From contig NZ_LT860099.1 of NCBI RefSeq assembly GCF_900184995.1, positions 310,001 to 374,000 on the forward strand: a DNA stretch of 64,000 nucleotides, given 5' to 3'. Positions 1-64,000 of this stretch are shown one piece after another (the stretch's first letter is position 1; each line of letters starts with the position of its first letter). A program made the position numbers and the translations under genes. Source of the stretch: Konateibacter massiliensis. Lineage in GTDB: Bacteria; Bacillota; Clostridia; Lachnospirales; Lachnospiraceae. The notes beneath the pieces were generated by a model that searched no databases, was not told the DNA's origin, and was given only the letters and a program-made list of their open reading frames with translations.

Positions 1-36
1 CGATTGTTGCTGGAATGGCAGGGGCGTGCGTCCGTT
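1..36 (+). repeat. DGR variable repeat (VR), 3' part
   Basis: Bases 1-36 align without gaps to 601-636. They differ at positions 8, 9, 18, 21 and 22 only, and every difference is an adenine in the template copy changed to T or G. Identity ends after 36. The invariant GC-rich block at 23-36 is the natural candidate for the site where mutagenic homing initiates. The VR continues to the left of the window. Confidence 0.9.
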
Positions 37-79
37 TTTTATCTTGAAATCTGATATCTTAGTATCTGCAAGTAAGTAG
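1..79 (+). CDS. C-terminal end of DGR variable target protein (partial)
   Basis: Only the last 25 codons are inside the window, ending at TAG 77-79. The reading frame gives a GVRPF segment followed by a short tail ending in SASK. The equivalent frame of the template repeat at 601-640 reads NDCNWNDKGVRPFW, the usual C-terminal core of C-type-lectin-fold DGR targets. In the target the codons for N, D and K have become C, G and R, all by changes at template adenines. The gene is probably a tail-fibre or receptor-binding protein, but that is inferred from DGR biology because the rest of the gene lies outside. Confidence 0.85.
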   Translation, partial: DCCWNGRGVRPFFILKSDILVSASK

Positions 80-94
80 AGGGCAGCCAGTGAA

Positions 95-116
95 CAGGGC
101 TAGGGCGTAAGCCCTG
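95..116. other. Hairpin/cruciform downstream of VR
   Basis: A perfect 7-bp inverted repeat, CAGGGCT and AGCCCTG, with an 8-nt loop lies 59 nt after the VR end and just after the target stop codon. An alternative outer pairing, GGGCAG at 81-86 with CTGCCC at 114-119, could compete. Known DGRs need a GC-rich hairpin or cruciform shortly downstream of the VR for efficient homing, so this is its likely equivalent. It has no T-run, so it is not a standard terminator. Confidence 0.65.
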
Positions 117-157
117 CCCGTGAGCTTTGGATGAGATTGACAACAAGGAGCAAAATA

Positions 158-526
158 GTGAGCGAAAATAAACTGGATATTATTGTAAAAGCAATAAATC
201 TTATGGAATACACAATGACAATCACATCAAATAGAAAAAGATTTCCAGTTAAGCATTTAATGTTAGTAAGACGTATCCAGGAATGTTGTATGGATATTTA
301 TGAATATTTGATTGATGCCAATAGGATTAAATTAGATACTTCAAAATCCGAACGACAAGAATTGCAGACCAAGGCGATTTCATGTTGTGATAAATTATCG
401 TGTTATGTAGAACTTTCTATGAAATTAAATTTAGTTGGAACCGATACTGTTTCATATTGGCAAAAGCAAGTTAATGATGTGAAATATATGGCGATTGCAT
501 GGCGCTCTAAAGACAAACAGAGATAG
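158..526 (+). CDS. avd: DGR accessory variability determinant (Avd-like)
   Basis: The gene encodes a small, basic, helix-rich protein of about 122 residues lying between the variable repeat and the template repeat, the standard place for Avd. Avd is a four-helix-bundle protein that forms a pentamer, binds the DGR reverse transcriptase and helps cDNA priming on the template RNA. The start is taken as GTG 158, because AAGGAG at 145-150 lies 7 nt upstream. An upstream in-frame ATG at 131 would place this ribosome site inside the coding region. The assignment rests on position, size and helical character. Confidence 0.75.
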   Translation: MSENKLDIIVKAINLMEYTMTITSNRKRFPVKHLMLVRRIQECCMDIYEYLIDANRIKLDTSKSERQELQTKAISCCDKLSCYVELSMKLNLVGTDTVSYWQKQVNDVKYMAIAWRSKDKQR

Positions 527-556
527 ATATGAAAATGGGTTGTTTGTTGCTTGACT

Positions 557-636
557 TCCAACGTTCAGTGTGTTAACTCCAATGGCAACGTGAACTACAA
601 CGATTGTAACTGGAATGACAAAGGCGTGCGTCCGTT
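557..636 (+). repeat. DGR template repeat (TR)
   Basis: This adenine-rich copy of the VR lies in the avd-RT gap. The 3' part, 601-636, is directly supported by its match to 1-36. The 5' limit is a guess, because the matching VR lies outside the window. Adenines in AAC, GAC and AAA codons are the ones seen mutated. The stretch is also open in one frame, but that reflects its descent from target coding sequence and is not called as a gene. Confidence 0.85.
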
Positions 637-755
637 CTGGGTCGGAAGACGAAAGAAAGTAGGAGAAACACCGAAATTAGAGTCCCGATATCAAAAGAAT
701 AGACAACCTTTCCTGTCTGATAAAAGGCAGGATAAATACAAAGGATTGAAATATT

Positions 756-1823
756 ATGACAGAAGATAAAACAGATTTTGAGGTCGTTACGGATTTTGGT
801 AATTTATATCAAGCTTATAAAAAATCAAAATCAGGTAAGGGATTTTCAAAGAGCAGTCAACAATTCCAAGTGGCGACTCTTGATGGAATTCATCAAATAA
901 AAAGAAGATTAGAAACCAAAACATACGAAGTATCTAAATATAATGAATTTACAATATATGAACCAAAAGAGAGAATTATTAAAGCAGGTTCATTTGTAGA
1001 TAAAATAGTTCAGCACAGCTTATGCGATAACGTATTAATTCCTAAATTGGAATCTGAATTTATTCAAACTAATTATGCTGGACAAATTGGAAAGGGAACG
1101 TTATACGGACTCGATTGTTTAAAGGCACAAATGTATTTGGCATATCAGAAATATGGATATAATTGTTGGATAGTTAAAGCCGATATAAGTAAATTCTTCT
1201 ATAATATAAATCGCGATATTTTAATAGATATAGTTGCTTATTTTATAGAAGATAAAGATGTATTTTGGTTGTGTAAAAAGTTTATAAATAGCACAGAAGG
1301 ATTGGGGCTTCCACTTGGAAATCAAGTAAGTCAAGTATTTGCATTATTATATCTATCCGGATTAGATCATTTTGTAACCGGCGAATTAGGTGTGAAATAT
1401 TATGGAAGGTATATGGACGACTTTTATTTAATTGTAGAAACAAAAGAATGTGCTAAGTGGTGTTTAAGTAATATTTATGAATTTGTTCATTCCCTTGGAT
1501 TAGAATTGAATAACAAAACTCAAATTATACCTTTCAAAAATGGAATTAAGTTTTGTGGTTTTCATACATATGTTACGGAAGATGGCAGGGTTATTCGTAA
1601 ATTAAAGAATGAGAACAAAAGAGCTGCAAAGAAAAAATTTAGAAAGATGGCTAACTTAGTGAATAAAGGTAAGTTAAGCAAGGATAAATTTAATGAGTCT
1701 TATTGTGCATGGAAAAATCATATTTCTCATGGAAATTGTGTTAAGTTGGGATATGAGATGGATAGGGATATAGAAGAATTATTTAATAAGTCTTGTGAAA
1801 CGAATATTTCAATAGTAGATTAG
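756..1823 (+). CDS. DGR reverse transcriptase
   Basis: The 355-residue protein is a group II-intron-like reverse transcriptase of the DGR clade. It copies the TR transcript with adenine-specific errors, and the cDNA replaces the VR. Visible motifs are KADISKFFYNI (RT motif A), LPLGNQVSQ near residue 186 (the DGR form, with SQ where retroviral and group II enzymes have SP), YMDD near residue 220 (catalytic), and a GIKFCGFH thumb-proximal motif. Its length is normal for the family and all catalytic aspartates are present. With avd, TR and VR it makes a complete cassette. ATG 756 follows an AAAGGA site. Confidence 0.95.
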   Translation: MTEDKTDFEVVTDFGNLYQAYKKSKSGKGFSKSSQQFQVATLDGIHQIKRRLETKTYEVSKYNEFTIYEPKERIIKAGSFVDKIVQHSLCDNVLIPKLESEFIQTNYAGQIGKGTLYGLDCLKAQMYLAYQKYGYNCWIVKADISKFFYNINRDILIDIVAYFIEDKDVFWLCKKFINSTEGLGLPLGNQVSQVFALLYLSGLDHFVTGELGVKYYGRYMDDFYLIVETKECAKWCLSNIYEFVHSLGLELNNKTQIIPFKNGIKFCGFHTYVTEDGRVIRKLKNENKRAAKKKFRKMANLVNKGKLSKDKFNESYCAWKNHISHGNCVKLGYEMDRDIEELFNKSCETNISIVD

Positions 1824-1861
1824 GAAGAGAAATATGAAGCTACTTAAATATTGATATGAGA

Positions 1862-1895
1862 AATAAATAGAGTAAAAATTTTTACTCTATTTATT
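1862..1895. terminator. Bidirectional terminator between RT and ykgJ-like gene
   Basis: This is a perfect 34-nt palindrome with arms of 17 bases and an A5/T5 centre. It lies between the converging RT gene and the minus-strand gene that starts at 2577, and overlaps that gene's stop codon. The uniform AT-rich arms with T-tracts on both strands suit intrinsic termination in both directions. Confidence 0.7.
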
Positions 1896-2577
1896 AAGAA
1901 CCATTGATTATTTTTCTTACTGCGTAAGGAAGTAAATAATGTTCACTATGATCAATGAACTTTTGTCCATATTTATGTCTTATGTTTGTAACGTAGGTGT
2001 CGAAACCTGTATAACTGTAATCATAATTTAGTTTATTTACTATATCACAATATTTACTATTATTATACTGCCTGAAAGTCCAACAAGTATTAGGTCTAAT
2101 GCTATAAATGGAACAAATGTTATCATTTAAAAATAAACATTGTTTGTTCAATTTTGAATATTCTAAGTTTATGTTGTAACTTTCGTCGTTTGTTATATGC
2201 AATATTTTGAATGGTACAAGTGACTCGTTCACAGCATTACATATATTGTTGGCAGTGTTGCCAAGATACCTTTTAACTCTTTTATTTAAAAAATTTATAT
2301 GGTACTTTAACATTTCAAATTCAATAGGATCAATATAAATAGCTTGTGAACAACACTTAGAGCAGCCAATAGTGCATACGCATTTTAAGCCACAATTATG
2401 TTCGACAAGATTAATCATGTCAGTTGCACGTATTATTTCTTGTGAATTCCAATCAGTCAAATCTTTCAAATCTTTAAAATTTGGAGAAACGCCTAGATTA
2501 AAAGCTATTTTATTTTGATTATCTTTAATGTAATTTAGAATTTCTTTTGTTTTTAAATTCCAAATAAATTTACTCAT
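1894..2577 (-). CDS. YkgJ-family cysteine-cluster protein
   Basis: The 227-residue protein has the cysteine pattern of the YkgJ/Fe-S or zinc cluster family: CTIGCSKCC near residue 67, then CLFLNDNICSIY and a later RPNTCWTFR. The function of the family is not settled; it may chelate iron or zinc, and members often occur near modification enzymes. It is read opposite to the surrounding phage genes. ATG 2577 is preceded on the minus strand by AAAGGAG. It may be a lysogeny-expressed cargo gene, but that is inference from its orientation only. Confidence 0.75.
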   Translation of the reverse strand: MSKFIWNLKTKEILNYIKDNQNKIAFNLGVSPNFKDLKDLTDWNSQEIIRATDMINLVEHNCGLKCVCTIGCSKCCSQAIYIDPIEFEMLKYHINFLNKRVKRYLGNTANNICNAVNESLVPFKILHITNDESYNINLEYSKLNKQCLFLNDNICSIYSIRPNTCWTFRQYNNSKYCDIVNKLNYDYSYTGFDTYVTNIRHKYGQKFIDHSEHYLLPYAVRKIINGS

Positions 2578-2765
2578 ATATACAACACTCCTTTGGGGAA
2601 TTATAGCAAAAATAAAATAAGAAGTAAATAGAAAGATACTAGTAAAGTAGATATATAAAAAATATAAATGGAGACGAAATCAGGATTTTAACGGAAAAAA
2701 GTATCAACATATAGTGGCAAATACAATATAAACACAACATATAGTATGTAAAAAGGAGAGAAAAT
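2578..2765. promoter_or_regulatory. Divergent intergenic region with a direct repeat
   Basis: This gap separates the minus-strand YkgJ-type gene from the large plus-strand gene at 2766. The 11-mer CAACATATAGT occurs twice, at 2705-2715 and 2735-2745, exactly 30 bp apart. Related ACATATAGTGG and CACTATA sequences occur near 40,445-40,495. The repeats are candidate operators or promoter elements. No convincing sigma-A promoter was resolved. Confidence 0.4.
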
Positions 2766-4820
2766 ATGGGATTTATTAAATTCAAAGAGGAATTGCAAAA
2801 GCATTTTAAAGAAATGACTAAAGATGTGACACATTTATTTGAGGTGGAAGTAGATAAGGATGAATTATGGAATACCTATCTTAGTAGTTATCCACCCGGT
2901 ACTAATAAAATATTTAGAGAACGTACAGAAAATGATTGCAGTTGTTGCCGACACTTTATTAAAAATATTGGCAACGCAGTTATTATCAAAGACAATCAAG
3001 TACATACAGTTTGGGATTTAGAACTAAATGATACTACATATCAACCAGTAGCAAATGCATTGGCATCTTTTATTAAATCTAATGTTGTAACTGATATCTA
3101 TATTAGTAAGGAAAAGAAAATTGGCACCGATTTCAATTATGAAGATATGAACGGAAAAATGCATAAATGGGATCATTTTTATCTTGACTTACCGGACAAG
3201 TTTGTTGATAGAAGTAGCCGTTCAATTGGAGATATTCAGGGAGGATTTAGAGATACAAGAAATGTATTTAAGCGTTCATTAGATGAAATTTCTATAAGTG
3301 CACTTGATACAGTTTTAGAACTTATCAATTCGAATACTCTCTACAAAGGTGAAGAATGGAAAGGCGTACTTACAGAATTTCGTAAATATAAGAAAGAATA
3401 TGACAAATTATCATCCGAAAAAGAGAAAGAATTATATACATGGGAACAATCTGTAAAAGCTGGTGTGGCTATTGGCAGAATTAGAAACCATAGTATTGGA
3501 ACATTGCTCGTTAATATCAGTGAAGATATGGATTTAGACTTAGCTGTTAAGAAATATGAACAGATAGTAGCTCCGTCGAATTATAAACGCCCAAAGGCTA
3601 TTTTTACCAAGAAAATGCTTGAAGACGCACAGAAAACTATTACAGAATTGGGTTATATGGATTCGTTAAATAGAAGATTTGCAACGCTTGATGATATTAC
3701 GGTGAATAATATTCTTTTCTCAAATAAGGATTCCGCTAAAAGAATTGTGGGAGTGGATGATATTTTTGGAGAAATGGAAAAAGATGTTGTTGTAAATCCT
3801 AAGAGATTTTCTAAGGTAGAGGATGTTACTGCAAAAGATTTTATTGACAATGTACTTCCAACTACAAAAGAGGTTGAGGTGTTTGTAGAGAATAAACATG
3901 ATAAGAATTTTGTATCTTTAATTGCCCCAATTAATCCAGATGCTAAAACAATGTTTAAGTGGAATAATGGAATGAGTTGGGCTTACACAGGAAATATCAC
4001 AGATAGTGACATGAAACAAAACGTGAAGGCTGCCGGTGGTAATGTAGATGGTGTTTTAAGATTTTCCATTCAATGGAATGAGGATGGAAAAGACAATTGT
4101 GATTTGGATGCACATTGTAAAGAGCCTAATGGTAATGAGATTTATTTCGGCTCTGATAGAAAACCAGATGTTTCAAGGTTGGGTGGTCAGTTGGATGTTG
4201 ATATTGTTAATCCTGGTGGTAAAGTAGCTGTTGAAAATATTACATGGGCAGATCAATTAAAAATGCAACCAGGTATATATAGATTTTTCGCACACCAATA
4301 TTCTGGTAGTGTGAGAAATGGATTTAGGGCAGAGATTGAATTCAATGGTGAAATCTATTCATTCGATTATAATAAATCAATAAGAAGTGGTGAGAATGTT
4401 CAAGTAGCAGAAGTTACTTTGGATGTAAACGGAGAATTTACCATTAAAGAGAAATTATCTGGTAGTTCAACGATTTCAAGTAGGGATGTTTGGGGAGTGA
4501 GTACAAATCAGTTTACACCAGTTTCCGTGATTTGCTATAGCCCTAACTACTTTGATGAGCAAGACGGTATTGGACACAGACATCTGTTCTTCATGTTGAA
4601 AGATTGTGTGAATCCAGAGTCACCGAATGGCTACTATAACGAGTTTTTAAAGAATGAGTTAGCAGACCATAAAAGGGTTTTCGAGGCATTGGGAGCAAAG
4701 TGCAAGGTAGAAGATTTAGAAGATCAGCTTTCAGGAGTTGGATTTAGTATGACAAAGCGAGCTGATTTAATAGTTAAAGTAAAAGGCGCAACAGAAAGAG
4801 TAATGAAAATTAAATTTTAA
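2766..4820 (+). CDS. Large uncharacterised phage protein with YfaP-like C-terminal region
   Basis: The 684-residue protein is not firmly recognised. The N-terminal part has a CSCCRHF cysteine motif near residue 59. The C-terminal third (residues about 430-570) contains DLDAHC, GGQLDVDI and a long beta-rich stretch resembling the YfaP/DUF2135 type of beta-sandwich. Beyond that the function is unknown. It starts at ATG after AAGGAG and is followed by an IS3 insertion, so any operon link to the genes at 6190 onward has been interrupted. Confidence 0.55.
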   Translation: MGFIKFKEELQKHFKEMTKDVTHLFEVEVDKDELWNTYLSSYPPGTNKIFRERTENDCSCCRHFIKNIGNAVIIKDNQVHTVWDLELNDTTYQPVANALASFIKSNVVTDIYISKEKKIGTDFNYEDMNGKMHKWDHFYLDLPDKFVDRSSRSIGDIQGGFRDTRNVFKRSLDEISISALDTVLELINSNTLYKGEEWKGVLTEFRKYKKEYDKLSSEKEKELYTWEQSVKAGVAIGRIRNHSIGTLLVNISEDMDLDLAVKKYEQIVAPSNYKRPKAIFTKKMLEDAQKTITELGYMDSLNRRFATLDDITVNNILFSNKDSAKRIVGVDDIFGEMEKDVVVNPKRFSKVEDVTAKDFIDNVLPTTKEVEVFVENKHDKNFVSLIAPINPDAKTMFKWNNGMSWAYTGNITDSDMKQNVKAAGGNVDGVLRFSIQWNEDGKDNCDLDAHCKEPNGNEIYFGSDRKPDVSRLGGQLDVDIVNPGGKVAVENITWADQLKMQPGIYRFFAHQYSGSVRNGFRAEIEFNGEIYSFDYNKSIRSGENVQVAEVTLDVNGEFTIKEKLSGSSTISSRDVWGVSTNQFTPVSVICYSPNYFDEQDGIGHRHLFFMLKDCVNPESPNGYYNEFLKNELADHKRVFEALGAKCKVEDLEDQLSGVGFSMTKRADLIVKVKGATERVMKIKF

Positions 4821-4874
4821 TTTGGTCCTATGTCAAGATTTAGTACAAGTTAAAATGAGAAAAAATTCCTCACA

Positions 4875-5789
4875 TTAACTTGCTAGAAGCAGGCGGCCAT
4901 CTTGGCTCTGCTCATATAGTTTTTCAAAGTCATTTGGTGACATATAATCACAGTGACTGTGGATACGTTTTGTATTATAAAATGCCTCTAGATATTCAAA
5001 TACGAGGCGATAAGCCTGGTCGAAATCGAGGATATGAAATCGGTTCAGCCACTCCCGTTTTATGAGTGCATGAAATGATTCAATACATGCATTATCCCAT
5101 GGGAAGGCCTTTTTTGAATAACTACGCTTCATATTTTCGGTTGCTTCGTTGTAGGCTTTTGAAACATACTGAGAGCCGCGATCGCTGTGTATAATCAACG
5201 GAAGATCTGTTTTGCGACGTGCTTTTGCTTTGGTTATGGCATCAATTACACAAGAAACCTCTAACGTTTCTGAAAGTGTCCATGCAATGATTTTCCTGGA
5301 ATACAAATCCATAATGCTTGTCAGATAGACAAATCCGTCTACGGTCCAAATATAAGTGATATCGGTGCACCAAACAGCGTTAGGGCGGTCAGGATTGAAT
5401 TGTTCATCAAGGATATTTTGAAGTTCGTTACTAAAATCAGAATCTTTTGTAGTGATTGTCCATGGTTTTACCCATTGCGCTTTAATTCCCATTTCCTTCA
5501 TGTAGGTACCAACCGTTCGTTCTGCAATAACTTCTCCCTTTTTTTTGAGCTCTTTGGTGATTTTGGGAGCACCATAGTTTTGTTTGGAGCCATCATAAAT
5601 CTCTCTTATTTTGGCCTTTATAGTTTTCTTTCGTACGAGTGTATTTGAAGGAGTTTTTCTTAAAAATGCGAAATATCCCGATCGTGAAACGCCTAAGATT
5701 CGCAGCACTCTGGAGACAGAAACACGGCGTCCGTTTTTCTTGGAAGCTTCTGTCTTCTCAGATACTTCGAGGTAAATGGCTTGCGTCAT
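4875..5789 (-). CDS. IS3-family transposase OrfB (DDE domain)
   Basis: The 304-residue protein has the integrase-core fold of IS3 OrfB. The catalytic triad is visible: D in CTDITYIW (near residue 142), D in IHSDRGSQY (near 203), and E in NACIESFHALIKRE (near 239). An HTH_21-like N-terminal segment follows a KAKIREIY motif. It overlaps the end of orfA by 4 nt through ATGA, with GGAAAATGA at the junction, so the OrfAB fusion could be made by a -1 shift. It appears intact. Confidence 0.95.
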   Translation of the reverse strand: MTQAIYLEVSEKTEASKKNGRRVSVSRVLRILGVSRSGYFAFLRKTPSNTLVRKKTIKAKIREIYDGSKQNYGAPKITKELKKKGEVIAERTVGTYMKEMGIKAQWVKPWTITTKDSDFSNELQNILDEQFNPDRPNAVWCTDITYIWTVDGFVYLTSIMDLYSRKIIAWTLSETLEVSCVIDAITKAKARRKTDLPLIIHSDRGSQYVSKAYNEATENMKRSYSKKAFPWDNACIESFHALIKREWLNRFHILDFDQAYRLVFEYLEAFYNTKRIHSHCDYMSPNDFEKLYEQSQDGRLLLAS

Positions 5790-6085
5790 TTTCCCAGAAT
5801 GCCGATGGCTTTTTTTAACACATCAAGTGCATCCTGTGTGTCGCGCAATTCACGCTTAAGACGGGCAATCTCCTTTTCTTCATCCGAAGAGAAATTTCCA
5901 GAGCCTCTAGATTCGAGATCACCTGTCTCACGAAATTCTCTTTGCCATCTTGATATAGACTGGTGGCTGATTCCAAGATTGTTGGCACAGCCAATCAAAC
6001 CAAGCTCCTTGTGGTCATGATAGTACTGGATGCAATCCAATTTAAATTGTTTGTCATAGTTCTTCGGCATAATGAGACCCTCCAT
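5786..6085 (-). CDS. IS3-family transposase OrfA (HTH)
   Basis: The 99-residue protein has a helix-turn-helix (NNLGISHQSISRW) that binds the terminal repeats, followed by a leucine-zipper-like coiled coil (DEEKEIARLKRELRDTQDALDVLKK) typical of IS3 OrfA. It lies immediately upstream of orfB and overlaps it. The sequence is undamaged, so the element may be mobile. Confidence 0.93.
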   Translation of the reverse strand: MEGLIMPKNYDKQFKLDCIQYYHDHKELGLIGCANNLGISHQSISRWQREFRETGDLESRGSGNFSSDEEKEIARLKRELRDTQDALDVLKKAIGILGK

Positions 6086-6189
6086 GATTCAGTACAAGTA
6101 TTGTACCATAATTTTTTATATTGGAATTTCTCATTTTGACTTGTACTATTTAAATTCTAACATCAATTAAGAAAAGGAGAATAAGGATT

Positions 6190-6579
6190 ATGAGTACAGA
6201 AAAAATGTTTATTTTAGCAACTAGAAACAAGATGAGGTTTCCTTATAAGGGAATGGTTTCAGTGGAAGATTTGTGGGATATGAGCGTATCTGCGCTTGAC
6301 TCAGTATTTAAAAATCTCAATTCACAGAAGAAACAAGCAGAAGAAGAAAGCTTATTAAATACAAAATCTAATGCTGATGAGGAACTCGAATTACAGATTG
6401 AAATTGTAAAATACATCGTATCCGTAAAATTATCAGAAAAAGAAACAAGGGAAAAAGCAAATATAATGAGAGAACAAAAACAAAAGATTATGCAAATTAT
6501 GGCTACTAAACAGGATGAAGCCTTGCAGAATGCATCATTTGATGATTTACAGAAAATGCTTGATGAATTAGGAGAATAA
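6190..6579 (+). CDS. Hypothetical phage protein, 129 aa
   Basis: The N-terminal motif NKMRFPYKGMVSVEDLWDM is a pattern known from small proteins of many Firmicutes phages whose role is unknown. The C-terminal half is strongly charged and predicted to be helical or coiled. ATG 6190 follows AAGGAG. It is the first phage gene after the IS element. Confidence 0.7.
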   Translation: MSTEKMFILATRNKMRFPYKGMVSVEDLWDMSVSALDSVFKNLNSQKKQAEEESLLNTKSNADEELELQIEIVKYIVSVKLSEKETREKANIMREQKQKIMQIMATKQDEALQNASFDDLQKMLDELGE

Positions 6580-6586
6580 TATTATA

Positions 6587-6649
6587 GGGTTAGTTGGTGT
6601 AACGGCTGGCTAACCCTTTGAAGCAACGATTTCTTTCGAAGAAAGTAGG
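6587..6649 (+). promoter_or_regulatory. Two intercistronic hairpins
   Basis: GGGTTAG at 6587-6593 pairs with a CTAACCC copy about 16 nt downstream, near 6610-6616. A second small hairpin, TTTCTT-TCG-AAGAAA, lies just before the AGGTG ribosome site of the next gene. Neither has a T-run. They probably act on mRNA stability or translation. Confidence 0.35.
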
Positions 6650-6656
6650 TGAAATA

Positions 6657-7268
6657 ATGCAAATGGAAACGCGTGTTGTTATAACCGATTATAATAAGTA
6701 TTGGAGAAGTTACAAAAATACTGTTGGGCATCACGGAACAATTAAAAGCGAAATAAGTAGTGCTGGAAATTACGCAGTGAAGATAGACGATTTACGAAAT
6801 GATAAGTTTAGTAGTGCAACCGGATGTTTCTGGATTAATAAAGAATATTTAAAATTAGAAAGCGAGGAAAATAATATGAGTAAATTAACAGGATTTAAAG
6901 CAGTAGCAGTGGTTAATCAAGGATATAAAAATTATCATTTTGCTATTTACGAAGATAATACAGAGTATCAAGTAGGGGATAGAATTATTGTGTCTGGAAG
7001 CGAAACTATACATACTATTACAGAAATCATTACGCCGGAAGAAGCAGAGCAAAGATATAAGGGGAATATAACAGCCGAGGTTATAGGGAAAGTAGATACT
7101 TCTGCTTATGAAGAAAGAGTTGCCAAGAGAAAAGAAGCGGAAGAATTAAAGAAGTCTATGGATAGGGCTATTAGGGAAATGGACGAGGTAAATAAGTACG
7201 AGATGTATGCAAATCAGAATCCTATTTTGAAAGAAATGTTGGATAAATATAAGAAGTTAGTTGGGTGA
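6657..7268 (+). CDS. Hypothetical phage protein with possible internal start
   Basis: The protein has about 203 residues. ATG 6657 follows AGGTG at good spacing; a TTG at 6618 is less likely. An internal ATG at 6873, preceded by GAGG, would give a shorter product beginning MSKLTGFKAVAVV, a sequence that looks like the start of a self-contained domain. The C-terminus is a charged coiled coil. No enzymatic motif was seen. Confidence 0.65.
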   Translation: MQMETRVVITDYNKYWRSYKNTVGHHGTIKSEISSAGNYAVKIDDLRNDKFSSATGCFWINKEYLKLESEENNMSKLTGFKAVAVVNQGYKNYHFAIYEDNTEYQVGDRIIVSGSETIHTITEIITPEEAEQRYKGNITAEVIGKVDTSAYEERVAKRKEAEELKKSMDRAIREMDEVNKYEMYANQNPILKEMLDKYKKLVG

Positions 7269-7272
7269 TGTG

Positions 7273-7644
7273 ATGAAAAAAGAAAAGTGGTTAGTGACGG
7301 AAAGTTCTACTAGACCAGCCGGTAAACCAGACAGATGTTTTTATTGCGGCCAATTGATAGGCGAACAACACAAAGAAGATTGTGTTATTAGAAGTAAAAC
7401 GGTTGTTGTAGATTTTACATTTAGAACTGTACTATCTGTTCCTGAGTGTTGGGACGAAGAACAAATATGTCTCCATTATAACGATGGGTCTTGGTGTGCT
7501 GATAATATATTGTCTGAATTAGACGGCAGAAGTGAGAAGATGGGATGCAACTGCGATATCTATAAAGCTAAATTTATTAGAGATGCAGATGAGAGAGATG
7601 AAGAAAAATATGGTGTTACATATATTTCAGAAAAAGAAAGCTAA
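7273..7644 (+). CDS. Small zinc-binding phage protein
   Basis: The 123-residue protein begins MKKEKWLVTESSTRPAG and carries a CFYCGQLIGEQHKEDC zinc-knuckle-like motif. Proteins of this pattern are common in gut Firmicutes phages, but no function is known. ATG 7273 is preceded by GGGTGATGTG, and the gene nearly abuts its upstream neighbour. Confidence 0.7.
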   Translation: MKKEKWLVTESSTRPAGKPDRCFYCGQLIGEQHKEDCVIRSKTVVVDFTFRTVLSVPECWDEEQICLHYNDGSWCADNILSELDGRSEKMGCNCDIYKAKFIRDADERDEEKYGVTYISEKES

Positions 7645-7659
7645 AAAGAGAATAAATAA

Positions 7660-7781
7660 AAGAACAGTCTGACTAACTTTGGTCGGTGAGCAGACTGTTC
7701 TTGCAACACAACTAGGGATAATCCTGAGTTGATATTCTAATTATATCAATTCTGAAATGGCTTAGTCAAGCCTATTATCCC
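7660..7781 (+). ncRNA. Candidate structured RNA: long hairpin plus three-way junction
   Basis: A 12-bp perfect stem (AAGAACAGTCTG 7660-7671 with CAGACTGTTCTT 7691-7702) is followed by a predicted three-way junction. The closing stem is GGGATAAT 7715-7722 with ATTATCCC 7774-7781. It holds two hairpins, TTGATAT/ATATCAA (7729-7749) and GGCTT/AAGCC (7759-7772). The region has no coding capacity. Four consistent helices in 120 nt suggest a real RNA, but no known family was recognised. The hammerhead core does not fit. Confidence 0.5.
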
Positions 7782-8083
7782 ATTAAATAATGCTTTCATT
7801 TATTTTTAAAAGAAAGTGAAGAAATATAAATATAGGAGGAAAGAGGTTTTGTATACCGTTAAGTTGCAACTTACTCCTCATACATAATGGAAATAAAAAG
7901 AGTTTGGTAAATGCCAAATAAAAATACATTTTCTATCATGCCTATAAGATAATTAATACATAAAGGAAATTTTATTGGTTCCTTATGGTGGTTGGCATAA
8001 TGATACGATTGTTGTTGTAGAAAGAAAATCAAATTAAAAGACTGAGTTCATCGGTCAACAAAAAAAGAAAGGACAAAAAATTT
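7782..8083. other. Non-coding gap of about 300 bp
   Basis: The stretch is AT-rich and has no convincing gene. A 14-bp palindrome, TAAGTTGCAACTTA, lies near 7860, after an AGGAGGAAAGAGG purine tract. A 20-codon open frame from TTG near 7975 with an AAAGGA site is possible but unsupported. It may form part of a longer RNA with 7660-7781. Confidence 0.3.
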
Positions 8084-8668
8084 ATTTCACCGGTGGAGCT
8101 GCGCAGCGATAGATTTGGTGGAAGATTGGGATTAAACATAGGATATTTAACATCTGATATAGAAGACAATGAATTATTTTCTCCTTATTATATAGTAGAT
8201 CATATAGTCAAATACTTACCAAAGGATAAGATTATTTGGTGCCCATTTGATGATGAGTGGTCTGCATTTTATCAGAGATTAAATGAAGAAGGATTTAATG
8301 TCGTAAGAAGTTCTTTGATGGAAGGATGTAATTTCTTTGAATATGAACCTGATAATTGGGATATCGTTGTATCAAATCCACCTTTTTCAGTAAAGGACAA
8401 GATATTAGAACGATTGTATTCATTTAACAAACCGTTTGCAATATTACTTCCACTCAATTCATTACAGGGGAAAACAAGATATAAATATTTCAAAGAAGGT
8501 ATTCAGATTCTTAGTTTTGATGCGAGAGTTAGCTATCACGATAAAGAACATATGGATAGTGTGGTAAAAGGAAGTCCGTTTGCAACAGCTTATTTCTGTA
8601 GAGATTTACTTCCAAAGGATCTGATAATTGAGAAACTGGTTACATATGAAAGACCGCTGATAGGATAA
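8084..8668 (+). CDS. NPPF-type phage methyltransferase-like protein
   Basis: The protein has about 194 residues with IVVSNPPFS (the catalytic NPPF of N6-adenine methyltransferases) and an upstream IIWCPFDDEWSAF segment replacing the usual glycine-rich SAM loop. This type of short phage methylase-like protein is widespread; some may be inactive. The N-terminal residue is uncertain: GTG 8093 lies 17 nt from the AAAGGAC site, while ATT 8084 is better spaced. Confidence 0.7.
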   Translation: MSPVELRSDRFGGRLGLNIGYLTSDIEDNELFSPYYIVDHIVKYLPKDKIIWCPFDDEWSAFYQRLNEEGFNVVRSSLMEGCNFFEYEPDNWDIVVSNPPFSVKDKILERLYSFNKPFAILLPLNSLQGKTRYKYFKEGIQILSFDARVSYHDKEHMDSVVKGSPFATAYFCRDLLPKDLIIEKLVTYERPLIG

Positions 8669-8683
8669 ATGGAGGAAGCAATA

Positions 8684-8875
8684 ATGGAATTAGTTATGTG
8701 GGTATTAGTGGATGATAATGACAAAGTAGTGGATCAAGTTTTACTTTCTATAAATGATGAAGAGAAAGCAATTGATACATTTGCAATTCGAGGTGTAAAA
8801 GGCAAATATTTCTTTGGTTATTTAAAAAATAATGGAAGTAGCCATATTTCAAAAGTAGCAAAACAAGTATTTTAA
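8684..8875 (+). CDS. Hypothetical protein, 63 aa
   Basis: This small acidic protein starts MELVMWVLVDDNDKVV. ATG 8684 is placed by GGAGG just upstream. No family was recognised. It precedes an AAACTAA/TTAGTTT hairpin. Confidence 0.55.
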   Translation: MELVMWVLVDDNDKVVDQVLLSINDEEKAIDTFAIRGVKGKYFFGYLKNNGSSHISKVAKQVF

Positions 8876-8895
8876 ACTAATGAAATTTTAGTTTC
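8874..8895 (+). promoter_or_regulatory. Intercistronic hairpin, GAAA-N6-TTTC class
   Basis: AAACTAA 8874-8880 can pair with TTAGTTT 8888-8894. The same bases contain GAAA 8882-8885, six bases, then TTTC 8892-8895. This dyad recurs in many gaps of the phage (see findings). It overlaps the upstream stop codon and ends about 10 nt before the AGAGGTGG ribosome site. Confidence 0.45.
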
Positions 8896-8918
8896 CTTTG
8901 AAGAGAGGTGGTGGAATT

Positions 8919-9455
8919 ATTAAAGTAATATTTTTAGATGTAGATGGAGAACTTACATATTCAGGATATAGGAATGAATTAACAAATGGCATTGATCCAA
9001 AAAAAGTGTCACTATTAAAAAAGATAGTAGATGCTACAAATGCAATTATTGTGTTGTCATCTTCTTGGAAGGTTGGATTTGAAAAGGAAACCGGTATAAA
9101 GAGAAGGTTCTATCAAGTGTTGGAAAGTGTACTAAACGATTTCGGACTAAAAATCTTCGATGTTACACCAGATATCCCAGCTCAAATTTCTGATGACAAC
9201 CCAGCAGTTGAAGTAATGACTCTCGAAGACACGATTAATATCAAGTGTGTTTACGGCACTGGTAGAGGAGCAGAGGTAAGAAAGTGGATTGATGATAATA
9301 AGCCTGAGTCATATGTAATTTTAGATGATGAAAATCACGATTGGTCTGATTATGCTTTAGAGAAAAATTGGATTCAACCAAGTTGGTTTGATAAGAATGG
9401 CGGATTACATCAAGAACATGTAGATAAGGCAATTGCAGTATTAAACAGATTATAA
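8919..9455 (+). CDS. HAD-fold phosphatase of the RNA-repair-associated type (ATT start)
   Basis: The protein of about 178 residues starts KVIFLDVDGEL, the HAD motif I with nucleophile and acid aspartates. It continues with LSSSWK (motif II Ser) and YVILDDENHDW (motif IV acids). This architecture matches the HAD domain often linked to Swiss-army-knife RNA repair systems. GAGGTGG at 8905-8911 is followed after 7 nt by ATT 8919, exactly where homologues have ATG. The alternative TTG 8898 lies upstream of the ribosome site and would encode that site. Confidence 0.75.
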   Translation: MKVIFLDVDGELTYSGYRNELTNGIDPKKVSLLKKIVDATNAIIVLSSSWKVGFEKETGIKRRFYQVLESVLNDFGLKIFDVTPDIPAQISDDNPAVEVMTLEDTINIKCVYGTGRGAEVRKWIDDNKPESYVILDDENHDWSDYALEKNWIQPSWFDKNGGLHQEHVDKAIAVLNRL

Positions 9456-9468
9456 AAGGGGAATTGTA

Positions 9469-9591
9469 ATGAATAGTGTTACAGAAACAGTAATAGGATC
9501 GGGATTGACAATGCCAGAAGCTTTGGTTGTATGCGTTTTGATCATTGTTGTGGGTATTATTATTTATAAATTGATAGACTCGATTTTTTAA
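9469..9591 (+). CDS. Small membrane protein, 40 aa
   Basis: One hydrophobic segment (ALVVCVLIIVVGIIIYKLI) follows a short polar N-terminus. ATG 9469 follows AAGGGG at proper spacing. It is a single-pass peptide of a type common in phage early regions. Function is unknown. Confidence 0.6.
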   Translation: MNSVTETVIGSGLTMPEALVVCVLIIVVGIIIYKLIDSIF

Positions 9592-9609
9592 TTAGAGGAG
9601 AATGTATAA

Positions 9610-9930
9610 TTGAGAACAGAAAATGTAAAAGTAACATTTGAAATCCCTTGCCATTTTGATGAGCCTGATTGCAATGGAGATATTTATACAAGAGAGTCAT
9701 GGGAAGAAGCTGTTAAGAAGGCAGTTGGATTACCCATTGAAATTATTAATGATGATGGTAGTTCGACAGTTGTTGGTGTTATTCGGGAGTTTGAATTAAT
9801 TGATGATGGTGAGAATTCGTACATAAAAGCAGTTGGCTCATTGTGGCATGGTGGAACATCAGAGTCAGTTATATTTACTAGAAACAAGATAACAAGTGTT
9901 GAGTTGTGCGGTGTTGGGATTACAAAATAA
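9610..9930 (+). CDS. Hypothetical phage protein, 106 aa
   Basis: The protein begins with TTG 9610 after AGAGGAG. It has a CHFDEPDCNGDIYTRESWEEA segment and a beta-rich C-terminus. The layout slightly recalls prohead-protease-like beta-barrels, but no catalytic residues could be matched, so no function is claimed. Confidence 0.6.
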   Translation: MRTENVKVTFEIPCHFDEPDCNGDIYTRESWEEAVKKAVGLPIEIINDDGSSTVVGVIREFELIDDGENSYIKAVGSLWHGGTSESVIFTRNKITSVELCGVGITK

Positions 9931-9947
9931 GGTATGGAGGATAAAAA

Positions 9948-10832
9948 TTGGATTTTAAGATTATAGATTGCATTGATTACATTTATATTTCAAAAAATGA
10001 AAGATATAGCACGTCTCTTGATAATTTATTTTTTGATGGAGAAAAAGCAGAAAAAACAAATAAAAATGGGTGGTACAAATTACCTCGTATTCCCAAAAAC
10101 ATAACAATTAAAAAGCCAAATGAGCAAATAGATAAAAGGTATGAATTAAAATCTGGTTATGCTGCTACAGAATTAATGCCACAAATCATTACAATGGGAA
10201 TGTATAACACTGATGAATATGATGAAATAATTGGTTGCTATTCATTAAAATATGATGAGATAGATGGCGGATTTGAGGACGTAGAATTCACTATTGATAA
10301 AGTATACACGAAGAAAGATTTTGAATTTATTCCGAATACATATCAAGCAAGTGTTGGGCTATTGACAGAAATCGAATATCCAGAGGAAATTTATCAGGAT
10401 ATGCCATGTAAATTGGATTCCAAGCAGGTTTTTGATTTGATTAGGGAACATGTAAAAGCTAATATAAATACTTCTATTGCAAAAGTAACTTCTGATTATG
10501 ATTTTCATTTTGAAGTGACAAGAAGTATCGGATTGGCTAATCCATATACAAAAATGGTTGATACAAATAATTCTTGGATGAATAAAAGAAGAAAGCCAAA
10601 ATGGGTTGAAAAAATGGTATCTGATAAATCTGTTCCTATCTTAAATATTAAGACACCCAGTTCAAGTGATTATGGAAAAGATTGCGTAATTCCTTCTCCA
10701 ATAATAGGGGAAAATTATAAAGATTTAGAGAAAAAGGTTAACAGCTATTTAGATGAAATTATGATTAATATTAATAAAAAATATTGTGAATGTCCTCAAT
10801 GTCAGGGTTGGGGAGTTGTGGAGGTGGAATAA
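9948..10832 (+). CDS. Hypothetical phage protein, 294 aa
   Basis: The start is TTG 9948 after GGAGG. The protein is mixed alpha/beta with no recognised motif apart from a terminal CECPQCQGWG knuckle that resembles a DnaJ-type zinc site. It abuts the next gene (stop TAA and the next ATG are adjacent), suggesting translational coupling. Confidence 0.6.
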   Translation: MDFKIIDCIDYIYISKNERYSTSLDNLFFDGEKAEKTNKNGWYKLPRIPKNITIKKPNEQIDKRYELKSGYAATELMPQIITMGMYNTDEYDEIIGCYSLKYDEIDGGFEDVEFTIDKVYTKKDFEFIPNTYQASVGLLTEIEYPEEIYQDMPCKLDSKQVFDLIREHVKANINTSIAKVTSDYDFHFEVTRSIGLANPYTKMVDTNNSWMNKRRKPKWVEKMVSDKSVPILNIKTPSSSDYGKDCVIPSPIIGENYKDLEKKVNSYLDEIMININKKYCECPQCQGWGVVEVE

Positions 10833-11108
10833 ATGGCTACGATAAAATTTAGTAAAGACTATCTTAAGAACGAACTTGATTTACCTTATGAAAATACAAT
10901 TGTTGATAATATTATTGACACTGGAAGATGGTCTATTTATCACGAAATAGTGTTTGCAGATAAAGGGAAGTTTTACATGACGACTTATTCAGAAGGAGCT
11001 ACTGAGTGTCAGTATGAAATTCCTTGGGAATACGAAGACGAGATTGAATGTACCGAAGTAGAGTTAAAAGAAGTAAAGATTAAGAAATGGGTTCCAGTAG
11101 AGAATTAA
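10833..11108 (+). CDS. Hypothetical protein, 91 aa
   Basis: The protein is acidic and rich in beta-forming residues, and ends in KKWVPVEN. It starts at ATG 10833 directly after the previous stop, with GGAGGTGG just upstream. No family was recognised. Confidence 0.6.
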   Translation: MATIKFSKDYLKNELDLPYENTIVDNIIDTGRWSIYHEIVFADKGKFYMTTYSEGATECQYEIPWEYEDEIECTEVELKEVKIKKWVPVEN

Positions 11109-11148
11109 TCATAAGAATTACGAATTTCGTTGGAGGTAAGAAATGTAA

Positions 11149-11328
11149 ATGGACAATACGATAGAAACAAAAGCTCTAATTAAGTTGATTGAAAATTCCG
11201 CAATTGGACGTTCGACGAGTTATTGGAAAGGTTTCGTCAAGGCTGATGACCTTATAAAAATAGCGAATATGATTAACAAAGGTGAAATTGATAAATTCGG
11301 GAATGACATAGCAGAAATAGATAAATAA
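11149..11328 (+). CDS. Hypothetical protein, 59 aa, preceded by a start-stop codon pair
   Basis: The ribosome site GGAGG at 11132-11136 is ideally placed for ATG 11143, but the next codon is TAA. A second in-frame ATG at 11149 opens a 59-codon gene with a plausible helical product (SYWKGFVKADDLIKIANMI). Expression may depend on termination and re-initiation, or a CAA or AAA codon has mutated to TAA. Confidence 0.5.
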   Translation: MDNTIETKALIKLIENSAIGRSTSYWKGFVKADDLIKIANMINKGEIDKFGNDIAEIDK

Positions 11329-11368
11329 AAATTACAGAAAGGATTAGGGTGCTGCAGCCAATAGTCAT

Positions 11369-11479
11369 ATGAGCCTTTCGGTAGTTAAAAATAGAGAAAA
11401 ATATTTACTAAATGAAGATTGTCTTACAGGGATGAAAAGGATTAAGGAGGAACGTTATATTAGAAATTTTAGCAAATGA
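11369..11479 (+). pseudogene. N-terminal remnant of a DNA methyltransferase
   Basis: The frame reads YLLNEDCLTGMKRI, the beginning of the beta-class N4/N6 methyltransferase family (typically NEDCLEGM-R-I followed by a DPPY motif). It then runs into unrelated sequence and stops. A second methylase N-terminus appears after the HNH gene at 12135. An HNH gene has apparently inserted into or beside a methylase gene, leaving this stub. Confidence 0.5.
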
Positions 11480-12128
11480 TGAACAGAGAGTTATAAAACT
11501 ATATGTAGAAGATAGATTTTCGTTACGAATGATAGCAGATGAATATGGAACAGATCATCATAGAATAAAAAGAATATTAGAAAAAAATGAAATAGAAATT
11601 ACCAGAAAGAATAGAAAAAGAAAAAGTTCTAAGGGTTACAAAAGAAAACCATTTACAGATGAGCATAGAAAGAACATAGGATTGGCACAAAAAGGCAAGG
11701 TGGCAAGAAACAAAGGTAAAAAGATGCCAAAAGAATCTTTATATAAGAACATACTCGGACACCTACATAGAAAAGTTTCTTTAGAGTGGCTACGATCGTT
11801 TGAGGATATAGAAAAATTAAAATACTTAAACCATATTATGAGTAGAGATAGAGTTGGTAAAAACTTCGCTAATGAAGAATATATAAATTTTATAGAATAT
11901 TTTTATTATAATAAAGGATTCAATAATACATATGATAATTGGATAAATGAGAATAAAGCGAAATACGCAAAGCCGTCATTAGACCATATAATTCCACTAT
12001 CCAATGGAGGTGGTTGGGATTTGAGTAATCTCAGAATAATTCCATGGTGTGTGAATAGAGCAAAATTTAATTATAACCCAAATGAATGGGAACATATAAA
12101 ACATAATTATTTAACGAAAGAGTGGTGA
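11457..12128 (+). CDS. HNH homing endonuclease with HTH N-terminus (ATA start)
   Basis: The protein of about 223 residues has a helix-turn-helix beginning ILEILANDEQRVIKLYVEDRFSLRMIADEYGTD, a basic linker, and a C-terminal HNH core around PSLDHIIPLSNGGGWDLSNLRIIPW. AAGGAGG at 11444-11450 lies 6 nt before ATA 11457. An in-frame TGA at 11433 excludes anything further upstream. The first ATG at 11529 would remove half of the HTH. It sits between two methyltransferase N-termini, consistent with a mobile endonuclease. Confidence 0.8.
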   Translation: MLEILANDEQRVIKLYVEDRFSLRMIADEYGTDHHRIKRILEKNEIEITRKNRKRKSSKGYKRKPFTDEHRKNIGLAQKGKVARNKGKKMPKESLYKNILGHLHRKVSLEWLRSFEDIEKLKYLNHIMSRDRVGKNFANEEYINFIEYFYYNKGFNNTYDNWINENKAKYAKPSLDHIIPLSNGGGWDLSNLRIIPWCVNRAKFNYNPNEWEHIKHNYLTKEW

Positions 12129-12134
12129 TGAAAA

Positions 12135-12905
12135 ATTACGGAAGTAAAAATAGAAAGTAACAATATTTATAACGAGGACTGTTTGGAATTGATGCGATAT
12201 ATTCCTGATAAATCAATAGATATGATTTGCACAGATCTTCCGTATGGTTAAGGACAAAAATCTCGAAATAAGTGGGATACGGTTATACCATTTAAACCAT
12301 TATGGGAGCAGTATGAGAGAATAATTAAAGATAATGGAGCAATTATCTTATTTGCAAACGGAATGTTTACTGCTGATTTAATGCAAAGCAACCGAAAATT
12401 ATGGAAATATAATCTGATTTGGGAAAAGACTCAACCAACTGGATTTTACAATGCTAAAAAAATGCCACTAAGATCTCATGAAGATATTTGTGTATTTTAT
12501 AAGAAACCACCTACATATAGTCCCCAAAAGACAATGGGACATGTTAGGAAGGTAAGTAAAGCGGAACATAAAGTAAATTGCAAGCAGTCTACTGATTATG
12601 GAGTTGCTGGTCTTACTACCTATGATAGTACAGAACGATATCCAAAATCTGTATGGACTTTTGCAAAAGATATTCAGAAATCAGCATTGCATCCGACACA
12701 AAAGCCAGTGGCTTTAATTGAGGAGTTAATAAAAACCTATTCAAATGAAGATGATACCGTTTTAGATTCTTGTGCCGGTAGCATGACAACGGCAATAGCT
12801 GCCATTAATACTAATAGAAATTACATATGTTTTGAAAAGGATAGAGAAATATTTGAGGTGGGAAGAAATAGAGTTGAGGAACATTTAAAAAGTATAGACC
12901 GATAA
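12135..12905 (+). pseudogene. Site-specific DNA methyltransferase with an in-frame TAA
   Basis: The gene encodes a beta-class adenine or cytosine-N4 methylase. It has NIYNEDCLELMRYIP and DLPYG (motif IV) before the stop, then NKWDTVIPF, PTQKPVALIEELIKTYS and VLDSCAGSMTTAIAA (motif I, SAM binding) after it. TAA 12249-12251 follows DLPYG directly. The remaining open frame contains no other damage. The likely ancestral codon is CAA (Gln). Without readthrough only a truncated start, or a re-initiated fragment from ATG 12363, would be made. The start is ATT 12135, after GGTGATG. Confidence 0.75.
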
Positions 12906-12958
12906 ATCTTTACATTCTTATGGTTTATTGATAGAGAGGAGAGAATTGAACGGGTTTT

Positions 12959-13138
12959 ATGACAGAAATAGCGACTAGAAAAAGAAGATTGACTATTTGG
13001 GAGAGATTATCAATCAAACTTACATATAAAATACTTTATTCTAAAAGAGGAAAAAGAAGTAGATTGGTATTTTTAGGTGATGATAATCTGCCAGAGTTAA
13101 CTTTTAGTAAATTATTGAAATGGAAATTGAAACGATAA
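12959..13138 (+). CDS. Small basic protein, 59 aa
   Basis: This lysine/arginine-rich product (TRKRRLTIWERLSIKLTYK) has no recognised family. ATG 12959 is 15 nt from the GAGGAGAG site. An in-frame ACG at 12950 has ideal spacing, so this may be another gene with an unusual start. Confidence 0.4.
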   Translation: MTEIATRKRRLTIWERLSIKLTYKILYSKRGKRSRLVFLGDDNLPELTFSKLLKWKLKR

Positions 13139-13179
13139 TCTAAATGAAAACGATATTTCAAGATAATAATAGAGACGGC

Positions 13180-13353
13180 TTATTCGCCGTCCCTGCATGA
13201 ATCGTGTTTTGATATTTCTATGTTAAAGAATTTAGTTTTTATTTTTACATCGTGAATTTGGTCTTTTATACATATATGTAAAATAGCTCGAATGCCATAT
13301 ATAATCAAAATCACCAAAACCAAAGTAAAAACAACGCCCAAAAGAGCTTCCAC
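13180..13353 (-). CDS. Small membrane protein, 57 aa
   Basis: The protein has a long N-terminal hydrophobic helix (LLGVVFTLVLVILIIYGI) and a short polar tail with HDSC. GTG 13353 lies 6 nt from an AAAGGTGGTG site on the minus strand. It is one of few minus-strand phage genes and diverges from the gene at 13597. Function is unknown. Confidence 0.6.
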   Translation of the reverse strand: MEALLGVVFTLVLVILIIYGIRAILHICIKDQIHDVKIKTKFFNIEISKHDSCRDGE

Positions 13354-13596
13354 ATGAAGCACCACCTTTCAGAAAAATGTGAGAGTGTTACTAGCTACAG
13401 TATATAAATAATAAGTTTTTTTGATTTTCTCTACGTTTTTAATATTTTTCTGTTTTGGTTTTATATTTGATTGTTGTTTAGTCTGTTTTAGGTTTTTTTG
13501 ATTTATATTATACATGATTATATCAAGGTTGTAAAGAAAAACGATATTAATTTGGATATAAAAAATATCAAGTATGCAGTTTTAAGGAGTGAATAA
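13354..13596. promoter_or_regulatory. Divergent promoter region
   Basis: The 240-bp gap is very T-rich on the plus strand and separates a minus-strand membrane gene from the rightward gene at 13597. Candidate -10 elements are TATACT read leftward near 13400 and TATTATACATG (extended type) near 13506-13518 read rightward. The -35 boxes are weak. The gap is the best place in this section for a bidirectional promoter. Confidence 0.4.
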
Positions 13597-14319
13597 ATGA
13601 TAAAAAGAGAAGCTATTAATATAGAAGAAACAGTCAAAAAGATGTTTCCCAAAGAGCTTATCAAAGACTTACAAGATGATGAACGTATTTGTCCTACTTG
13701 TCATGGTTTGGGAATGCGAATAGAGAATAATGTTTATGGAATCCATGGTGATACATCTGAGGCCGGTAAAAGAGAGCGTTTCCCATATAAGCACCAAGCA
13801 TTATCTTTTTGTCCGGATTGTTACAATGGCGTACAAAAGCTGTGTGAGTATTGTAAACAACCATTTAAGCAAAGGGGATATTACCATTGTAACTGTGAGG
13901 GATTTAAGAAAGATGAAGAAGAAAAGCGAATTGCAAAATATAATGATATGGTTTCCAAAGCGAAAGATGTTCAGGAAGCAGATGTAACAACAATGTTGTA
14001 TTGTGAAGAGTTTGATAAATATTTTATCGATACAGATGACTTTTTTGAATATTGGGCTAGTGATTGTGATGATGAAGATATTATACCAGAAAGATTATGG
14101 GTGTGTTCTATTGCAGAAGTTGGTATTGATGCTGCTAATGTAATTGAAAACGCTTGCAGCGATTTACATGAGGATGCAAGTGAAAACTGTGATTATGGAA
14201 GTTTGCAGAAATTACTTGATATTTGGTGCAAAGAACAAAGTGGAACTACAACGTATTATCCTTGTTACGATGAATATATAACGATTGATTGGATAGGTAC
14301 TAATGATGAATACAATTAA
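13597..14319 (+). CDS. Zinc-finger phage protein, 240 aa
   Basis: The N-terminal half has several CxxC knuckles (CPTCHGLG, CPDCYNG, CEYCKQPF, HCNC) in a DnaJ-like arrangement. The C-terminal half is acidic. It may be a DNA- or protein-binding early protein. Its end overlaps the next gene by 17 bp. No close family was recognised. Confidence 0.6.
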   Translation: MIKREAINIEETVKKMFPKELIKDLQDDERICPTCHGLGMRIENNVYGIHGDTSEAGKRERFPYKHQALSFCPDCYNGVQKLCEYCKQPFKQRGYYHCNCEGFKKDEEEKRIAKYNDMVSKAKDVQEADVTTMLYCEEFDKYFIDTDDFFEYWASDCDDEDIIPERLWVCSIAEVGIDAANVIENACSDLHEDASENCDYGSLQKLLDIWCKEQSGTTTYYPCYDEYITIDWIGTNDEYN

Positions 14320-14719
14320 CGAATTTAGAGGTAAATATTATTTTTTAAGTAACTTTTATGAAGCACCTGTTGCGTATGAAGGGGTTACATATAGAAATAA
14401 TGAAGCAGCATTTCAGGCACAAAAAACATTTTCTGACAGAGAGTGTTTTGGAAACTTAGACCCTTCGTCTGCGAAAAAGTTAGGTAGACGTGTACAACTA
14501 AGAAGTGACTGGGAAAAGGTTAAATTTGATGAAATGTACAATATCGTAAAAGCAAAATTTAAACAAAATACTGAGCTGAAAGACAAACTGCTTAATACTG
14601 GTGATTTTCGTTTAGAAGAAGGTAATACGTGGGGAGATAGAATATGGGGAACTGTCAATGGTAAAGGGCAGAATAATTTGGGCAAAATTTTGATGCGAGT
14701 AAGAGACGAGTTGAAATGA
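14303..14719 (+). CDS. NADAR/YbiA-family N-glycosidase
   Basis: The 138-residue protein has the NADAR pattern: FRGKYYFLSNFYEAPV near the start, NNEAAFQAQKTF, and a terminal WGDRIWG..GKGQNNLGKILM. NADAR proteins hydrolyse N-glycosidic bonds of ADP-ribose derivatives. Some reverse guanine ADP-ribosylation of DNA, and others act on riboflavin intermediates. In a phage this points to repair of DarT-type modification or interference with NAD-based signalling. It starts inside the end of the previous gene. Confidence 0.85.
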   Translation: MMNTINEFRGKYYFLSNFYEAPVAYEGVTYRNNEAAFQAQKTFSDRECFGNLDPSSAKKLGRRVQLRSDWEKVKFDEMYNIVKAKFKQNTELKDKLLNTGDFRLEEGNTWGDRIWGTVNGKGQNNLGKILMRVRDELK

Positions 14720-14739
14720 AATGAAAGTCGAGTTTCATT
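14720..14739 (+). promoter_or_regulatory. Intercistronic hairpin, GAAA-N6-TTTC class
   Basis: AATGAAA, six bases (GTCGAG), then TTTCATT gives a 7-bp dyad. It begins at the last base of the spacer-stop region of the NADAR gene and ends 4 nt before the AAAGGGG ribosome site of the ATPase gene. Confidence 0.55.
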
Positions 14740-14757
14740 AGAAAAGGGGTGGTGAGA

Positions 14758-15912
14758 ATACAGTTACGAATGAATAAAAATGAGAGTATGTTAAAACAGA
14801 TAATAGCAGGAATGTCTGTATCTTTGGGCGTTAGTATTGTTACGGGTATATTTCAGATTATGAAGAGTATGAAAATGTCAACCATTCAAGTTGGAGAATG
14901 GGATAATTCGTATAATAATGTAAATAAACAATTATATAAATTAGATCCTAAGACCTACATTAAGCATAGGACTCCTACCACTAATCAGGATTTTTACGAG
15001 CTTAGTGAAAACATTTCTTATTTCATTAGGCTGAAAAATAATAATTATTTAAAAGTAGAAACATTCAGGGATAAAAATGATAAGACTTCGTATCCGGAGC
15101 ATCGCCTAAAAATATCATTCTTTGGAAAAGAAAAATACAAGAACAGAGAAGAGTTTTTAAAGAATGCCTTGAAAATGACAGATGATAAACATATCAGGGT
15201 TCAGTATTTAAATGAGTTTGACATGAGCTGCGATGTTATTCCGCATACATTTGATAATATTGTTCTCAACAACATCGTAAGAGACAGAATTGTAAAAGGA
15301 TTGTCAAACTGGGAGAAAAGCAAAGAGTGGTATGAAAAACATCAACTTGTACATAAAATCGGAGTATTTCTATATGGGAAGCCGGGGACGGGTAAGTCTA
15401 CTATTGCAAAAGCTATTAGTTCGATGTTTAGTAACGCCCCTATATTGACTATCGATCCAGATAATATTATGAATTCAGTTAATGGTATTCTTAGAACTAG
15501 AAAGAAATATAGTGGCACAATTATAGTTCTTGTTGAAGATTTTGATTTATTCTTCAAAAGTAGAGAAGAAATAGAGAATGTAGATTTAAACGTGCTACAA
15601 AAGAAACAAAAGGATACTAATCAAAATGCTATATTTCAATTATTAGACGGTGTATATTCGACAGATAATACTATTTATATAGCTACAACTAATTACAAAG
15701 AAAGGATAGATTCTGCACTTATAAGATATGGTAGATTTGATATTCAAGAAGAAATAGAATATTTTTGTTATAATGACGCATTAAATTTTGTTCAATTACT
15801 TGGATATAACAAGAGTGTTTTGGATAGTTTTGAGTTGGAATATCCTGTGCAGCCTTCATATTTGCAAAGTAAGGTTATGGAATATAGGGCAAGGAATCAA
15901 AAAGATAAATAA
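14758..15912 (+). CDS. BCS1-like AAA+ ATPase with N-terminal membrane helix
   Basis: The protein of about 384 residues has a hydrophobic N-terminus (IIAGMSVSLGVSIVTGIFQI), a middle region with aromatic-rich strands, then an AAA+ module. The AAA+ module has Walker A YGKPGTGKST (near residue 205), Walker B LVEDFDLFF, sensor 1 ATTN and an arginine finger region ALIRYGRFD. The order (membrane helix, middle domain, AAA) matches the BCS1-type family. The role in a phage is unknown. The start is ambiguous: ATA 14758, GTG 14749/14752 or ATG 14770; ATA fits the AAGGGG spacing best. Confidence 0.8.
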   Translation: MQLRMNKNESMLKQIIAGMSVSLGVSIVTGIFQIMKSMKMSTIQVGEWDNSYNNVNKQLYKLDPKTYIKHRTPTTNQDFYELSENISYFIRLKNNNYLKVETFRDKNDKTSYPEHRLKISFFGKEKYKNREEFLKNALKMTDDKHIRVQYLNEFDMSCDVIPHTFDNIVLNNIVRDRIVKGLSNWEKSKEWYEKHQLVHKIGVFLYGKPGTGKSTIAKAISSMFSNAPILTIDPDNIMNSVNGILRTRKKYSGTIIVLVEDFDLFFKSREEIENVDLNVLQKKQKDTNQNAIFQLLDGVYSTDNTIYIATTNYKERIDSALIRYGRFDIQEEIEYFCYNDALNFVQLLGYNKSVLDSFELEYPVQPSYLQSKVMEYRARNQKDK

Positions 15913-15920
15913 GGGGATGT

Positions 15921-16157
15921 ATGGTATGGAAATACGAGAAATTTAAAGGTAATGGAGCTATATATGCTTTTTGTCCAAAGTGTAATTTTCATCATAATCC
16001 AAGTAATCTTGATTGTAAAACCATGATAGTAGAAATTACTTTTCAGTACAATTATTGCCCCATGTGTGGAGAATATCTGCACGACAAAGAAACTGAGACA
16101 GATGTTGATGTTACATGGGATGAGAGAGAGATTGCTGTGTTATATGAAGAATATTAA
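15921..16157 (+). CDS. Small zinc-ribbon protein, 78 aa
   Basis: CPKCNF and CPMCGEY pairs form a likely zinc ribbon. The pattern is typical of small phage proteins of unknown function. ATG 15921 follows GGGG. It is 8 bp downstream of the ATPase gene. Confidence 0.6.
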   Translation: MVWKYEKFKGNGAIYAFCPKCNFHHNPSNLDCKTMIVEITFQYNYCPMCGEYLHDKETETDVDVTWDEREIAVLYEEY

Positions 16158-16183
16158 TGATAGAAAAGGGTTGAAAATCAAAT

Positions 16184-16744
16184 ATGAACATATATGAAGA
16201 AATGATAGAAAAACTGCAAACAAAAGAGAAATTAAATTCCAATGATGAACAGATATTATCAAAACTTAAAAAAGAATCTAATATTGTAAAAGCAACAGAA
16301 AAATATGGTGTAGATTTTTTACATAGAAGATTTATTGGGATAAATTATACACAAGATGGGATTCCTTATGGCTTAGTGGATCTTTCACCTAGTAGTACAT
16401 ATATTGGAAAACACGAAGAAATTACAAACATAGGAATGTTTGAAACTCCAGAAAACTTGTTATCAATTCGATTTTCAACAGGTGCTTATATTTTTGGGGA
16501 AGATTACCCTACTGCGTTTTTCAGAGAATTTTATAATGAATTTTTAGAAACAATGCAGCCGAAATACAGAGATAATATAAATAACCGTACATTTTATGAA
16601 TTAGATAGAATAAAAGAAGTTTTAGAAAAGTTCGATGTAATTATAAATAAGTATGAAAATTTGAATCGAGAAAACAGAAAGCAAAGAGCCATTGAAGAAA
16701 AATTAAGGGAAATTGAGAAATTAAAAGCATCGTTGAACAGTTGA
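16184..16744 (+). CDS. Hypothetical coiled-coil phage protein, 186 aa
   Basis: A mixed alpha/beta N-terminal half is followed by a long charged helix (RENRKQRAIEEKLREIEKLK). No catalytic motif was seen. The stop codon is embedded in a weak GAAA-N6-TTTA element. Confidence 0.6.
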   Translation: MNIYEEMIEKLQTKEKLNSNDEQILSKLKKESNIVKATEKYGVDFLHRRFIGINYTQDGIPYGLVDLSPSSTYIGKHEEITNIGMFETPENLLSIRFSTGAYIFGEDYPTAFFREFYNEFLETMQPKYRDNINNRTFYELDRIKEVLEKFDVIINKYENLNRENRKQRAIEEKLREIEKLKASLNS

Positions 16745-16782
16745 AATCTTGGTTTAATCTTGCATATGAAAGGTACTGAATT

Positions 16783-17007
16783 ATGGACAAAGTAAAAACA
16801 TATAAAACGCCAAAAGAAATAGTTGAGGATTATTTTCCTAATAGGATTAATGAAGGTTGTAAGGGCGGGGTTATTGGGTGTCCATATGAACTAGTATATA
16901 ACGAATTAATACACTTGACAGAACAAGAGTGCGTAAAATTCTGTAGCGAGTATGAATATGCAATACCGGCAGCTGCTTGTGACCAATGTTGGAAACAGAA
17001 ATCATAA
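16783..17007 (+). CDS. Hypothetical cysteine-containing protein, 74 aa
   Basis: The sequence has CKGGVIGCPYELV, CVKFC and CDQCW, suggesting a metal-binding site. It is typical of small phage proteins, with no known role. ATG 16783. Confidence 0.6.
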   Translation: MDKVKTYKTPKEIVEDYFPNRINEGCKGGVIGCPYELVYNELIHLTEQECVKFCSEYEYAIPAAACDQCWKQKS

Positions 17008-17071
17008 GATAAATCCATCGTTTCATCGGAGAAATTAAGAGAATAAATATAAAAAATAGAAAGGGTAGTTT

Positions 17072-17119
17072 TAAGTTCCTATAGGGTAAAGGTGCACCTG
17101 CTTATGACGGTAAGCAAAC
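17072..17119 (+). promoter_or_regulatory. Duplicated structured leader, copy A (RNA ligase)
   Basis: This leader nearly matches 39759-39803. It has the palindrome CCTATAGG (17078-17085), the palindrome GGTGCACC (17091-17098) and a hairpin TGCTTA-TGACGG-TAAGCA (17099-17116), which in the other copy becomes CACTTA-TGACGG-TAAGTG. The paired bases co-vary and the TGACGG loop is fixed. Both copies have a second ATG at the loop (ATGACGGTAAG) in another frame. A canonical Shine-Dalgarno sequence before the real ATG is lacking. Confidence 0.7.
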
Positions 17120-18289
17120 ATGGAACAAAAAGAAAGAGCATTAGCGCATATTGAGAAAATTGAGTGGATTAAACCAATTGAAGGAGCTGATAATATTGAG
17201 CTTATTGGTATTCTTGGTTGGATTTGTATCGCCAAGAAGGACGAATTTAAACAGGGAGACTTAGCGGTATACATTGAAATTGATAGTAAGTGTCCTGAAA
17301 GCGATGAACGTTTTGCATTTTTACAGTCAAAACATTATAAAGTAAAAACAATGAAGTTAGGGAAGTTTAAAGTCATTTCACAGGGATTAGCCTTACCGAT
17401 TTCATTATTTCCAGAATTACATAATAAAACGATGGGTTCAGATGTTACAAATGATTTGAAAATTACTTACGCTTCTGAGGATGATATTAAAAGAAAATCA
17501 AATAAAGTAGATCCGGAAGCCAAGTATAAAGCTATGGCAAACAGAAGACCAGATTTATTCAAAAGACCGATAGTGAGAACAGCTATGAAATATAAAATTG
17601 GTCGAAGATTAATGTTCTTGCTGTTTGGAAAGAAGAAGGATAATCCAAAGGAATTTCCAAAGTGGATTGTAAAGACTGATGAGACAAGAATTGAGAATGC
17701 ACCATTCTATCTAAATAGTACATCCAAATTTATAAAGACAGAAAAACTTGATGGTACTAGCTGTACATTTGCAGTAGACAGATTAAAGAAGGGAAAGGAT
17801 AAGTTTGATTTTATTGTTTGTAGTCGTAATGTGAGACAAGCTGACAGAGAGCAGTCTTGTTACCATGAGTTGAATATCTATTGGGAATTAGCAGATAAGT
17901 ACAATATAAAGAAAATTCTTACGGGTTTTGCTTCAGAAAACGGTTACAACAAAGTCGTATTGCAGGGCGAAGGTGTTGGTTTTGTACAAGGCAATCCATA
18001 TAAATTAAAAGAGAATAACCTATATGTGTTTAATCTAATTGTAGACGGTATACGTTTCGGAACAATGGAAATGGCTGAATTTTGTAAGCAGAATGACTTA
18101 AATCATATCCCTATCATTGACGAAGCTTATACACTTCCTAAGACAATGGAAGAAATGAAAGTGGAAGCTGATGGATATAGTGAAATTAATACAAAAGTAA
18201 AGCGAGAAGGATTTGTATATAGAAGTATTGATGGTCAGCAAAGTTTCAAAAACGTAAGTCGCGAATATTTATTAAAGCACAACGGATAG
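17120..18289 (+). CDS. RNA ligase of the DRB0094/Rnl5-like type
   Basis: The 389-residue protein has an OB-like N-terminal domain (IEGADNIELIGILGWICIAKKDEFKQGDLAVYI) and a nucleotidyltransferase core. In the core, TEKLDGTSCTF near residue 212 supplies the adenylated lysine (K-x-D-G). EGFVYRS near residue 365 is a motif IV/V-like element. It would seal RNA nicks after end-healing. It is the first gene of an RNA-repair cassette with the nucleotidyltransferase at 18300 and the kinase-phosphatase at 19096. Translation starts inside the duplicated leader, which includes the first codons MEQK. Confidence 0.85.
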   Translation: MEQKERALAHIEKIEWIKPIEGADNIELIGILGWICIAKKDEFKQGDLAVYIEIDSKCPESDERFAFLQSKHYKVKTMKLGKFKVISQGLALPISLFPELHNKTMGSDVTNDLKITYASEDDIKRKSNKVDPEAKYKAMANRRPDLFKRPIVRTAMKYKIGRRLMFLLFGKKKDNPKEFPKWIVKTDETRIENAPFYLNSTSKFIKTEKLDGTSCTFAVDRLKKGKDKFDFIVCSRNVRQADREQSCYHELNIYWELADKYNIKKILTGFASENGYNKVVLQGEGVGFVQGNPYKLKENNLYVFNLIVDGIRFGTMEMAEFCKQNDLNHIPIIDEAYTLPKTMEEMKVEADGYSEINTKVKREGFVYRSIDGQQSFKNVSREYLLKHNG

Positions 18290-18299
18290 GGGTGATTAA

Positions 18300-19100
18300 T
18301 TGTATAAAGAAGAAGTACAGAAACAAGTACGGTGTCATTATGATAAATTGATTAAATTAGGTTACAACGTAGTAGGTGTATTTCTATATGGTTCACAGAA
18401 TTATGAATTGGATTATGAAAATTCAGATGTTGATACAAAGGCTATTGTATTACCAACTCTAAATGATATTGTTTTAAACCGGCAGCCAGTAAGTACAACA
18501 GTTGATATGGGAGATAATTGTCTCTGTGATGTAAAAGATATTCGTAAAATGTTTGAGTGTTTCAAAAAGCAAAATATTAATTTTATCGAATTGCTCTTTA
18601 CACAATATTATGCATTAAATCCGATTTACAAGAGCCTATATCGACCTATGCTAGATAATGCTGAGATAATCGCTAGGTACAACAATTATGCGAGTATAAA
18701 TTGTATGTCAGGTATGGCATTAGAAAAATACAATGCGTTGACTCATCCGTATCCAAGTATTATGGATAAAATTGAAAAATACGGATGTGATCCAAAGCAA
18801 TTGCATCACATTTTAAGACTAAAAGATTTTATCATTAGATACTGTGAGGAAGAAGAATATCGTACAATCTTAATCCCTAAGAACAAAGAAGAACTATTAG
18901 ATATTAAAGCAAATTATCATTACGAGCTGGAATATTCTAAATCTTTGGCAAAGTCAACGTGTGATTGGATAAAAGAATACAAAGATGAGTATATGAAAGA
19001 CAATCCTGTCAAAATAGATGAGCGAGCAGAAAATATTATGGCAAAGGTAATGACAGATTTGATTACTTTCAGTATAAAACGAGAGGTGAATACAAATTAA
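18300..19100 (+). CDS. RlaP/YcgL-type nucleotidyltransferase
   Basis: The protein is a Pol-beta-superfamily nucleotidyltransferase of 266 residues. VGVFLYGSQNYELDYENSDVDTKAI near residue 27 is the GS...D-x-D active site. The remainder is helical and includes a possible substrate-binding region. The family is often linked to RNA ligases in repair operons, where it may add nucleotides or caps to healed ends. TTG 18300 follows AGGGGTG. Its 3' end overlaps the start of the next gene. Confidence 0.8.
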   Translation: MYKEEVQKQVRCHYDKLIKLGYNVVGVFLYGSQNYELDYENSDVDTKAIVLPTLNDIVLNRQPVSTTVDMGDNCLCDVKDIRKMFECFKKQNINFIELLFTQYYALNPIYKSLYRPMLDNAEIIARYNNYASINCMSGMALEKYNALTHPYPSIMDKIEKYGCDPKQLHHILRLKDFIIRYCEEEEYRTILIPKNKEELLDIKANYHYELEYSKSLAKSTCDWIKEYKDEYMKDNPVKIDERAENIMAKVMTDLITFSIKREVNTN

Positions 19101-19989
19101 CAAACCTAAATTATTTTGTTTTGTAGGGTTGTCTGCATCTGGAAAGTCCACAATAGCCAAGCAGATAGCGATTGTAAATGACTGTGCAATCATATCATCA
19201 GATGATATACGTGGTGAAATTTGTGATGGTGGTGTAATTGACCAGACTAAAAATGATGAAGTGTTTAGACTTTTTCACAAGAAAGTCAAGGATAATTTGA
19301 AATCTGGTAAAAATGTTATTGCAGATGCTACGAATATTAACATGAGAGCAAGGCGGAGTTTACTTGAAAACGTAAAGAATGTTGATTGCCATAAGATTGC
19401 TTACATAGTTCCAAAGTCGGTAGAAAAGTGTATTGAAGATAATATTTATAAAGAATATCCTGTACCACATCATGTTATTCAAAAACAGATGATGAATTTT
19501 CAGATACCGTTCTTAGAAGAAGGCTTTGATGAAATTCAGATACATAGATTTGATAAGGATTATGAATTAGCACTTACTGATATTCAAGACAAGATGATTG
19601 GATTTGACCAAATGAATCCACATCATAATATGACATTGAGTAATCACTGTGCACACGCTGGTTTATTGTTTTCTGATATATATGGCAAAGATTTTAGAGA
19701 TGCAGCATACATTCACGATATTGGAAAAATATATACTCAGAAGTTTGATGAGGAAGGTGTAGCTCATTATTACCAACATGAAAACGTAGGTAGTTATTAT
19801 TTATTGAGTAATTATAACAATCTTAAAATTGAAAGTAATGAGATTTTAAACATGTGTTTTCTAATAAATTATCACATGATACCTATGTCATGGAGTAATG
19901 ATAAGGCAAAACAGAAGTGGATGAAAAGATTTGGAGAATATAAATATAAGCTGCTTTTAGTTTTTAATGAGTGTGATAAAGCAAGATGA
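19096..19989 (+). CDS. Polynucleotide kinase with C-terminal HD phosphatase domain (ATT start)
   Basis: Residues 1-150 form a P-loop kinase: LFCFVGLSASGKST (Walker A), SSDDIRGEI (substrate acid) and VIADATNINMRAR (lid arginines). Residues 170-297 carry HD-domain motifs, NHCAHAG, AYIHDIGK and YQHEN, likely a 2',3'-cyclic or 3'-phosphatase. It would heal RNA ends for the ligase at 17120. GAGGTG at 19082-19087 is followed by ATT 19096. Stop TGA 19087 bars any upstream start, and the first TTG (19129) would remove the P-loop beta strand. Confidence 0.85.
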   Translation: MNKPKLFCFVGLSASGKSTIAKQIAIVNDCAIISSDDIRGEICDGGVIDQTKNDEVFRLFHKKVKDNLKSGKNVIADATNINMRARRSLLENVKNVDCHKIAYIVPKSVEKCIEDNIYKEYPVPHHVIQKQMMNFQIPFLEEGFDEIQIHRFDKDYELALTDIQDKMIGFDQMNPHHNMTLSNHCAHAGLLFSDIYGKDFRDAAYIHDIGKIYTQKFDEEGVAHYYQHENVGSYYLLSNYNNLKIESNEILNMCFLINYHMIPMSWSNDKAKQKWMKRFGEYKYKLLLVFNECDKAR

Positions 19990-20022
19990 AACAAATCTTT
20001 CGTATGGAAATGAGGTGAGATT

Positions 20023-20472
20023 ATCAAAATAAAAGAGAAGATAAAACAATGGTTATTTAAAGATGAATTAACCGACATGAGTATTTTGCAAGAACATTAT
20101 CTACATATCAAGAAAACTTTGGAGAATCTAGAAAATCAGATACAGCAAGCACGAAATATATACAAACGATCATCTAATGAGTGTAAGCGAGCAACAGAAG
20201 AATGTGAAAAGGCTTATGAAATAGTTTCAGATTGTCAAAAGATGATGAATGAAATTTGTGATGTTGGTGTGGATGTGGACTTTCGTGATAATTATCATAG
20301 TTGGGCAGTAGTTTGCATTCATGGAAAAATGGATTTTATGAAATTCGTTCCTTTGAATCACTCTGATGTAAGAGAAGTGGCAAGATTTCTAAAACAATTT
20401 GAATATTCAAAAAGAGTAGTAGATAGTCCATTCTCCTATGGCATGATTGAAGATTTGATAGCAAGGTTTTAG
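20023..20472 (+). CDS. Hypothetical coiled-coil protein (ATC start)
   Basis: The protein has about 149 residues. It reads IKIKEKIKQWLFKDELTD, followed by a long coiled coil and a small alpha/beta tail. GAGGTG at 20012-20017 lies 5 nt before ATC 20023. An in-frame TGA lies at 20011. The first ATG, at 20077, would remove 18 residues that look like an amphipathic start helix. Function is unknown. Confidence 0.6.
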   Translation: MKIKEKIKQWLFKDELTDMSILQEHYLHIKKTLENLENQIQQARNIYKRSSNECKRATEECEKAYEIVSDCQKMMNEICDVGVDVDFRDNYHSWAVVCIHGKMDFMKFVPLNHSDVREVARFLKQFEYSKRVVDSPFSYGMIEDLIARF

Positions 20473-20477
20473 CAGAC

Positions 20478-20491
20478 GAAACGTGAATTTC
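20478..20491 (+). promoter_or_regulatory. Intercistronic dyad, GAAA-N6-TTTC class
   Basis: GAAA 20478-20481, CGTGAA, then TTTC 20488-20491, in the 42-bp gap before the gene at 20515. The GAGGTG site follows 11 nt later. Confidence 0.4.
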
Positions 20492-20514
20492 AAGTTAGAA
20501 ATGAGGTGATTTAT

Positions 20515-20865
20515 ATAAGTAATCAATATAAAGCAGAGTACATACTAAGTTGCCAATTATCAGGTAGTTTTAGAGTTGGTCAATATGTTCTTTTAGAATT
20601 AGGTGGTCTTGATGAAAGCGGAGAATATAAAAGTAACTATTGTGGTGAAATAAAAAGGATTACCCATGACTCAATCCTTGTCGTCTCAGATCAAAATGAA
20701 AATCGTGGAATTGGTGGGTATATACCAATTTCTGATATCAAAACCATAACACTAGTATATAGGATTGATGAGAAAACCTGTGGCGGATTTATCTATGATG
20801 ATGATGTCTTTACTCCGAGTTTTGGTATCTATTGCAAAGATGATATAGAACAGAACACATGGTAA
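20515..20865 (+). CDS. Hypothetical protein, 116 aa (ATA start)
   Basis: A beta-rich product (ISNQYKAEYILSCQLSGSF, then RVGQYVLLEL). GAGGTG at 20503-20508 lies 6 nt before ATA 20515. The in-frame GTG at 20506 is part of the ribosome site itself. No recognised family. Confidence 0.6.
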   Translation: MSNQYKAEYILSCQLSGSFRVGQYVLLELGGLDESGEYKSNYCGEIKRITHDSILVVSDQNENRGIGGYIPISDIKTITLVYRIDEKTCGGFIYDDDVFTPSFGIYCKDDIEQNTW

Positions 20866-20878
20866 AAGGAGAAATGAA

Positions 20879-21127
20879 ATGAGTTTAGCAGATGGAATAG
20901 CATGGGAACGAGAATTTGGAAATAGTATGTCAACAAAAGTGGAAACAAGTAATGGTAGAAATTGTAGAAATTGTAATAAGTCAAATGTATGTAAATATAA
21001 AGAGACAGTTGTCGAAGAAGTTGAGAAATTAATTGTAGAAGTTGCGAATTTAGAATTACCTCTTTCTATTAATATTAATTGTCGAGAATTTTTAGGAAAA
21101 AACTCAACAGTTAGGGGAGTGCAATGA
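20879..21127 (+). CDS. Hypothetical cysteine-containing protein, 82 aa
   Basis: NGRNCRNCNKSNVCKYKE near the middle could bind metal. ATG 20879 follows AAGGAG. Its end overlaps the next start by 4 bp. No known function. Confidence 0.6.
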   Translation: MSLADGIAWEREFGNSMSTKVETSNGRNCRNCNKSNVCKYKETVVEEVEKLIVEVANLELPLSININCREFLGKNSTVRGVQ

Positions 21128-21972
21128 GTAGATTAACAGAAAATATACATAGTTTTGATCATTATCAAAAAGAGTTTGCCACTTGGGAAGCTACGGAACA
21201 AAATATTGACGATAATAAAGCATTTTGGATGTTGCGAAAGCCCGGTAGTCAGTACCAGAAAGTTTGTCTTTACAGAGACGGCTGCAATATGTTTATATAT
21301 GGCGACTACGGTCAATTCACATTTGATAATATGACGTGGTTAGGTGACGTTTACAATCTGGAATATGACAATATTGGATACCAGACGGAGAAGTTAAATT
21401 ATGAGAGTAAACAATCGCTGAAAGTATTTGACGATGATTATTGTAAAGAGGATATTATTAACTGGTTCGAAGAAAACGTTCAGGAAAGTTTTTATGATAT
21501 TGCAGACACTGATGAAGAGCTGAATATCTTAATCAGTAAAGCTAAAGAAAACTTAGTCAATTATGGTTTTGATGTAGACGATTTTTGTGAGAAATATCAT
21601 TGTGAGGATTTAAGAAGTCTATTAGATTTTACAGATGATCTTTTATCCAACACTGATGAATATGAATGGATTTCGTATCTTAGAAATAATACAGATAGAT
21701 TACAAGAATTTGATGAACCATGCGAAAGTAGTCTATGGAATGCCGGTAAGAGGATTAATCAGAGATACTTTGTTTGCATGTACGCATTACAGGTGTGTGG
21801 TGAAAAGTTGAAGGAACGAAAGGAGATAAAGATGCAAGACTGGGAAAGGATTATGTCAGAATTAGATAAACTAACAAATGAAGTAGTAAATAGATATGAA
21901 CGTAAAGCTGGGATTGTTATGTTAGAGGATATGAAAGATAGGATAAAAAAAGTGATTAAAGACAACAAGTGA
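21124..21972 (+). CDS. Hypothetical phage protein, 282 aa
   Basis: The N-terminal half is beta-rich with aromatic residues; the C-terminal half is acidic and helical. An internal ATG at 21831 after AAGGAG could produce a short C-terminal peptide (MQDWERIMSELDKL), so two products are possible. No motif was recognised. Confidence 0.6.
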   Translation: MSRLTENIHSFDHYQKEFATWEATEQNIDDNKAFWMLRKPGSQYQKVCLYRDGCNMFIYGDYGQFTFDNMTWLGDVYNLEYDNIGYQTEKLNYESKQSLKVFDDDYCKEDIINWFEENVQESFYDIADTDEELNILISKAKENLVNYGFDVDDFCEKYHCEDLRSLLDFTDDLLSNTDEYEWISYLRNNTDRLQEFDEPCESSLWNAGKRINQRYFVCMYALQVCGEKLKERKEIKMQDWERIMSELDKLTNEVVNRYERKAGIVMLEDMKDRIKKVIKDNK

Positions 21973-22010
21973 TTTGGCTTGAAATGCGACATTCGTAAGG
22001 AGGGAAATAA

Positions 22011-22517
22011 TTGAAGAAAAGATTTTACTTTGAAGTAATGTATGGGGATGCGGACGGATATGATGATTTTACACATATCACAGAAAATGAAGCAGAAATA
22101 AATTTTCTAACATTTTTCTTAAGTAAATACGATGAGGATTTGTTTCAATTTTACAATAGACCTGACTTGTTAAAATACAACGAGACATATAACAACAACG
22201 AGGAACAACTAGTAGCAATTGTTAATGAAATGGCAATATTGGGTAATGAAGTAATAAAACAAGACGATGATTGGGTGGGTTTTGGAATTATTGATAATGC
22301 AGTAAATAAATATAATGCTCATGGGTTACTAGAAGAAATTATATGCTTTGTTGGTAATTGGTTTGATTGGAACATGTATCATAGTGGAATGGATTGCTAT
22401 GGTTGTCCTCAAAGTTATGCCATTGATGATATAACCGGATGTGAAGAGATTACTAGGGAAGGTGCTATTAAAATGTTTAAAGAAAAATTGGGTATAAACG
22501 TTGTATTTACAGATTAA
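22011..22517 (+). CDS. Hypothetical phage protein, 168 aa
   Basis: An acidic alpha/beta protein starting FYFEVMYGDADGYDDFT. TTG 22011 follows AAGGAGG. Proteins with this opening occur in other gut phages as hypotheticals. A GMDCYGCPQSYAIDD segment near residue 125 may bind metal. Confidence 0.6.
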   Translation: MKKRFYFEVMYGDADGYDDFTHITENEAEINFLTFFLSKYDEDLFQFYNRPDLLKYNETYNNNEEQLVAIVNEMAILGNEVIKQDDDWVGFGIIDNAVNKYNAHGLLEEIICFVGNWFDWNMYHSGMDCYGCPQSYAIDDITGCEEITREGAIKMFKEKLGINVVFTD

Positions 22518-22549
22518 ATGTTGATTTTAAATGATTATAAGGAGAGATT

Positions 22550-22747
22550 ATGAGTAGAAAACTAACTGATGTTTTGGAACTTGTTAATATTTATAATAAG
22601 ATTTTACTTCGTTCGAATGGTGTCGCAATTGGATTATATGGTGATAAGGATAGTATTGATAAAAAATTCTTACAGTACGATGTTGATTGTATTGGTGCAA
22701 TTACAAGAGACGATGAGCCATGTTTGATTGTTGATGTTTGCAGCTAA
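22550..22747 (+). CDS. Hypothetical protein, 65 aa
   Basis: A small alpha/beta protein with no recognised motif. ATG 22550 follows AAGGAG at good spacing. Confidence 0.55.
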   Translation: MSRKLTDVLELVNIYNKILLRSNGVAIGLYGDKDSIDKKFLQYDVDCIGAITRDDEPCLIVDVCS

Positions 22748-22773
22748 ATTTATTCAAAAGGTGGTGAATTAGA

Positions 22774-23163
22774 ATAGGAAGACTAATAGATTCAGATGAA
22801 GTATCGAATAAAATATATTTAAATGGGTGTCTTACCGACAATGCCGAGGACGCAATTCAAGAAACTCCAACTGCTTTTGATATGAATATGGTACTTGATC
22901 AGCTTGGCGATTATGGCAAACACAAAGGAATTCTAAAAGGTGATTACGACAAATGTGAGATTTACATTCCTGTATCGGTTGCAAAGCAAATTATAAGAGG
23001 TAGGGGACTTGGAGGCGTTTTAGGATATTTAGAAGATAATAATAAGAAGGTAAACGACTGTTCCACTTGTAAGAACAACGTGGAATTTCCAGCTCCACAT
23101 ACCTGCAATATTTGCACAAGTCTTGACCAGGAAGAAGAATATGAGACGTGGGAGGAAAAGTGA
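22774..23163 (+). CDS. Hypothetical phage protein of the 'GRLIDADE' type (ATA start)
   Basis: The 129-residue frame begins GRLIDSDEVSNKIYL and has an EDAIQETPTAFDM segment and a CSTC...CNIC zinc pair. Its opening matches a very common small phage protein that normally starts MxRLIDADxL. AAGGTGGTG at 22758-22766 lies 7 nt before ATA 22774. TGA 22765 closes the frame upstream, and the next canonical start (22882) would lose the conserved opening. Confidence 0.75.
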   Translation: MGRLIDSDEVSNKIYLNGCLTDNAEDAIQETPTAFDMNMVLDQLGDYGKHKGILKGDYDKCEIYIPVSVAKQIIRGRGLGGVLGYLEDNNKKVNDCSTCKNNVEFPAPHTCNICTSLDQEEEYETWEEK

Positions 23164-23624
23164 TGGCAAGAGAACTAATTTGGGTTGAATCAGAATTAGT
23201 ACCTAAAATCGAATTGATTCAAGATATTATAAAACTAAAAGGAGAAGATATTAGTAAGGCAATTAATAAGTTGGTTGAAAATACAGATGTTTTAAAAACT
23301 GATAATATCGACACTTCTCTTCTTGAAATCAAACTACATGCTGCGAAAGTTAGAAATACATATAAGGAATTAGTAGACAAAGAGATCGAAGAGACGAATG
23401 TGTTATGGGAAGAATGTGATAGTCGAATCTATGAAAGCAGAACAAAGATTAATCAAATAAAAGACACTTTTAGCGAGTTATCCAGTAGTATAAAAGAGTG
23501 TTCTAACAGTTTGGATAGATGGGAAATGGATAAATTTTCAGATGCTATGGATTTAATTGACAGATATAATCAGTACTCAGATAAAGAGAAGGAATTACTA
23601 AAAGGACTAATGAAATCAGAATGA
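23163..23624 (+). CDS. Hypothetical coiled-coil protein, 153 aa
   Basis: A nearly all-helical protein with heptad-like spacing. ATG 23163 sits after GGAGGAAAAG and overlaps the upstream stop. Function is unknown. Confidence 0.6.
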   Translation: MARELIWVESELVPKIELIQDIIKLKGEDISKAINKLVENTDVLKTDNIDTSLLEIKLHAAKVRNTYKELVDKEIEETNVLWEECDSRIYESRTKINQIKDTFSELSSSIKECSNSLDRWEMDKFSDAMDLIDRYNQYSDKEKELLKGLMKSE

Positions 23625-23637
23625 AAGGTGGGTTTCA
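23622..23637 (+). promoter_or_regulatory. Intercistronic dyad, TGAAA-N6-TTTCA
   Basis: The upstream stop codon TGA forms part of the left arm (TGAAA 23622-23626), then GGTGGG, then TTTCA 23633-23637. It precedes the AGAGGTG site of the next gene. Confidence 0.45.
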
Positions 23638-23661
23638 ACCGTAGAAAAAGAGGTGAAAATT

Positions 23662-24198
23662 TTGACTGATAAAGAAAGAATACTAATGACTATAATCACT
23701 AGAGTTATACCAGGACTTACATATTGTTGCCATTCATATGAAGACAGAGAAAAATATGTAAAATCATATATGCTGAATAGAAATGGATTAGAAAAAGGCG
23801 ACTTGGTTTTCGCTAATACTTCTATAAAAATGAATGATTTTGTGGTTGGTTTCATCGAAGACTTTAAACCTGAATGTACAGTTATCAGAGAATTGGGAAG
23901 CAATCGTTTATGTAATTATTATAATGAGTCATTTAGCGTAATAAACAAAGACAAACTTGGTTATGAAATATTAGAAGGTATTCAATATAAAATATATCAA
24001 AAGGTATTAAAGGCATTTTCTGATTATAGTAGTTATTCAGCCCGTTTTCATAGTATTGAGTTTAATAATAAAATTTGTACAGTAAAGTCAAGAAAGATGT
24101 TTTCTAATGAACCAACACATGAGTTTTCTTTTAAATACAATTCAAAAACAACAATAAAAGAGATTGGTAAATTATTAGAGGAGAAAGAGAATAAATGA
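23662..24198 (+). CDS. Hypothetical protein, 178 aa
   Basis: TTG 23662 lies 6 nt from AGAGGTG; an in-frame GTG at 23653 belongs to the ribosome site. The middle region (LEKGDLVFANTSIKMNDFVVGFIEDF) suggests a small beta-barrel. No recognised family. Its end overlaps the next gene by 4 bp. Confidence 0.6.
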   Translation: MTDKERILMTIITRVIPGLTYCCHSYEDREKYVKSYMLNRNGLEKGDLVFANTSIKMNDFVVGFIEDFKPECTVIRELGSNRLCNYYNESFSVINKDKLGYEILEGIQYKIYQKVLKAFSDYSSYSARFHSIEFNNKICTVKSRKMFSNEPTHEFSFKYNSKTTIKEIGKLLEEKENK

Positions 24199-24575
24199 TA
24201 TATACAAGTTATTTTGCAAAGCTTAAATCACTACCAGATAATATAATTCCAATATCAATTTGTGCTAAAGCTCCTGATTGGTATAAGGGGTTAGAGTATA
24301 AAAAACTTACTCCTAGTTATGACTTATTGATGCATTGGAAGATATTCCATGATGAAGAATATTATAGAAAACGCTTTAAAGAACAAGTATTAGATAAATT
24401 GAACCCTGAAAGTGTTAGTAGCGATTTATGGTATTTATGTGATAACACAATGCAGACAGAACCAGATATTGTACTCATGTGTTATGAAAAATCGTCGAAC
24501 TTTTGCCATAGACATTTGGTGTCTGATTGGTTAAACGAGAATGGAATTAAATGTGAAGAATTGAAAGGAGAATGA
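24195..24575 (+). CDS. DUF488-like protein, 126 aa
   Basis: The end of the protein has IVLMCYEKSSNFCHRHLVSDWL, the characteristic C-Y-E-K and C-H-R elements of DUF488 proteins. These are found in many phages and prophages, and their biochemical role is unknown. ATG 24195 overlaps the upstream stop. Confidence 0.75.
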   Translation: MIYTSYFAKLKSLPDNIIPISICAKAPDWYKGLEYKKLTPSYDLLMHWKIFHDEEYYRKRFKEQVLDKLNPESVSSDLWYLCDNTMQTEPDIVLMCYEKSSNFCHRHLVSDWLNENGIKCEELKGE

Positions 24576-24581
24576 AACAAT

Positions 24582-24860
24582 ATGAATTTTGGAGAAGCAA
24601 TTGAAAAATTAAAAGTAGGTCAAAAAGTTGCAAGAGATGGTTGGAATGGTAAGGATATGTTTGTCGTATATCAGAAGGGATATCCACAAGGTATTCCGTG
24701 TAATAAACAAACGGCAGATGCATGGGGGTTAAGTGAGGGCGAATTATTTAAGTGTGAACCATATTTACAGATTAGAATGGTAAATGGCTCTCATTCCATG
24801 TGGGTACCATCAATAAACGACTGTTTGGCAGAAGATTGGAATGTTGTAAGCACCAATTAA
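24582..24860 (+). CDS. DUF2829 / Tad2-like protein
   Basis: The 92-residue protein starts MNFGEAIEKLKVGQKVARDGWNGKDMF and ends DWNVVS, the DUF2829 pattern. Tad2 of this family is an anti-Thoeris protein that sequesters cyclic-ADPR-type signalling molecules. The conserved W-N-G-K motif, MVNGSHSMWVPS and the EDW end are all present. The gene lies in a cluster of small early genes, fitting an anti-defence role. Binding of a particular signal is inferred. Confidence 0.85.
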   Translation: MNFGEAIEKLKVGQKVARDGWNGKDMFVVYQKGYPQGIPCNKQTADAWGLSEGELFKCEPYLQIRMVNGSHSMWVPSINDCLAEDWNVVSTN

Positions 24861-24902
24861 ACTTCGATTTCGTTTGGAGAATATAAAAGGAGATGTGATT
24901 AA

Positions 24903-25085
24903 ATGAGAAAGACAAAGATTATAGAAACTACAGAGAAATATGATGAAAGTGGAAAATTAATAGAGAAAATAGTCAGAGAAGAAACAGATGAAGATGATGC
25001 GATTTATTATTCACCTAATTATTTCGATACTTCTCAAGGCACTGAATATCTAAAATATCAACCAACATGTCATTGTGCCAAATAG
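24903..25085 (+). CDS. Hypothetical protein, 60 aa
   Basis: A short charged protein with a terminal CHCAK. ATG 24903 follows GGAG. Its C-terminal YYSPNYFD resembles YSPNYFDEQ in the large protein at 2766, which might reflect a shared short motif. Confidence 0.5.
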   Translation: MRKTKIIETTEKYDESGKLIEKIVREETDEDDAIYYSPNYFDTSQGTEYLKYQPTCHCAK

Positions 25086-25140
25086 TTTTAAAGAATATTA
25101 ATAGGAAATGTTTCTTTTATCTTATAAGGAAGGAAAATAA

Positions 25141-26343
25141 TTAGCCTTGAGAGTACAAAGAGTAGAACAACAAATAATAAGAAAAAATAATCCGATTTGG
25201 ATAATAGTTGATAAACATTGTTTTTATTCAAAAAATGTATATAACGAGGCTAATTACTTATTAAGGCAGGCTTTTATAAAAGAGAATAAAATTCTAACTG
25301 CCTACGAAGTTCAAAAAATTATGCAACCAATGGACTGCTACAAGGAGTGTGGATCGCAGGCAGCCCAAAAGACCATCCAGCTATTAGATGAAAATTGGAA
25401 ATCATATTTCGCAGCCATTAAGGATTGGAAGAAAAGTCCGGGTAAATATCTTGGAATGCCCAAATTACCGAGATACCTTCCTAAAGATGGTAGACAAGTA
25501 TTTATGTTAAAGAATATTCAATGTTCATTAAAGGACGGTATATTCAGAATTTCTTACAAACCATTTAAACAATATACAGTCCCAACTCACGCTAATGGAA
25601 AATTAATGCAATGTAGGTTTGTTCCAAAACCAAATTATTATGTGATGGAAATTGTATATCAAATTGAAGTGCCAGATATTTCAGAAGAGAGAAATAAAAT
25701 TTGCAGTATTGATTTAGGAACAGAGAATTTAATAACGATGGTAAATAATTTTGGAGAGCAACCAGTTATTATTAAAGGTGGTGATATTAAATCTGCGAAT
25801 CAATTTTATAATAAGAAGAAAGCCGAATTACAGTCGCAATTAAAGAAAGACACCAGTAGAGATTGGAGTAATAAACTTCAAAAACTTACTGATAAGAGAA
25901 ATGAGAAAATCAAATATCTTATGCATTGTGCAAGCAAACAAGTAGTAGACTACTGTGTTCTATACAGTGTCGATACTCTCATAATTGGATTGAATAAGAA
26001 GTGGAAACAAGAAAATTGCAATATGCAGAATTTTACTTATATTCCATATGATATGTTTATCAATCAATTAAAAAGTAAATGTGAAGAAAATGGAATTGAA
26101 GTTATTATAACAGAAGAAAGTTATACTTCTGGGACATCATTTTTAGACAATGAGAGTCCTGTAAAGGAGAATTATAACAAGGATAGACGAGTTTATAGAG
26201 GATTGTTCGTATCTAATACTGGTAAGAAGATCAATGCTGACGTGAATGGCGCGTATCAAATTATGAAAAAGGTAATTCCTGATGCTTTTAGCGAGGGAAT
26301 AGAGGGTGCAGGTTTACACCCAATACAGTTGAAAGCTGTATAA
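25141..26343 (+). CDS. tnpB: TnpB RNA-guided nuclease (IS200/IS605 type)
   Basis: The protein has about 400 residues. RuvC motifs are SIDLGTENLITM (first Asp, near residue 189), TEESYTSGTSFLDNE (Glu) and INADVNGAYQIM (last Asp). The zinc-finger cysteines of many TnpBs are replaced here by a TSGTSFLDNE form, as in a known subgroup. TnpB cleaves DNA guided by an omega RNA from the 3' end of the element. No tnpA was found. AAGGAAGG is followed at good spacing by TTA 25141 (giving LALRVQRVEQ); TTG 25147 is the conservative start. Confidence 0.9.
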   Translation, partial: LALRVQRVEQQIIRKNNPIWIIVDKHCFYSKNVYNEANYLLRQAFIKENKILTAYEVQKIMQPMDCYKECGSQAAQKTIQLLDENWKSYFAAIKDWKKSPGKYLGMPKLPRYLPKDGRQVFMLKNIQCSLKDGIFRISYKPFKQYTVPTHANGKLMQCRFVPKPNYYVMEIVYQIEVPDISEERNKICSIDLGTENLITMVNNFGEQPVIIKGGDIKSANQFYNKKKAELQSQLKKDTSRDWSNKLQKLTDKRNEKIKYLMHCASKQVVDYCVLYSVDTLIIGLNKKWKQENCNMQNFTYIPYDMFINQLKSKCEENGIEVIITEESYTSGTSFLDNESPVKENYNKDRRVYRGLFVSNTGKKINADVNGAYQIMKKVIPDAFSEGIEGAGLHPIQLKAV

Positions 26344-26660
26344 ATGGCAAATATAAAAGCCGATGAATCTCCTGTTTCATTCGGAGAAAGATTTACTCTA
26401 TTATATTGGTTTGGCGGCTAATGAGATGGCAAGAAAGTTTTTACATAAAATCATATCAATTAAAAATTCCAATATTTAAACTGAACAGAGAATATCTGCA
26501 CGGGTGCTAAAATAGCTCACCCTTGGGAGAGTTCGCTCATAAATAGCTATTTTTACATAGATTTTTCATTATAGAGTGATTTTCTATGTATCGTCCGGGA
26601 GGGCGTTGAAGTAATAGATGTTTTAATATTTTACATATTTAACATACAAAAAATTTAATT
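26344..26660 (+). ncRNA. Candidate omega RNA / right element end downstream of tnpB
   Basis: The 317-bp stretch after tnpB has no gene but several helices: ATGAA/TTCAT (26363-26380), GGGTG/CACCC (26502-26522), GAG-TTCG-CTC just after, the palindrome AAATAGCTATTT (about 26541-26552) and CATAGA/TCTATG. TnpB omega RNAs lie exactly here. The element boundary and guide start could not be fixed by eye. The first helix may belong instead to the phage-wide dyad class. Confidence 0.5.
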
Positions 26661-26679
26661 AACGGAGGTAGTTTATTTA

Positions 26680-27906
26680 ATGAATTTTGAAATGACAGGC
26701 AAGATTGGACTCAGTAAAGAAACAGAAAAGTTTAAACCATATTTAGAAACAACATATGATTCAGGATGGGTTAAAAGAAAGATTATGTTTAACGTAATTT
26801 GTGGTGATAACAGACATTTGCTCACGGTAGATGCTGGCAGCTTTGCAGATGGACATGGAGACATCTATACTTTCAGCAAAGGTTCTATTGATGGCAGTGG
26901 TAATAAAGTAAAAGGTGAATCTTTAAAAATTCCATTTAAAGATAGGCTCACGTCAAAAAAACTGGCAGAAGTTGCTGAGTTCAAAAAGTTTATTTTTGAT
27001 TTAGAAAAGCCAGGAAGACGGTATAAACTAGAAAAAGCTGCCGAAAAAATCAAAGAAGGTACAAGTCTTACTGATGAAGAGTTGAAAGAGGTTGGGTTAG
27101 AGAATGAAGCAGAGGTAATAGAAGCTCTTGAAAAGAGTAAGAAGAAGCATCATGAATTTATTTCTGAGTGGGATTTTGCTGAATTTATCAAGAAGGTTAT
27201 TGAAAGTGGAAAGTATAAAGACAGCAAGTTTTTCATTAGAGGAAATAGCAATTATCAGTATTCAGATAAAAAGCAGCAAGTATATGAAAGTTATGTTCCA
27301 CAGAGAATCTACCTTGCGGCTGAAGATGCTGAAGAGTCTTCAACTGCAACTGTTAAAATTATTTATAATTCCGATAGTCTTGATTCCATGAGTATTGAAG
27401 AAAAGGGCAAATATTATGTGAATGGCTACATGATGGAATATGATAACAACCGTAAAACTAATATTCCTGTTCCTGTTACAATTACAATTCCTGTCGCACC
27501 AAAAGATGCAAGTGAAAAGGATAAAAAGTTTGTAGAGGGCATTAAGCGAAAATTCACAGTAGAAGATGATACATATAAAGAGCTTGGTATTGATATTAAA
27601 ATGCTTAATGGTGCTCAGAAGGTTGAAATCACAGATGACATGTTGACAGATGAACAGAAAGAGGATTTAGATTGTGGTCTTATTACTCTTGATGATATTC
27701 GTTCAGAACTTGGTGGAAGTGTGTATGGAGACAGAATTCAGGAGTATCAGTTTTTGAAGATTGCACGAGGATTTACTAAGGGAAGAAATGAAACAGTATA
27801 CACTGACGATGATATGGTAATCAGACCCATCGAAGAAGAATTACCAGAAGGCACAGAAGATTTGTTTGAGGACGAAGATGTAATAGATAGTGATGATGAT
27901 CTGTAA
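26680..27906 (+). CDS. Probable single-stranded DNA-binding protein (functional SSB analogue)
   Basis: The 408-residue protein is beta-rich, with a central helical insert and a strongly acidic C-terminal tail ending DLFEDEDVIDSDDDL. Such tails are typical of phage ssDNA-binding proteins, which use them to contact replisome partners. It is the first gene of the replication operon, just before a Sak4-like ATPase and DnaB. No OB-fold signature could be confirmed by eye, so the role is inferred from its tail and position. Confidence 0.55.
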   Translation: MNFEMTGKIGLSKETEKFKPYLETTYDSGWVKRKIMFNVICGDNRHLLTVDAGSFADGHGDIYTFSKGSIDGSGNKVKGESLKIPFKDRLTSKKLAEVAEFKKFIFDLEKPGRRYKLEKAAEKIKEGTSLTDEELKEVGLENEAEVIEALEKSKKKHHEFISEWDFAEFIKKVIESGKYKDSKFFIRGNSNYQYSDKKQQVYESYVPQRIYLAAEDAEESSTATVKIIYNSDSLDSMSIEEKGKYYVNGYMMEYDNNRKTNIPVPVTITIPVAPKDASEKDKKFVEGIKRKFTVEDDTYKELGIDIKMLNGAQKVEITDDMLTDEQKEDLDCGLITLDDIRSELGGSVYGDRIQEYQFLKIARGFTKGRNETVYTDDDMVIRPIEEELPEGTEDLFEDEDVIDSDDDL

Positions 27907-27967
27907 GATACAGGGGAATTCCTCCCAATTTAAACGAAGTATGAACATAAAAGGAGATTTTTATTAA

Positions 27968-29086
27968 ATGCAGAAACCACAGATTAATGTAATTAAACCA
28001 GATATTAAAAATTTATCAATCTATTTAAGGTCAACTAAAAAATTTGGAAAGACAACACTTTTTAGAGATGTAATTCTTGCAAAATATGGAGATGCCTCAA
28101 GAGGGCTTTTGGTTGGTTGTGGGAATGAAGTTGGATATAAAATGCTTGACAACTTAAATGTTACCCAGGTCAAAACATATAAGGATATGATTGAACTTTC
28201 AGATTGGTTAATCAAAGAAAAGGGGAAAGAGCATAATATTGAAATTATCGCTTTTGATACTGGTGATGAACTCACTCTGATTACGGATACCGAGACAATC
28301 AGGCAGAGTAACATTGAAAATCCGAATAAGAAATGCAAGTCTGTAAAAGCTGCATTTGGTGGATACACAGCAGGAGAAAAATATTCGGCTAATGATTTGG
28401 TTAAGCCATATATGACAAAGTTGCAAGAAGCTGGATTTGGGGTATGGGCTATTGCTCATACGAAATTTAAAACAATCAAGGAAAAGGGTGGACTTGAGGA
28501 AGATGGTTATATGCAGTTATCTTCTAATATGAGTGCTGATTACGAAGCTGCATTTGGTGATATTTTTGATGTGGTTCTCACCGGTGTAATTGATAGAGAT
28601 TTAGAAGAAAAGAAAGTAGGAGACAAGACTAAGAAATATACAACTGATACTGTTCGTAAGTTGTATTTCAGAGGTACTACTTTGATTGATGCTGGTGGGC
28701 GATTTGCAGATGGAGCAGTGCCAGAGTATATGATATTTGATAAACCCGATATGGGTTCGGAATTCATTAAAGTTGTAGAAGAAGGAATGGAAAAATCTAA
28801 GACAACATTTGATAAGCCAAAGACAACAACAAAGTCCAAGAAGGAAGAAAAGAAACCAGATCCACTAGAAGAATCGGCAGCTGATATTGATACAACACCA
28901 CCATTTGAAGAAGAAACTAATACTTCCAATTATCCGGATAACCTAGAGGAAACCATCAGAGTCATGTTCAAGGAGTGCAAGGATAAGGACTTGAAAGCAG
29001 AAGTAAAAATAATCATCAACTCTTTTGGTAAATTAAATGATTGTGATGACAATGCTTTGAAGGAAATTTATGACAAATTGAAATAG
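27968..29086 (+). CDS. Sak4-like RecA-fold ATPase
   Basis: The 372-residue protein has a P-loop variant STKKFGKTTLF near residue 22 and a Walker B-like IIAFDTGDEL near residue 96, the pattern of phage Sak4/AAA recombination ATPases. The C-terminal third is a lysine/acid-rich linker and a small helical domain (TIRVMFKECKDKDLKAEV). It probably acts in single-strand annealing or recombination-linked replication. It follows the putative SSB gene. ATG 27968. Confidence 0.75.
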   Translation: MQKPQINVIKPDIKNLSIYLRSTKKFGKTTLFRDVILAKYGDASRGLLVGCGNEVGYKMLDNLNVTQVKTYKDMIELSDWLIKEKGKEHNIEIIAFDTGDELTLITDTETIRQSNIENPNKKCKSVKAAFGGYTAGEKYSANDLVKPYMTKLQEAGFGVWAIAHTKFKTIKEKGGLEEDGYMQLSSNMSADYEAAFGDIFDVVLTGVIDRDLEEKKVGDKTKKYTTDTVRKLYFRGTTLIDAGGRFADGAVPEYMIFDKPDMGSEFIKVVEEGMEKSKTTFDKPKTTTKSKKEEKKPDPLEESAADIDTTPPFEEETNTSNYPDNLEETIRVMFKECKDKDLKAEVKIIINSFGKLNDCDDNALKEIYDKLK

Positions 29087-29107
29087 TTGTATTTATCAAA
29101 TAATCAG

Positions 29108-29133
29108 ATTGGGTGGCTTACAAGCCACCCAAT
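29108..29133 (+). promoter_or_regulatory. Strong intercistronic hairpin without T-run
   Basis: Perfect 12-bp arms, ATTGGGTGGCTT and AAGCCACCCAAT, are separated by AC. The strength of the stem and lack of a U-tract argue against simple termination. It lies 21 nt upstream of ATG 29154 and may set mRNA ends or limit expression between the ATPase and helicase genes. Confidence 0.5.
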
Positions 29134-29153
29134 ACTATCAAGGTGGTGGGAAG

Positions 29154-29648
29154 ATGCTTGTCAAATGCAAAATATGTAGAAGCAAGGTAGATAGAAATGA
29201 AGCATATAAGGTAGTAGTTGATGGGAAAAATCATTACTACTGCAACAAAAATGAATATACTGAATGGAGAAAAAAGAAAGATATAAAGGATAGGGCATAT
29301 AATCTGATTTATGAGATTTTTGATAGAAAAGTAACTAATACAATTTTATACAAAGAAATTGGTGAGCTTGCAGATGTTTATACATATGAAAAAATATTGG
29401 CATATCTCATAGATAATGAAAATTATCTAACAAGTGTTATAAAGAAAACTTTTATAAGTGAGTATGCTCAAATTAGATATTTTACAGCAATCTTAAAGAA
29501 CAACTTAACTGATTTTCAATATGAGGGCGAATCAAAAGTGGAAATCAATAGGTTGGATATGCCTGACGTCTCTAACAATCAATTTAGTAGAAAGAAAAGG
29601 AAAAAATCATTGTCTGAATATGAGGAGGAAGTTGGTGAGCAGATATAG
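29154..29648 (+). CDS. Zinc-finger protein of the replication operon, 164 aa
   Basis: The N-terminus, CKICRSKVDRNEAYKVVVDGKNHYYC, is a zinc-binding knuckle; the rest is helical and basic. Its place directly upstream of dnaB suggests a helicase loader or accessory factor, but no family was recognised. ATG 29154 follows AAGGTGG. It overlaps the next gene by 4 bp. Confidence 0.6.
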   Translation: MLVKCKICRSKVDRNEAYKVVVDGKNHYYCNKNEYTEWRKKKDIKDRAYNLIYEIFDRKVTNTILYKEIGELADVYTYEKILAYLIDNENYLTSVIKKTFISEYAQIRYFTAILKNNLTDFQYEGESKVEINRLDMPDVSNNQFSRKKRKKSLSEYEEEVGEQI

Positions 29649-31198
29649 GCGAATTTCTTACAGGAGTCACAGATAAATACCCACTACAGTTATTAAAAGG
29701 AAGAGTAGAGGTAGAGGGGAACGTAGTTAGTTGCTTGTTCAAAGATATGCTTTTACTAGATGAAATCACACTAGAACAGAAAGATTTTATTACAAGTGAT
29801 GGGTTATTCTATTTTTCATTACTTAATCAGCTAAGAGGAAAAGGCTTCTATTCCCTTGATGAGGTTACAATTCTGTCAAATATGAATGAAGATGTAATTG
29901 AAAGATATGAGTCTTGTGGCGGATGGGATTCCATTCAGCATCAAATTGATATCATCAATGAGAAAAATTTTGATACATATATAGATATCCTATATCGAGA
30001 AAACATTATTTTACACATGCATGAGGACGGTTTTAATCTTTTAAAAAAGATTGATGTCAACGGGAAAGAAATATCACCGCTTAGTATGTTCCGTAAAATG
30101 GATGCCGAATCTGTGACTGATTGGTATGAAGCAAGAATTAGTTCTTATGGAACTGGATACTCTAGCAAGATTATTGAGGAGGAAGAAATTGATTTTGATG
30201 ACGAATTCATTAAAAACTGCCAAGAAGGATTAGAAAATGGTGTTCCTTTTGACATCGCTGGATATGACATTAATGGGGAAGAGATGAATTGCTTCCAATT
30301 CCTTTCCAGACAAGTAAATGGTTTATTGGAAGGGACACTTACTATGATGGGTGGATATAGCAGCACCGGCAAATCCACTTGGTGGGTAACAGTTATAATG
30401 GCACTTCTTTATAGAGATAGGAAAGTGCTGATAATATCTAACGAAGAAAATGTAAAGAAATTCAAAATCAAATTCATGGTCTGGTTGCTTGGCAAAAGAA
30501 ATAGATACTTTAAATTAACAAAGAAAAAATTGATGAGCGGAGACTTGAATGCAGAAGATAAAAAGCAGTTGGCTTCAGTTCAGGATTATTGGAGAAAGAA
30601 TTATAAAGGCAGAGTTAAATTTATTTCGTTAGCTGACGCGAATATGTCAATTGTAAAGAAGAAAGCAAGAGAAAATATCCTTAGATATGGATACGACACA
30701 ATACTATATGACACATTCAAACTGGATTTTGACTCTGCTGGCAATACCAGGCAAGATTTATCTCTGATAAAAGATAGCCGTGAGTTTGATTCATTATGTA
30801 AAAAGTATAATGTAATTGGATTGGCCTCTCTACAGCTTGCTATTAACACAATAGGAAAGTTATTTCTTGACAGTTCTGTTTTATCAAATAGCAAGCAGAT
30901 AAAAGAAGTTTTAGAAGGGTTATATCTTATGCGTAATGTATATGATGAAGAACTAGATCCTGATAATAAAAAATATTATTGTAAACCTTTCAAATTAAGA
31001 AAGGTAAATGATAAATGGATTCAAGAAGAATATGTGTGTGATAGAAATGCTGTTTGGAGAATGGTATTTCCAGATAAAACTAGAAGCGGGGCAAATTCAT
31101 CAGATAATGGAATAGCATATTTGTTAAAGTTTTCAGGAGATCACTGTATCTTTAGAGAGGTAGCACAATGCTATCCTAAACATGGATATATACAATAA
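29645..31198 (+). CDS. dnaB: Replicative DNA helicase, DnaB type (ATA start)
   Basis: The protein has about 517 residues. The N-terminal domain starts IGEFLTGVTDKYPLQLLKGRVEVEGNVVSCLF. The RecA-like motor has Walker A GGYSSTGKST near residue 236 and further DnaB motifs (LIISNEE, GYDTILYDTFKLD). It would unwind DNA ahead of the polymerase at 33853. The frame is closed by TGA 29636. The only codons before the conserved N-terminus are GCA, GAT and ATA, with GGTGA 6 nt before ATA 29645. The first TTG (29735) would remove about 30 residues. Confidence 0.85.
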   Translation: MGEFLTGVTDKYPLQLLKGRVEVEGNVVSCLFKDMLLLDEITLEQKDFITSDGLFYFSLLNQLRGKGFYSLDEVTILSNMNEDVIERYESCGGWDSIQHQIDIINEKNFDTYIDILYRENIILHMHEDGFNLLKKIDVNGKEISPLSMFRKMDAESVTDWYEARISSYGTGYSSKIIEEEEIDFDDEFIKNCQEGLENGVPFDIAGYDINGEEMNCFQFLSRQVNGLLEGTLTMMGGYSSTGKSTWWVTVIMALLYRDRKVLIISNEENVKKFKIKFMVWLLGKRNRYFKLTKKKLMSGDLNAEDKKQLASVQDYWRKNYKGRVKFISLADANMSIVKKKARENILRYGYDTILYDTFKLDFDSAGNTRQDLSLIKDSREFDSLCKKYNVIGLASLQLAINTIGKLFLDSSVLSNSKQIKEVLEGLYLMRNVYDEELDPDNKKYYCKPFKLRKVNDKWIQEEYVCDRNAVWRMVFPDKTRSGANSSDNGIAYLLKFSGDHCIFREVAQCYPKHGYIQ

Positions 31199-31219
31199 TA
31201 AGAAGTAGAGTGGTGAGAT

Positions 31220-32248
31220 ATGTTATCAGAAATTAAAAAGGAGTTAATTAATCACCCTGAAAAACTCAAGGAAGTATTAAAACATTTTGGTTATTGTAAT
31301 GTGGTAGCTAGAACAAAATATTTACAGTTTGGTAGAGATGAATATTCATCAAAAAAGTCTCTAGTTGTTAAACTGGAAAATAACCAGTATCTGTATGTGA
31401 CTGATTATGCAAGGAATATTCAAAAAGACTTATTTAGTTATATTAGCGAACAAAGAAAAATTGAATTTTCAGAAGTGCTGCATGGACTAAAAGGGATATT
31501 GGGTATATCTGACTACTGTGAATATTTTAGTAAAAAGGGAATTTTTGGTGGGTTTTATGAACGCATTAGAAAAAAAAGCACATACAAAGTCAATACATAT
31601 AATGAATCCATCTTAGACAATTATGCAAAATACGGCAATTTAAGATTCCTTGAAGATAGCATATCAATAAACACTCAACAGTTTTTTAATATTAGATATG
31701 ATGTTGAGTCACAAGGAATTGTAATACCAATATACGATCAAATAGGGCAACTCATAGGTATAAAGATCAGGGTGAATTTTGAGGTTTCAGATGGTGAGCA
31801 GAAATATTACTATTTGATTCCATGTGCAATGTCTCAAACTTTATATGGGTATTCACAGAACTATAACTATTTAGTGGAAAATACAGTGTTTATATTTGAG
31901 TCTGAGAAATCAGTGATGCAATGTCATTCATATGGAATAAGGAACTGTGTCGCACTAGGGAGTGGTTCTATTAGTTCAAAACAAGTGCAGATGATTTATG
32001 AACTAAATCCAAGTAAAGTAATTTTTATGCATGATGTTGGATTTGACTTAGAAAATATTATGAGAAATATCTTATTGGTAAAATCATATTCAAGATTTTC
32101 GGAAATTGAATTAGGGTATTGGAATTACTTTGACTATGGATATGAAGGGAAGATATCTCCCTCTGATTTAGGGAAAGCCGAATTAGAGAGAATTATAAAT
32201 ACAGAAATTTTATTGATTGGAGATGATGAAAGCGAAGACAACTTATAA
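31220..32248 (+). CDS. dnaG: DnaG-type primase
   Basis: The 342-residue protein has a TOPRIM region: VFIFESEKSVMQCHSYG (catalytic Glu), VALGSGSIS, and IFMHDVGFD (metal-binding D-x-x). The N-terminal zinc finger of cellular DnaG is not evident. It follows dnaB closely, as expected for a primase-helicase pair. It overlaps the next gene by 26 bp. ATG 31220 follows GTGGTGAG. Confidence 0.8.
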   Translation: MLSEIKKELINHPEKLKEVLKHFGYCNVVARTKYLQFGRDEYSSKKSLVVKLENNQYLYVTDYARNIQKDLFSYISEQRKIEFSEVLHGLKGILGISDYCEYFSKKGIFGGFYERIRKKSTYKVNTYNESILDNYAKYGNLRFLEDSISINTQQFFNIRYDVESQGIVIPIYDQIGQLIGIKIRVNFEVSDGEQKYYYLIPCAMSQTLYGYSQNYNYLVENTVFIFESEKSVMQCHSYGIRNCVALGSGSISSKQVQMIYELNPSKVIFMHDVGFDLENIMRNILLVKSYSRFSEIELGYWNYFDYGYEGKISPSDLGKAELERIINTEILLIGDDESEDNL

Positions 32249-33851
32249 TGTGATTTCTGATTGTCGGGGAATGTGTGAGAATGAAATAATAAATACAATT
32301 ATTTCTGATAGAGGAATTAAAGATGTAGAGCATTTTTTGAATCCAAATGAAGGTGATTTGTTGCCTTTGGATTCCTTAGAAAATATTGATATGGCGAGAA
32401 AAATTGTTGAAAATGGAATCGATAGTGGCTCTCGCTTTGGTGTTTTATGGGATACAGATACAGATGGAGCAACATCTGGAGCAATCATGACCAGATATCT
32501 ATTGAATTTTACAAAAACTGTGTTTCCATTTATTAATGAGGGAAAAGCCCATGGATTGATAGGACAAGATATTGATAGATTCAATGATTGCGATATTGTG
32601 ATTGTTGTGGATAGTCTGGATAAAGATATAACTCAATATAAAGAATTGGTAACAAGAGGTAAAGAAGTTATAGTCTTAGATCATCATGCCATCGCTCAAG
32701 ATGTCCCATATGACAAATATGTCACACTGGTTAGTTCACAGAGAAACTATGATAATCTTGCTCTGTCCGGAGCAGGTGTTGTGTGGAAATTTTGTAAATA
32801 CCTTGATCAATATTTTATAGAGGATTATGCGGAAGACTATGTCGATCTGGCGGCCTGTGGACTTGTGGCAGATATGATGGACGTTTCTGAAAAGAGTATG
32901 GAAAACAGATACATAATTGAAATTGGACTAAATCGGATGATAAATCCTGCAATAAAAAAAATTGTCGGTAGTTTTCCCTTTAATAGTACTGCAATTTCTT
33001 TCAGTATCGCACCTTTGATAAATGCTGCAAACCGTATGAATCAAAATGAATCGGCGATGAGTGCTTTTTTAGCAGACGATAATAAAGAAGTTCTAAAATA
33101 TGTAAAAGAATTAAAAAAATGCAAAGAAGAACAAAATATTGAAGTCAAAAACTTGATGGATGATATTATCATTCAGGCAGACGGACAATTAGATAAAAAG
33201 GTTATATCTGTTTTTATAAATAGTGAAAATGGAATCTCTGGATTGGTTGGGAACAAACTACTTGAAAGATATCAAAGACCTTTGTTGATTTTAAAAGAGA
33301 TAGAAATAGGTGGAGAAAAATATTATGCGGGATCTGCAAGAGCAATTGGTATCGATGATTTTAGAAAACTTTGTAATGAAACTGGTGTTGCTGAAGCAAA
33401 TGGACATGAGTTGGCATTTGGGATACAGGTAAAGGCAAAAGAATATAGAGATTTTATTTCCAAACTTGAAGAGTCTTTGGAAAACATTGAATTTAAGATG
33501 GCAAGAACTGTGGATATTGAGTTAGATATATTTGATATAACAAGAGATTTAATTGACAAAATTAAGTCTATAGATAAAATATCTGGCACAGGATTTAAAC
33601 CAATAACAGTAAAAGTATCTGATATTACGGAATATGAGGTAGGTAGTATGTCTCAAGGGAAGCATCTTGTATTAAAACCAACAGATTATTTACAACTTAT
33701 CAAATGGAATTGGAATGGTTCATTTGATGATATGGAGGATAATGCGATATTAGAAGAACCAATAACTGTGATTGGTAAATTGGATTCTGGTTGGTTAGGA
33801 AGAACGTTTTCCTTAAAAATAATATGTGATGAAGTAAAGGTGGTGGCATAG
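32223..33851 (+). CDS. recJ: RecJ-like single-strand exonuclease (DHH family)
   Basis: The protein of about 542 residues has the DHH signatures LWDTDTDGATSGAIMTRYLL, VVDSLDKD and VIVLDHHAIAQ, with a DHHA1-like region (GNKLLERYQRPLLIL, SARAIG) in the C-terminal half. It degrades 5' ends of ssDNA in recombination and repair. ATG 32223 or 32226 lies inside the primase gene; GGAG overlaps the start, so the exact start is uncertain. Confidence 0.85.
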   Translation: MMKAKTTYNVISDCRGMCENEIINTIISDRGIKDVEHFLNPNEGDLLPLDSLENIDMARKIVENGIDSGSRFGVLWDTDTDGATSGAIMTRYLLNFTKTVFPFINEGKAHGLIGQDIDRFNDCDIVIVVDSLDKDITQYKELVTRGKEVIVLDHHAIAQDVPYDKYVTLVSSQRNYDNLALSGAGVVWKFCKYLDQYFIEDYAEDYVDLAACGLVADMMDVSEKSMENRYIIEIGLNRMINPAIKKIVGSFPFNSTAISFSIAPLINAANRMNQNESAMSAFLADDNKEVLKYVKELKKCKEEQNIEVKNLMDDIIIQADGQLDKKVISVFINSENGISGLVGNKLLERYQRPLLILKEIEIGGEKYYAGSARAIGIDDFRKLCNETGVAEANGHELAFGIQVKAKEYRDFISKLEESLENIEFKMARTVDIELDIFDITRDLIDKIKSIDKISGTGFKPITVKVSDITEYEVGSMSQGKHLVLKPTDYLQLIKWNWNGSFDDMEDNAILEEPITVIGKLDSGWLGRTFSLKIICDEVKVVA

Positions 33852-33852
33852 A

Positions 33853-36800
33853 ATAGGGACTTTAGAATTAATCAAAACAATTATTCCAACGCTGAATTTT
33901 AAATTTCCGTATTCAGCAGAGGATTATGCAGAGAATTTATATCTTGAAAATTATCATTGCCATAAAGATTTTAGCAATACAAGTACACCTGATTGTGCAG
34001 AATCTATTGAGAATTATGCAAAGTTGACTCATGAATATCAGTCTAAATGTTTGTTTTCAGGAGATCATGGTTCACAAGGAAATCAATTCTTGGTATATAA
34101 AACTTCCGAAAATGAAAAATTAAAATATATTCATTCAACAGAAGCTTATTGGGTGAAGAATCGGTATGAAAAAGATAGAAAAAATTGTCACATGGTTATT
34201 GTCGCTAAGAATGCAGATGGTAGGGGCGATATCAACTTTGCCCTATCAAGAGCAAATGAGGATGGATATTACTATAAACCAAGAATTGACTTGGAATTAT
34301 TGTTTGATATTCCAAAGGATAATGTAATTGTTACCTCTGCGTGTATTGCAGGTTGGAATTACGAAGATGCTGAAGATATTTGGATTAAAATTCACAACTA
34401 TTTTGGCGATAATTTTTATCTCGAAGTTCAACCACATAATACAGATAAACAAAAGAAACTTAACCAGAAGATTCTTAGAATTGCCAAGGATAACAATATC
34501 CAGATTATAGCTGGCATGGATAGTCACTTTTTAAATGATAAATCATCAGTAAAACGTGATCAGATTCTTAAATATAAGGGAGTAAATTATCCAGACGAAG
34601 AAGGATGGTACATGGATTGGCCGGATACTAAGACGGTAATCCAGAGATTTAAAGAACAAGGTATCTTATCCGAAGAAGATATTTATAGATCTATTATGAA
34701 CACTAATGTGTTTGTAACAGAGTGCAGAGAGATTATTCTTGATAAATCATTCAAAATTCCCACTGTCTATCAAGGTAAGACATATGAAGAAAAGTGCAAG
34801 ATATACAAACATGAACTAAATATCGCTTATGCAAAAGAAAAGGAAAAGTCAAAAAAAAAGGCAGATGGAGTAAGGTACGAAGCCAAGGAAGTTATGGATT
34901 CTGGTGTTGTAGATTATTTCCTAACAAGCAAGGCTATTGTTGATGATGCGGTGAACAATGAGGGAGGTATATTAACAACAACTTCTCGTGGTAGTGCAGC
35001 TTCATTTATTACAAATAAATTATTAGGACTTACAACCGTCGATAGATTCAATGCTGATATCCCTATTTATCCAGAAAGGTTTTTAACAAAAGAACGTGTT
35101 GTTGCGGGTATGATGCCTGATATTGATTTAAACGTAGCTACTCAAGAACCGTTTGTAAAAGCGACAAGGAAATTATTGGGAGAACATGGCTGCTATCCAT
35201 TAATGGCTATAGAAAAACTAAAAGAAAAGGCTGCATGGCAATTATACGCTGGTGCCAATGATGTTAGCCCTGATGATGCAAATCAAATCTCAAAGTACCT
35301 AGATGAATACAACAAAGCATTAAAATATGCTGATGACGAAGAAAAAGATTTGATTTTGGTTGAAGATTATATTCCCGATGATTATTTGGAATTATATAAA
35401 CAAAGTAACGAATATCAGGGGATTACAATCAATTTAAAATGTCATGCCTGTGGACACATAATTTTTAATGGAGATGTTCGTAGAGAAATTGGACTCATCA
35501 GTGCTGTTTCTGAAACAACTGGTCAAAGAACTCTTTGTGCTGCTATTGAAGGTGGATACCTTGATGAATTTGGATATGTAAAAGAAGATTTTCTTATTGT
35601 TGATAGTGTTTATCTTACATATAAATTTTTTGGCAGTATTGGCATGAAAGTTCCAACATTTGATGAACTTAGAAAAATGATAGACGGAGATAAACTCACA
35701 TGGAAAATATACGAAAAGGGTATCACTTGTTGTGTGAATCAATGTGAAAAAGACGCTACTACTAATAGGGTTAAGAAATATAAACCACAAAATTTACGGG
35801 AATTGAGTAGTTTTATAGCCGCTATACGCCCTGGATTTGCATCTCTATTGAGCACATTTTTGAATAGGGATCAGTATACAACAGGAGAATCAAAAATTGA
35901 TGACTTACTGTCAGATACTGCTCATTTCATGATATATCAAGAATCAATTATGAAAGTTTTATCATTCCTGAAATTGGAAATGGGAGAAACATATGGTGTA
36001 ATCAAGTCCATTTCAAAGAAAAAATTGAAGGGAGAAAAGAAACAACGCTTATTAAATGAACTGACTACATCATGGAGAGAAGAATTTCATAACACTAATA
36101 GTTTTAATAATGTGTGGAATGTTATTGAGGATTCAGCTAGATACGCTTTCAACTCCCCTCATGCTTACAGTATGGGAGGAGATAGTGCATATCAAGCGTG
36201 GTTTAAAGCACATCATACAAAAGAGTTTTATGAGGTCGCCATTAACCACTATCAAGAAAAAAATAAGAAGAACAAAATTGATGCACTCGTGAAAGAGGCT
36301 ATAAAGTTTTATGGGTATAAACTAGGAGATTACGAATTTGGAGCAGACAATAGAAAAGTTACAATTGATGAGGAATTTGGATTGATTTATCCTAATCTAT
36401 CTAGTATTAAGGGGTTTGGAGAAGGAGTATCTGAAACACTTTTTGAGTTAGGACAAGAAGAATATGACAATTTTACAGATGTCCTGACGATTCTGTTTTC
36501 AAACTCGATAAACAAAACTGTTATTGACAAACTGATTAGAATTAACTATTTCAAAAAATACGGCGATGTTAATACTCTTTTGTGGATAACAAAATATTAT
36601 GACTTAGTATTTGAAGCTAAGACCATATCAAAGTCAAAGGCTGAGAAAAACAATCTTCCATTTGATATCTTGAAAAAACATGGAAACGAAACAGAAAAAC
36701 AGTTTAACAAAATTAATTCAGTTGACTTGTTGAATGAACTAATTCAAAACATCAAATATCAAGAACTAACTATAAAAGAGCGTCTGGATAATGAGAGAGA

Positions 36801-37146
36801 GGTATTGGGAATTGTATCTAGTTATGAAGAGAAAGCTGATAAGAGATTATATTACATCTCAGAATTAGAGTCTAAGAAGTCAATCACAAATGTAAGACTG
36901 TTTGAAATCTATAGTGGTAAAACTAGAGAAGTAAAAATGTGGACGAGTCAGTATAATAAGAGTCATTTTGAATTGGGTGATATTCTGTATATAACCTGTT
37001 TGGAGAAAAAGAATAAAAAAGAGCCAACAGGTGAAATAAATCCAGATACTGGGAAAAAGATATATAAGGAGATACCTGATAAATTTGAATACTGGTTGAG
37101 CAGATTCATTATAAAAAATGAAATTGAAAACGAGGTGAGAGATTGA
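33853..37146 (+). CDS. dnaE: DNA polymerase III alpha subunit, DnaE type (ATA start)
   Basis: The 1,097-residue C-family replicative polymerase has an N-terminal PHP domain (YHCHKDFSNTSTPD, FSGDHGS). The palm has TTSRGSAASF and MMPDIDLNVAT (catalytic Asps), followed by helix-hairpin-helix (IKGFGEG) and C-terminal OB regions. The phage therefore replicates with its own bacterial-type replicase. TAA 33835 closes the frame. AGGTGG is followed by ATA 33853, and no ATG, GTG or TTG occurs before TTG 34024, which would delete the metal-binding H-x-H of PHP. Confidence 0.93.
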   Translation: MGTLELIKTIIPTLNFKFPYSAEDYAENLYLENYHCHKDFSNTSTPDCAESIENYAKLTHEYQSKCLFSGDHGSQGNQFLVYKTSENEKLKYIHSTEAYWVKNRYEKDRKNCHMVIVAKNADGRGDINFALSRANEDGYYYKPRIDLELLFDIPKDNVIVTSACIAGWNYEDAEDIWIKIHNYFGDNFYLEVQPHNTDKQKKLNQKILRIAKDNNIQIIAGMDSHFLNDKSSVKRDQILKYKGVNYPDEEGWYMDWPDTKTVIQRFKEQGILSEEDIYRSIMNTNVFVTECREIILDKSFKIPTVYQGKTYEEKCKIYKHELNIAYAKEKEKSKKKADGVRYEAKEVMDSGVVDYFLTSKAIVDDAVNNEGGILTTTSRGSAASFITNKLLGLTTVDRFNADIPIYPERFLTKERVVAGMMPDIDLNVATQEPFVKATRKLLGEHGCYPLMAIEKLKEKAAWQLYAGANDVSPDDANQISKYLDEYNKALKYADDEEKDLILVEDYIPDDYLELYKQSNEYQGITINLKCHACGHIIFNGDVRREIGLISAVSETTGQRTLCAAIEGGYLDEFGYVKEDFLIVDSVYLTYKFFGSIGMKVPTFDELRKMIDGDKLTWKIYEKGITCCVNQCEKDATTNRVKKYKPQNLRELSSFIAAIRPGFASLLSTFLNRDQYTTGESKIDDLLSDTAHFMIYQESIMKVLSFLKLEMGETYGVIKSISKKKLKGEKKQRLLNELTTSWREEFHNTNSFNNVWNVIEDSARYAFNSPHAYSMGGDSAYQAWFKAHHTKEFYEVAINHYQEKNKKNKIDALVKEAIKFYGYKLGDYEFGADNRKVTIDEEFGLIYPNLSSIKGFGEGVSETLFELGQEEYDNFTDVLTILFSNSINKTVIDKLIRINYFKKYGDVNTLLWITKYYDLVFEAKTISKSKAEKNNLPFDILKKHGNETEKQFNKINSVDLLNELIQNIKYQELTIKERLDNEREVLGIVSSYEEKADKRLYYISELESKKSITNVRLFEIYSGKTREVKMWTSQYNKSHFELGDILYITCLEKKNKKEPTGEINPDTGKKIYKEIPDKFEYWLSRFIIKNEIENEVRD

Positions 37147-37673
37147 AATATTACTATACTGAAAAGCAATTGAAGGAACTAGTTTCTCACCTCGTAATCC
37201 TTCACACTACTAATGAGCAGAAGAACCAACATATTTTGGATTATTATGATAAAAGAAGTATTAAACATAAGGCAAAAGCTTTAAAGACGGGAGACTATTC
37301 ATTTATGATAGAATCTTGTCCAGAATTAGGATTTGCAAAGGATACATATTTTACAGATGAATTATGCATTGAAAGAAAAAATTCTGTTGATGAATTGGCA
37401 GGGAATATCAAAGAACATGATGAAAGATTCTTCAAAGAACTAAACAGGATGATTAATATCAAAAATTCTTATCTCTTAATAGAGAACAATAGATTAGACG
37501 ATATCATCAGCCACAATTACCGGTCAGAGTACAACGAACTTGCTTTTATCAGAAGATTGTTAGGAGTTCAAAAGGTGGCAAATATTTATATTAATTTTGT
37601 AAATAAAGAGAATATGGGATTTATGATTTATGAGATTTGTTACAGTGCTTTAATGGGACAGATACTGAAATGA
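37143..37673 (+). CDS. ERCC4-type nuclease
   Basis: The 176-residue protein has the ERCC4/XPF nuclease core: KTGDYSFMI, then ELCIERKNSVDELAGNI (catalytic ERK) and SYLLIENNRLD. It cuts branched DNA in recombination or replication repair. TTG 37143 follows GAGGTG and overlaps the dnaE stop, so it is probably translationally coupled. Confidence 0.85.
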   Translation: MKYYYTEKQLKELVSHLVILHTTNEQKNQHILDYYDKRSIKHKAKALKTGDYSFMIESCPELGFAKDTYFTDELCIERKNSVDELAGNIKEHDERFFKELNRMINIKNSYLLIENNRLDDIISHNYRSEYNELAFIRRLLGVQKVANIYINFVNKENMGFMIYEICYSALMGQILK

Positions 37674-37686
37674 TTTTATTTTTCAA

Positions 37687-37704
37687 ATGAAACATATTTT
37701 TCAT
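37687..37704 (+). promoter_or_regulatory. Intercistronic dyad ATGAAA-N6-TTTCAT
   Basis: The 6-bp arms are the same as at 14721-14738, with a different 6-nt centre (CATATT). A wider pairing of GATTTT near 37674 with AAAATC near 37709 encloses it. It precedes a CGGAGG ribosome site. Confidence 0.55.
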
Positions 37705-37728
37705 AAAGAAAATCGGAGGTAGTGAAAC

Positions 37729-37926
37729 ATGATAATTGAAAGTAAAAAATATGCAATCGCAACTAAGGGGTTCCCGCTATTATTTGATGATGGAGAAGGA
37801 AATAACGTAAGTAATTTTGAAGAAGCTTTTCTGAGTTCATATGAAAGCACCGAAGCCGAATTGAAGTGCTATGATGAACCAGACAAGTATCAAATTCTTG
37901 AAGTAAAAGTTACATACGAGTTTTAA
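37729..37926 (+). CDS. Hypothetical protein, 65 aa
   Basis: A small acidic protein with no motif recognised. ATG 37729 follows GGAGGT. It begins the small-gene block after the replication operon. Confidence 0.55.
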   Translation: MIIESKKYAIATKGFPLLFDDGEGNNVSNFEEAFLSSYESTEAELKCYDEPDKYQILEVKVTYEF

Positions 37927-37941
37927 GGAGGCTGAAAAATA

Positions 37942-38334
37942 ATGTATCAGAACTGTTGTAAAAAGTGTGGCAGCACATCGCTCCACACTGAAGTAAAAGG
38001 TAGCAATACCGGCTTATACTGTGACGATTGCGGAGCCTGGGTAAAGTGGTTATCCAAAGATGAACTAAGGGCATTTGAGCATAGTAAAAAAGAGAATAAG
38101 AATCAAGGTGATATTATTGAGTGCGAAATCCCAATTGGCAGATTGTGTTGCTTTAAGCCATTAGATCAAGACGCAATTTATTTTGGACATATGGCTGGCA
38201 AGGTAGTTGATGATTTTGAAAACATGACGTATATGTATGTGCTTGTGTGTGACGATAGATACTTCTTTTCAAGAAAGGTTATTATCAAACCAAACGACGT
38301 TCACACGTCCAACGAGGCGAAGAGGTATTTCTAA
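37942..38334 (+). CDS. Zinc-ribbon phage protein, 130 aa
   Basis: The N-terminal ribbon is CCKKCGSTSLHTEVKGSNTG with CDDCGAWVKW, typical of small phage proteins. The C-terminal half is a beta-rich domain of unknown role. ATG 37942 follows AAGGAGG. Confidence 0.65.
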   Translation: MYQNCCKKCGSTSLHTEVKGSNTGLYCDDCGAWVKWLSKDELRAFEHSKKENKNQGDIIECEIPIGRLCCFKPLDQDAIYFGHMAGKVVDDFENMTYMYVLVCDDRYFFSRKVIIKPNDVHTSNEAKRYF

Positions 38335-38335
38335 T

Positions 38336-38542
38336 ATGACAGAGAAAGTTAAAAAATACAGGACGAAACATAAGAGATGTAAATACTGTAAACATCTTAG
38401 GCTGGTTATTCGTCGAGATAATACTGGCGGTGATTATTATTGCTGTGTAGCAAAAGATAAAATCATCGGAGATTACTTCCCGGACATAACACAAGTGCCA
38501 AGATGTTTCTGTCAGTGTTATGAGGTAAAAGAAGATGAATAA
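38336..38542 (+). CDS. Hypothetical cysteine-rich protein, 68 aa
   Basis: CKYCKHL, YYCCVAKDK and CFCQCYE could bind zinc. ATG 38336 follows AGAGGT; a longer frame upstream overlaps the preceding gene and is unlikely. It overlaps the next gene by 8 bp. Confidence 0.6.
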   Translation: MTEKVKKYRTKHKRCKYCKHLRLVIRRDNTGGDYYCCVAKDKIIGDYFPDITQVPRCFCQCYEVKEDE

Positions 38543-38741
38543 TAATTGGACTTTATTTAAAGATGAGAAACCAAAGGTCGGTGAGCCGGTATTGTTTCAA
38601 GCAGAACGTGACGGGCATATGTATATCGGATATGTAACAACCTATGGAGGTGTTAAGTGCATTACTGCAAGAAATTCTACAGTAACTGGTATGAAACCTA
38701 TTACATGGATGGAATTGCCTGAAAGATATAAAAAGAGTTGA
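38535..38741 (+). CDS. DUF551-like protein, 68 aa
   Basis: WTLFKDEKPKVGEPVLF near the start and ITWMELPERYKK at the end follow the layout of small phage DUF551 proteins, of unknown function. ATG 38535. Confidence 0.55.
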   Translation: MNNNWTLFKDEKPKVGEPVLFQAERDGHMYIGYVTTYGGVKCITARNSTVTGMKPITWMELPERYKKS

Positions 38742-38756
38742 AACAGTGGTTTCAAC
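38737..38756 (+). promoter_or_regulatory. Intercistronic hairpin GTTGAAAC-AGTG-GTTTCAAC
   Basis: A perfect 8-bp stem with a 4-nt loop, the strongest member of the GAAA-N6-TTTC class. The TGA stop of the upstream gene is in the left arm, and AGGAGG follows 1 nt after the right arm. Confidence 0.65.
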
Positions 38757-38768
38757 AGGAGGATATAA

Positions 38769-38984
38769 ATGAACGTAACAATAGAACTAATAAATTTACA
38801 GACATATATGATATCAAAGGATAGAAGTATTATCGATAGAAATGGGAAATATAAAAGCACTCCAGATGTACTTAAAATACTACATCAAATTTGGGAAGAA
38901 ATTGATGATAGCGAAAGACATTATTTAGAAAAATTAGTAATTGGGACTCCGTATTTCACGGGAGAAATGAGGTTTTGTTTTTGA
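38769..38984 (+). CDS. Hypothetical protein, 71 aa
   Basis: A small helical protein with an ILHQIWEEIDDSERHYLEKL segment. ATG 38769 follows AGGAGG. Similar helical segments occur near the start of tape-measure-like genes, but here it is a free-standing gene of unknown role. Confidence 0.55.
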   Translation: MNVTIELINLQTYMISKDRSIIDRNGKYKSTPDVLKILHQIWEEIDDSERHYLEKLVIGTPYFTGEMRFCF

Positions 38985-39325
38985 ATTTATTTTACGTGGG
39001 ATTAAAAGTAAGAGTAGTAAATGCAGATAAGAATTTGTATGGAGCATTGCTGGATGAATATCAAAAGCGTGGCTATTTGTATATAGCAGATATTTTTGAA
39101 AATGGGAATGTCTTTATTTCGTATTCCTCACACGGAGGATTACTCATGAGCTTCGATAGGAACTTATTAGAACCGTATTATGATGAAAATATTCTGCAAG
39201 TTCTAAACAATAAAAAGGAAGAACTTAAAAGAATTGGCAGAGAAGTTGCTGATATTGAGAAGTTCATAAATGAAAGGTGTAAGAACAGTAGTGAAAGCCC
39301 TATTTCAGAGAGAACGGAGAAATAA
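38981..39325 (+). CDS. Hypothetical protein, 114 aa
   Basis: The N-terminal half resembles a small beta-barrel (VRVVNADKNLYGALLD then GYLYIADIFENGNVFI). The C-terminal part is a coiled coil. TTG 38981 is 8 nt from GAGG and overlaps the previous stop by 4 bp. Confidence 0.55.
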   Translation: MNLFYVGLKVRVVNADKNLYGALLDEYQKRGYLYIADIFENGNVFISYSSHGGLLMSFDRNLLEPYYDENILQVLNNKKEELKRIGREVADIEKFINERCKNSSESPISERTEK

Positions 39326-39328
39326 AAT

Positions 39329-39481
39329 ATGAAACTTAAAATTACAACACAAATAACTGTGGACGACGATATTACTGGCGAAGAGATTGAAAAAATTAGA
39401 GAAGAGTTTGAGGACGTTGGCTGGGAAAATAATATGATAGCCACTCAACCAAATGTACATATAGAAGAAATTTCCAAGTAA
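39329..39481 (+). CDS. Small acidic protein, 50 aa
   Basis: ATG 39329 follows CGGAG. The product, with TTQITVDDDITGEEIEKIRE, is short and acidic. No family was recognised. Confidence 0.5.
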   Translation: MKLKITTQITVDDDITGEEIEKIREEFEDVGWENNMIATQPNVHIEEISK

Positions 39482-39534
39482 ACGAGTATTTTATACAACG
39501 TGAAATTTAAAACCGAATAAGGGGAGTGATAACT

Positions 39535-39732
39535 ATGCAGTTTATTTTATCAGAACACGAAATGAAACGTGGTTGCGAATTACTAGATGCGTGGACTACA
39601 GAACCAACAACGTTGGATAGTGTTTATACGGAGCAAGTAAGTCTTAACGAACAAGGATATTTCACTGTAATACATTGCGTTGACGTGGACAATGACTTGT
39701 ATATAATTAAAGTATTTGAAAGAAATGAGTAA
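39535..39732 (+). CDS. Hypothetical protein, 65 aa
   Basis: ATG 39535 follows GGGGAG; an in-frame GTG at 39526 overlaps the ribosome site. Small alpha/beta protein with no recognised motif. Confidence 0.5.
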   Translation: MQFILSEHEMKRGCELLDAWTTEPTTLDSVYTEQVSLNEQGYFTVIHCVDVDNDLYIIKVFERNE

Positions 39733-39758
39733 TATCTAATAAAATAGAAAGGTTACGA

Positions 39759-39803
39759 TAAGTTCCTATAGGATAAAGTGCGCACACTTATGACGGTAAG
39801 TGA
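39759..39803 (+). promoter_or_regulatory. Duplicated structured leader, copy B (methyltransferase)
   Basis: The counterpart of 17072-17119. It has CCTATAGG (39765-39772), the palindrome GTGCGCAC (39778-39785) and a hairpin CACTTA-TGACGG-TAAGTG (39785-39802). It shares AGAAAGG upstream and ATGGAACAAAA at the coding start. Palindromes and hairpin arms differ from copy A in ways that keep pairing. Confidence 0.7.
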
Positions 39804-40412
39804 ATGGAACAAAAGAAAGTATTAGCAGGAAGTAAATTGGCAGGTGGAAATCCTGCAAATGGAAGAGTTGAAAATGATTTTTATGCAACGAACCCAAAAG
39901 CGGTAAAGATGTTATTAGATGAATACGCTTTTAATGGGGAGAGGTGGCTTGAACCATGTGTTGGTCAAGGACATATTTCAAAGACTATTTCAGAAATCTA
40001 TAACAACGATGTGATTATTGATGGAATTGATTTAGTTGATAGAGGATTTCCGGATACAATTGTTGCAGATTTTCTTACATATGAGTCGGATAACAAATAT
40101 GACGTAGTAATAAGCAATCCTCCGTTTTCTCTTGCACAAGAGTTTATTGAAAAGGGATTGAGTTTATTAAAAGATAAAGGACAGATGGCAATGTTCTTGA
40201 AAATTCAATTTTTGGAAGCCGGAAAACGTAAAGAATTTTTTGAAAAATATCCACCTAAATATATTTATGTATTTAGAGATAGAATGGCGACTTGGAACAA
40301 CGGAAATGAAATAAATCCAGAGACAGGAAAGAAATGGGCAACTACAATGTGTCATGCTTGGTTTATATGGGAAAAAGGTAGTAAGACGGAACCGATTGTA
40401 AGATGGTTATAA
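39804..40412 (+). CDS. NPPF-type DNA methyltransferase-like protein
   Basis: The 202-residue protein has a SAM-binding motif LEPCVGQGHIS (near residue 48), an acidic GIDLVD, and VVISNPPFS (catalytic, near residue 98). It ends with a conserved W-x-x-G-S-type tail. It probably methylates adenine in phage or host DNA. The N-terminal MEQKK is shared with the RNA ligase through the duplicated leader. Confidence 0.8.
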   Translation: MEQKKVLAGSKLAGGNPANGRVENDFYATNPKAVKMLLDEYAFNGERWLEPCVGQGHISKTISEIYNNDVIIDGIDLVDRGFPDTIVADFLTYESDNKYDVVISNPPFSLAQEFIEKGLSLLKDKGQMAMFLKIQFLEAGKRKEFFEKYPPKYIYVFRDRMATWNNGNEINPETGKKWATTMCHAWFIWEKGSKTEPIVRWL

Positions 40413-40421
40413 GATACAGTC

Positions 40422-40435
40422 GAAATCGTGATTTC
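40422..40435 (+). promoter_or_regulatory. Intercistronic dyad GAAA-N6-TTTC
   Basis: GAAA 40422-40425, TCGTGA, TTTC 40432-40435, downstream of the methyltransferase stop. It lies just ahead of the large palindrome at 40445. Confidence 0.4.
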
Positions 40436-40444
40436 ATGCGATTT

Positions 40445-40466
40445 CAAACACTATATATAGTGTTTG
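40445..40466. promoter_or_regulatory. 22-bp perfect palindrome and nearby half-site
   Basis: CAAACACTATA followed directly by its complement gives 11-bp arms with no spacer. At 40481-40494 a related CACTA-CATA-TAGTG dyad follows. The spacing suggests two binding sites for a dimeric repressor, in front of the genes from 40563. As RNA it could also be a hairpin, but with no T-run. Confidence 0.5.
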
Positions 40467-40562
40467 AGCGAGGATAATAACACTACATATAGTGGCTGGC
40501 TGGCTGACTGAAAAATGAGAATTATGTATAGGTACAAGAAAATGATAGAAAGGCGTCAAATA

Positions 40563-40811
40563 ATGTTAGTAAGATATTCAAAATATATAGACGAACATAG
40601 ACTTCCAGAAGAATCCAAGTTTTTAAAGGGAGAATACATTGAAGATTATGACAGGTTCTATAATATGCTAAATGTAGCAAATAAGATTGGTAGGACTGTA
40701 AAATTAGCGATTGATAACGAATGGTATGAAGTTATAGATTTTGTTTATAACGTTCCCGAAGACGACGATTCATTGACACGTATTAATGTCTATGTTGAAG
40801 AACTATACTAG
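40563..40811 (+). CDS. Hypothetical protein, 82 aa
   Basis: ATG 40563 follows GAAAGG; an upstream ATG at 40515 would add a basic 16-residue extension without a ribosome site. Small alpha/beta protein, no recognised motif. Confidence 0.5.
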   Translation: MLVRYSKYIDEHRLPEESKFLKGEYIEDYDRFYNMLNVANKIGRTVKLAIDNEWYEVIDFVYNVPEDDDSLTRINVYVEELY

Positions 40812-40827
40812 AGAAAGAGGTGATAGA

Positions 40828-42795
40828 TTGAATAAAGTAGAAAAACTAAAACAATTAAATGAAACGCTAAATCAATACAGAGACTCATACTACAACGACT
40901 CAAAATCAGAAATTTCAGATGCGCTGTATGATGTCTTGTATGATGAATTAGTAGAATTAGAAAAAGAAACTGGAATTATCATGAGTAATTCACCCACACA
41001 AACTGTTGGGTATGAAGTTAAATCTAAATTAGAAAAGGTAAGACATAGTCATCCAATGCTGTCTCTTGACAAGACGAAATTAGCAAGTGATTTAGTTGAA
41101 TTTGCAAATGATAAAGACTGTTTATTAATGCACAAACTGGATGGGTTAACTATTTTGCTTACATATGAAAACGGAGAATTAATTCAAGCTGAGACTAGAG
41201 GCGATGGTGAACAAGGTGAACTAATCACACACAACGCTAAGGCATTTACTAACGTACCATTGAAAATTGATTTTAAAGAGCGACTGGAAATCGAAGGTGA
41301 AGCAATTATTACATATGATAATTTTGAAAGAATTAACTCTAGATTACCAGAGGACAAAAAGTATAAAAATCCAAGAAATCTAGTATCAGGATCTGTTAGA
41401 CAATTAGATAGTGAAATAGCTGCTAGTAGAAACATTAAATTTATAGCATGGAAAGTTCCTATTGGTATAGATACTAATTCCATGTGTGAGCGGTTGATGA
41501 TAGTTAGGTTCATGGGGTTTGATGTGGTGAATTACTGGGCTTACGCAAACAAGTCGAGCGATAGAGAAAACATTCATAATATGATACAGAATTTAAAATG
41601 TAGAGCAAAGGAGAATGGCATTCCGATTGACGGATTAGTTATGTCATACAACGATATTGAGTATGGCAAATTTCTTGGAACTACTGGACATCACCCAAGG
41701 CATTCCATCGCCTATAAATTTTACGATGAGGAATCGGCTTCTACTATCAAAGAGATCGAGTGGTCAATGGGAAAGACGGGAGATTTAACACCAGTCGCAA
41801 TATTTGATGATGTTGAGATTGAAGGAACCACAGTAAGTAGAGCTTCACTTCATAATGTAAGCATATTAAAGGATTTACAAATTGGCATTGGAGATGAAGT
41901 AACTGTATACAAAGCAAATCAAATAATACCACAAATACGTGATAATCATACAAGAAGTGACAATGTGATAATTCCTGACACATGTCCTGTATGTGACGGA
42001 TTTACTATTATTGTAAAAGATAATGACACGGAAGTACTAAAATGTAATAACCCAGAATGTAAAGGTAAATTGCTTGGAAGATTAACTCATTTCTGTTCCA
42101 AGAACGCTATTAATATAAAAGAGATGAGTGAGTCAACAATTGAGTTTCTTATAAATAAAGGTTGGGTTACACGTTTTGATGACTTGTATCATCTTGACAT
42201 ATATGCAGATGAATGGACTAAATGTGCTGGGTTTGGTAAGAAGTCGGTATATAAACTACTTGATAACATTGAGAAGAGTAAAAACACTACGCTTGATAGG
42301 TTTATCTATTCACTTTCTATTCCACTTATTGGTAAAACGGCGAGTAAAGCTATTTTTAAACACGTAAACGGAGATATTACAGATTTTTATGATAAGTTAA
42401 TTAACGGTTACAATTGGACTGCACTTGGCGATTTTGGTGCTACTATGAATGAAAGTATCAATAGTTTTGGTAGACATAATTGCTTGTGGATAAAAGAATT
42501 GGCAACAAATTTTATCTTTGAAATACCCAAACAAAACGCTCAAAATTATGGTATGAATATTTTGGAAGGAAAGACATTTGTGATTACGGGTAGCGTTAAC
42601 CACTTTAAGAATAGAGATGAATTGAAGGATAGAATTGAAAATTTAGGTGGTAAGGTATCTGGATCTGTGAGTGCTAAGACTGACTACTTGATAAATAACG
42701 AAAAAACAAGCAATTCTTCGAAAAATAAGAAGTCAAAAGAATTAAGTATCCCAATTATTACAGAAGAAGAATTTTTATCAATGATTAATAATTAA
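40828..42795 (+). CDS. ligA: NAD-dependent DNA ligase
   Basis: The 655-residue protein has the full LigA layout. The N-terminal Ia region is followed by the adenylation domain with MHKLDGLTIL (K-L-D-G), GEAIITYDNF and GLVMSYND. After these come the OB fold, a four-cysteine zinc finger (CPVCDG...CNNPEC), helix-hairpin-helix (CAGFGKKSVYKL) and a C-terminal BRCT (LEGKTFVITGSV). It seals DNA nicks using NAD. TTG 40828 follows AGAGGTG. All catalytic residues seem present. It complements the phage replicase set. Confidence 0.95.
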   Translation: MNKVEKLKQLNETLNQYRDSYYNDSKSEISDALYDVLYDELVELEKETGIIMSNSPTQTVGYEVKSKLEKVRHSHPMLSLDKTKLASDLVEFANDKDCLLMHKLDGLTILLTYENGELIQAETRGDGEQGELITHNAKAFTNVPLKIDFKERLEIEGEAIITYDNFERINSRLPEDKKYKNPRNLVSGSVRQLDSEIAASRNIKFIAWKVPIGIDTNSMCERLMIVRFMGFDVVNYWAYANKSSDRENIHNMIQNLKCRAKENGIPIDGLVMSYNDIEYGKFLGTTGHHPRHSIAYKFYDEESASTIKEIEWSMGKTGDLTPVAIFDDVEIEGTTVSRASLHNVSILKDLQIGIGDEVTVYKANQIIPQIRDNHTRSDNVIIPDTCPVCDGFTIIVKDNDTEVLKCNNPECKGKLLGRLTHFCSKNAINIKEMSESTIEFLINKGWVTRFDDLYHLDIYADEWTKCAGFGKKSVYKLLDNIEKSKNTTLDRFIYSLSIPLIGKTASKAIFKHVNGDITDFYDKLINGYNWTALGDFGATMNESINSFGRHNCLWIKELATNFIFEIPKQNAQNYGMNILEGKTFVITGSVNHFKNRDELKDRIENLGGKVSGSVSAKTDYLINNEKTSNSSKNKKSKELSIPIITEEEFLSMINN

Positions 42796-42881
42796 ATCTA
42801 TTGAGGTGTTGGCGCATCGAAATAGAGAATTATACATATGTAACATAACTATAAATTCCATCAAATGTAAGGAGATAAAAA

Positions 42882-43127
42882 CTGAATACAGAAAATGCGA
42901 TTAAAATTAATCTTCACGGAAATGTAGACAAAGCAAGCAAATTGGTTAGTGTTGTCAATACATTTATTAGTGATGTTGATGTTGCCTGTGGTAGTCGTAC
43001 ACTTGATGCCAAATCTCTTTTATCAGTTATGAGTTTAGATCTTAGAAGAGAACTGAGTGTAAGGATTATTTCAGACAACATTGAAGAATACACACGTTTT
43101 ATAGAAGAAATGGAGGACTTTAAATAA
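42882..43127 (+). CDS. HPr-like protein (CTG start)
   Basis: The 81-residue frame, with AIKINLHGNVDKASKLVSV, SDVDVACGSRTLDAKSLLSVMSLDL, matches the HPr fold of the phosphotransfer carrier family. The His in LHG is not in the exact catalytic context, so it is probably a non-PTS scaffold. AAGGAG lies 7 nt before CTG 42882 and TAA 42876 closes the frame. The first TTG (42942) would delete the first strand. Its role in the phage is unknown. Confidence 0.75.
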   Translation: MNTENAIKINLHGNVDKASKLVSVVNTFISDVDVACGSRTLDAKSLLSVMSLDLRRELSVRIISDNIEEYTRFIEEMEDFK

Positions 43128-43721
43128 TTGAAAATTGAGAATACAAGAGTATATGGTATTGAAAATGCAATTAGCGTAAGTAAATTTCCGATGGCAACAG
43201 ATGTAAGTAAGTGTGATGAATATTTGGGAAAGAACACAGCAAAACTTTCGAGTTGTAAACCGGGTACAGGTCACGACCAGTTCACACACGGAATAATTGT
43301 TCAATTTAATTTGACAGCTTCGAATAAGTTTTGGACAGAGGCTCAACGGTATCACTGGCTTGAGTTTATAAGTTCACAGTCAACAATGCATAAGATTACC
43401 CAATTTGATATCAAACAGCAATGCAATAGATATGTAGACGAATTTATTGTTGAGCGTTTACAGACATTGGTTAATGATTACAACAATATCGAGGACAAGT
43501 CTACCGATGAAGCTAAAGAAGCTTACTTAAAAGTTCTTTACAATATTCCATCTGGATTTCAACTAACAGCGGGAATGACAACAAACTATTGTCAATTGAA
43601 GACAATTTATCATCAAAGAAGACATCATAGATTGCCTGAATGGAAAGTTTTTTGCAAATGGATTGAAGAATTACCTAGATTTAAAGAATTGATGCTGGGA
43701 ATGGAGGACTGTTACGAATGA
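43128..43721 (+). CDS. Conserved phage protein of unknown function, 197 aa
   Basis: The C-terminal half has GFQLTAGMTTNYCQLKTIYHQRRHHRLPEW and FCKWIEELP, a pattern seen in many phage hypothetical proteins. The RRHHR cluster recalls the ThyX motif, but the rest of that motif is missing, so thymidylate synthase is not assigned. TTG 43128 directly follows the HPr-like gene. Confidence 0.6.
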   Translation: MKIENTRVYGIENAISVSKFPMATDVSKCDEYLGKNTAKLSSCKPGTGHDQFTHGIIVQFNLTASNKFWTEAQRYHWLEFISSQSTMHKITQFDIKQQCNRYVDEFIVERLQTLVNDYNNIEDKSTDEAKEAYLKVLYNIPSGFQLTAGMTTNYCQLKTIYHQRRHHRLPEWKVFCKWIEELPRFKELMLGMEDCYE

Positions 43722-44053
43722 CCAAAGAGGAGTTAGACATATTAGATGCAGTGAGTTGGAAAGATATGAATGATAGAGATCCACAAGATATTAAAATATG
43801 TCAAACAGAAAAAAATTATGATGTAGTAAATAGTCCCTCTCATTATACAGATACAAAAATCGAAGTTATAGAATATATAGAGGATAAGCAGCTTGGTTTT
43901 TGTTTGGGGAATGTAATTAAATACATATCAAGAGCAGGCAGGAAACATAGTGCTGATAAATCGGATAAAGAAAAGGCAATTGAAGATTTAAAGAAAGCAA
44001 AATGGTATTTGGACAGAAGGATTTTTGAAATAGAGAATGATATTAATGTCTAA
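43718..44053 (+). CDS. DUF3310 protein
   Basis: The 111-residue protein has VVNSPSHYTDTKIEVIEYIEDKQ and CLGNVIKYISRAGRK with a KAKWYLDRRI end, which are the DUF3310 hallmarks. Such proteins accompany nucleotide metabolism genes in phages; their activity is unknown. ATG 43718 overlaps the previous gene. Confidence 0.85.
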   Translation: MTKEELDILDAVSWKDMNDRDPQDIKICQTEKNYDVVNSPSHYTDTKIEVIEYIEDKQLGFCLGNVIKYISRAGRKHSADKSDKEKAIEDLKKAKWYLDRRIFEIENDINV

Positions 44054-44219
44054 AGAAAAGGAAGTCACTCAAGAATTTATATATTGTAGTCTACGAAAGT
44101 GTCCACATACGGAGTGTCTTAGACATAATGCAAACACTCCGTGGAATGTGTTGATTTTGAGACGGAGGTACAACCCTGATAAAGATTGGAATTGCAAAGA
44201 TAAAGCGGAGGAACAATGA
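44046..44219 (+). CDS. Hypothetical cysteine-containing protein, 57 aa
   Basis: CSLRKCPHTECLRH suggests a zinc-binding site; the sequence resembles small phage proteins with a TPWNV...R motif. ATG 44046 lies inside the end of the previous gene; its stop overlaps the next start. Confidence 0.6.
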   Translation: MSKEKEVTQEFIYCSLRKCPHTECLRHNANTPWNVLILRRRYNPDKDWNCKDKAEEQ

Positions 44220-44659
44220 GTAAATCTATATATTTAGCTGGTGCTATGGAGATATACGAAGGCACGGATGTAGCAAGAGAATGGAGAAAGCAAGTTGAGG
44301 ACTATTTTTTACGTGATGGAATTGCCGATATTATTAATCCTACTAGGTATTATGAATATGGCAGAAATTATCACAAAACTGATATGGAAGTTTTTAGATT
44401 TGATCTGCACAAAGTTAGAAACGCAGACTTAATTTTAGTAAACCTAGCAGATATAAGAAAATCTGTTGGTACTTGCTTCGAAGTATATGAAGCATATAGA
44501 AGTGGAATACCAATCATTGGTTTTATTACAGATGATGTCGAAGGTAAAGAATTAACTAAATTAATACATCCTTGGATTGAGTGTTGTATTAACAGAATAG
44601 AAACAGGTGAATTTGCTTTAGAAGAAGCGATGATACATATTACAAAATATTATTGTTAA
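44216..44659 (+). CDS. Nucleoside 2-deoxyribosyltransferase-like protein
   Basis: The 147-residue protein has IYLAGAME at the N-terminus, FRFDLHKVRNADLILVNL (catalytic region), and GTCFEVYEAY with the catalytic Glu. It fits the deoxyribosyltransferase superfamily, which acts on N-glycosidic bonds of nucleosides or nucleotides. It would belong to the phage nucleotide supply set with nrdD/nrdG and dUTPase. Confidence 0.8.
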   Translation: MSKSIYLAGAMEIYEGTDVAREWRKQVEDYFLRDGIADIINPTRYYEYGRNYHKTDMEVFRFDLHKVRNADLILVNLADIRKSVGTCFEVYEAYRSGIPIIGFITDDVEGKELTKLIHPWIECCINRIETGEFALEEAMIHITKYYC

Positions 44660-44680
44660 AAAAGAAATTGGAGGATTTTT

Positions 44681-44887
44681 ATTACGATAGATTTAATTAG
44701 TACAAGTCACTTACTGGCTAGAGAATTATTATCCAAACCAGACGGATTTTTAACAGTGACAATAGACGGAAGAGAATGTGTAATCTCTAATATAAAAAGA
44801 AGTAAATCACACGCTAACGCTGATGATACAGTGATTAACTGGACTTTGAATACTAGAGATTGCGGACAAGGAAATTTGAAAAGGTAG
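44681..44887 (+). CDS. Hypothetical protein, 68 aa (ATT start)
   Basis: GGAGG 44670-44674 lies 6 nt before ATT 44681, which opens a frame of 68 residues (TIDLISTSHLLARELLSKPDG). The frame has no nearby ATG, GTG or TTG; GTG 44756 would remove a third of it. The middle reads as strand-rich (FLTVTIDGRECVISNIKR). Confidence 0.5.
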   Translation: MTIDLISTSHLLARELLSKPDGFLTVTIDGRECVISNIKRSKSHANADDTVINWTLNTRDCGQGNLKR

Positions 44888-44893
44888 ATAAAA

Positions 44894-45070
44894 ATGATTG
44901 AAATAATTGCAGACAAGGAAATCGAGCAGATTTCTAAGGAAGATAAGAAGTTAATTATTGAGCTGATTTGCAATGAACAGACTCATATGATTATTAAAGA
45001 CCATACGAAGTATGAGTCGGAGAAGTATAAGAAATTAGAGGAACTAAAGGTAAAGATAAAGGATTTATAA
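44894..45070 (+). CDS. Hypothetical helical protein, 58 aa
   Basis: ATG 44894 closely follows the previous stop. A short lysine/glutamate-rich helical product ending KVKIKDL. No known family. Confidence 0.5.
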   Translation: MIEIIADKEIEQISKEDKKLIIELICNEQTHMIIKDHTKYESEKYKKLEELKVKIKDL

Positions 45071-45084
45071 AGGAGTGTGGTTTA

Positions 45085-46311
45085 TTGAGAGTTATTAAGA
45101 GAGATGGACGCAAAGTAGAGTTTGATAAAGACAAGATAGTTCAAGCCGTATTAAAAGCGTTTAGTGAAGTTGATGGAGAATTAACATCAGAAGCAAAAAG
45201 AAAAGCTACTAACATCACCAATTACATAGAGGGGCTTCAAAAACCATTAAAAGTAGAAGAAATACAGGATATTGTCGAAGAACAATTAATGACAGGGAAA
45301 CGTAAGGATGTTGCTAAAGTTTTTATTTTATATAGAAATGAAAGAACCAAAACAAGAGAGAAAAACATGCAACTAATGAAAGATATTTCAGAAAAACTGC
45401 AAGCATCAAATGTACAAAATCAGAATGCAAATGTAGACGAAAAATCATTTGGAGGACGCGTAGGAGAAGCAAGCGATGCGGTTTTAAAGAAATATGCACT
45501 TGATAATTGTGTGTCTGAAATGGCTAAAAATAACCACTTAAATAATGAGATTTATATTCATGATCTCAATAGCTATGCGGTTGGTTCTCATAATTGTCTG
45601 TCTATTCCATTTGATAAATTACTACTAAATGGATTTAATACAAGACAAACAGATGTTAGACCGGCTCAATCTGTTAGCACAGCTTTTCAATTAATTGCGG
45701 TTATATTTCAATTGCAATCCCTGAACCAGTTTGGAGGTGTCTCGGCAACTCATTTGGACTGGACGATGGTTCCTTATGTAAGAAAAAGCTTTTATAAACA
45801 TTTTAAAGATGGTTTGAAATATGTTGAAGAATCAAATTATTTAAATTATGAGACCATGGAAGGTTATTCTATAGAGAACGATGGTTTTAAATTCCATAAA
45901 AAGGCATACCAATATGCAATTGATAAAACAGAAAAAGAAGTATATCAGGCAGTAGAAGGTATGTATCACAACCTAAATACATTACAATCAAGATCAGGAA
46001 ATCAATTACCATTTACCTCTATAAATTATGGAACTTGCACGGAGCCAGAAGGAAGAATGGTGACTAGAGCACTATTAGAAATTTCGATTAAGGGAATTGG
46101 AAAACTACACAAAACTTCAATTTTTCCGTGTGGTATTTTCCAGTGTATGAACGGTGTCAATCGTAAACCGGAAGATCCTAATTACGATTTGTACAGATTA
46201 GCATTAAGGTCAACAGCACAAAGATTATATCCAAACTATGCTAACGTTGATTGGTCTGGTAATGAAGGATACGACAAAAATGACCCCAAAACATATTTTA
46301 GCACTATGGGT
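45085..46311 (+). CDS. nrdD: Anaerobic ribonucleotide reductase NrdD, exon 1
   Basis: The first 409 codons of a 721-residue class III reductase: N-terminal ATP-cone (VIKRDGRKVEFDKDKIVQAV), then the catalytic barrel with conserved HDLNSYAVGSHNC and QLQSLNQFGGVSATHLDW. It ends at FSTMG, the usual position just before the CRT motif, where a group I intron intervenes. TTG 45085 follows AAGGAG. It reduces ribonucleotides to deoxy forms under anaerobic conditions with NrdG. Confidence 0.93.
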
Positions 46312-46589
46312 AAGTGTAAATGCAGCCCATGTAAAACCGATTGAACCTTGCTTCGAGGGTGTGGCTGAATAAGCTGCTAACGGATAGGTCTTATTGAGAA
46401 GAGATTCTATGACATAAGATGAGTACCGTGCCAAACCTATTTATATAGGAAGTGTGTATCGACTAAGGTGGGATGAGTGTACCACAAGAGGGTTGGAGAT
46501 AAGCACCAATTCAGAGCAGTCGGCTTGTTGATGAAGAGTAGTGCCTTCGGAGAGAACATATAGTCAGTATCATTAGTAATAATGAGATG
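46312..46589 (+). ncRNA. Group I intron in nrdD, 278 nt, no internal endonuclease
   Basis: Removing these bases joins FSTMG to CRTANGFD. The 5' exon ends in T (46311) and the intron ends in G (46589), as group I rules demand. The internal guide TGCAGCCCAT at 46321-46330 pairs with exon 1 ATGGGT (with the expected U-G wobble at the splice site). Its first four bases pair with exon 2 TGCA, giving a continuous 10-bp P1/P10. A later ACATATAGTC resembles the P7 strand. The intron is compact. Confidence 0.9.
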
Positions 46590-47528
46590 TGCAGAACAGC
46601 AAACGGTTTTGATATTAATGGTTTAGGTCAGTTAAAAGATGGACGTGGAAATATTTGTCCCGTTACCATCATACTACCAACATTGGCAATGGAAACCAAA
46701 GATGTAGAAAAATTTATGGAGTTGCTAGATAAAAAGATTTATGAAGCAAAAGATATGTTGATAGAGCGATTTGAATGGATTTGCAGTCAGTCATCAGAAT
46801 CTGCAAAATTCATGTACGAAAATGGCGTTATGGAAGGATATATACCAGAAGAGGGAATAGTGAGTGCACTCAAACATGGAACATTGGCTTTAGGACAATT
46901 AGGATTGGCAGATACTTTGCAAATTTTAATTGGGTGCGACCACACAACAGGCAATGGAATGGTTTTAGCGAAAAGAATAGAACAACTATTCAAGGATAGA
47001 TGTGCAGAATTTAAAAATGAATATCAATTAAATTTTGGAGTGTATTATACACCGGCAGAAAATCTTTGTTTTACAGCCATGAAAAAATTTAAAGAAAAAT
47101 ATGGTGTCATTAAAAATGTGTCTGATAAGGAATTTTTTACAAATAGCATACATGTTCCAGTGTGGATTAATATGACACCAATGAAAAAAATCGACATTGA
47201 ATCACAATTAACTGGATATAGCTCGGCTGGCTGCATAACATATGTTGAATTAGAAGGTAGCGTTAAAAATAATATAGAAGCAATTGAAGCAATTGTGAAT
47301 TATGCAATGGATAAGGATATTCCGTATTTTGCTTTAAATGTTCCTAATGATATGTGTACCAATTGTGGATATTGTGATGATATTGACAAAGCTTGCCCTA
47401 TGTGTGGAAGTGGTGAAATCCGTAGACTAAGACGTGTGACTGGATATTTAACCGGCGACTACAAATCAGCTTTTAACGAAGGTAAACAACAGGAAGTTGA
47501 AATGCGAGTAAAACACGAAAAGTTCTAA
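46590..47528 (+). CDS. nrdD: Anaerobic ribonucleotide reductase NrdD, exon 2
   Basis: The last 313 codons carry CRTANGFDINGLGQ, the zinc site CTNCGYC...CPMCG, and the glycyl-radical region RVTGYLTGDYKSAFNEGK near the C-terminus. It continues exon 1 in frame. The glycyl radical is installed by NrdG (48678). An apparently complete, functional enzyme after splicing. Confidence 0.93.
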   Translation, partial: CRTANGFDINGLGQLKDGRGNICPVTIILPTLAMETKDVEKFMELLDKKIYEAKDMLIERFEWICSQSSESAKFMYENGVMEGYIPEEGIVSALKHGTLALGQLGLADTLQILIGCDHTTGNGMVLAKRIEQLFKDRCAEFKNEYQLNFGVYYTPAENLCFTAMKKFKEKYGVIKNVSDKEFFTNSIHVPVWINMTPMKKIDIESQLTGYSSAGCITYVELEGSVKNNIEAIEAIVNYAMDKDIPYFALNVPNDMCTNCGYCDDIDKACPMCGSGEIRRLRRVTGYLTGDYKSAFNEGKQQEVEMRVKHEKF

Positions 47529-47600
47529 AGTATTTAGAGAATTAAATGTTGGAGAGGTTATTAAATTAATCTCTACTAACATTTAATGAGGTGGTACTTT

Positions 47601-48677
47601 ATAAGAATTTTAAATGAAGATACAAAAAGAAAAAGAACAGAAACATTCCGTAAACACATGTATGAGAAGGCAGAAAAAGAAATTGGTAATAAATATGGTA
47701 ATTTTATAGTAAAGAACATTAATTACAAAATTACCGAGCAAAATTATAACGAAGGTAAACGATATGGTATATTTTTCGATTTAGAGTGTGTATGTGGAAA
47801 CAAAAGAACACATAGATTTAATAGTATTAAAAGTGGACATGTTAAATCCTGTGGCTGTTCAAGATTTAATAATCCTCTAATTGTAGAAGATTTAACTGGT
47901 CAAAAGTTCGGTAGGCTCACAGTGATTGCAAGAGACATTGAAAGAGACAAACAAGAAATAGAAGATGAGAAAAAGAGAGGCAATGCACACTGGATATGTA
48001 AATGTGACTGTAGAAACCCTGATTATTCTAGTGTGGTGGGCTACCAATTAAAATCTGGACATACCCAGTCTTGTGGGTGTTATGCTTCAGAGCAAATAAT
48101 AAAACGAAATAAAAAATATTCAACCAAGTATAATCAGATTATTGATAATGGTGATGGATTTATTTCACTGATCGATGGAGACAACAGATGTTTGGTTGAT
48201 AAAGAAGATTATGACACTGTTAAAAATTGGTATTGGAGAAAGATTTGTAAACGTGGAGATAACACTAAAGGATACTGGATTACAAATGTTAAAATTGATG
48301 ATAAATATACCAAATCGGTACTTATGATTCATCAAGTAATAGCTGAATTGAAATATGGTGAATATGATAAAAATTTGGTGCCAGACCATTTATCAAGAGA
48401 TACTAATGATAATAGAAAATGCAATATTTTATTAAAAGATAATATGAGTAATAGCAGAAACAGAGGAATTAGTAAAGCCAACAGTTCTGGAAAGACAGGT
48501 GTTAGTTTTACTAAAGATAAAAATATGTGGACGGCATACATAACAGTAAATTATAAGACTATCTTTCTTGGAGACTATTCTGATATAAATGATGCAATCA
48601 AGGTTAGAAAAGAGGCAGAGCAGCGTTATGGGTTTACTTGTGATGATGTGGTGGCAGATTACGATGAGGTTATTTAA
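47601..48677 (+). CDS. HNH/AP2 homing endonuclease between nrdD and nrdG
   Basis: The protein has about 358 residues. It has two zinc-knuckle repeats (HVKSCGC and GHTQSCGC within LTGQKFGRLTVI-type elements), a central HNH-like domain around LVPDHLSRDTNDNR, and a C-terminal AP2 DNA-binding domain (GKTGVSFTKDKNMWTAYI). Such freestanding endonucleases mobilise into intron-containing genes. GAGGTGG is followed by ATA 47601; the ATG at 47586 precedes and encodes the ribosome site. Confidence 0.8.
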   Translation: MRILNEDTKRKRTETFRKHMYEKAEKEIGNKYGNFIVKNINYKITEQNYNEGKRYGIFFDLECVCGNKRTHRFNSIKSGHVKSCGCSRFNNPLIVEDLTGQKFGRLTVIARDIERDKQEIEDEKKRGNAHWICKCDCRNPDYSSVVGYQLKSGHTQSCGCYASEQIIKRNKKYSTKYNQIIDNGDGFISLIDGDNRCLVDKEDYDTVKNWYWRKICKRGDNTKGYWITNVKIDDKYTKSVLMIHQVIAELKYGEYDKNLVPDHLSRDTNDNRKCNILLKDNMSNSRNRGISKANSSGKTGVSFTKDKNMWTAYITVNYKTIFLGDYSDINDAIKVRKEAEQRYGFTCDDVVADYDEVI

Positions 48678-49232
48678 ATGAATTACATAAAAATTGAAAA
48701 AGAGAGTGCTATTTCAGGAAACGGACTTCGTGTTGTCATATGGCTATCCTCTTGTTCACATAACTGTCCAGGATGCCAAAATCCTCAAACCTGGAATCCG
48801 AATAGTGGGATAGTATTTGACCAAGCGGCTCATAATGAATTATTTGAGCAATTATCAAAAGATTACATATCGGGGATCACTTTTACCGGTGGTGATCCCC
48901 TCCATGATAATAACCTTCGCGGTGTATTAGATTTGGTAAACGAATTCCATATTTCATATCCAAAGAAAAATATCTGGTTATATACGGGATTTTATTGGGA
49001 AGAAATATTTGAACCATCGTTCACTGAGCAGTCAGACGAAGAGATAGAAAAATATTTACAGGATTGTGAAATTAGAAAGAGAATTATATCTATGTGTGAT
49101 GTATTAGTTGATGGTCGATATGTTGATGAACTCAGAGACTTAACATTAAAATTTCGAGGAAGTAGTAACCAACGTCTAATTGACGTTCAACAATCATTGA
49201 AGAAAGGAGAAGTGATGCTATGGGATACATAA
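48678..49232 (+). CDS. nrdG: NrdG, anaerobic reductase activating enzyme
   Basis: The 184-residue radical-SAM protein has CSHNCPGCQNPQTW (the C-x3-C-x2-C cluster motif) and FTGGDPLHDNN. It generates the NrdD glycyl radical. It starts at ATG 48678 right after the endonuclease stop, and its 3' end overlaps the small membrane gene at 49220. Confidence 0.93.
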   Translation: MNYIKIEKESAISGNGLRVVIWLSSCSHNCPGCQNPQTWNPNSGIVFDQAAHNELFEQLSKDYISGITFTGGDPLHDNNLRGVLDLVNEFHISYPKKNIWLYTGFYWEEIFEPSFTEQSDEEIEKYLQDCEIRKRIISMCDVLVDGRYVDELRDLTLKFRGSSNQRLIDVQQSLKKGEVMLWDT

Positions 49233-49360
49233 TTGCAAATTTAGCGTGTCTGCTAATGGGTATATTTATGGGCATTATTATATCTACACTATGCAAATCC
49301 GCTTCATCTAATTGGAACAACGAGGATAATATAGACGATAATCAGAAAAGCGAGGAATAG
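49220..49360 (+). CDS. Small membrane protein, 46 aa
   Basis: An N-terminal transmembrane helix (IIANLACLLMGIFMGIIISTLC) is followed by an acidic tail. ATG 49220 is in the +1-shifted frame within the nrdG end. Similar small membrane proteins are common in phages. Function unknown. Confidence 0.6.
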   Translation: MGYIIANLACLLMGIFMGIIISTLCKSASSNWNNEDNIDDNQKSEE

Positions 49361-49363
49361 TGC

Positions 49364-49708
49364 ATGAAGAGATACATATTAAATAATAATGCAGAAATAA
49401 GTGCTTTAAAGAGTTATGGCTTCAAATATAGCGGCGTAGAAGATAAATGCATTGTTCCTATTTACTTATATAAAGATAAGCACAATAAGAAAATTCCACT
49501 TATTTTTTTATCGTTTACTATCAACATTTCAGACAAGTTTTTTGGATATACGGTTATTAATAAGGATAATACTTTACATTCAGCATATTACAACAAAGAC
49601 GGCAATAAGAACAATAAAGTTCTGAATACTATTGAGAGAAATATACAAAAGGAACTGTCAAAACTAGAGATGATGAATATTATCACAGTCAAAAGTGAGG
49701 AGGATTAA
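49364..49708 (+). CDS. Hypothetical protein, 114 aa
   Basis: A beta-rich product (YILNNNAEISALKSYGF, IPLIFLSFTINISDKFFGYTVIN). ATG 49364 follows CGAGG. No family was recognised. Confidence 0.55.
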   Translation: MKRYILNNNAEISALKSYGFKYSGVEDKCIVPIYLYKDKHNKKIPLIFLSFTINISDKFFGYTVINKDNTLHSAYYNKDGNKNNKVLNTIERNIQKELSKLEMMNIITVKSEED

Positions 49709-49714
49709 CTAACA

Positions 49715-49888
49715 ATGCAAAGAGTAACTGATGGTAATCTTGCAAGTGAATATCTTTTTTATGATAGGGTGTTCAGTGTTTTAATAAAAAGTAAGAAACA
49801 TAAATTATGGAATAGATTGAGAATAGAGGGAAATAAACTTGATGATGTGCAAGAAAAGCTATTCCAGCAAATTAGATTAGGAAGTTGA
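49715..49888 (+). CDS. Hypothetical protein, 57 aa
   Basis: ATG 49715 follows GGAGGA. Short basic protein with a YDRVFSVLIKSKKHKLWNRL segment. No known family. Confidence 0.5.
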   Translation: MQRVTDGNLASEYLFYDRVFSVLIKSKKHKLWNRLRIEGNKLDDVQEKLFQQIRLGS

Positions 49889-49902
49889 GGGTGATAAAGT
49901 AA

Positions 49903-50115
49903 ATGCCAAACGTATATGAGTATAGGAAATTACTAATGAATAAAAATAACTTTTCACTTTCAGATATAGAAAGTTTTGAGTATATGACAGCAGATGAAAT
50001 TGACAATCTTCAAGCTGAAATTGAGAAAGATACTAACAATCCAAAACGACTTGAATTATTAAGAGCGTTTATTACTATGAAGAAGCAATTAGCAGAAACA
50101 GATCTGTTTAGATAA
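49903..50115 (+). CDS. Hypothetical protein, 70 aa
   Basis: ATG 49903 follows GAGGGTG. A helical protein, reminiscent of small adaptor proteins, with no motif seen. Confidence 0.5.
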   Translation: MPNVYEYRKLLMNKNNFSLSDIESFEYMTADEIDNLQAEIEKDTNNPKRLELLRAFITMKKQLAETDLFR

Positions 50116-50123
50116 GGATGTGA

Positions 50124-50897
50124 ATTACAACGAGCAATTATTTGATTGATAATTATAAGCAAAAATATAAATTAAAAACAGAATATGACTTGCAGCTTAA
50201 TCAATTTCCTCGTGGGTTGAAGGGTGAGTTATCAGATTATGACGTGTATATCGAATGTCAGAATAAAATGAGAATATTTAGTTATGGTCATGGAATTTTA
50301 CAAGCATATATTCCGTCACTGGGTAGAGGTAGAAATATACTGAAAGCAATAGCTGAAATTGTACAAGTTGATGTTGAGAAGTACATATATCAGGAAGAGT
50401 ATACGAATAAAAACGGTGAAGTCAATATGAGACAGATTTACGATTATGACAATTTTTATCATGCATTAAATGAAAATAAAACAATATTCAATATAGAAGA
50501 AACAGACTCAGAAATACTGTTTAAATTTCATTCTAAGAATTTTTCAGTGCTTGAACCATTTTTGAAACCGAAACAAAGTACCTCTGGACGTTCACCTTTT
50601 TCTACAAAGAATCTACGCAAAATCAAATATGAAATGTCGAGTGAGGATTTGTCAGCGTATAAAGAAATAACCACGAAAATTCCCTCGACAGACATATTAA
50701 AGTTAAGCACATACACGAATGATTTTATCAAATCACTGACAAACAAATCAAAAACTTTGGATGATATTAAGTTGGATATGAGCAAAAAATGTATCAAGGG
50801 AAAAGATTACATTCATAGTTTGGGCGATAAAACTTGGAATAATTATTTAGGATTTCTAAAAGGAGAAATATGTCGTGATTATGAAAAAGTACTTTAA
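50124..50897 (+). CDS. Hypothetical phage protein, 257 aa (ATT start)
   Basis: AAGGATG is followed by ATT 50124 (TTSNYLIDNYKQKY). TTG 50142 is in frame but about 20 nt from the ribosome site. TGA 50121 closes the frame. The protein has a beta-rich first half and a helical lysine-rich second half. No domain was recognised. Confidence 0.55.
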   Translation: MTTSNYLIDNYKQKYKLKTEYDLQLNQFPRGLKGELSDYDVYIECQNKMRIFSYGHGILQAYIPSLGRGRNILKAIAEIVQVDVEKYIYQEEYTNKNGEVNMRQIYDYDNFYHALNENKTIFNIEETDSEILFKFHSKNFSVLEPFLKPKQSTSGRSPFSTKNLRKIKYEMSSEDLSAYKEITTKIPSTDILKLSTYTNDFIKSLTNKSKTLDDIKLDMSKKCIKGKDYIHSLGDKTWNNYLGFLKGEICRDYEKVL

Positions 50898-51129
50898 AAC
50901 AAAAGAAGATTATATAGCATTTGCTGACAGTGAAATTGAAAGAACAAAAAGAGAATACTTCTATAAGCTGTTTATTCTAGCTACTGACAAAGAAGATTTT
51001 GTGTCAAGGGCTAAAAGAGATTTCCCAACTTTTTCGCAAGAAGAAATAGAGAAAGCATATAAGGACAATAGCAATATTTTGATTAGAGTTAGAAATAAGA
51101 AAACAAAGGAGAAAACTAAATGCAATTAA
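50875..51129 (+). CDS. Hypothetical protein, 84 aa
   Basis: Starts GTG 50875 or ATG 50881 inside the end of the previous gene, after AAGGAG. A lysine-rich helical product. It overlaps the dUTPase start by 10 bp. Function unknown. Confidence 0.5.
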   Translation: MIMKKYFKTKEDYIAFADSEIERTKREYFYKLFILATDKEDFVSRAKRDFPTFSQEEIEKAYKDNSNILIRVRNKKTKEKTKCN

Positions 51130-51614
51130 ATGAAAATGATTTAATATTTTCAAAAGTGAAACCCGATGCAATCATTCCAACTAAGAAAGATGAAGACGCC
51201 GGCTATGATATTTTTGCTTGTTTTGAAGAGGATTATATGGTCATTCCACCTCATTCAACGGTTATGATTCCAACTGGAATTGCTAGTGCGATGCATCCAT
51301 CTAAATATATTCAAATAGAAGAAAGAGGATCCACTGGAAGTAAAGGAATTAAAAAATCAGCAGGTGTCATTGACAGTTCGTATCGTGGAGAATGGTTTAT
51401 TCCAATTTCAAACGTAAACAATGTCAATATTATTATTTCAAAACTAAGTGATTATGAATTATTAAACAAAGACATAATTTACTCATATTCTAAAGCTATT
51501 GCACAAGGAATTGTCCACGAAGTAATTAAGATGAACAAAAAAGAAATCCCCTATGAAAAATTATTAGCTATTAAATCTGAAAGAGGCACAAACTGTTTAG
51601 GCAGTACAAATTAA
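51120..51614 (+). CDS. dut: dUTPase
   Basis: The 164-residue trimeric dUTP pyrophosphatase has motif 1 DEDAGYDIFA, motif 2 EERGSTGSKGI, motif 3 AGVIDSSYRGEW and a C-terminal RGTNCLGSTN (motif 5, somewhat diverged). It prevents uracil incorporation and supplies dUMP. ATG 51120 follows AAGGAG. Confidence 0.9.
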   Translation: MQLNENDLIFSKVKPDAIIPTKKDEDAGYDIFACFEEDYMVIPPHSTVMIPTGIASAMHPSKYIQIEERGSTGSKGIKKSAGVIDSSYRGEWFIPISNVNNVNIIISKLSDYELLNKDIIYSYSKAIAQGIVHEVIKMNKKEIPYEKLLAIKSERGTNCLGSTN

Positions 51615-51634
51615 TAAAATTACAAGGAGTATGA

Positions 51635-52300
51635 ATGACAAAATTTACAAAATTACTAGGCGTGTCATTACTTGTAAGTATGTTCATGGTCGCCCCCGCA
51701 AGGGCGGCTGGAATATCAAATTACATAGACACATTAACAAATAACCAAGCAGAAATACAGAATCAAATAACTAAAATAATTGAACAGAATAAAGAACAAA
51801 AGAGATTAAACTTAGGGATAGAACTAGAAGAGATTAATAATATTGAAGATAGTCTTGAAAGGTATCTTGCATACAAAGAACTAGTATTTAACAACAATGA
51901 TGTTTTAGATGCACCCGAAACAATCTACGATTATTATACAGAAGAAGAGATCGCTATACTTTGGAGAATAGTAGAAGCTGAAGCTACAGCAGGTGATTTT
52001 GATAATAAGGTAAATGTAGCAAACGTAGTGTTTAATCGAGTTGATTCAGAAGATTTTCCGGATACAATTTCTGATATTGTGTTTCAGAAAAACTCAAAGG
52101 TCACACAATTTTCACCTGTTTCAGATGGACGTTTTTGGAAGATAGAAGTTTCAGAAGAGACAAAATTAGCATGTGAATATGCTTTTATTTTTGAAGATAC
52201 TACGAATGGGGCTTTGTATTTTACAAAGAATGCGACCGGATTTTTTAAGACACTTGATTACATTATGACTGATAGTATTGGTCATGATTTTTATAGATAA
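51635..52300 (+). CDS. Secreted SleB-like cell wall hydrolase
   Basis: The 221-residue protein has a signal peptide (KLLGVSLLVSMFMVAPARAAG, cleavage after ARA) and a C-terminal Hydrolase_2/SleB domain. WRIVEAEA holds the likely catalytic Glu, followed by VNVANVVFNRV and QFSPV. SleB-type enzymes are lytic transglycosylases or amidases of peptidoglycan. Its export signal and position by the integrase suggest a host-modifying cargo gene, not the phage endolysin, but this is inferred. Confidence 0.85.
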   Translation: MTKFTKLLGVSLLVSMFMVAPARAAGISNYIDTLTNNQAEIQNQITKIIEQNKEQKRLNLGIELEEINNIEDSLERYLAYKELVFNNNDVLDAPETIYDYYTEEEIAILWRIVEAEATAGDFDNKVNVANVVFNRVDSEDFPDTISDIVFQKNSKVTQFSPVSDGRFWKIEVSEETKLACEYAFIFEDTTNGALYFTKNATGFFKTLDYIMTDSIGHDFYR

Positions 52301-52309
52301 ATATAGTTT

Positions 52310-52338
52310 ATCCGCTAAGTACAGCTTGGCGGATTTTT
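52310..52338 (+). terminator. Terminator before the integrase gene
   Basis: ATCCGC at 52310-52315 pairs with GCGGAT at 52329-52334, with an inner AAG/CTT pair, followed by TTTTT. A standard intrinsic terminator after the hydrolase gene. Confidence 0.85.
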
Positions 52339-52359
52339 ACAAACAAGGAGATGTGAGAT

Positions 52360-53628
52360 ATAGATAGTATTGAATTGTTGAAATATGCGCTCGAAAATGG
52401 TATGATTGATATATCCAATATACAAAAAGATATAACAATGAAAAAGCGAGAGCAATATTTAGAAATGCATCCTTATGAAATATGGCAAGGAAGTAATGGA
52501 AAATATTACACTTATCTTCCTGACGACGAGAAGGGAAGAATATTAAAGAAACGGGCAAAAAGAAAAGATTTAGAAGATATTATAATCAACTATTACGAGA
52601 ATTTGGATGACGAGATTGAGATTATTAACAAAATAAACAAGAATATGACACTAAGAGAACTTTACGATGTATGGAAAAAGTATAAAAGCTTACACACTAA
52701 TTCAAGTTCTTATATGAAACGTATTCATTCTGATTGGAGAAGTTTTTATAGTAATGACCCAATCGCAGATGTGCAAATTGAAACACTCACTAAGATATTT
52801 ATTGACGAATGGTTTCATAAGAAAATAAAAGATTATAATATGACAAAAACAAAGTTTTATAATATGTCTATTATAATAAGGGAATCGCTTGTTTATGCTA
52901 AAGATCGTGAACTCATTGAAAATAATCCATGTTTAGAAGTAAAAGTTGATTCGAGATTGTTTAGGGGTAAAAAGAAAAAGGAAAACTATGAGGAAGTTTT
53001 CCTGACCAATGAAGAACCTATTATAAAGGAGTATTGCAGAAAAAGATTTGAAAGCAACCCAGCGTGTACAACTCCGTTAGCAATTCTCTTAATGTTTGAA
53101 CTTGGTTGTCGTTCCGGGGAATTAGTAGCACTTTCAGATGCGAGTCTAAGAGGTAAATATGTATGTTTTTCAGATCAAGAGGTAGCAGAATATGATATGG
53201 AAAGTGGAGAATTTGAATATAAGGGAACAAAAGTCGTATCATATACCAAAACAGAAACTGGAGATAATAGAAATGTTTACGCCTCAGTCGAAGCTAGAAA
53301 ATTAATATCACAAATTAAAGAAGCAAATATGTTAAATGGGTATTCTGATGGAAGTTATTTAATACTCAATCCTAATGGAAGAACACATGCCGAAACAATC
53401 AATAAAGCATTGGGAAGATATTGTAATGCTTCAGGAGTAAGTCACAAAACCACTCATAAAATCAGAAAGACTTATATCTCGAAAGCAATTGATGGTAATA
53501 TTAACATTAAAAAGTTAATGGAGATGGTTGGTCATTCTTCAGCAAAAACAACTTATGGCAACTATTGTTTTGATAGGAATACAGAAACAGAATTTGAAGA
53601 CAAAATGGAACGAATTCTTGTTGGGTAA
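52360..53628 (+). CDS. int: Tyrosine recombinase integrase (ATA start)
   Basis: The 422-residue protein starts IDSIELLKYALENGMIDI, followed by a core-binding domain and the catalytic domain with R in LGCRSGELVALSD, H-x-x-R in HKIRKTYISK, H in LMEMVGHSSAKTTYGNY, and the nucleophile Tyr in that last motif. It inserts phage DNA at the tRNA site at 53,707. AAGGAG is followed by ATA 52360, where related integrases have ATG. TTG 52375 lies 24 nt from the ribosome site. Confidence 0.9.
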   Translation: MDSIELLKYALENGMIDISNIQKDITMKKREQYLEMHPYEIWQGSNGKYYTYLPDDEKGRILKKRAKRKDLEDIIINYYENLDDEIEIINKINKNMTLRELYDVWKKYKSLHTNSSSYMKRIHSDWRSFYSNDPIADVQIETLTKIFIDEWFHKKIKDYNMTKTKFYNMSIIIRESLVYAKDRELIENNPCLEVKVDSRLFRGKKKKENYEEVFLTNEEPIIKEYCRKRFESNPACTTPLAILLMFELGCRSGELVALSDASLRGKYVCFSDQEVAEYDMESGEFEYKGTKVVSYTKTETGDNRNVYASVEARKLISQIKEANMLNGYSDGSYLILNPNGRTHAETINKALGRYCNASGVSHKTTHKIRKTYISKAIDGNINIKKLMEMVGHSSAKTTYGNYCFDRNTETEFEDKMERILVG

Positions 53629-53645
53629 TCAATGATTACCTTTTT
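53624..53645 (+). terminator. Integrase terminator
   Basis: GGTAATC at 53624-53630 and GATTACC at 53634-53640 form a 7-bp stem, followed by TTTTT. The TGATTACC motif recurs at 53645-53652, so it may double as an integrase arm site. It overlaps the end of int. Confidence 0.7.
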
Positions 53646-53706
53646 GATTACCTCATTAAAACAACCTCTCAAAAGCCCTTAAAACAGTGGGTTTATAAAC
53701 ACTTTC

Positions 53707-53731
53707 GTGGGTTCGAGTCCCATCGGAAGCT
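53707..53731 (+). other. Attachment site: 3' end of a tRNA gene
   Basis: GTGGG-TTCGAGT-CCCAT forms a T-arm with the canonical T-loop, followed by CGGAAGC as the acceptor 3' strand and T as discriminator. No 5' half of a tRNA lies upstream, so this is the partial copy left at one phage end (the intact tRNA should be at the other end). The acceptor would pair with GCTTCCG, plausible for tRNA-Thr, but the identity is not proved. Confidence 0.85.
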
Positions 53732-53755
53732 TTATAAATATAAATCATAAAAATA

Positions 53756-53799
53756 GGGTAGAAGAGAAGTAATAATACAACATCTCAACTACCTTTTTT
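53756..53799 (+). terminator. Terminator after the tRNA fragment
   Basis: GGTAG and GAGA on the left pair with TCTC and CTACC on the right, followed by six T. It is probably the original terminator of the disrupted tRNA locus. Confidence 0.75.
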
Positions 53800-53969
53800 A
53801 TATACTCAATTCTACCCAAACTATTTTGAAAATGAAAATGCACGTTTTGTCAAACACCCCACGATGCTCTCATATTTCTTACGATTTATAGAATAGTATT
53901 GTATATGGCAGTATTTTAATATACTATATATAGAGGATTTTATATAAAATATTTTAGGAGATAGTATAA
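53800..53969. promoter_or_regulatory. Gap upstream of the GGDEF gene, possible promoter
   Basis: The region is AT-rich, with TATACT near 53921 as a possible -10, but its -35 is weak. No gene was seen. Confidence 0.35.
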
Positions 53970-54851
53970 GTGATTGAAAAGATTACCTTAGATAAATTAC
54001 AGAAAAATTTAGACTTTTTTAATAAGATGTATGATATGGTACGTCTTGTAGATCCAATTCATAAAAGAGTCATAGAATATCGCAGTAATGGTACAGAGCA
54101 TACTTGTGAAAATTGTTATGCATATTGGGAAAGTGGACAGATTTGTGAAAATTGTGTTTCGGTTAGAGCATATCGTGAGCAAAAAAGCTTTATAAAACTG
54201 GAACACAGCCCTAATGCGGTAATGCTAGTTACGGCGTTACCGATAGATTCCGCTCAACAGCCTGTAGTTCTTGAACTTTTAAAAAATGCAACGGATACAA
54301 TGATGATTGGTACAGGTGACTATAACAAAGGGGAGACGTTATTTAATGCAGTTCAGGATATGAATGATATGATAATACGAGATGAACTGACATCCCTATA
54401 CAATCGTAGATTTATTGATGAACGTCTGCCGGCAGACATAGTATCTGCTGTAGCTAATCAAAAACCATTATCCTTGATTTTTATAGATATTGATAATATG
54501 AAAACAACAAATGATGCTTTAGGTCATCCCGTTGGAGACAAGCTTTTAATGTATGCATCAAAAATAATTAAAGAAAGCATTCTCACGAAAGCAGATTGGG
54601 CAGCTCGTTACGGAGGGGATGAGTTTGTAATATGTCTGAATAATACCGATGAGGAAACTGCATTTCATGTTTCGCAGCAGATTGAAAATAATTTTAGTAA
54701 AGCGAAGTTTTTAGTACAGGACTCTGAGATTACGATTAAAGCATCTCTTGGTGTAACTACAATGCCTGAATCTGGGTTAACGGCAGAAGAGCTAATTAAT
54801 TTGGCTGACAAAAACATGTATAAATCAAAAAAACTGCACAGAAAAAACTAA
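53970..54851 (+). CDS. Diguanylate cyclase with cysteine-rich sensor domain
   Basis: The 293-residue protein is soluble. Residues 1-130 form a PAS-like sensor with CENCYAYWESGQICENC, possibly metal- or redox-responsive. Residues 135-293 are GGDEF (RYGGDEFVIC near residue 213) with DELTSLYNRRF. It would make cyclic-di-GMP. GTG 53970 follows AGGAG. First host gene after the phage. Confidence 0.9.
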   Translation: MIEKITLDKLQKNLDFFNKMYDMVRLVDPIHKRVIEYRSNGTEHTCENCYAYWESGQICENCVSVRAYREQKSFIKLEHSPNAVMLVTALPIDSAQQPVVLELLKNATDTMMIGTGDYNKGETLFNAVQDMNDMIIRDELTSLYNRRFIDERLPADIVSAVANQKPLSLIFIDIDNMKTTNDALGHPVGDKLLMYASKIIKESILTKADWAARYGGDEFVICLNNTDEETAFHVSQQIENNFSKAKFLVQDSEITIKASLGVTTMPESGLTAEELINLADKNMYKSKKLHRKN

Positions 54852-54854
54852 AGA

Positions 54855-55319
54855 TTAATTCTTCATATAAATTGAAAAATTCAGATAAGCAGCAAATAAA
54901 CACCATAGTAAATATGGAATTTGTAAATATGCGGCAATCGGACTTATTTCATAAAATTGTTTTATCATGATGACAATTAGAATGATTAATACTAACAACC
55001 ACAAAAACGCAAGTAAGTATTGGGAGAAACCAAAAAAGAGGATGCTCCATCCAAAATTAAAGAATAGTTGAAGTGCATAGGTTTTTAAAGCCTTTGGTGC
55101 ATTTTCATCTTTTGAGGTATATATGATATATGCCGATATCCCCATTAAAATATAAAGTATTGTCCACACAATAGGGAAAATAAAAGAGGGCGGGCTTAGC
55201 ACCGGTTTGTTAATGGTGGAATACAATGATGTATTTCCGCTTAAAAGTGAAGACAAAGCCCCAACAGCTAAAGGAATAAGAATTGAAATTATTAAACCGC
55301 TTTTATTTTGTAGCCTCAT
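54855..55319 (-). CDS. TspO/MBR family membrane protein
   Basis: The 154-residue protein has five predicted membrane helices and the TspO pattern KPVLSPPSFIFPIVWTILYILMGISAYI. Members bind porphyrins or other hydrophobic ligands. It converges with the GGDEF gene, with a 4-bp gap. The minus-strand start ATG 55319. Confidence 0.9.
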   Translation of the reverse strand: MRLQNKSGLIISILIPLAVGALSSLLSGNTSLYSTINKPVLSPPSFIFPIVWTILYILMGISAYIIYTSKDENAPKALKTYALQLFFNFGWSILFFGFSQYLLAFLWLLVLIILIVIMIKQFYEISPIAAYLQIPYLLWCLFAAYLNFSIYMKN

Positions 55320-55423
55320 ACAGTAATCACACCTTAATTATATACATATAAGTAATCATATGAAACAAGATAAAAAAATATAACCAATATGAATTGGTTA
55401 TATGAATGAACCAATATGACGCT

Positions 55424-55654
55424 TTACTTGGAATATTTTTTGTATTTAATATAATTTGTTAGGAAAATGGTTATATTCGCACATAGAATGGAAAGCGTGC
55501 AACAAAACAGCACAATGCCGCTGGCTGCATCGTTTTCATTAATGATCGTATATCTAAGGTTTATTACAGAAATAAGAACTGCAACGAGGCAAATCACAAT
55601 TGAAGCCATAGAAATAATCAACGATATTTTGTTGCTTTTAGCATTATCTTTCAT
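55424..55654 (-). CDS. Small membrane protein, 76 aa
   Basis: Two hydrophobic helices (IVICLVAVLISVINL and VLFCCTLSILCANITIFL). No recognised family. Minus strand, upstream of the TspO gene. Confidence 0.55.
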   Translation of the reverse strand: MKDNAKSNKISLIISMASIVICLVAVLISVINLRYTIINENDAASGIVLFCCTLSILCANITIFLTNYIKYKKYSK

Positions 55655-55759
55655 TTTGATACCCCTATAAAATTCTTAGATATTTGTTACCCAACATTAT
55701 ATAAATGCAAATTATTTACATATCAAGCATACATCAAATCACATTATTTTACAATAATG

Positions 55760-55786
55760 AACGTCTTTGGATAGACCAAGACGTTC
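55760..55786 (-). terminator. Hairpin after the DUF3298-type gene
   Basis: GAACGTCTT and AAGACGTTC arms with a short TGG/CCA extension form a strong stem at the 3' end of the minus-strand gene starting at 56429. An AT-rich tail follows on the minus strand. Confidence 0.55.
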
Positions 55787-56429
55787 AACAGATATTACAG
55801 GTAGGAAAATAAAATTCTGGCAAACCGGTTGAGTATGGAGCGATATCATAATGCTGATAATAAATAACACCGCACAAAGGCTGTAAATAAAAATTATCGG
55901 CACAAAAATAATCTCTTAATAAAAATCTATAATTATCGAAGTATATGCCCGGATTTTCTTGCAGTCTTTCCGATATTTGTTTTTCAATACATTTTTGCAG
56001 ATCGAGTATTGAGTTTGGTGTAAGAAGATAGACATCGCCAAGCTGCATTAAATTTCCTGTTCTTAAATCCCATGTGTTTGAGTTACGTCTTGTATTGCCG
56101 TGTGCACCGCCTGTGTAAGTATAGGTGTCCATGTAAAGACTAATAACGTTACATTGGTTATATGTCACTGTAAAATCAACAATAAATTCATAGCTATGGA
56201 ATGGCGCTTCTTCGGAATTCTGAGCGTTTTCCAGAGCCATTGGGTATAACACGGTACGGCAATAATCTTCACTATTTTTTGCCTCGTGGTAATAAAAATA
56301 ATTTATGTCTTTTACAGATATTGAGCAACGATTTGATTCAATACATGGATAATAGATTTTGTAAGTTAGTACAGGTATATCACCATAATACATGGTATCT
56401 TCTAAAAGTTTTCGGCAAACATTTAACAT
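55785..56429 (-). CDS. DUF3298/DUF4163-type protein, 214 aa
   Basis: The YTGGAHGNTRRNSNTWDLRTGNLMQLGDV segment is the DUF3298 hallmark, found in the PdaC/RsiV-like family; no signal peptide or membrane anchor was seen, so it may be cytoplasmic. Function unknown. Minus strand. Confidence 0.75.
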   Translation of the reverse strand: MLNVCRKLLEDTMYYGDIPVLTYKIYYPCIESNRCSISVKDINYFYYHEAKNSEDYCRTVLYPMALENAQNSEEAPFHSYEFIVDFTVTYNQCNVISLYMDTYTYTGGAHGNTRRNSNTWDLRTGNLMQLGDVYLLTPNSILDLQKCIEKQISERLQENPGIYFDNYRFLLRDYFCADNFYLQPLCGVIYYQHYDIAPYSTGLPEFYFPTCNIC

Positions 56430-56520
56430 AATAGCACCTTAAATTAGTAGTTGTATTAATATATGCGTAAGCTTTCAAAATGACACCAAACGGTATTGGA
56501 AATAGGCATAGCATTTTGCA

Positions 56521-56565
56521 AAAACAGGGCAGACGAGAATGGCATCTCGACTACCCTGTTTTTTT
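56521..56565. terminator. Bidirectional terminator
   Basis: AAAACAGGG-AG-CGAGA pairs with TCTCG-CT-CCCTGTTTT, with A- and T-tracts on either side. It lies just downstream of the small minus-strand gene at 56608-56757. Confidence 0.85.
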
Positions 56566-56607
56566 ATCATTAAGAAGTTCTTGTGAATTTCTTATGATAT
56601 CAATTAT

Positions 56608-56757
56608 TTACTCCGTTTTCATACCGTCATTGTCAGGCTGCGGAACTAGAATAGGAGGCATCGGTGCCGGTTCAAACGGACTAAAAGGAGGAATCGGAAT
56701 AATCGGATCCTCGTCACCGGATTTATTTTTTACATTTTCTTCTTCATCTTTTATCAT
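56608..56757 (-). CDS. Small proline-rich acidic protein, 49 aa
   Basis: The product has an acidic N-terminus and the stretch DPIIPIPPFSPFEPAPMPP. ATG 56757 follows AAAGGCGGTG on the minus strand, and a strong terminator follows its stop. The codon pattern and signals make a real gene likely. No family was recognised. Confidence 0.5.
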   Translation of the reverse strand: MIKDEEENVKNKSGDEDPIIPIPPFSPFEPAPMPPILVPQPDNDGMKTE

Positions 56758-56954
56758 GCATGCACCGCCTTTCAAGGATAGTATGTACCGGATATTGAAA
56801 AATATTAGGAAAAATATAAAAAATATAACAAAGGTACCATAATATGGGAAAGTTATAAAATTAACATAAAATTAATGATATTTTAGGAAAAGTCATGTCG
56901 AAATCGCTCGTTTGCTGTATAATGAATTCAATCAAAAGAAAGGGGGCACTTGTT

Positions 56955-58691
56955 ATGAAAATAATAAAAAATTTAAAAGTATCCACAAAATTACTTTTGC
57001 TTTATCTACCGGTCTGTGTTTTACTGGCAGCCATGCTGGGAGTATTCATTTATGAAACCGGATATGTAAATAATACGACAAAGCGGGTGTATTATGATGA
57101 AGCATATGTAAGCACACAGATGATTTTAAATGCTGATCGTGATTTTTATCAGGCAGCGGTATCAGAGAAGGAGCTTTTTCTCAGCCAGTCTACATTAGAC
57201 GCGGATAGGAAAGAAACTCTGGTGAACGACTATAAGGAAAATATTGGCCAGACAAAGGAACGTATGCAAGGGGCAGTGGATAATATAAAGGAGAATGAAG
57301 CTTTATATGGCGAGTTTAAGCATTCCGTAACCCAGATGACAATGCAGCAGCTATTCGAGGACTTCAGTGCAGATATAGAGCAGTATGAGGGTTCCTACGA
57401 TATCGATAAGATGCAGGGTGACATGGATACACATCTGACAGCATTTGATGGTGCAAGAGAAAATATCAATGCGATGACAGAGCTGATGGAAGAATATGCA
57501 CTGTACACGTCCAAGCAAATGGAGGCGAAGATTTACACAAACATCATTGTGATAGCTACAGTTATCGTAGTTGTGATTATTTCGTTGTCAGTGTTTGCGA
57601 TGGCAATTATTCGCCATCTGAAGAGGACAATTTTATTTACGACGAGGGATATGAATTCCTTGAGCAACAATGATTTATCCTTTGAGCCTTATTATCTTGA
57701 GGCGAAGGATGAGATGGGAACACTTTCAGCGTCGGTTATTCATCTGGTTAAGTCACTTAGAGAGATTGTTTCTCTTCTTGACATCACCTCTTCAAAGCTG
57801 ACGGAGAATTCTGCTGAGATGAGCGGAAATTCAGATCGCATCACAAAGTCTATGAACGAAATTACAAGCACGGTAGGAGAGATAGCTCAGAGTGCGGGAC
57901 AGCAGGCACAGGATTCGGAGAACGCGGCGATGGAATTTGAAAGTCTCGGAAAGATTATTGAGCAGAGTGTGGAGAGCACACAAAAACTCTATGAGGCAAG
58001 CAATCGTATTCAGACGATAACGAAGGAAGGATTGGCGACGGTCACAGAGCTTTCCGATATCACAGATGAAAACCAGAAATCCTTTGACCTGATTTTTGAT
58101 ACAATACGAAATACAAATGAGAGTGCGGGCAAGATTGGCGAAGTAAGTAATATTATTGCGAGCATTGCGGAGGAGACGAATCTTTTGGCACTGAATGCGT
58201 CAATTGAGGCGGCGCGTGCCGGAGAGGCAGGAAGAGGCTTTGCGGTGGTTGCAAATCAGATAAAAAAACTAGCCGAGCAATCAAGCGCATCGACTAGCTC
58301 CATCAATTCAATATTAGAGGTACTGCAAAAGCAAATTTCCCATGCCAATACCCAAAGTGATACGGTAAAGGAAGCAGTAGAACGGCAGTCAGCAAGTGTA
58401 AATGAAACAAAGGAACGCTATTCTAACATTGTAAATACAATAGGTAAGATAAACGACGAAATCGAAATACTCGACGAGGTAGGCAAAAACATGGAAGAAA
58501 GCCGCAGCAGGGTAGTGGACATTATTTCCTCCCTGGCAGCAATAGCTGAGGAAAATGCCGCCAGTACAGAGGAAACGTCAGCGACAACCGAGGAGATTAT
58601 GGCGTCGATGATAACGATTAATGAGGCGGTGACCGAGGTTGACAGTTTGAGTGTAGAATTGAAGTCGCTTATTAAAAAGTTTACGCTTTAA
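56955..58691 (+). CDS. Methyl-accepting chemotaxis protein
   Basis: The 578-residue transmembrane receptor has helix 1 at residues 13-32 ([20 protein letters not shown]), a four-helix-bundle sensor, helix 2 near residues 196-216, and HAMP. A long signalling coiled coil follows, with hairpin tip [21 protein letters not shown]. It controls CheA/CheW. ATG 56955 after AAGGGGG is chosen; the longer upstream frame lacks a ribosome site. TATAAT near 56921 may be its -10. Confidence 0.93.
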
Positions 58692-59485
58692 AAGCGTTTC
58701 ATAATTATTTTTTCTGCCATGCCAAGCAGCATGTAAAGAAGCATTGCCATAATACAAAGAAGTACAATTGACATAAGCAGCCAATCCATTTTAAAAACCT
58801 GACTGGAATAGATAATTAAATAGCCAAGCCCCTTTCTTGCAGCCAAAAACTCTCCGATGATGACACCGACGAGAGCCAGCCCGATGTTTACCTTCATTGT
58901 GCTGATAATGACAGGAATGGAGCTTGGCAAAACTACTTTTAAAAGGACATTCTGTCGGCTACCGCCCAATGTGTAGATGAGCTTGATTTTATCCTCATCA
59001 ACCTCTTTAAAGCCTGTGTATAGGCTGATAATTGTGCCAAATATGGCAACCGATATTCCGGCGATGATGATAGTGTTCATATTGGCTCCGAGCCAGACGA
59101 TGAGAAGAGGAGCCAGTGCTGACTTTGGAAGGCTGTTTAGAACGACCAGATAAGGCTCTAATATTTCAGCCAGCTTTTCTTTTGTCCAAAGGAGCACGGA
59201 GGTTAAAATACCGATGAAAATAACAAGCAGAAAACTGAAAAAGGTTTCTGTCAGTGTAATAAAAATATGCGGAAGGATAGTGCCGTCCTTTAACATTTCA
59301 TAAAAGCAGGCGGCAATCTTAGCTGGGCTGCTGAAAATAAACGAATCAATAATCCCGAAGCTCGCTGTTATCTGCCAGATAAGCAGAAAGGCGATAAACA
59401 AGATGCAGCGAAAGAAATTGACACTATGCCTGTATTTTGTTTTTTGTTTTATATATGCAAGCTGGTGAATTGACAAGTCATTCAT
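58688..59485 (-). CDS. ABC transporter permease, SsuC/TauC family
   Basis: The 265-residue protein has about six membrane helices and the EAA-like motif ([21 protein letters not shown]). The family takes up sulfonates, nitrate or pyrimidine precursors. It forms an operon with the ATPase at 59478; no substrate-binding protein lies in the window. It converges with the chemotaxis gene and overlaps its end by 4 bp. Confidence 0.9.
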
Positions 59486-60245
59486 GATAATTTAACTCCT
59501 TCCAAATTGCATTGAAGTAGTCCTTAAACTCAGGAGCATTCCGGCAGCTTAGAGGAGTCTTGTTCTCCAATGCAAATGTAATGGGAACAATAGTTTTAAT
59601 AGTAGCGGGGCGCTTGGAAAGCACAACAACTCTGTCACCAAGGCTGATTGCCTCCGACAAATCATGTGTCACCAAGATAGCAGTCTTTTTTTCTTTCTTT
59701 ATAATACAGCCGATATCATCCCCTACGTTTAGGCGTGTTTGATAATCTAAGGCGGAAAAAGGCTCGTCGAGCAGGAGTATAGATGGATTTAGTGCGAGGG
59801 TGCGAATTAGGGCAGCTCGCTGTCTCATACCGCCTGAAAGCTCGGAGGGGCGTTTGTCCTTAAAAGAATCCAACCCATAATTGACAAGCATTTCGTCTAC
59901 CGTGTCCAAATACTCACTTGTCAGTTTTTTTTGTATTTCAAGCCCTAAAATAATATTTTTATAGACGCTTCGCCACTCAAAGAGGTGGTCGCGCTGGAGC
60001 ATATAGCCGATGCTTGCACGGGCACTCGAGACATCTGTGCCGTTTACTGTTATGCTTCCGGACTCGGGTGTGATTAATCCTGCAATGAGAGATAAAAGCG
60101 TTGACTTTCCGCAGCCGCTTGGTCCTACGATCGCGATGAATTCTCCTTCCTTTACATCAAAGGATATATTATTTAAAGCGGGTGTTTCGCCAGATAAACT
60201 GTGATAAGAATAGCTCACGGACTCAAGGTTAAGTAAAGAGTTCAT
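59478..60245 (-). CDS. ABC transporter ATP-binding protein, SsuB/TauB family
   Basis: The 255-residue ATPase has Walker A GPSGCGKST (near residue 41), signature LSGGMRQR, Walker B LLLDEPFSALD and a switch His (LVTHD). Nitrate/sulfonate/taurine-type. It overlaps the permease start by 8 bp. ATG 60245 follows GGAGG. Confidence 0.92.
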   Translation of the reverse strand: MNSLLNLESVSYSYHSLSGETPALNNISFDVKEGEFIAIVGPSGCGKSTLLSLIAGLITPESGSITVNGTDVSSARASIGYMLQRDHLFEWRSVYKNIILGLEIQKKLTSEYLDTVDEMLVNYGLDSFKDKRPSELSGGMRQRAALIRTLALNPSILLLDEPFSALDYQTRLNVGDDIGCIIKKEKKTAILVTHDLSEAISLGDRVVVLSKRPATIKTIVPITFALENKTPLSCRNAPEFKDYFNAIWKELNYHE

Positions 60246-60312
60246 ACAAGCCCTCCATTTTATTTATACCTTATTGTATGAGGTGAGAAAAAGAATGGTT
60301 ACTACTCCCCCA

Positions 60313-60341
60313 TTGAATAAATAAGGAAGCTATAATATAAT
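60313..60341 (+). promoter_or_regulatory. Sigma-A promoter for queH
   Basis: TTGAAT at 60313-60318, 17-bp spacer, TATAAT at 60336-60341. It is well placed before ATG 60398. Confidence 0.75.
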
Positions 60342-60397
60342 GAGAATTGGAGAACTATGTTCCGAAAAGAAGAACGCAAATTCCAAACGGAGGAAGC

Positions 60398-61045
60398 ATG
60401 AATACAATAAACTACCAAAAAGAGCTTGATAAGCTCATTGATAAGTTAAATAAAGAGGAGCGCGTGCCTAGCCTGCTTTTACATAGCTGCTGTGCGCCTT
60501 GCAGCAGTTATGTGCTGGAATATTTGTCACAATTTTTTAAGATTACCGTATTTTACTATAACCCGAATATTTACCCGCAGCAGGAATACGAAATGCGTGT
60601 GAAGGAGCAGGAAAAGTTTATTAAAGATGTTCCCGCGACACATGAGATTTCCTTTGTTGCAGGCGAGTACGATACAAAAACCTTTTACAATATGGCAAAG
60701 GGCATGGAGAATGAAAAAGAGGGAGGCGAGCGCTGCTTTGGTTGTTATGAGCTACGAATGAAGCAGACGGCCCAGCTTGCGAAGGAGATGGGCTTTGACT
60801 ATTTTACGACGACCCTGTCTATCAGCCCTCTAAAAAACTCACAGAAGCTCAATGAAATCGGAGGAAAGCTGGAGGGAGAATATGAGGTGAATTACCTATA
60901 TTCTGACTTTAAGAAGAAAAACGGCTACAAGAGGTCGGTGGAGCTGTCAAAGGAATATGAGATGTATAGGCAGGATTATTGCGGCTGCATTTTTTCCATG
61001 CGGGAGCGTGAGGCAGCTAAGGCTCTGTCTGCGTCCGAACTGTAA
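60398..61045 (+). CDS. queH: Epoxyqueuosine reductase QueH
   Basis: The 215-residue QueH has the cluster cysteines HSCCAPCSSY near residue 28 and GGERCFGCYELRM with RQDYCGCIFS near the end. It performs the last step of queuosine synthesis in tRNA, in place of the cobalamin enzyme QueG. ATG 60398 follows GGAGG; an upstream TTG at 60347 is less likely. Confidence 0.93.
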   Translation: MNTINYQKELDKLIDKLNKEERVPSLLLHSCCAPCSSYVLEYLSQFFKITVFYYNPNIYPQQEYEMRVKEQEKFIKDVPATHEISFVAGEYDTKTFYNMAKGMENEKEGGERCFGCYELRMKQTAQLAKEMGFDYFTTTLSISPLKNSQKLNEIGGKLEGEYEVNYLYSDFKKKNGYKRSVELSKEYEMYRQDYCGCIFSMREREAAKALSASEL

Positions 61046-61074
61046 TAAAGCAGTCCAGCAAAAAGAGAACTATC

Positions 61075-61103
61075 TTGTTAAATGTGAATAAATATGCTAT
61101 AAT
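61075..61103 (+). promoter_or_regulatory. Sigma-A promoter for argH
   Basis: TTGTTA at 61075-61080, 17-bp spacer, TATAAT at 61098-61103. The argH start lies 38 bp downstream. Confidence 0.8.
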
Positions 61104-61141
61104 AATGCAAAATTATACAAATAAAGAAAAGAGGACGAAAA

Positions 61142-62518
61142 ATGGCACAGTTATGGGGTGGTCGTTTCACGAAGGAAACAGACCAATTAGTTTATAATTT
61201 TAATGCTTCAATCTCATTTGATAAGAAATTTTATAAGCAGGATATCATAGGAAGTATTGCTCATGTCACGATGCTTGCGAAGCAGAATATTTTGACAGAA
61301 GCCGAAAAGGAAGAAATCATAGAAGGCTTAAACAGTATTCTCAGTGACGTGGAGAATGGAAAGCTTGAAATTACCGAGGAATATGAAGATATTCACAGCT
61401 TTGTGGAAGCGAATCTGATAAAGCGAATCGGCGATGCAGGAAAGAAGCTTCACACAGGAAGAAGCCGTAATGATCAGGTTGCCCTTGATATGAAATTGTA
61501 TGTGCGTGATGAAATTTCAGAGACAGACGAGTTGATTAAGGAGCTGCTGGAAGCCCTGCTTGTTATTATGAAGGAGCATACGGAGACGTTTATGCCGGGC
61601 TTTACCCATCTGCAAAAGGCACAGCCGATTACGCTTGCCCACCATATCGGTGCATATTTTGAAATGTTTAAGAGAGACCGTCTGCGCATGAGCGACATTT
61701 ATAAAAGAATGAATTACTGTCCGCTGGGCTCCGGCGCGTTGGCAGGAACGACCTATCCTCTGGACAGAGAATATACGGCCAGTCTTCTTGATTTTGAAGG
61801 TGCGACGAGAAACAGTATGGATTCGGTATCGGACAGAGATTATGTCATTGAGCTTTTGTCGGCGTTGTCGACTGTTATGATGCATTTGAGCCGCTTTTCC
61901 GAGGAAATTATCATATGGAATACAAACGAATATCGTTTTGTGGAGCTGGATGACGCTTACAGCACGGGCAGCAGCATTATGCCGCAGAAAAAGAACCCTG
62001 ATATTGCAGAGCTGGTGCGAGGAAAGACTGGGCGCGTGTATGGAGCACTTATGTCAATTCTTACAACGATGAAGGGAATTCCGCTTGCCTATAACAAGGA
62101 TATGCAGGAGGATAAGGAGCTGACCTTTGACGCAATTGATACAGTAAAGGGGTGTCTTGCGTTATTTACCGGAATGGTAAAGACAATGACGTTCAACAAA
62201 CAGGTGATGGAGGAGAGTGCCAAGGGCGGCTTTACCAATGCAACCGATGTGGCAGATTATCTGGTAAACAAGGGTGTACCTTTTCGTGATGCGCACAGTA
62301 TATCAGGTCGCCTTGTGCTGCTTTGCATTGAAAAGAACTGTACACTGGATGATTTGTCCCTGGAAGAATTTAAGTCTGAACATGCACTTTTTGAAGCGGA
62401 TATCTATGAGGCAATTAGCCTGTTTACATGTGTAAATAAACGAGAGACGCTGGGTGCTCCGGGAAAACGAGTGATGGAGCAGGTAATCAGTGAGTATGAG
62501 ACTTATTTAAGCAAATAG
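61142..62518 (+). CDS. argH: Argininosuccinate lyase
   Basis: The 458-residue protein is of full length. It has the fumarase/aspartase superfamily signature [16 protein letters not shown] near residue 277, [13 protein letters not shown] and [13 protein letters not shown]. It cleaves argininosuccinate to arginine and fumarate. No other arg genes are in the window. It has its own promoter and terminator. Confidence 0.97.
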
Positions 62519-62539
62519 TAAAGTAACTTTTACGGCGGA

Positions 62540-62567
62540 GGAAATTCTTAGGAATTTCCTTTGTTTT
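62540..62567 (+). terminator. argH terminator
   Basis: GGAAATTC and GAATTTCC, 8-bp arms with a 4-nt loop, followed by TTTGTTTT. Confidence 0.85.
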
Positions 62568-62578
62568 GAAAAAAAGTG

Positions 62579-62605
62579 TTGCATTATTGAGAATTATAGT
62601 ATAAT
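62579..62605 (+). promoter_or_regulatory. Promoter for asd
   Basis: TATAAT at 62600-62605 is a strong -10; TTGCAT at 62579-62584 is a possible -35, but the 15-bp spacing is short. Confidence 0.55.
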
Positions 62606-62667
62606 ATACTTATTACAAAGACAAATGTACGCGACAGAAAAACAAACAAGCAAAGAGGAGATTTATT

Positions 62668-63753
62668 ATGAGTCAGAAGTTAAGAGTTGGTATCCTTGGG
62701 GGTACCGGTATGGTAGGACAGCGTTTTATATCCTTATTGGAAAGCCATCCTTGGTTTGAGGTGACTGTAATTGCAGCGAGCCCGCGTTCCGCAGGAAAGA
62801 CATACGAGGAAGCGGTAGGAGGCAGATGGAAGATGTTGACCCCGATGCCGGAAGCTGTTAAAAAAATAGTAGTAATGAACGTGAATGAAGTAGAGAAGGT
62901 TGCGGCAGGAGTAGATTTCGTATTCAGTGCCGTTGATATGTCAAAAGACGAGATAAAGGCAATTGAAGAAGCATACGCAAAGACGGAGACACCGGTTGTT
63001 TCCAATAACAGCGCACACCGCTGGACACCGGACGTACCAATGGTAGTACCGGAAATCAATCCGGAGCACTTTGAGGTAATCAAGTCTCAAAGAGAGAGAC
63101 TGGGAACAAAGAGCGGATTTATTGCAGTAAAGCCAAATTGTTCGATTCAAAGCTATGCGCCTTGTCTGGCAGCATGGAGAGAGTTTGAACCAACTACTGT
63201 TGTTGTTACGACCTATCAGGCGATTTCAGGAGCAGGAAAGAACTTTGAAGACTGGCCGGAGATGGTCGGAAATGTAATTCCGTTTATCGGCGGTGAGGAG
63301 GAAAAGAGTGAGCAGGAACCGCTTCGAGTACTTGGCAAGGTAGAGAACGGTGTTGTTGTAAAGGCACAGGAGCCTGCTATCACAGCACAGTGTATCCGTA
63401 TTCCTGTATTGAACGGTCATACGGCAGCCGTATTTGTTTCCTTTAAGAAAAAGCCGACCAAGGAGCAGTTGATTCAGAAATTGACGGAATTCAAAGGACT
63501 TCCTCAGGAATTAGAGCTTCCAAGTGCGCCAAAGCAGTTTGTGCAGTACATGGAGGAGGAGAACCGTCCGCAGATTACACTTGACGTGGATTATGAAAAC
63601 GGAATGGGTGTATCCATCGGAAGATTGAGAGAAGATACGGTTTACGATTATAAATTCGTGGGAATGTCCCACAATACAGTGCGCGGAGCAGCAGGCGGAG
63701 CGGTATTGTGTGCAGAGCTTTTGAAGGCACAGGGATATATTCAGGCGAAATAA
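62668..63753 (+). CDS. asd: Aspartate-semialdehyde dehydrogenase
   Basis: The 361-residue protein has the N-terminal NADP fold GILGGTGMVGQRF, and KPNCSIQSYAPCL with the catalytic cysteine, in the form seen in the archaeal/fungal-like Asd branch. It makes aspartate semialdehyde for Lys, Met and Thr synthesis. ATG 62668 follows GAGGAG. Full length. Confidence 0.95.
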   Translation: MSQKLRVGILGGTGMVGQRFISLLESHPWFEVTVIAASPRSAGKTYEEAVGGRWKMLTPMPEAVKKIVVMNVNEVEKVAAGVDFVFSAVDMSKDEIKAIEEAYAKTETPVVSNNSAHRWTPDVPMVVPEINPEHFEVIKSQRERLGTKSGFIAVKPNCSIQSYAPCLAAWREFEPTTVVVTTYQAISGAGKNFEDWPEMVGNVIPFIGGEEEKSEQEPLRVLGKVENGVVVKAQEPAITAQCIRIPVLNGHTAAVFVSFKKKPTKEQLIQKLTEFKGLPQELELPSAPKQFVQYMEEENRPQITLDVDYENGMGVSIGRLREDTVYDYKFVGMSHNTVRGAAGGAVLCAELLKAQGYIQAK

Positions 63754-63771
63754 AGAGAATAGATAATCAAG

Positions 63772-63818
63772 AAAAAAGCATTGAGATTAACGAAGAAGGT
63801 TAACTTCAATGCTTTTTA
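63772..63818. terminator. Convergent terminator after asd
   Basis: AAAAAGCATTGA-x-x-TTAAC pairs with GTTAA-x-TTCAATGCTTTTT: long stem with T-tract on the plus strand and A-tract on the left for the minus strand. Confidence 0.85.
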
Positions 63819-63829
63819 TCGAGTTTAAG

Positions 63830-64000
63830 TTAGCTAAGCATACCATCCAGCAGAATAAAAATTCCAAGTCCGATCAGAACAACAGGAACAATAATGTGGT
63901 TATATTTTTGCAGATTATTCTTTATCAGCGGATAATCTGCGAGTCTTGAGCCGATGAGACACCAAAGTGCCGTCATAGCCGCAAATATCAGGACAGTGAG
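63830..64000 (-). CDS. C-terminal end of a membrane protein, possibly CadD-like (partial)
   Basis: The minus-strand frame ends GLGIFILLDGMLS at stop 63830-63832 and contains hydrophobic helices (LIFAAMTALWCLIGSRLA, HIIVPVVLIGLGIFIL). The closing motif resembles CadD/LysE-type transporters. Only 56 codons are visible, so the name is tentative. Confidence 0.5.
   Translation of the reverse strand, partial: LTVLIFAAMTALWCLIGSRLADYPLIKNNLQKYNHIIVPVVLIGLGIFILLDGMLS

Follow-up and report, generated by a model that had tools for sequence, protein, structure and literature searches.

Parts of the cassette

The window analysed here, a stretch of 64,000 nucleotides from Konateibacter massiliensis contig NZ_LT860099.1 (G000:C7:310001-374000; the contig is called C7 below), starts inside a variable repeat (VR), and its left flank was taken from the same contig (L003). 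At this edge lies a complete diversity-generating retroelement (DGR) with a target gene, a hairpin, avd, a template repeat (TR) and a reverse transcriptase (RT) gene. Its parts run in the order target, hairpin, avd, TR, spacer, RT:

C7:309291-310079 (L003:9291-10079; window 1-79 is the 3' part), + strand: target gene, 262 aa, from the open reading frame and an AlphaFold model
C7:309955-310036 (L003:9955-10036; window 1-36 is the 3' part), + strand: whole VR, from alignment with the TR
Window 97-119, + strand: hairpin 3' of the target, its 9-bp stem interrupted by one bulge, its loop GTAA
Window 158-526, + strand: avd, 122 aa from a GTG start, matching the Avd family phrog_3206
Window 555-636 (L003:10555-10636), + strand: TR, its 3' end a GC-rich stretch common to the VR
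Window 637-755, + strand: spacer between TR and RT
Window 756-1823, + strand: DGR reverse transcriptase, 355 aa with YMDD, matching RVT_1, phrog_1423 and 8ub7

An initial annotation of the window had named the same five elements, and hairpin, avd and RT lie where it placed them; the cassette extends to window position 1823, past the end at 640 given there. The leftward extension that it had called for recovered the whole target and the whole VR from the same contig.

The Avd protein matches phrog_3206 in PHROGs (E 8.3e-19) and the NCBIfam model NF033474 (E 1.3e-7; 31.9 bits, below the cut-off of 80). The avd start position is the same in relatives, and a solved-structure search with avd gave no match. 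For the RT, matches were obtained to RVT_1 in Pfam (E 9e-15) and to phrog_1423, Reverse transcriptase, in PHROGs (E 1.4e-106), and a profile of 11 relatives had as its top solved chain 8ub7 (E 7e-42), which we take to be the BPP-1 DGR RT, with group II and retron-type RTs ranking below it. The top NCBIfam model was a group II maturase at 111.9 bits, far under its cut-off of 300.

When a bulge and G-T pairs were allowed, eight of the clade's 14 cassettes reached the hairpin threshold, compared with 4.9% of shuffles, and the hairpin started 56-63 bases past the VR in 7 of these 8 (at 85 in L032). A scan for perfect stems, which misses the hairpin at window 97-119, found a stem of at least 7 bp in 11/153 VRs versus 3.1% of shuffles. 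By analogy with BPP-1, the spacer between TR and RT would be part of the template RNA. Two other candidates in this region were rejected: a 72-aa open frame through the TR is broken in L013/L014 and not kept among relatives, and the Rfam family RT-2, considered as template RNA, scored 18.6 bits against a gathering score of 40 and was not listed at that score for 16 relatives. Directly 3' of the DGR, window 2766-4820 encodes a protein of 684 aa that closely matches phrog_1735 (E 2e-267, function unknown).

The target consists of an N-terminal domain (N-domain) followed by a C-type-lectin fold, with the VR at the end of the reading frame. It matches phrog_9958 in PHROGs (unknown function, E 2e-24) and, below cut-off, DUF6273 in Pfam; a solved-structure search with the target profile returned nothing below E 0.9. 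An AlphaFold model based on 74 aligned targets reached a pLDDT of 91.5. The top structural match of residues 100-256 was a bacterial IgA peptidase (Z 13.8, 152 residues, rmsd 2.7), and the next were many C-type lectins (Z 6.5 to 8.6). The VR is thus predicted by the model to sit in the C-terminal C-type-lectin domain.

Adenine-specific differences and activity of the family

The initial annotation had reported five differences, all at template adenines, and 31 identities over 36 bases. Re-alignment of window 1-36 with 601-636 reproduced this exactly (differences at positions 8, 9, 18, 21 and 22). Nine of the 36 template bases are A, and by our own arithmetic the chance that five of five differences fall on A is C(9,5)/C(36,5) = 3e-4. 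The full alignment covers 82 bases and shows 14 differences, 14/14 at template A, so that the search for non-adenine differences in the rest of the VR found none. Changes affect 14/23 A positions and 0/59 non-A positions; the hypergeometric value of 3.7e-10 is optimistic because the block was delimited by a score that tolerates A mismatches. Along the 600-base diagonal the likeness breaks down beyond this block. A whole-genome search with the TR found the TR itself and the VR match and no further targets, and one with the target found the target itself and the TR match.

Two similar sequences exactly 600 bases apart could in principle be an ordinary diverged duplication with no DGR mutagenesis behind it. 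We regard this as exceedingly improbable, given the restriction of the changes to adenines, the presence of RT and avd, and the recurrence of the same pattern in relatives. RT searches gave 16 loci, 80 loci in genomes and 80 in viral contigs, 15 of the last already being among the earlier loci. A TR/VR pair was found in 138 of the 163 loci examined; the finder penalises non-A mismatches and demands at least four A differences and three times as many of these as of non-A ones, and its counts therefore lean towards DGRs. Some of the 25 loci without a pair are incomplete. The target lies upstream of the TR in 72 of the 138 pairs (including the present element and its copy L023) and downstream in 66. 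With 16 loci judged by hand to be duplicates left out and at most two VRs taken per locus, the pooled loci were changed at 1825/3558 template adenines and at 39/9255 other positions; the changed adenines became G in 1010 cases, T in 615 and C in 200.

The duplication reading is further contradicted by cassettes that are otherwise identical. L015 and L018 show no differences in 666 target bases, 80 TR bases, 508 bases of avd and spacer and 1100 bases on the RT side, and their VRs differ at 12 of 80 positions, all at template A. Between L134 and L135 the target differs at 1/664 bases and the TR at none, and 14 of 15 VR differences fall on template A. The comparison of close relatives, suggested as a check at the outset, thus shows VRs that are not identical and that differ almost exclusively at template adenines. 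Since L015 and L018 differ solely in the VR, these sequences indirectly indicate mutagenic retrohoming in relatives and, with it, an active DGR family. The earlier remark that the cassette looks active consequently stands for the family; it does not extend to the present strain, because the sole near-identical record, L023, shows 0 differences over 8,245 bases, VR included. L023 may be the same isolate as the present strain.

Several further observations were made on these loci. Two or three non-adenine VR/TR differences, mostly at third-codon positions, occur in L009/L028 and L012/L031 (two in L009, three in L012); those of L009 and L012 may reflect TR drift or TR exchange after the last homing. 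In L022:4001-5034 the RT is frameshifted near its end, and even so the VR is not the same as in near-identical cassettes. Several upstream-type cassettes (L035-L049, L108-L124 and others) have two tandem lectin targets, each with its own VR, and one TR. The target of L020 is short and lacks the N-domain, and that of L052 is broken. Among 145 related genomes an RT match at E 1e-60 was found in two, one being the present genome and the other 40% identical. The present genome also carries a second DGR (L001; G000:C7:865037-868651, - strand) with a 353-aa RT and a 118-aa ORF at the avd position; its target ORF belongs to a different type, and its TR and VR, paired over 126 bases, differ at 14 positions, every one a template A. 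On a Ruminococcus bromii contig, a tmRNA and a run of tRNA genes lie just downstream of the DGR (L051:5850-8862).

Position in the prophage and proposed role of the target

The DGR belongs to a tailed-phage prophage of ~142 kb, IMG/VR record IMGVR_UViG_2882238243_000002 (142,446 bases). By our own arithmetic this record corresponds to C7 ~219.9-362.3 kb, which places the right end of the prophage near window 52,300. The relevant blocks are:

C7 ~228.6-262 kb, - strand: minor tail, tape-measure, structural, portal and tail proteins
C7 309-312 kb, + strand: DGR, preceded by a gene with a sub-threshold sigma-like match and by a GmrSD_N gene

Inside the prophage there are, as judged from ORF lengths and starts, two copies of a transposase unit made of two ORFs, the second of them integrase-like (window 4875-6085 and C7:227418-228628); the copy at C7:227418-228628 abuts the 3' end of the minor tail gene C7:228625-232158 and may interrupt it.

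The target gene lies outside the tail module. Nine large phage records were compared (L192 and L207 without RT, L137 with a target lacking the N-domain): in 9/9 the nearest portal or tape-measure match was on the strand opposite to the target, at a distance of 48-76 kb by our own arithmetic, and a portal match was found in 8/9. Weaker tape-measure matches mean little, because the profile phrog_4211 also matched 12/14 control genomes; the portal profile matched 1/14. Our results favor, with moderate confidence, the hypothesis that this DGR of a large temperate Clostridia phage diversifies a non-virion, early protein that most likely acts inside the cell. Gene position is of course no proof of where a protein acts, and the DGR may be an ordinary one whose target is a virion protein, either a small receptor-binding protein or a head or tail decoration, encoded merely outside the structural block; its hypermutation would then help the phage attach to hosts or surfaces, in the manner of BPP-1. 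The usual reading of phage DGRs is that they diversify proteins for host attachment, and Roux et al., in the portion of their report available to us, describe most viral targets in their phage clades as annotated tail proteins (PMC8144416). In PHROGs, the lectin part of the present target also matches the Hoc-like head-decoration family phrog_10993, weakly (E 4.7e-5); this match is at domain level, as are those of the lectin part to predicted phage proteins, some of them named tail-collar fibre or receptor-binding. We keep the virion protein as a serious, if rather doubtful, alternative; the distance and strand of the target relative to the portal and tape-measure matches speak against it.

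The gene neighbourhoods also argue for a non-virion, early protein. Neighbours were compared in 98/310 gene clusters of upstream-type and 40/145 of downstream-type cassettes, picked by frequency and length, and the families considered were the best 25 of 151 and the best 25 of 69 for PHROGs and the best 25 of 53 for Pfam. The 25 most frequent PHROG families around upstream-type cassettes include methyltransferases, ParB-like, helicase-loader and replisome families and one terminase family, and no tail families; the Pfam families listed include RecT, SSB, Thg1 and NAD synthase, and also terminase domains. Around downstream-type cassettes, by contrast, the PHROG families listed include baseplate, tail fibre, tail and endolysin families, together with unknowns. 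One branch of the RT tree splits the upstream- from the downstream-type cassettes with an SH-aLRT of 93, in a tree made by a quick method from 125 rows and midpoint-rooted, in which the split carries no star and the branch of L106 is very long. These DNA-metabolism neighbours weigh against a virion protein, whereas the match of two members of the upstream-type set to terminase weighs against the non-virion reading; the set also includes two leftover RTs.

A third line of evidence comes from the N-domain, which is conserved and starts at residue 1-5. Modelled alone it reached a pLDDT of 90.1. Foldseek gave no confident match (best E 0.31), and the best VIA-align match, an exosome subunit (Z 5.0, 79 residues, rmsd 3.0), was not usable; the lack of a fold match does not show that the fold is new. 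Scanning with the N-domain yielded 33 loci. The domain opens 23 of the 157 DGR targets listed, plus that of L116 with G at position 2; among DGR targets it is confined to the present subclade, other upstream-type targets being without it, and this limitation counts against a non-virion reading. Outside DGR phages the domain is present in phage records of smaller size, where decapeptide repeats come after it. In Dulem virus 35 the gene for the N-domain and decapeptides lies a short way past repressor genes and is followed by AAA, remodelling and helicase genes. The neighbours in L198, L201, L205, L209 and L212, judged by eye, are presumably repressor-, antirepressor-, exonuclease- or replication-like, least clearly so in L212. 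These genes of six phage records thus look like parts of early regions, which supports the non-virion, early reading and tells against a virion role.

Two observations concern the N-domain proteins themselves. In L197-L212 and L178 they carry long arrays of near-identical decapeptide repeats whose number differs, possibly another way of varying a protein. The large records L192 and L207 keep an N-domain-lectin gene, and no RT was found in the whole record nor a TR nearby; possibly the DGR was lost and the target kept.

The target might also reach the lysogen surface, or be released, by an unrecognised route, and protect the lysogen by binding other cells or phages. Its C-type-lectin fold would suit such a role, and many cellular DGR targets are membrane-bound binders according to the accessible part of PMC8144416. 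We consider this improbable, however: no membrane-like stretch (19 residues with a mean Kyte-Doolittle value >1.6) was found in 92 upstream-type target entries, duplicates included, the 19-residue maximum of the present target is 0.86, and the N-terminus is taken up by a conserved domain. The lack of membrane-like stretches is also in line with a non-virion, early protein, as is the fusion of a related target, nd12_tgt2 of the metagenomic phage nd12, to DUF3310 (E 2.5e-16). The gene for nd12_tgt2 follows one with a weak, sub-threshold MazG match. For target2 of the nd4 and nd12 DGRs the authors propose receptor binding, in the sections of their article open to us (PMC10743442), a point in favor of a virion protein; for the nd12 one, with DUF3310 and the weak MazG match next to it, an early protein fits as well.

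Taking the mechanism from BPP-1, the TR would be transcribed, the RT with Avd would copy the TR RNA while misreading adenines, and the cDNA would replace the VR upstream of the hairpin, so that the C-type-lectin domain of a single small protein would change its face with each round. This protein, probably made together with the early and DNA-metabolism genes, would be a non-virion protein and no tail fibre. The N-domain would be a phage module, found elsewhere with decapeptide repeats, that here presents a hypermutable binding face, most likely inside the cell, to varying proteins of host defence or of competitor phages, although the ligand is a guess. Extending this, we tentatively suggest that a whole lineage of Clostridia phages may use its DGR for an intracellular early protein and not for host tropism. 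In the present subclade the N-domain might then serve as an adapter, linking one and the same process in the cell to decapeptide repeats of variable number or to a hypermutable lectin; the process might, for instance, be the neutralisation of changing host-defence proteins or the exclusion of other phages. If this is true, targeted protein diversification would serve the virus inside the cell, and VR variation in gut phages could not count as a record of host switching.

Comparison with known systems

As a DGR the element belongs to a familiar type; the unusual point is that, across a lineage, the whole cassette with its small targets lies away from tail genes. Such a lineage among DNA-metabolism genes offers a recurring and tractable case for testing an intracellular role, and the N-domain provides a handle for finding partners. 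In the openly licensed literature we found nothing on the N-domain or on this DGR lineage. With BPP-1 (mtd, avd, TR, brt) the present element shares the order target-avd-TR-RT, adenine mutagenesis, a hairpin after the VR and a C-type-lectin target. The Mtd of BPP-1 is a tail-fibre protein encoded among tail genes, whereas the present target is a small protein with an unrelated N-domain, and its gene is far removed from the tail genes.

Closer in sequence is nd12, with an RT 47% identical to the present one and a target2, nd12_tgt2, that is 27% identical over 98% of the present target; it likewise has a DUF6273 lectin, with the VR of target2 at the 3' end. As far as the available text of that study goes, target1 of the nd4 and nd12 DGRs is tentaclin, an Ig-domain protein, and target2 is additional (PMC10743442). 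There, target2 with its DUF3310 stands beside target1, whereas the present element has one target and another N-domain. In the DGRs of Faecalibacterium prophages, Lelie among them, the VR likewise lies at the C-terminus of a DUF6273 domain, and the RT of Lelie is 35% identical to ours; unlike the present element Lelie has one large and one small target, and the portion of the article at hand does not mention the present N-domain (PMC11792537).

Among the five phage records that match the present target none is Quimby-like. Quimbyvirus ORF 84 is nevertheless one published precedent, the nearest that we have seen, for a non-structural phage DGR target: in the text of that report accessible to us, it lies off the structural module on the opposite strand, and a non-structural role linked to defence is proposed for it (PMC8008677). 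ORF 84 is one of two targets in these Bacteroides phages, the other of which adjoins tail-fibre genes, according to the same text (PMC8008677). In the present case, by contrast, the cassette as a whole lies away from the tail genes, and does so across a lineage in Clostridia.
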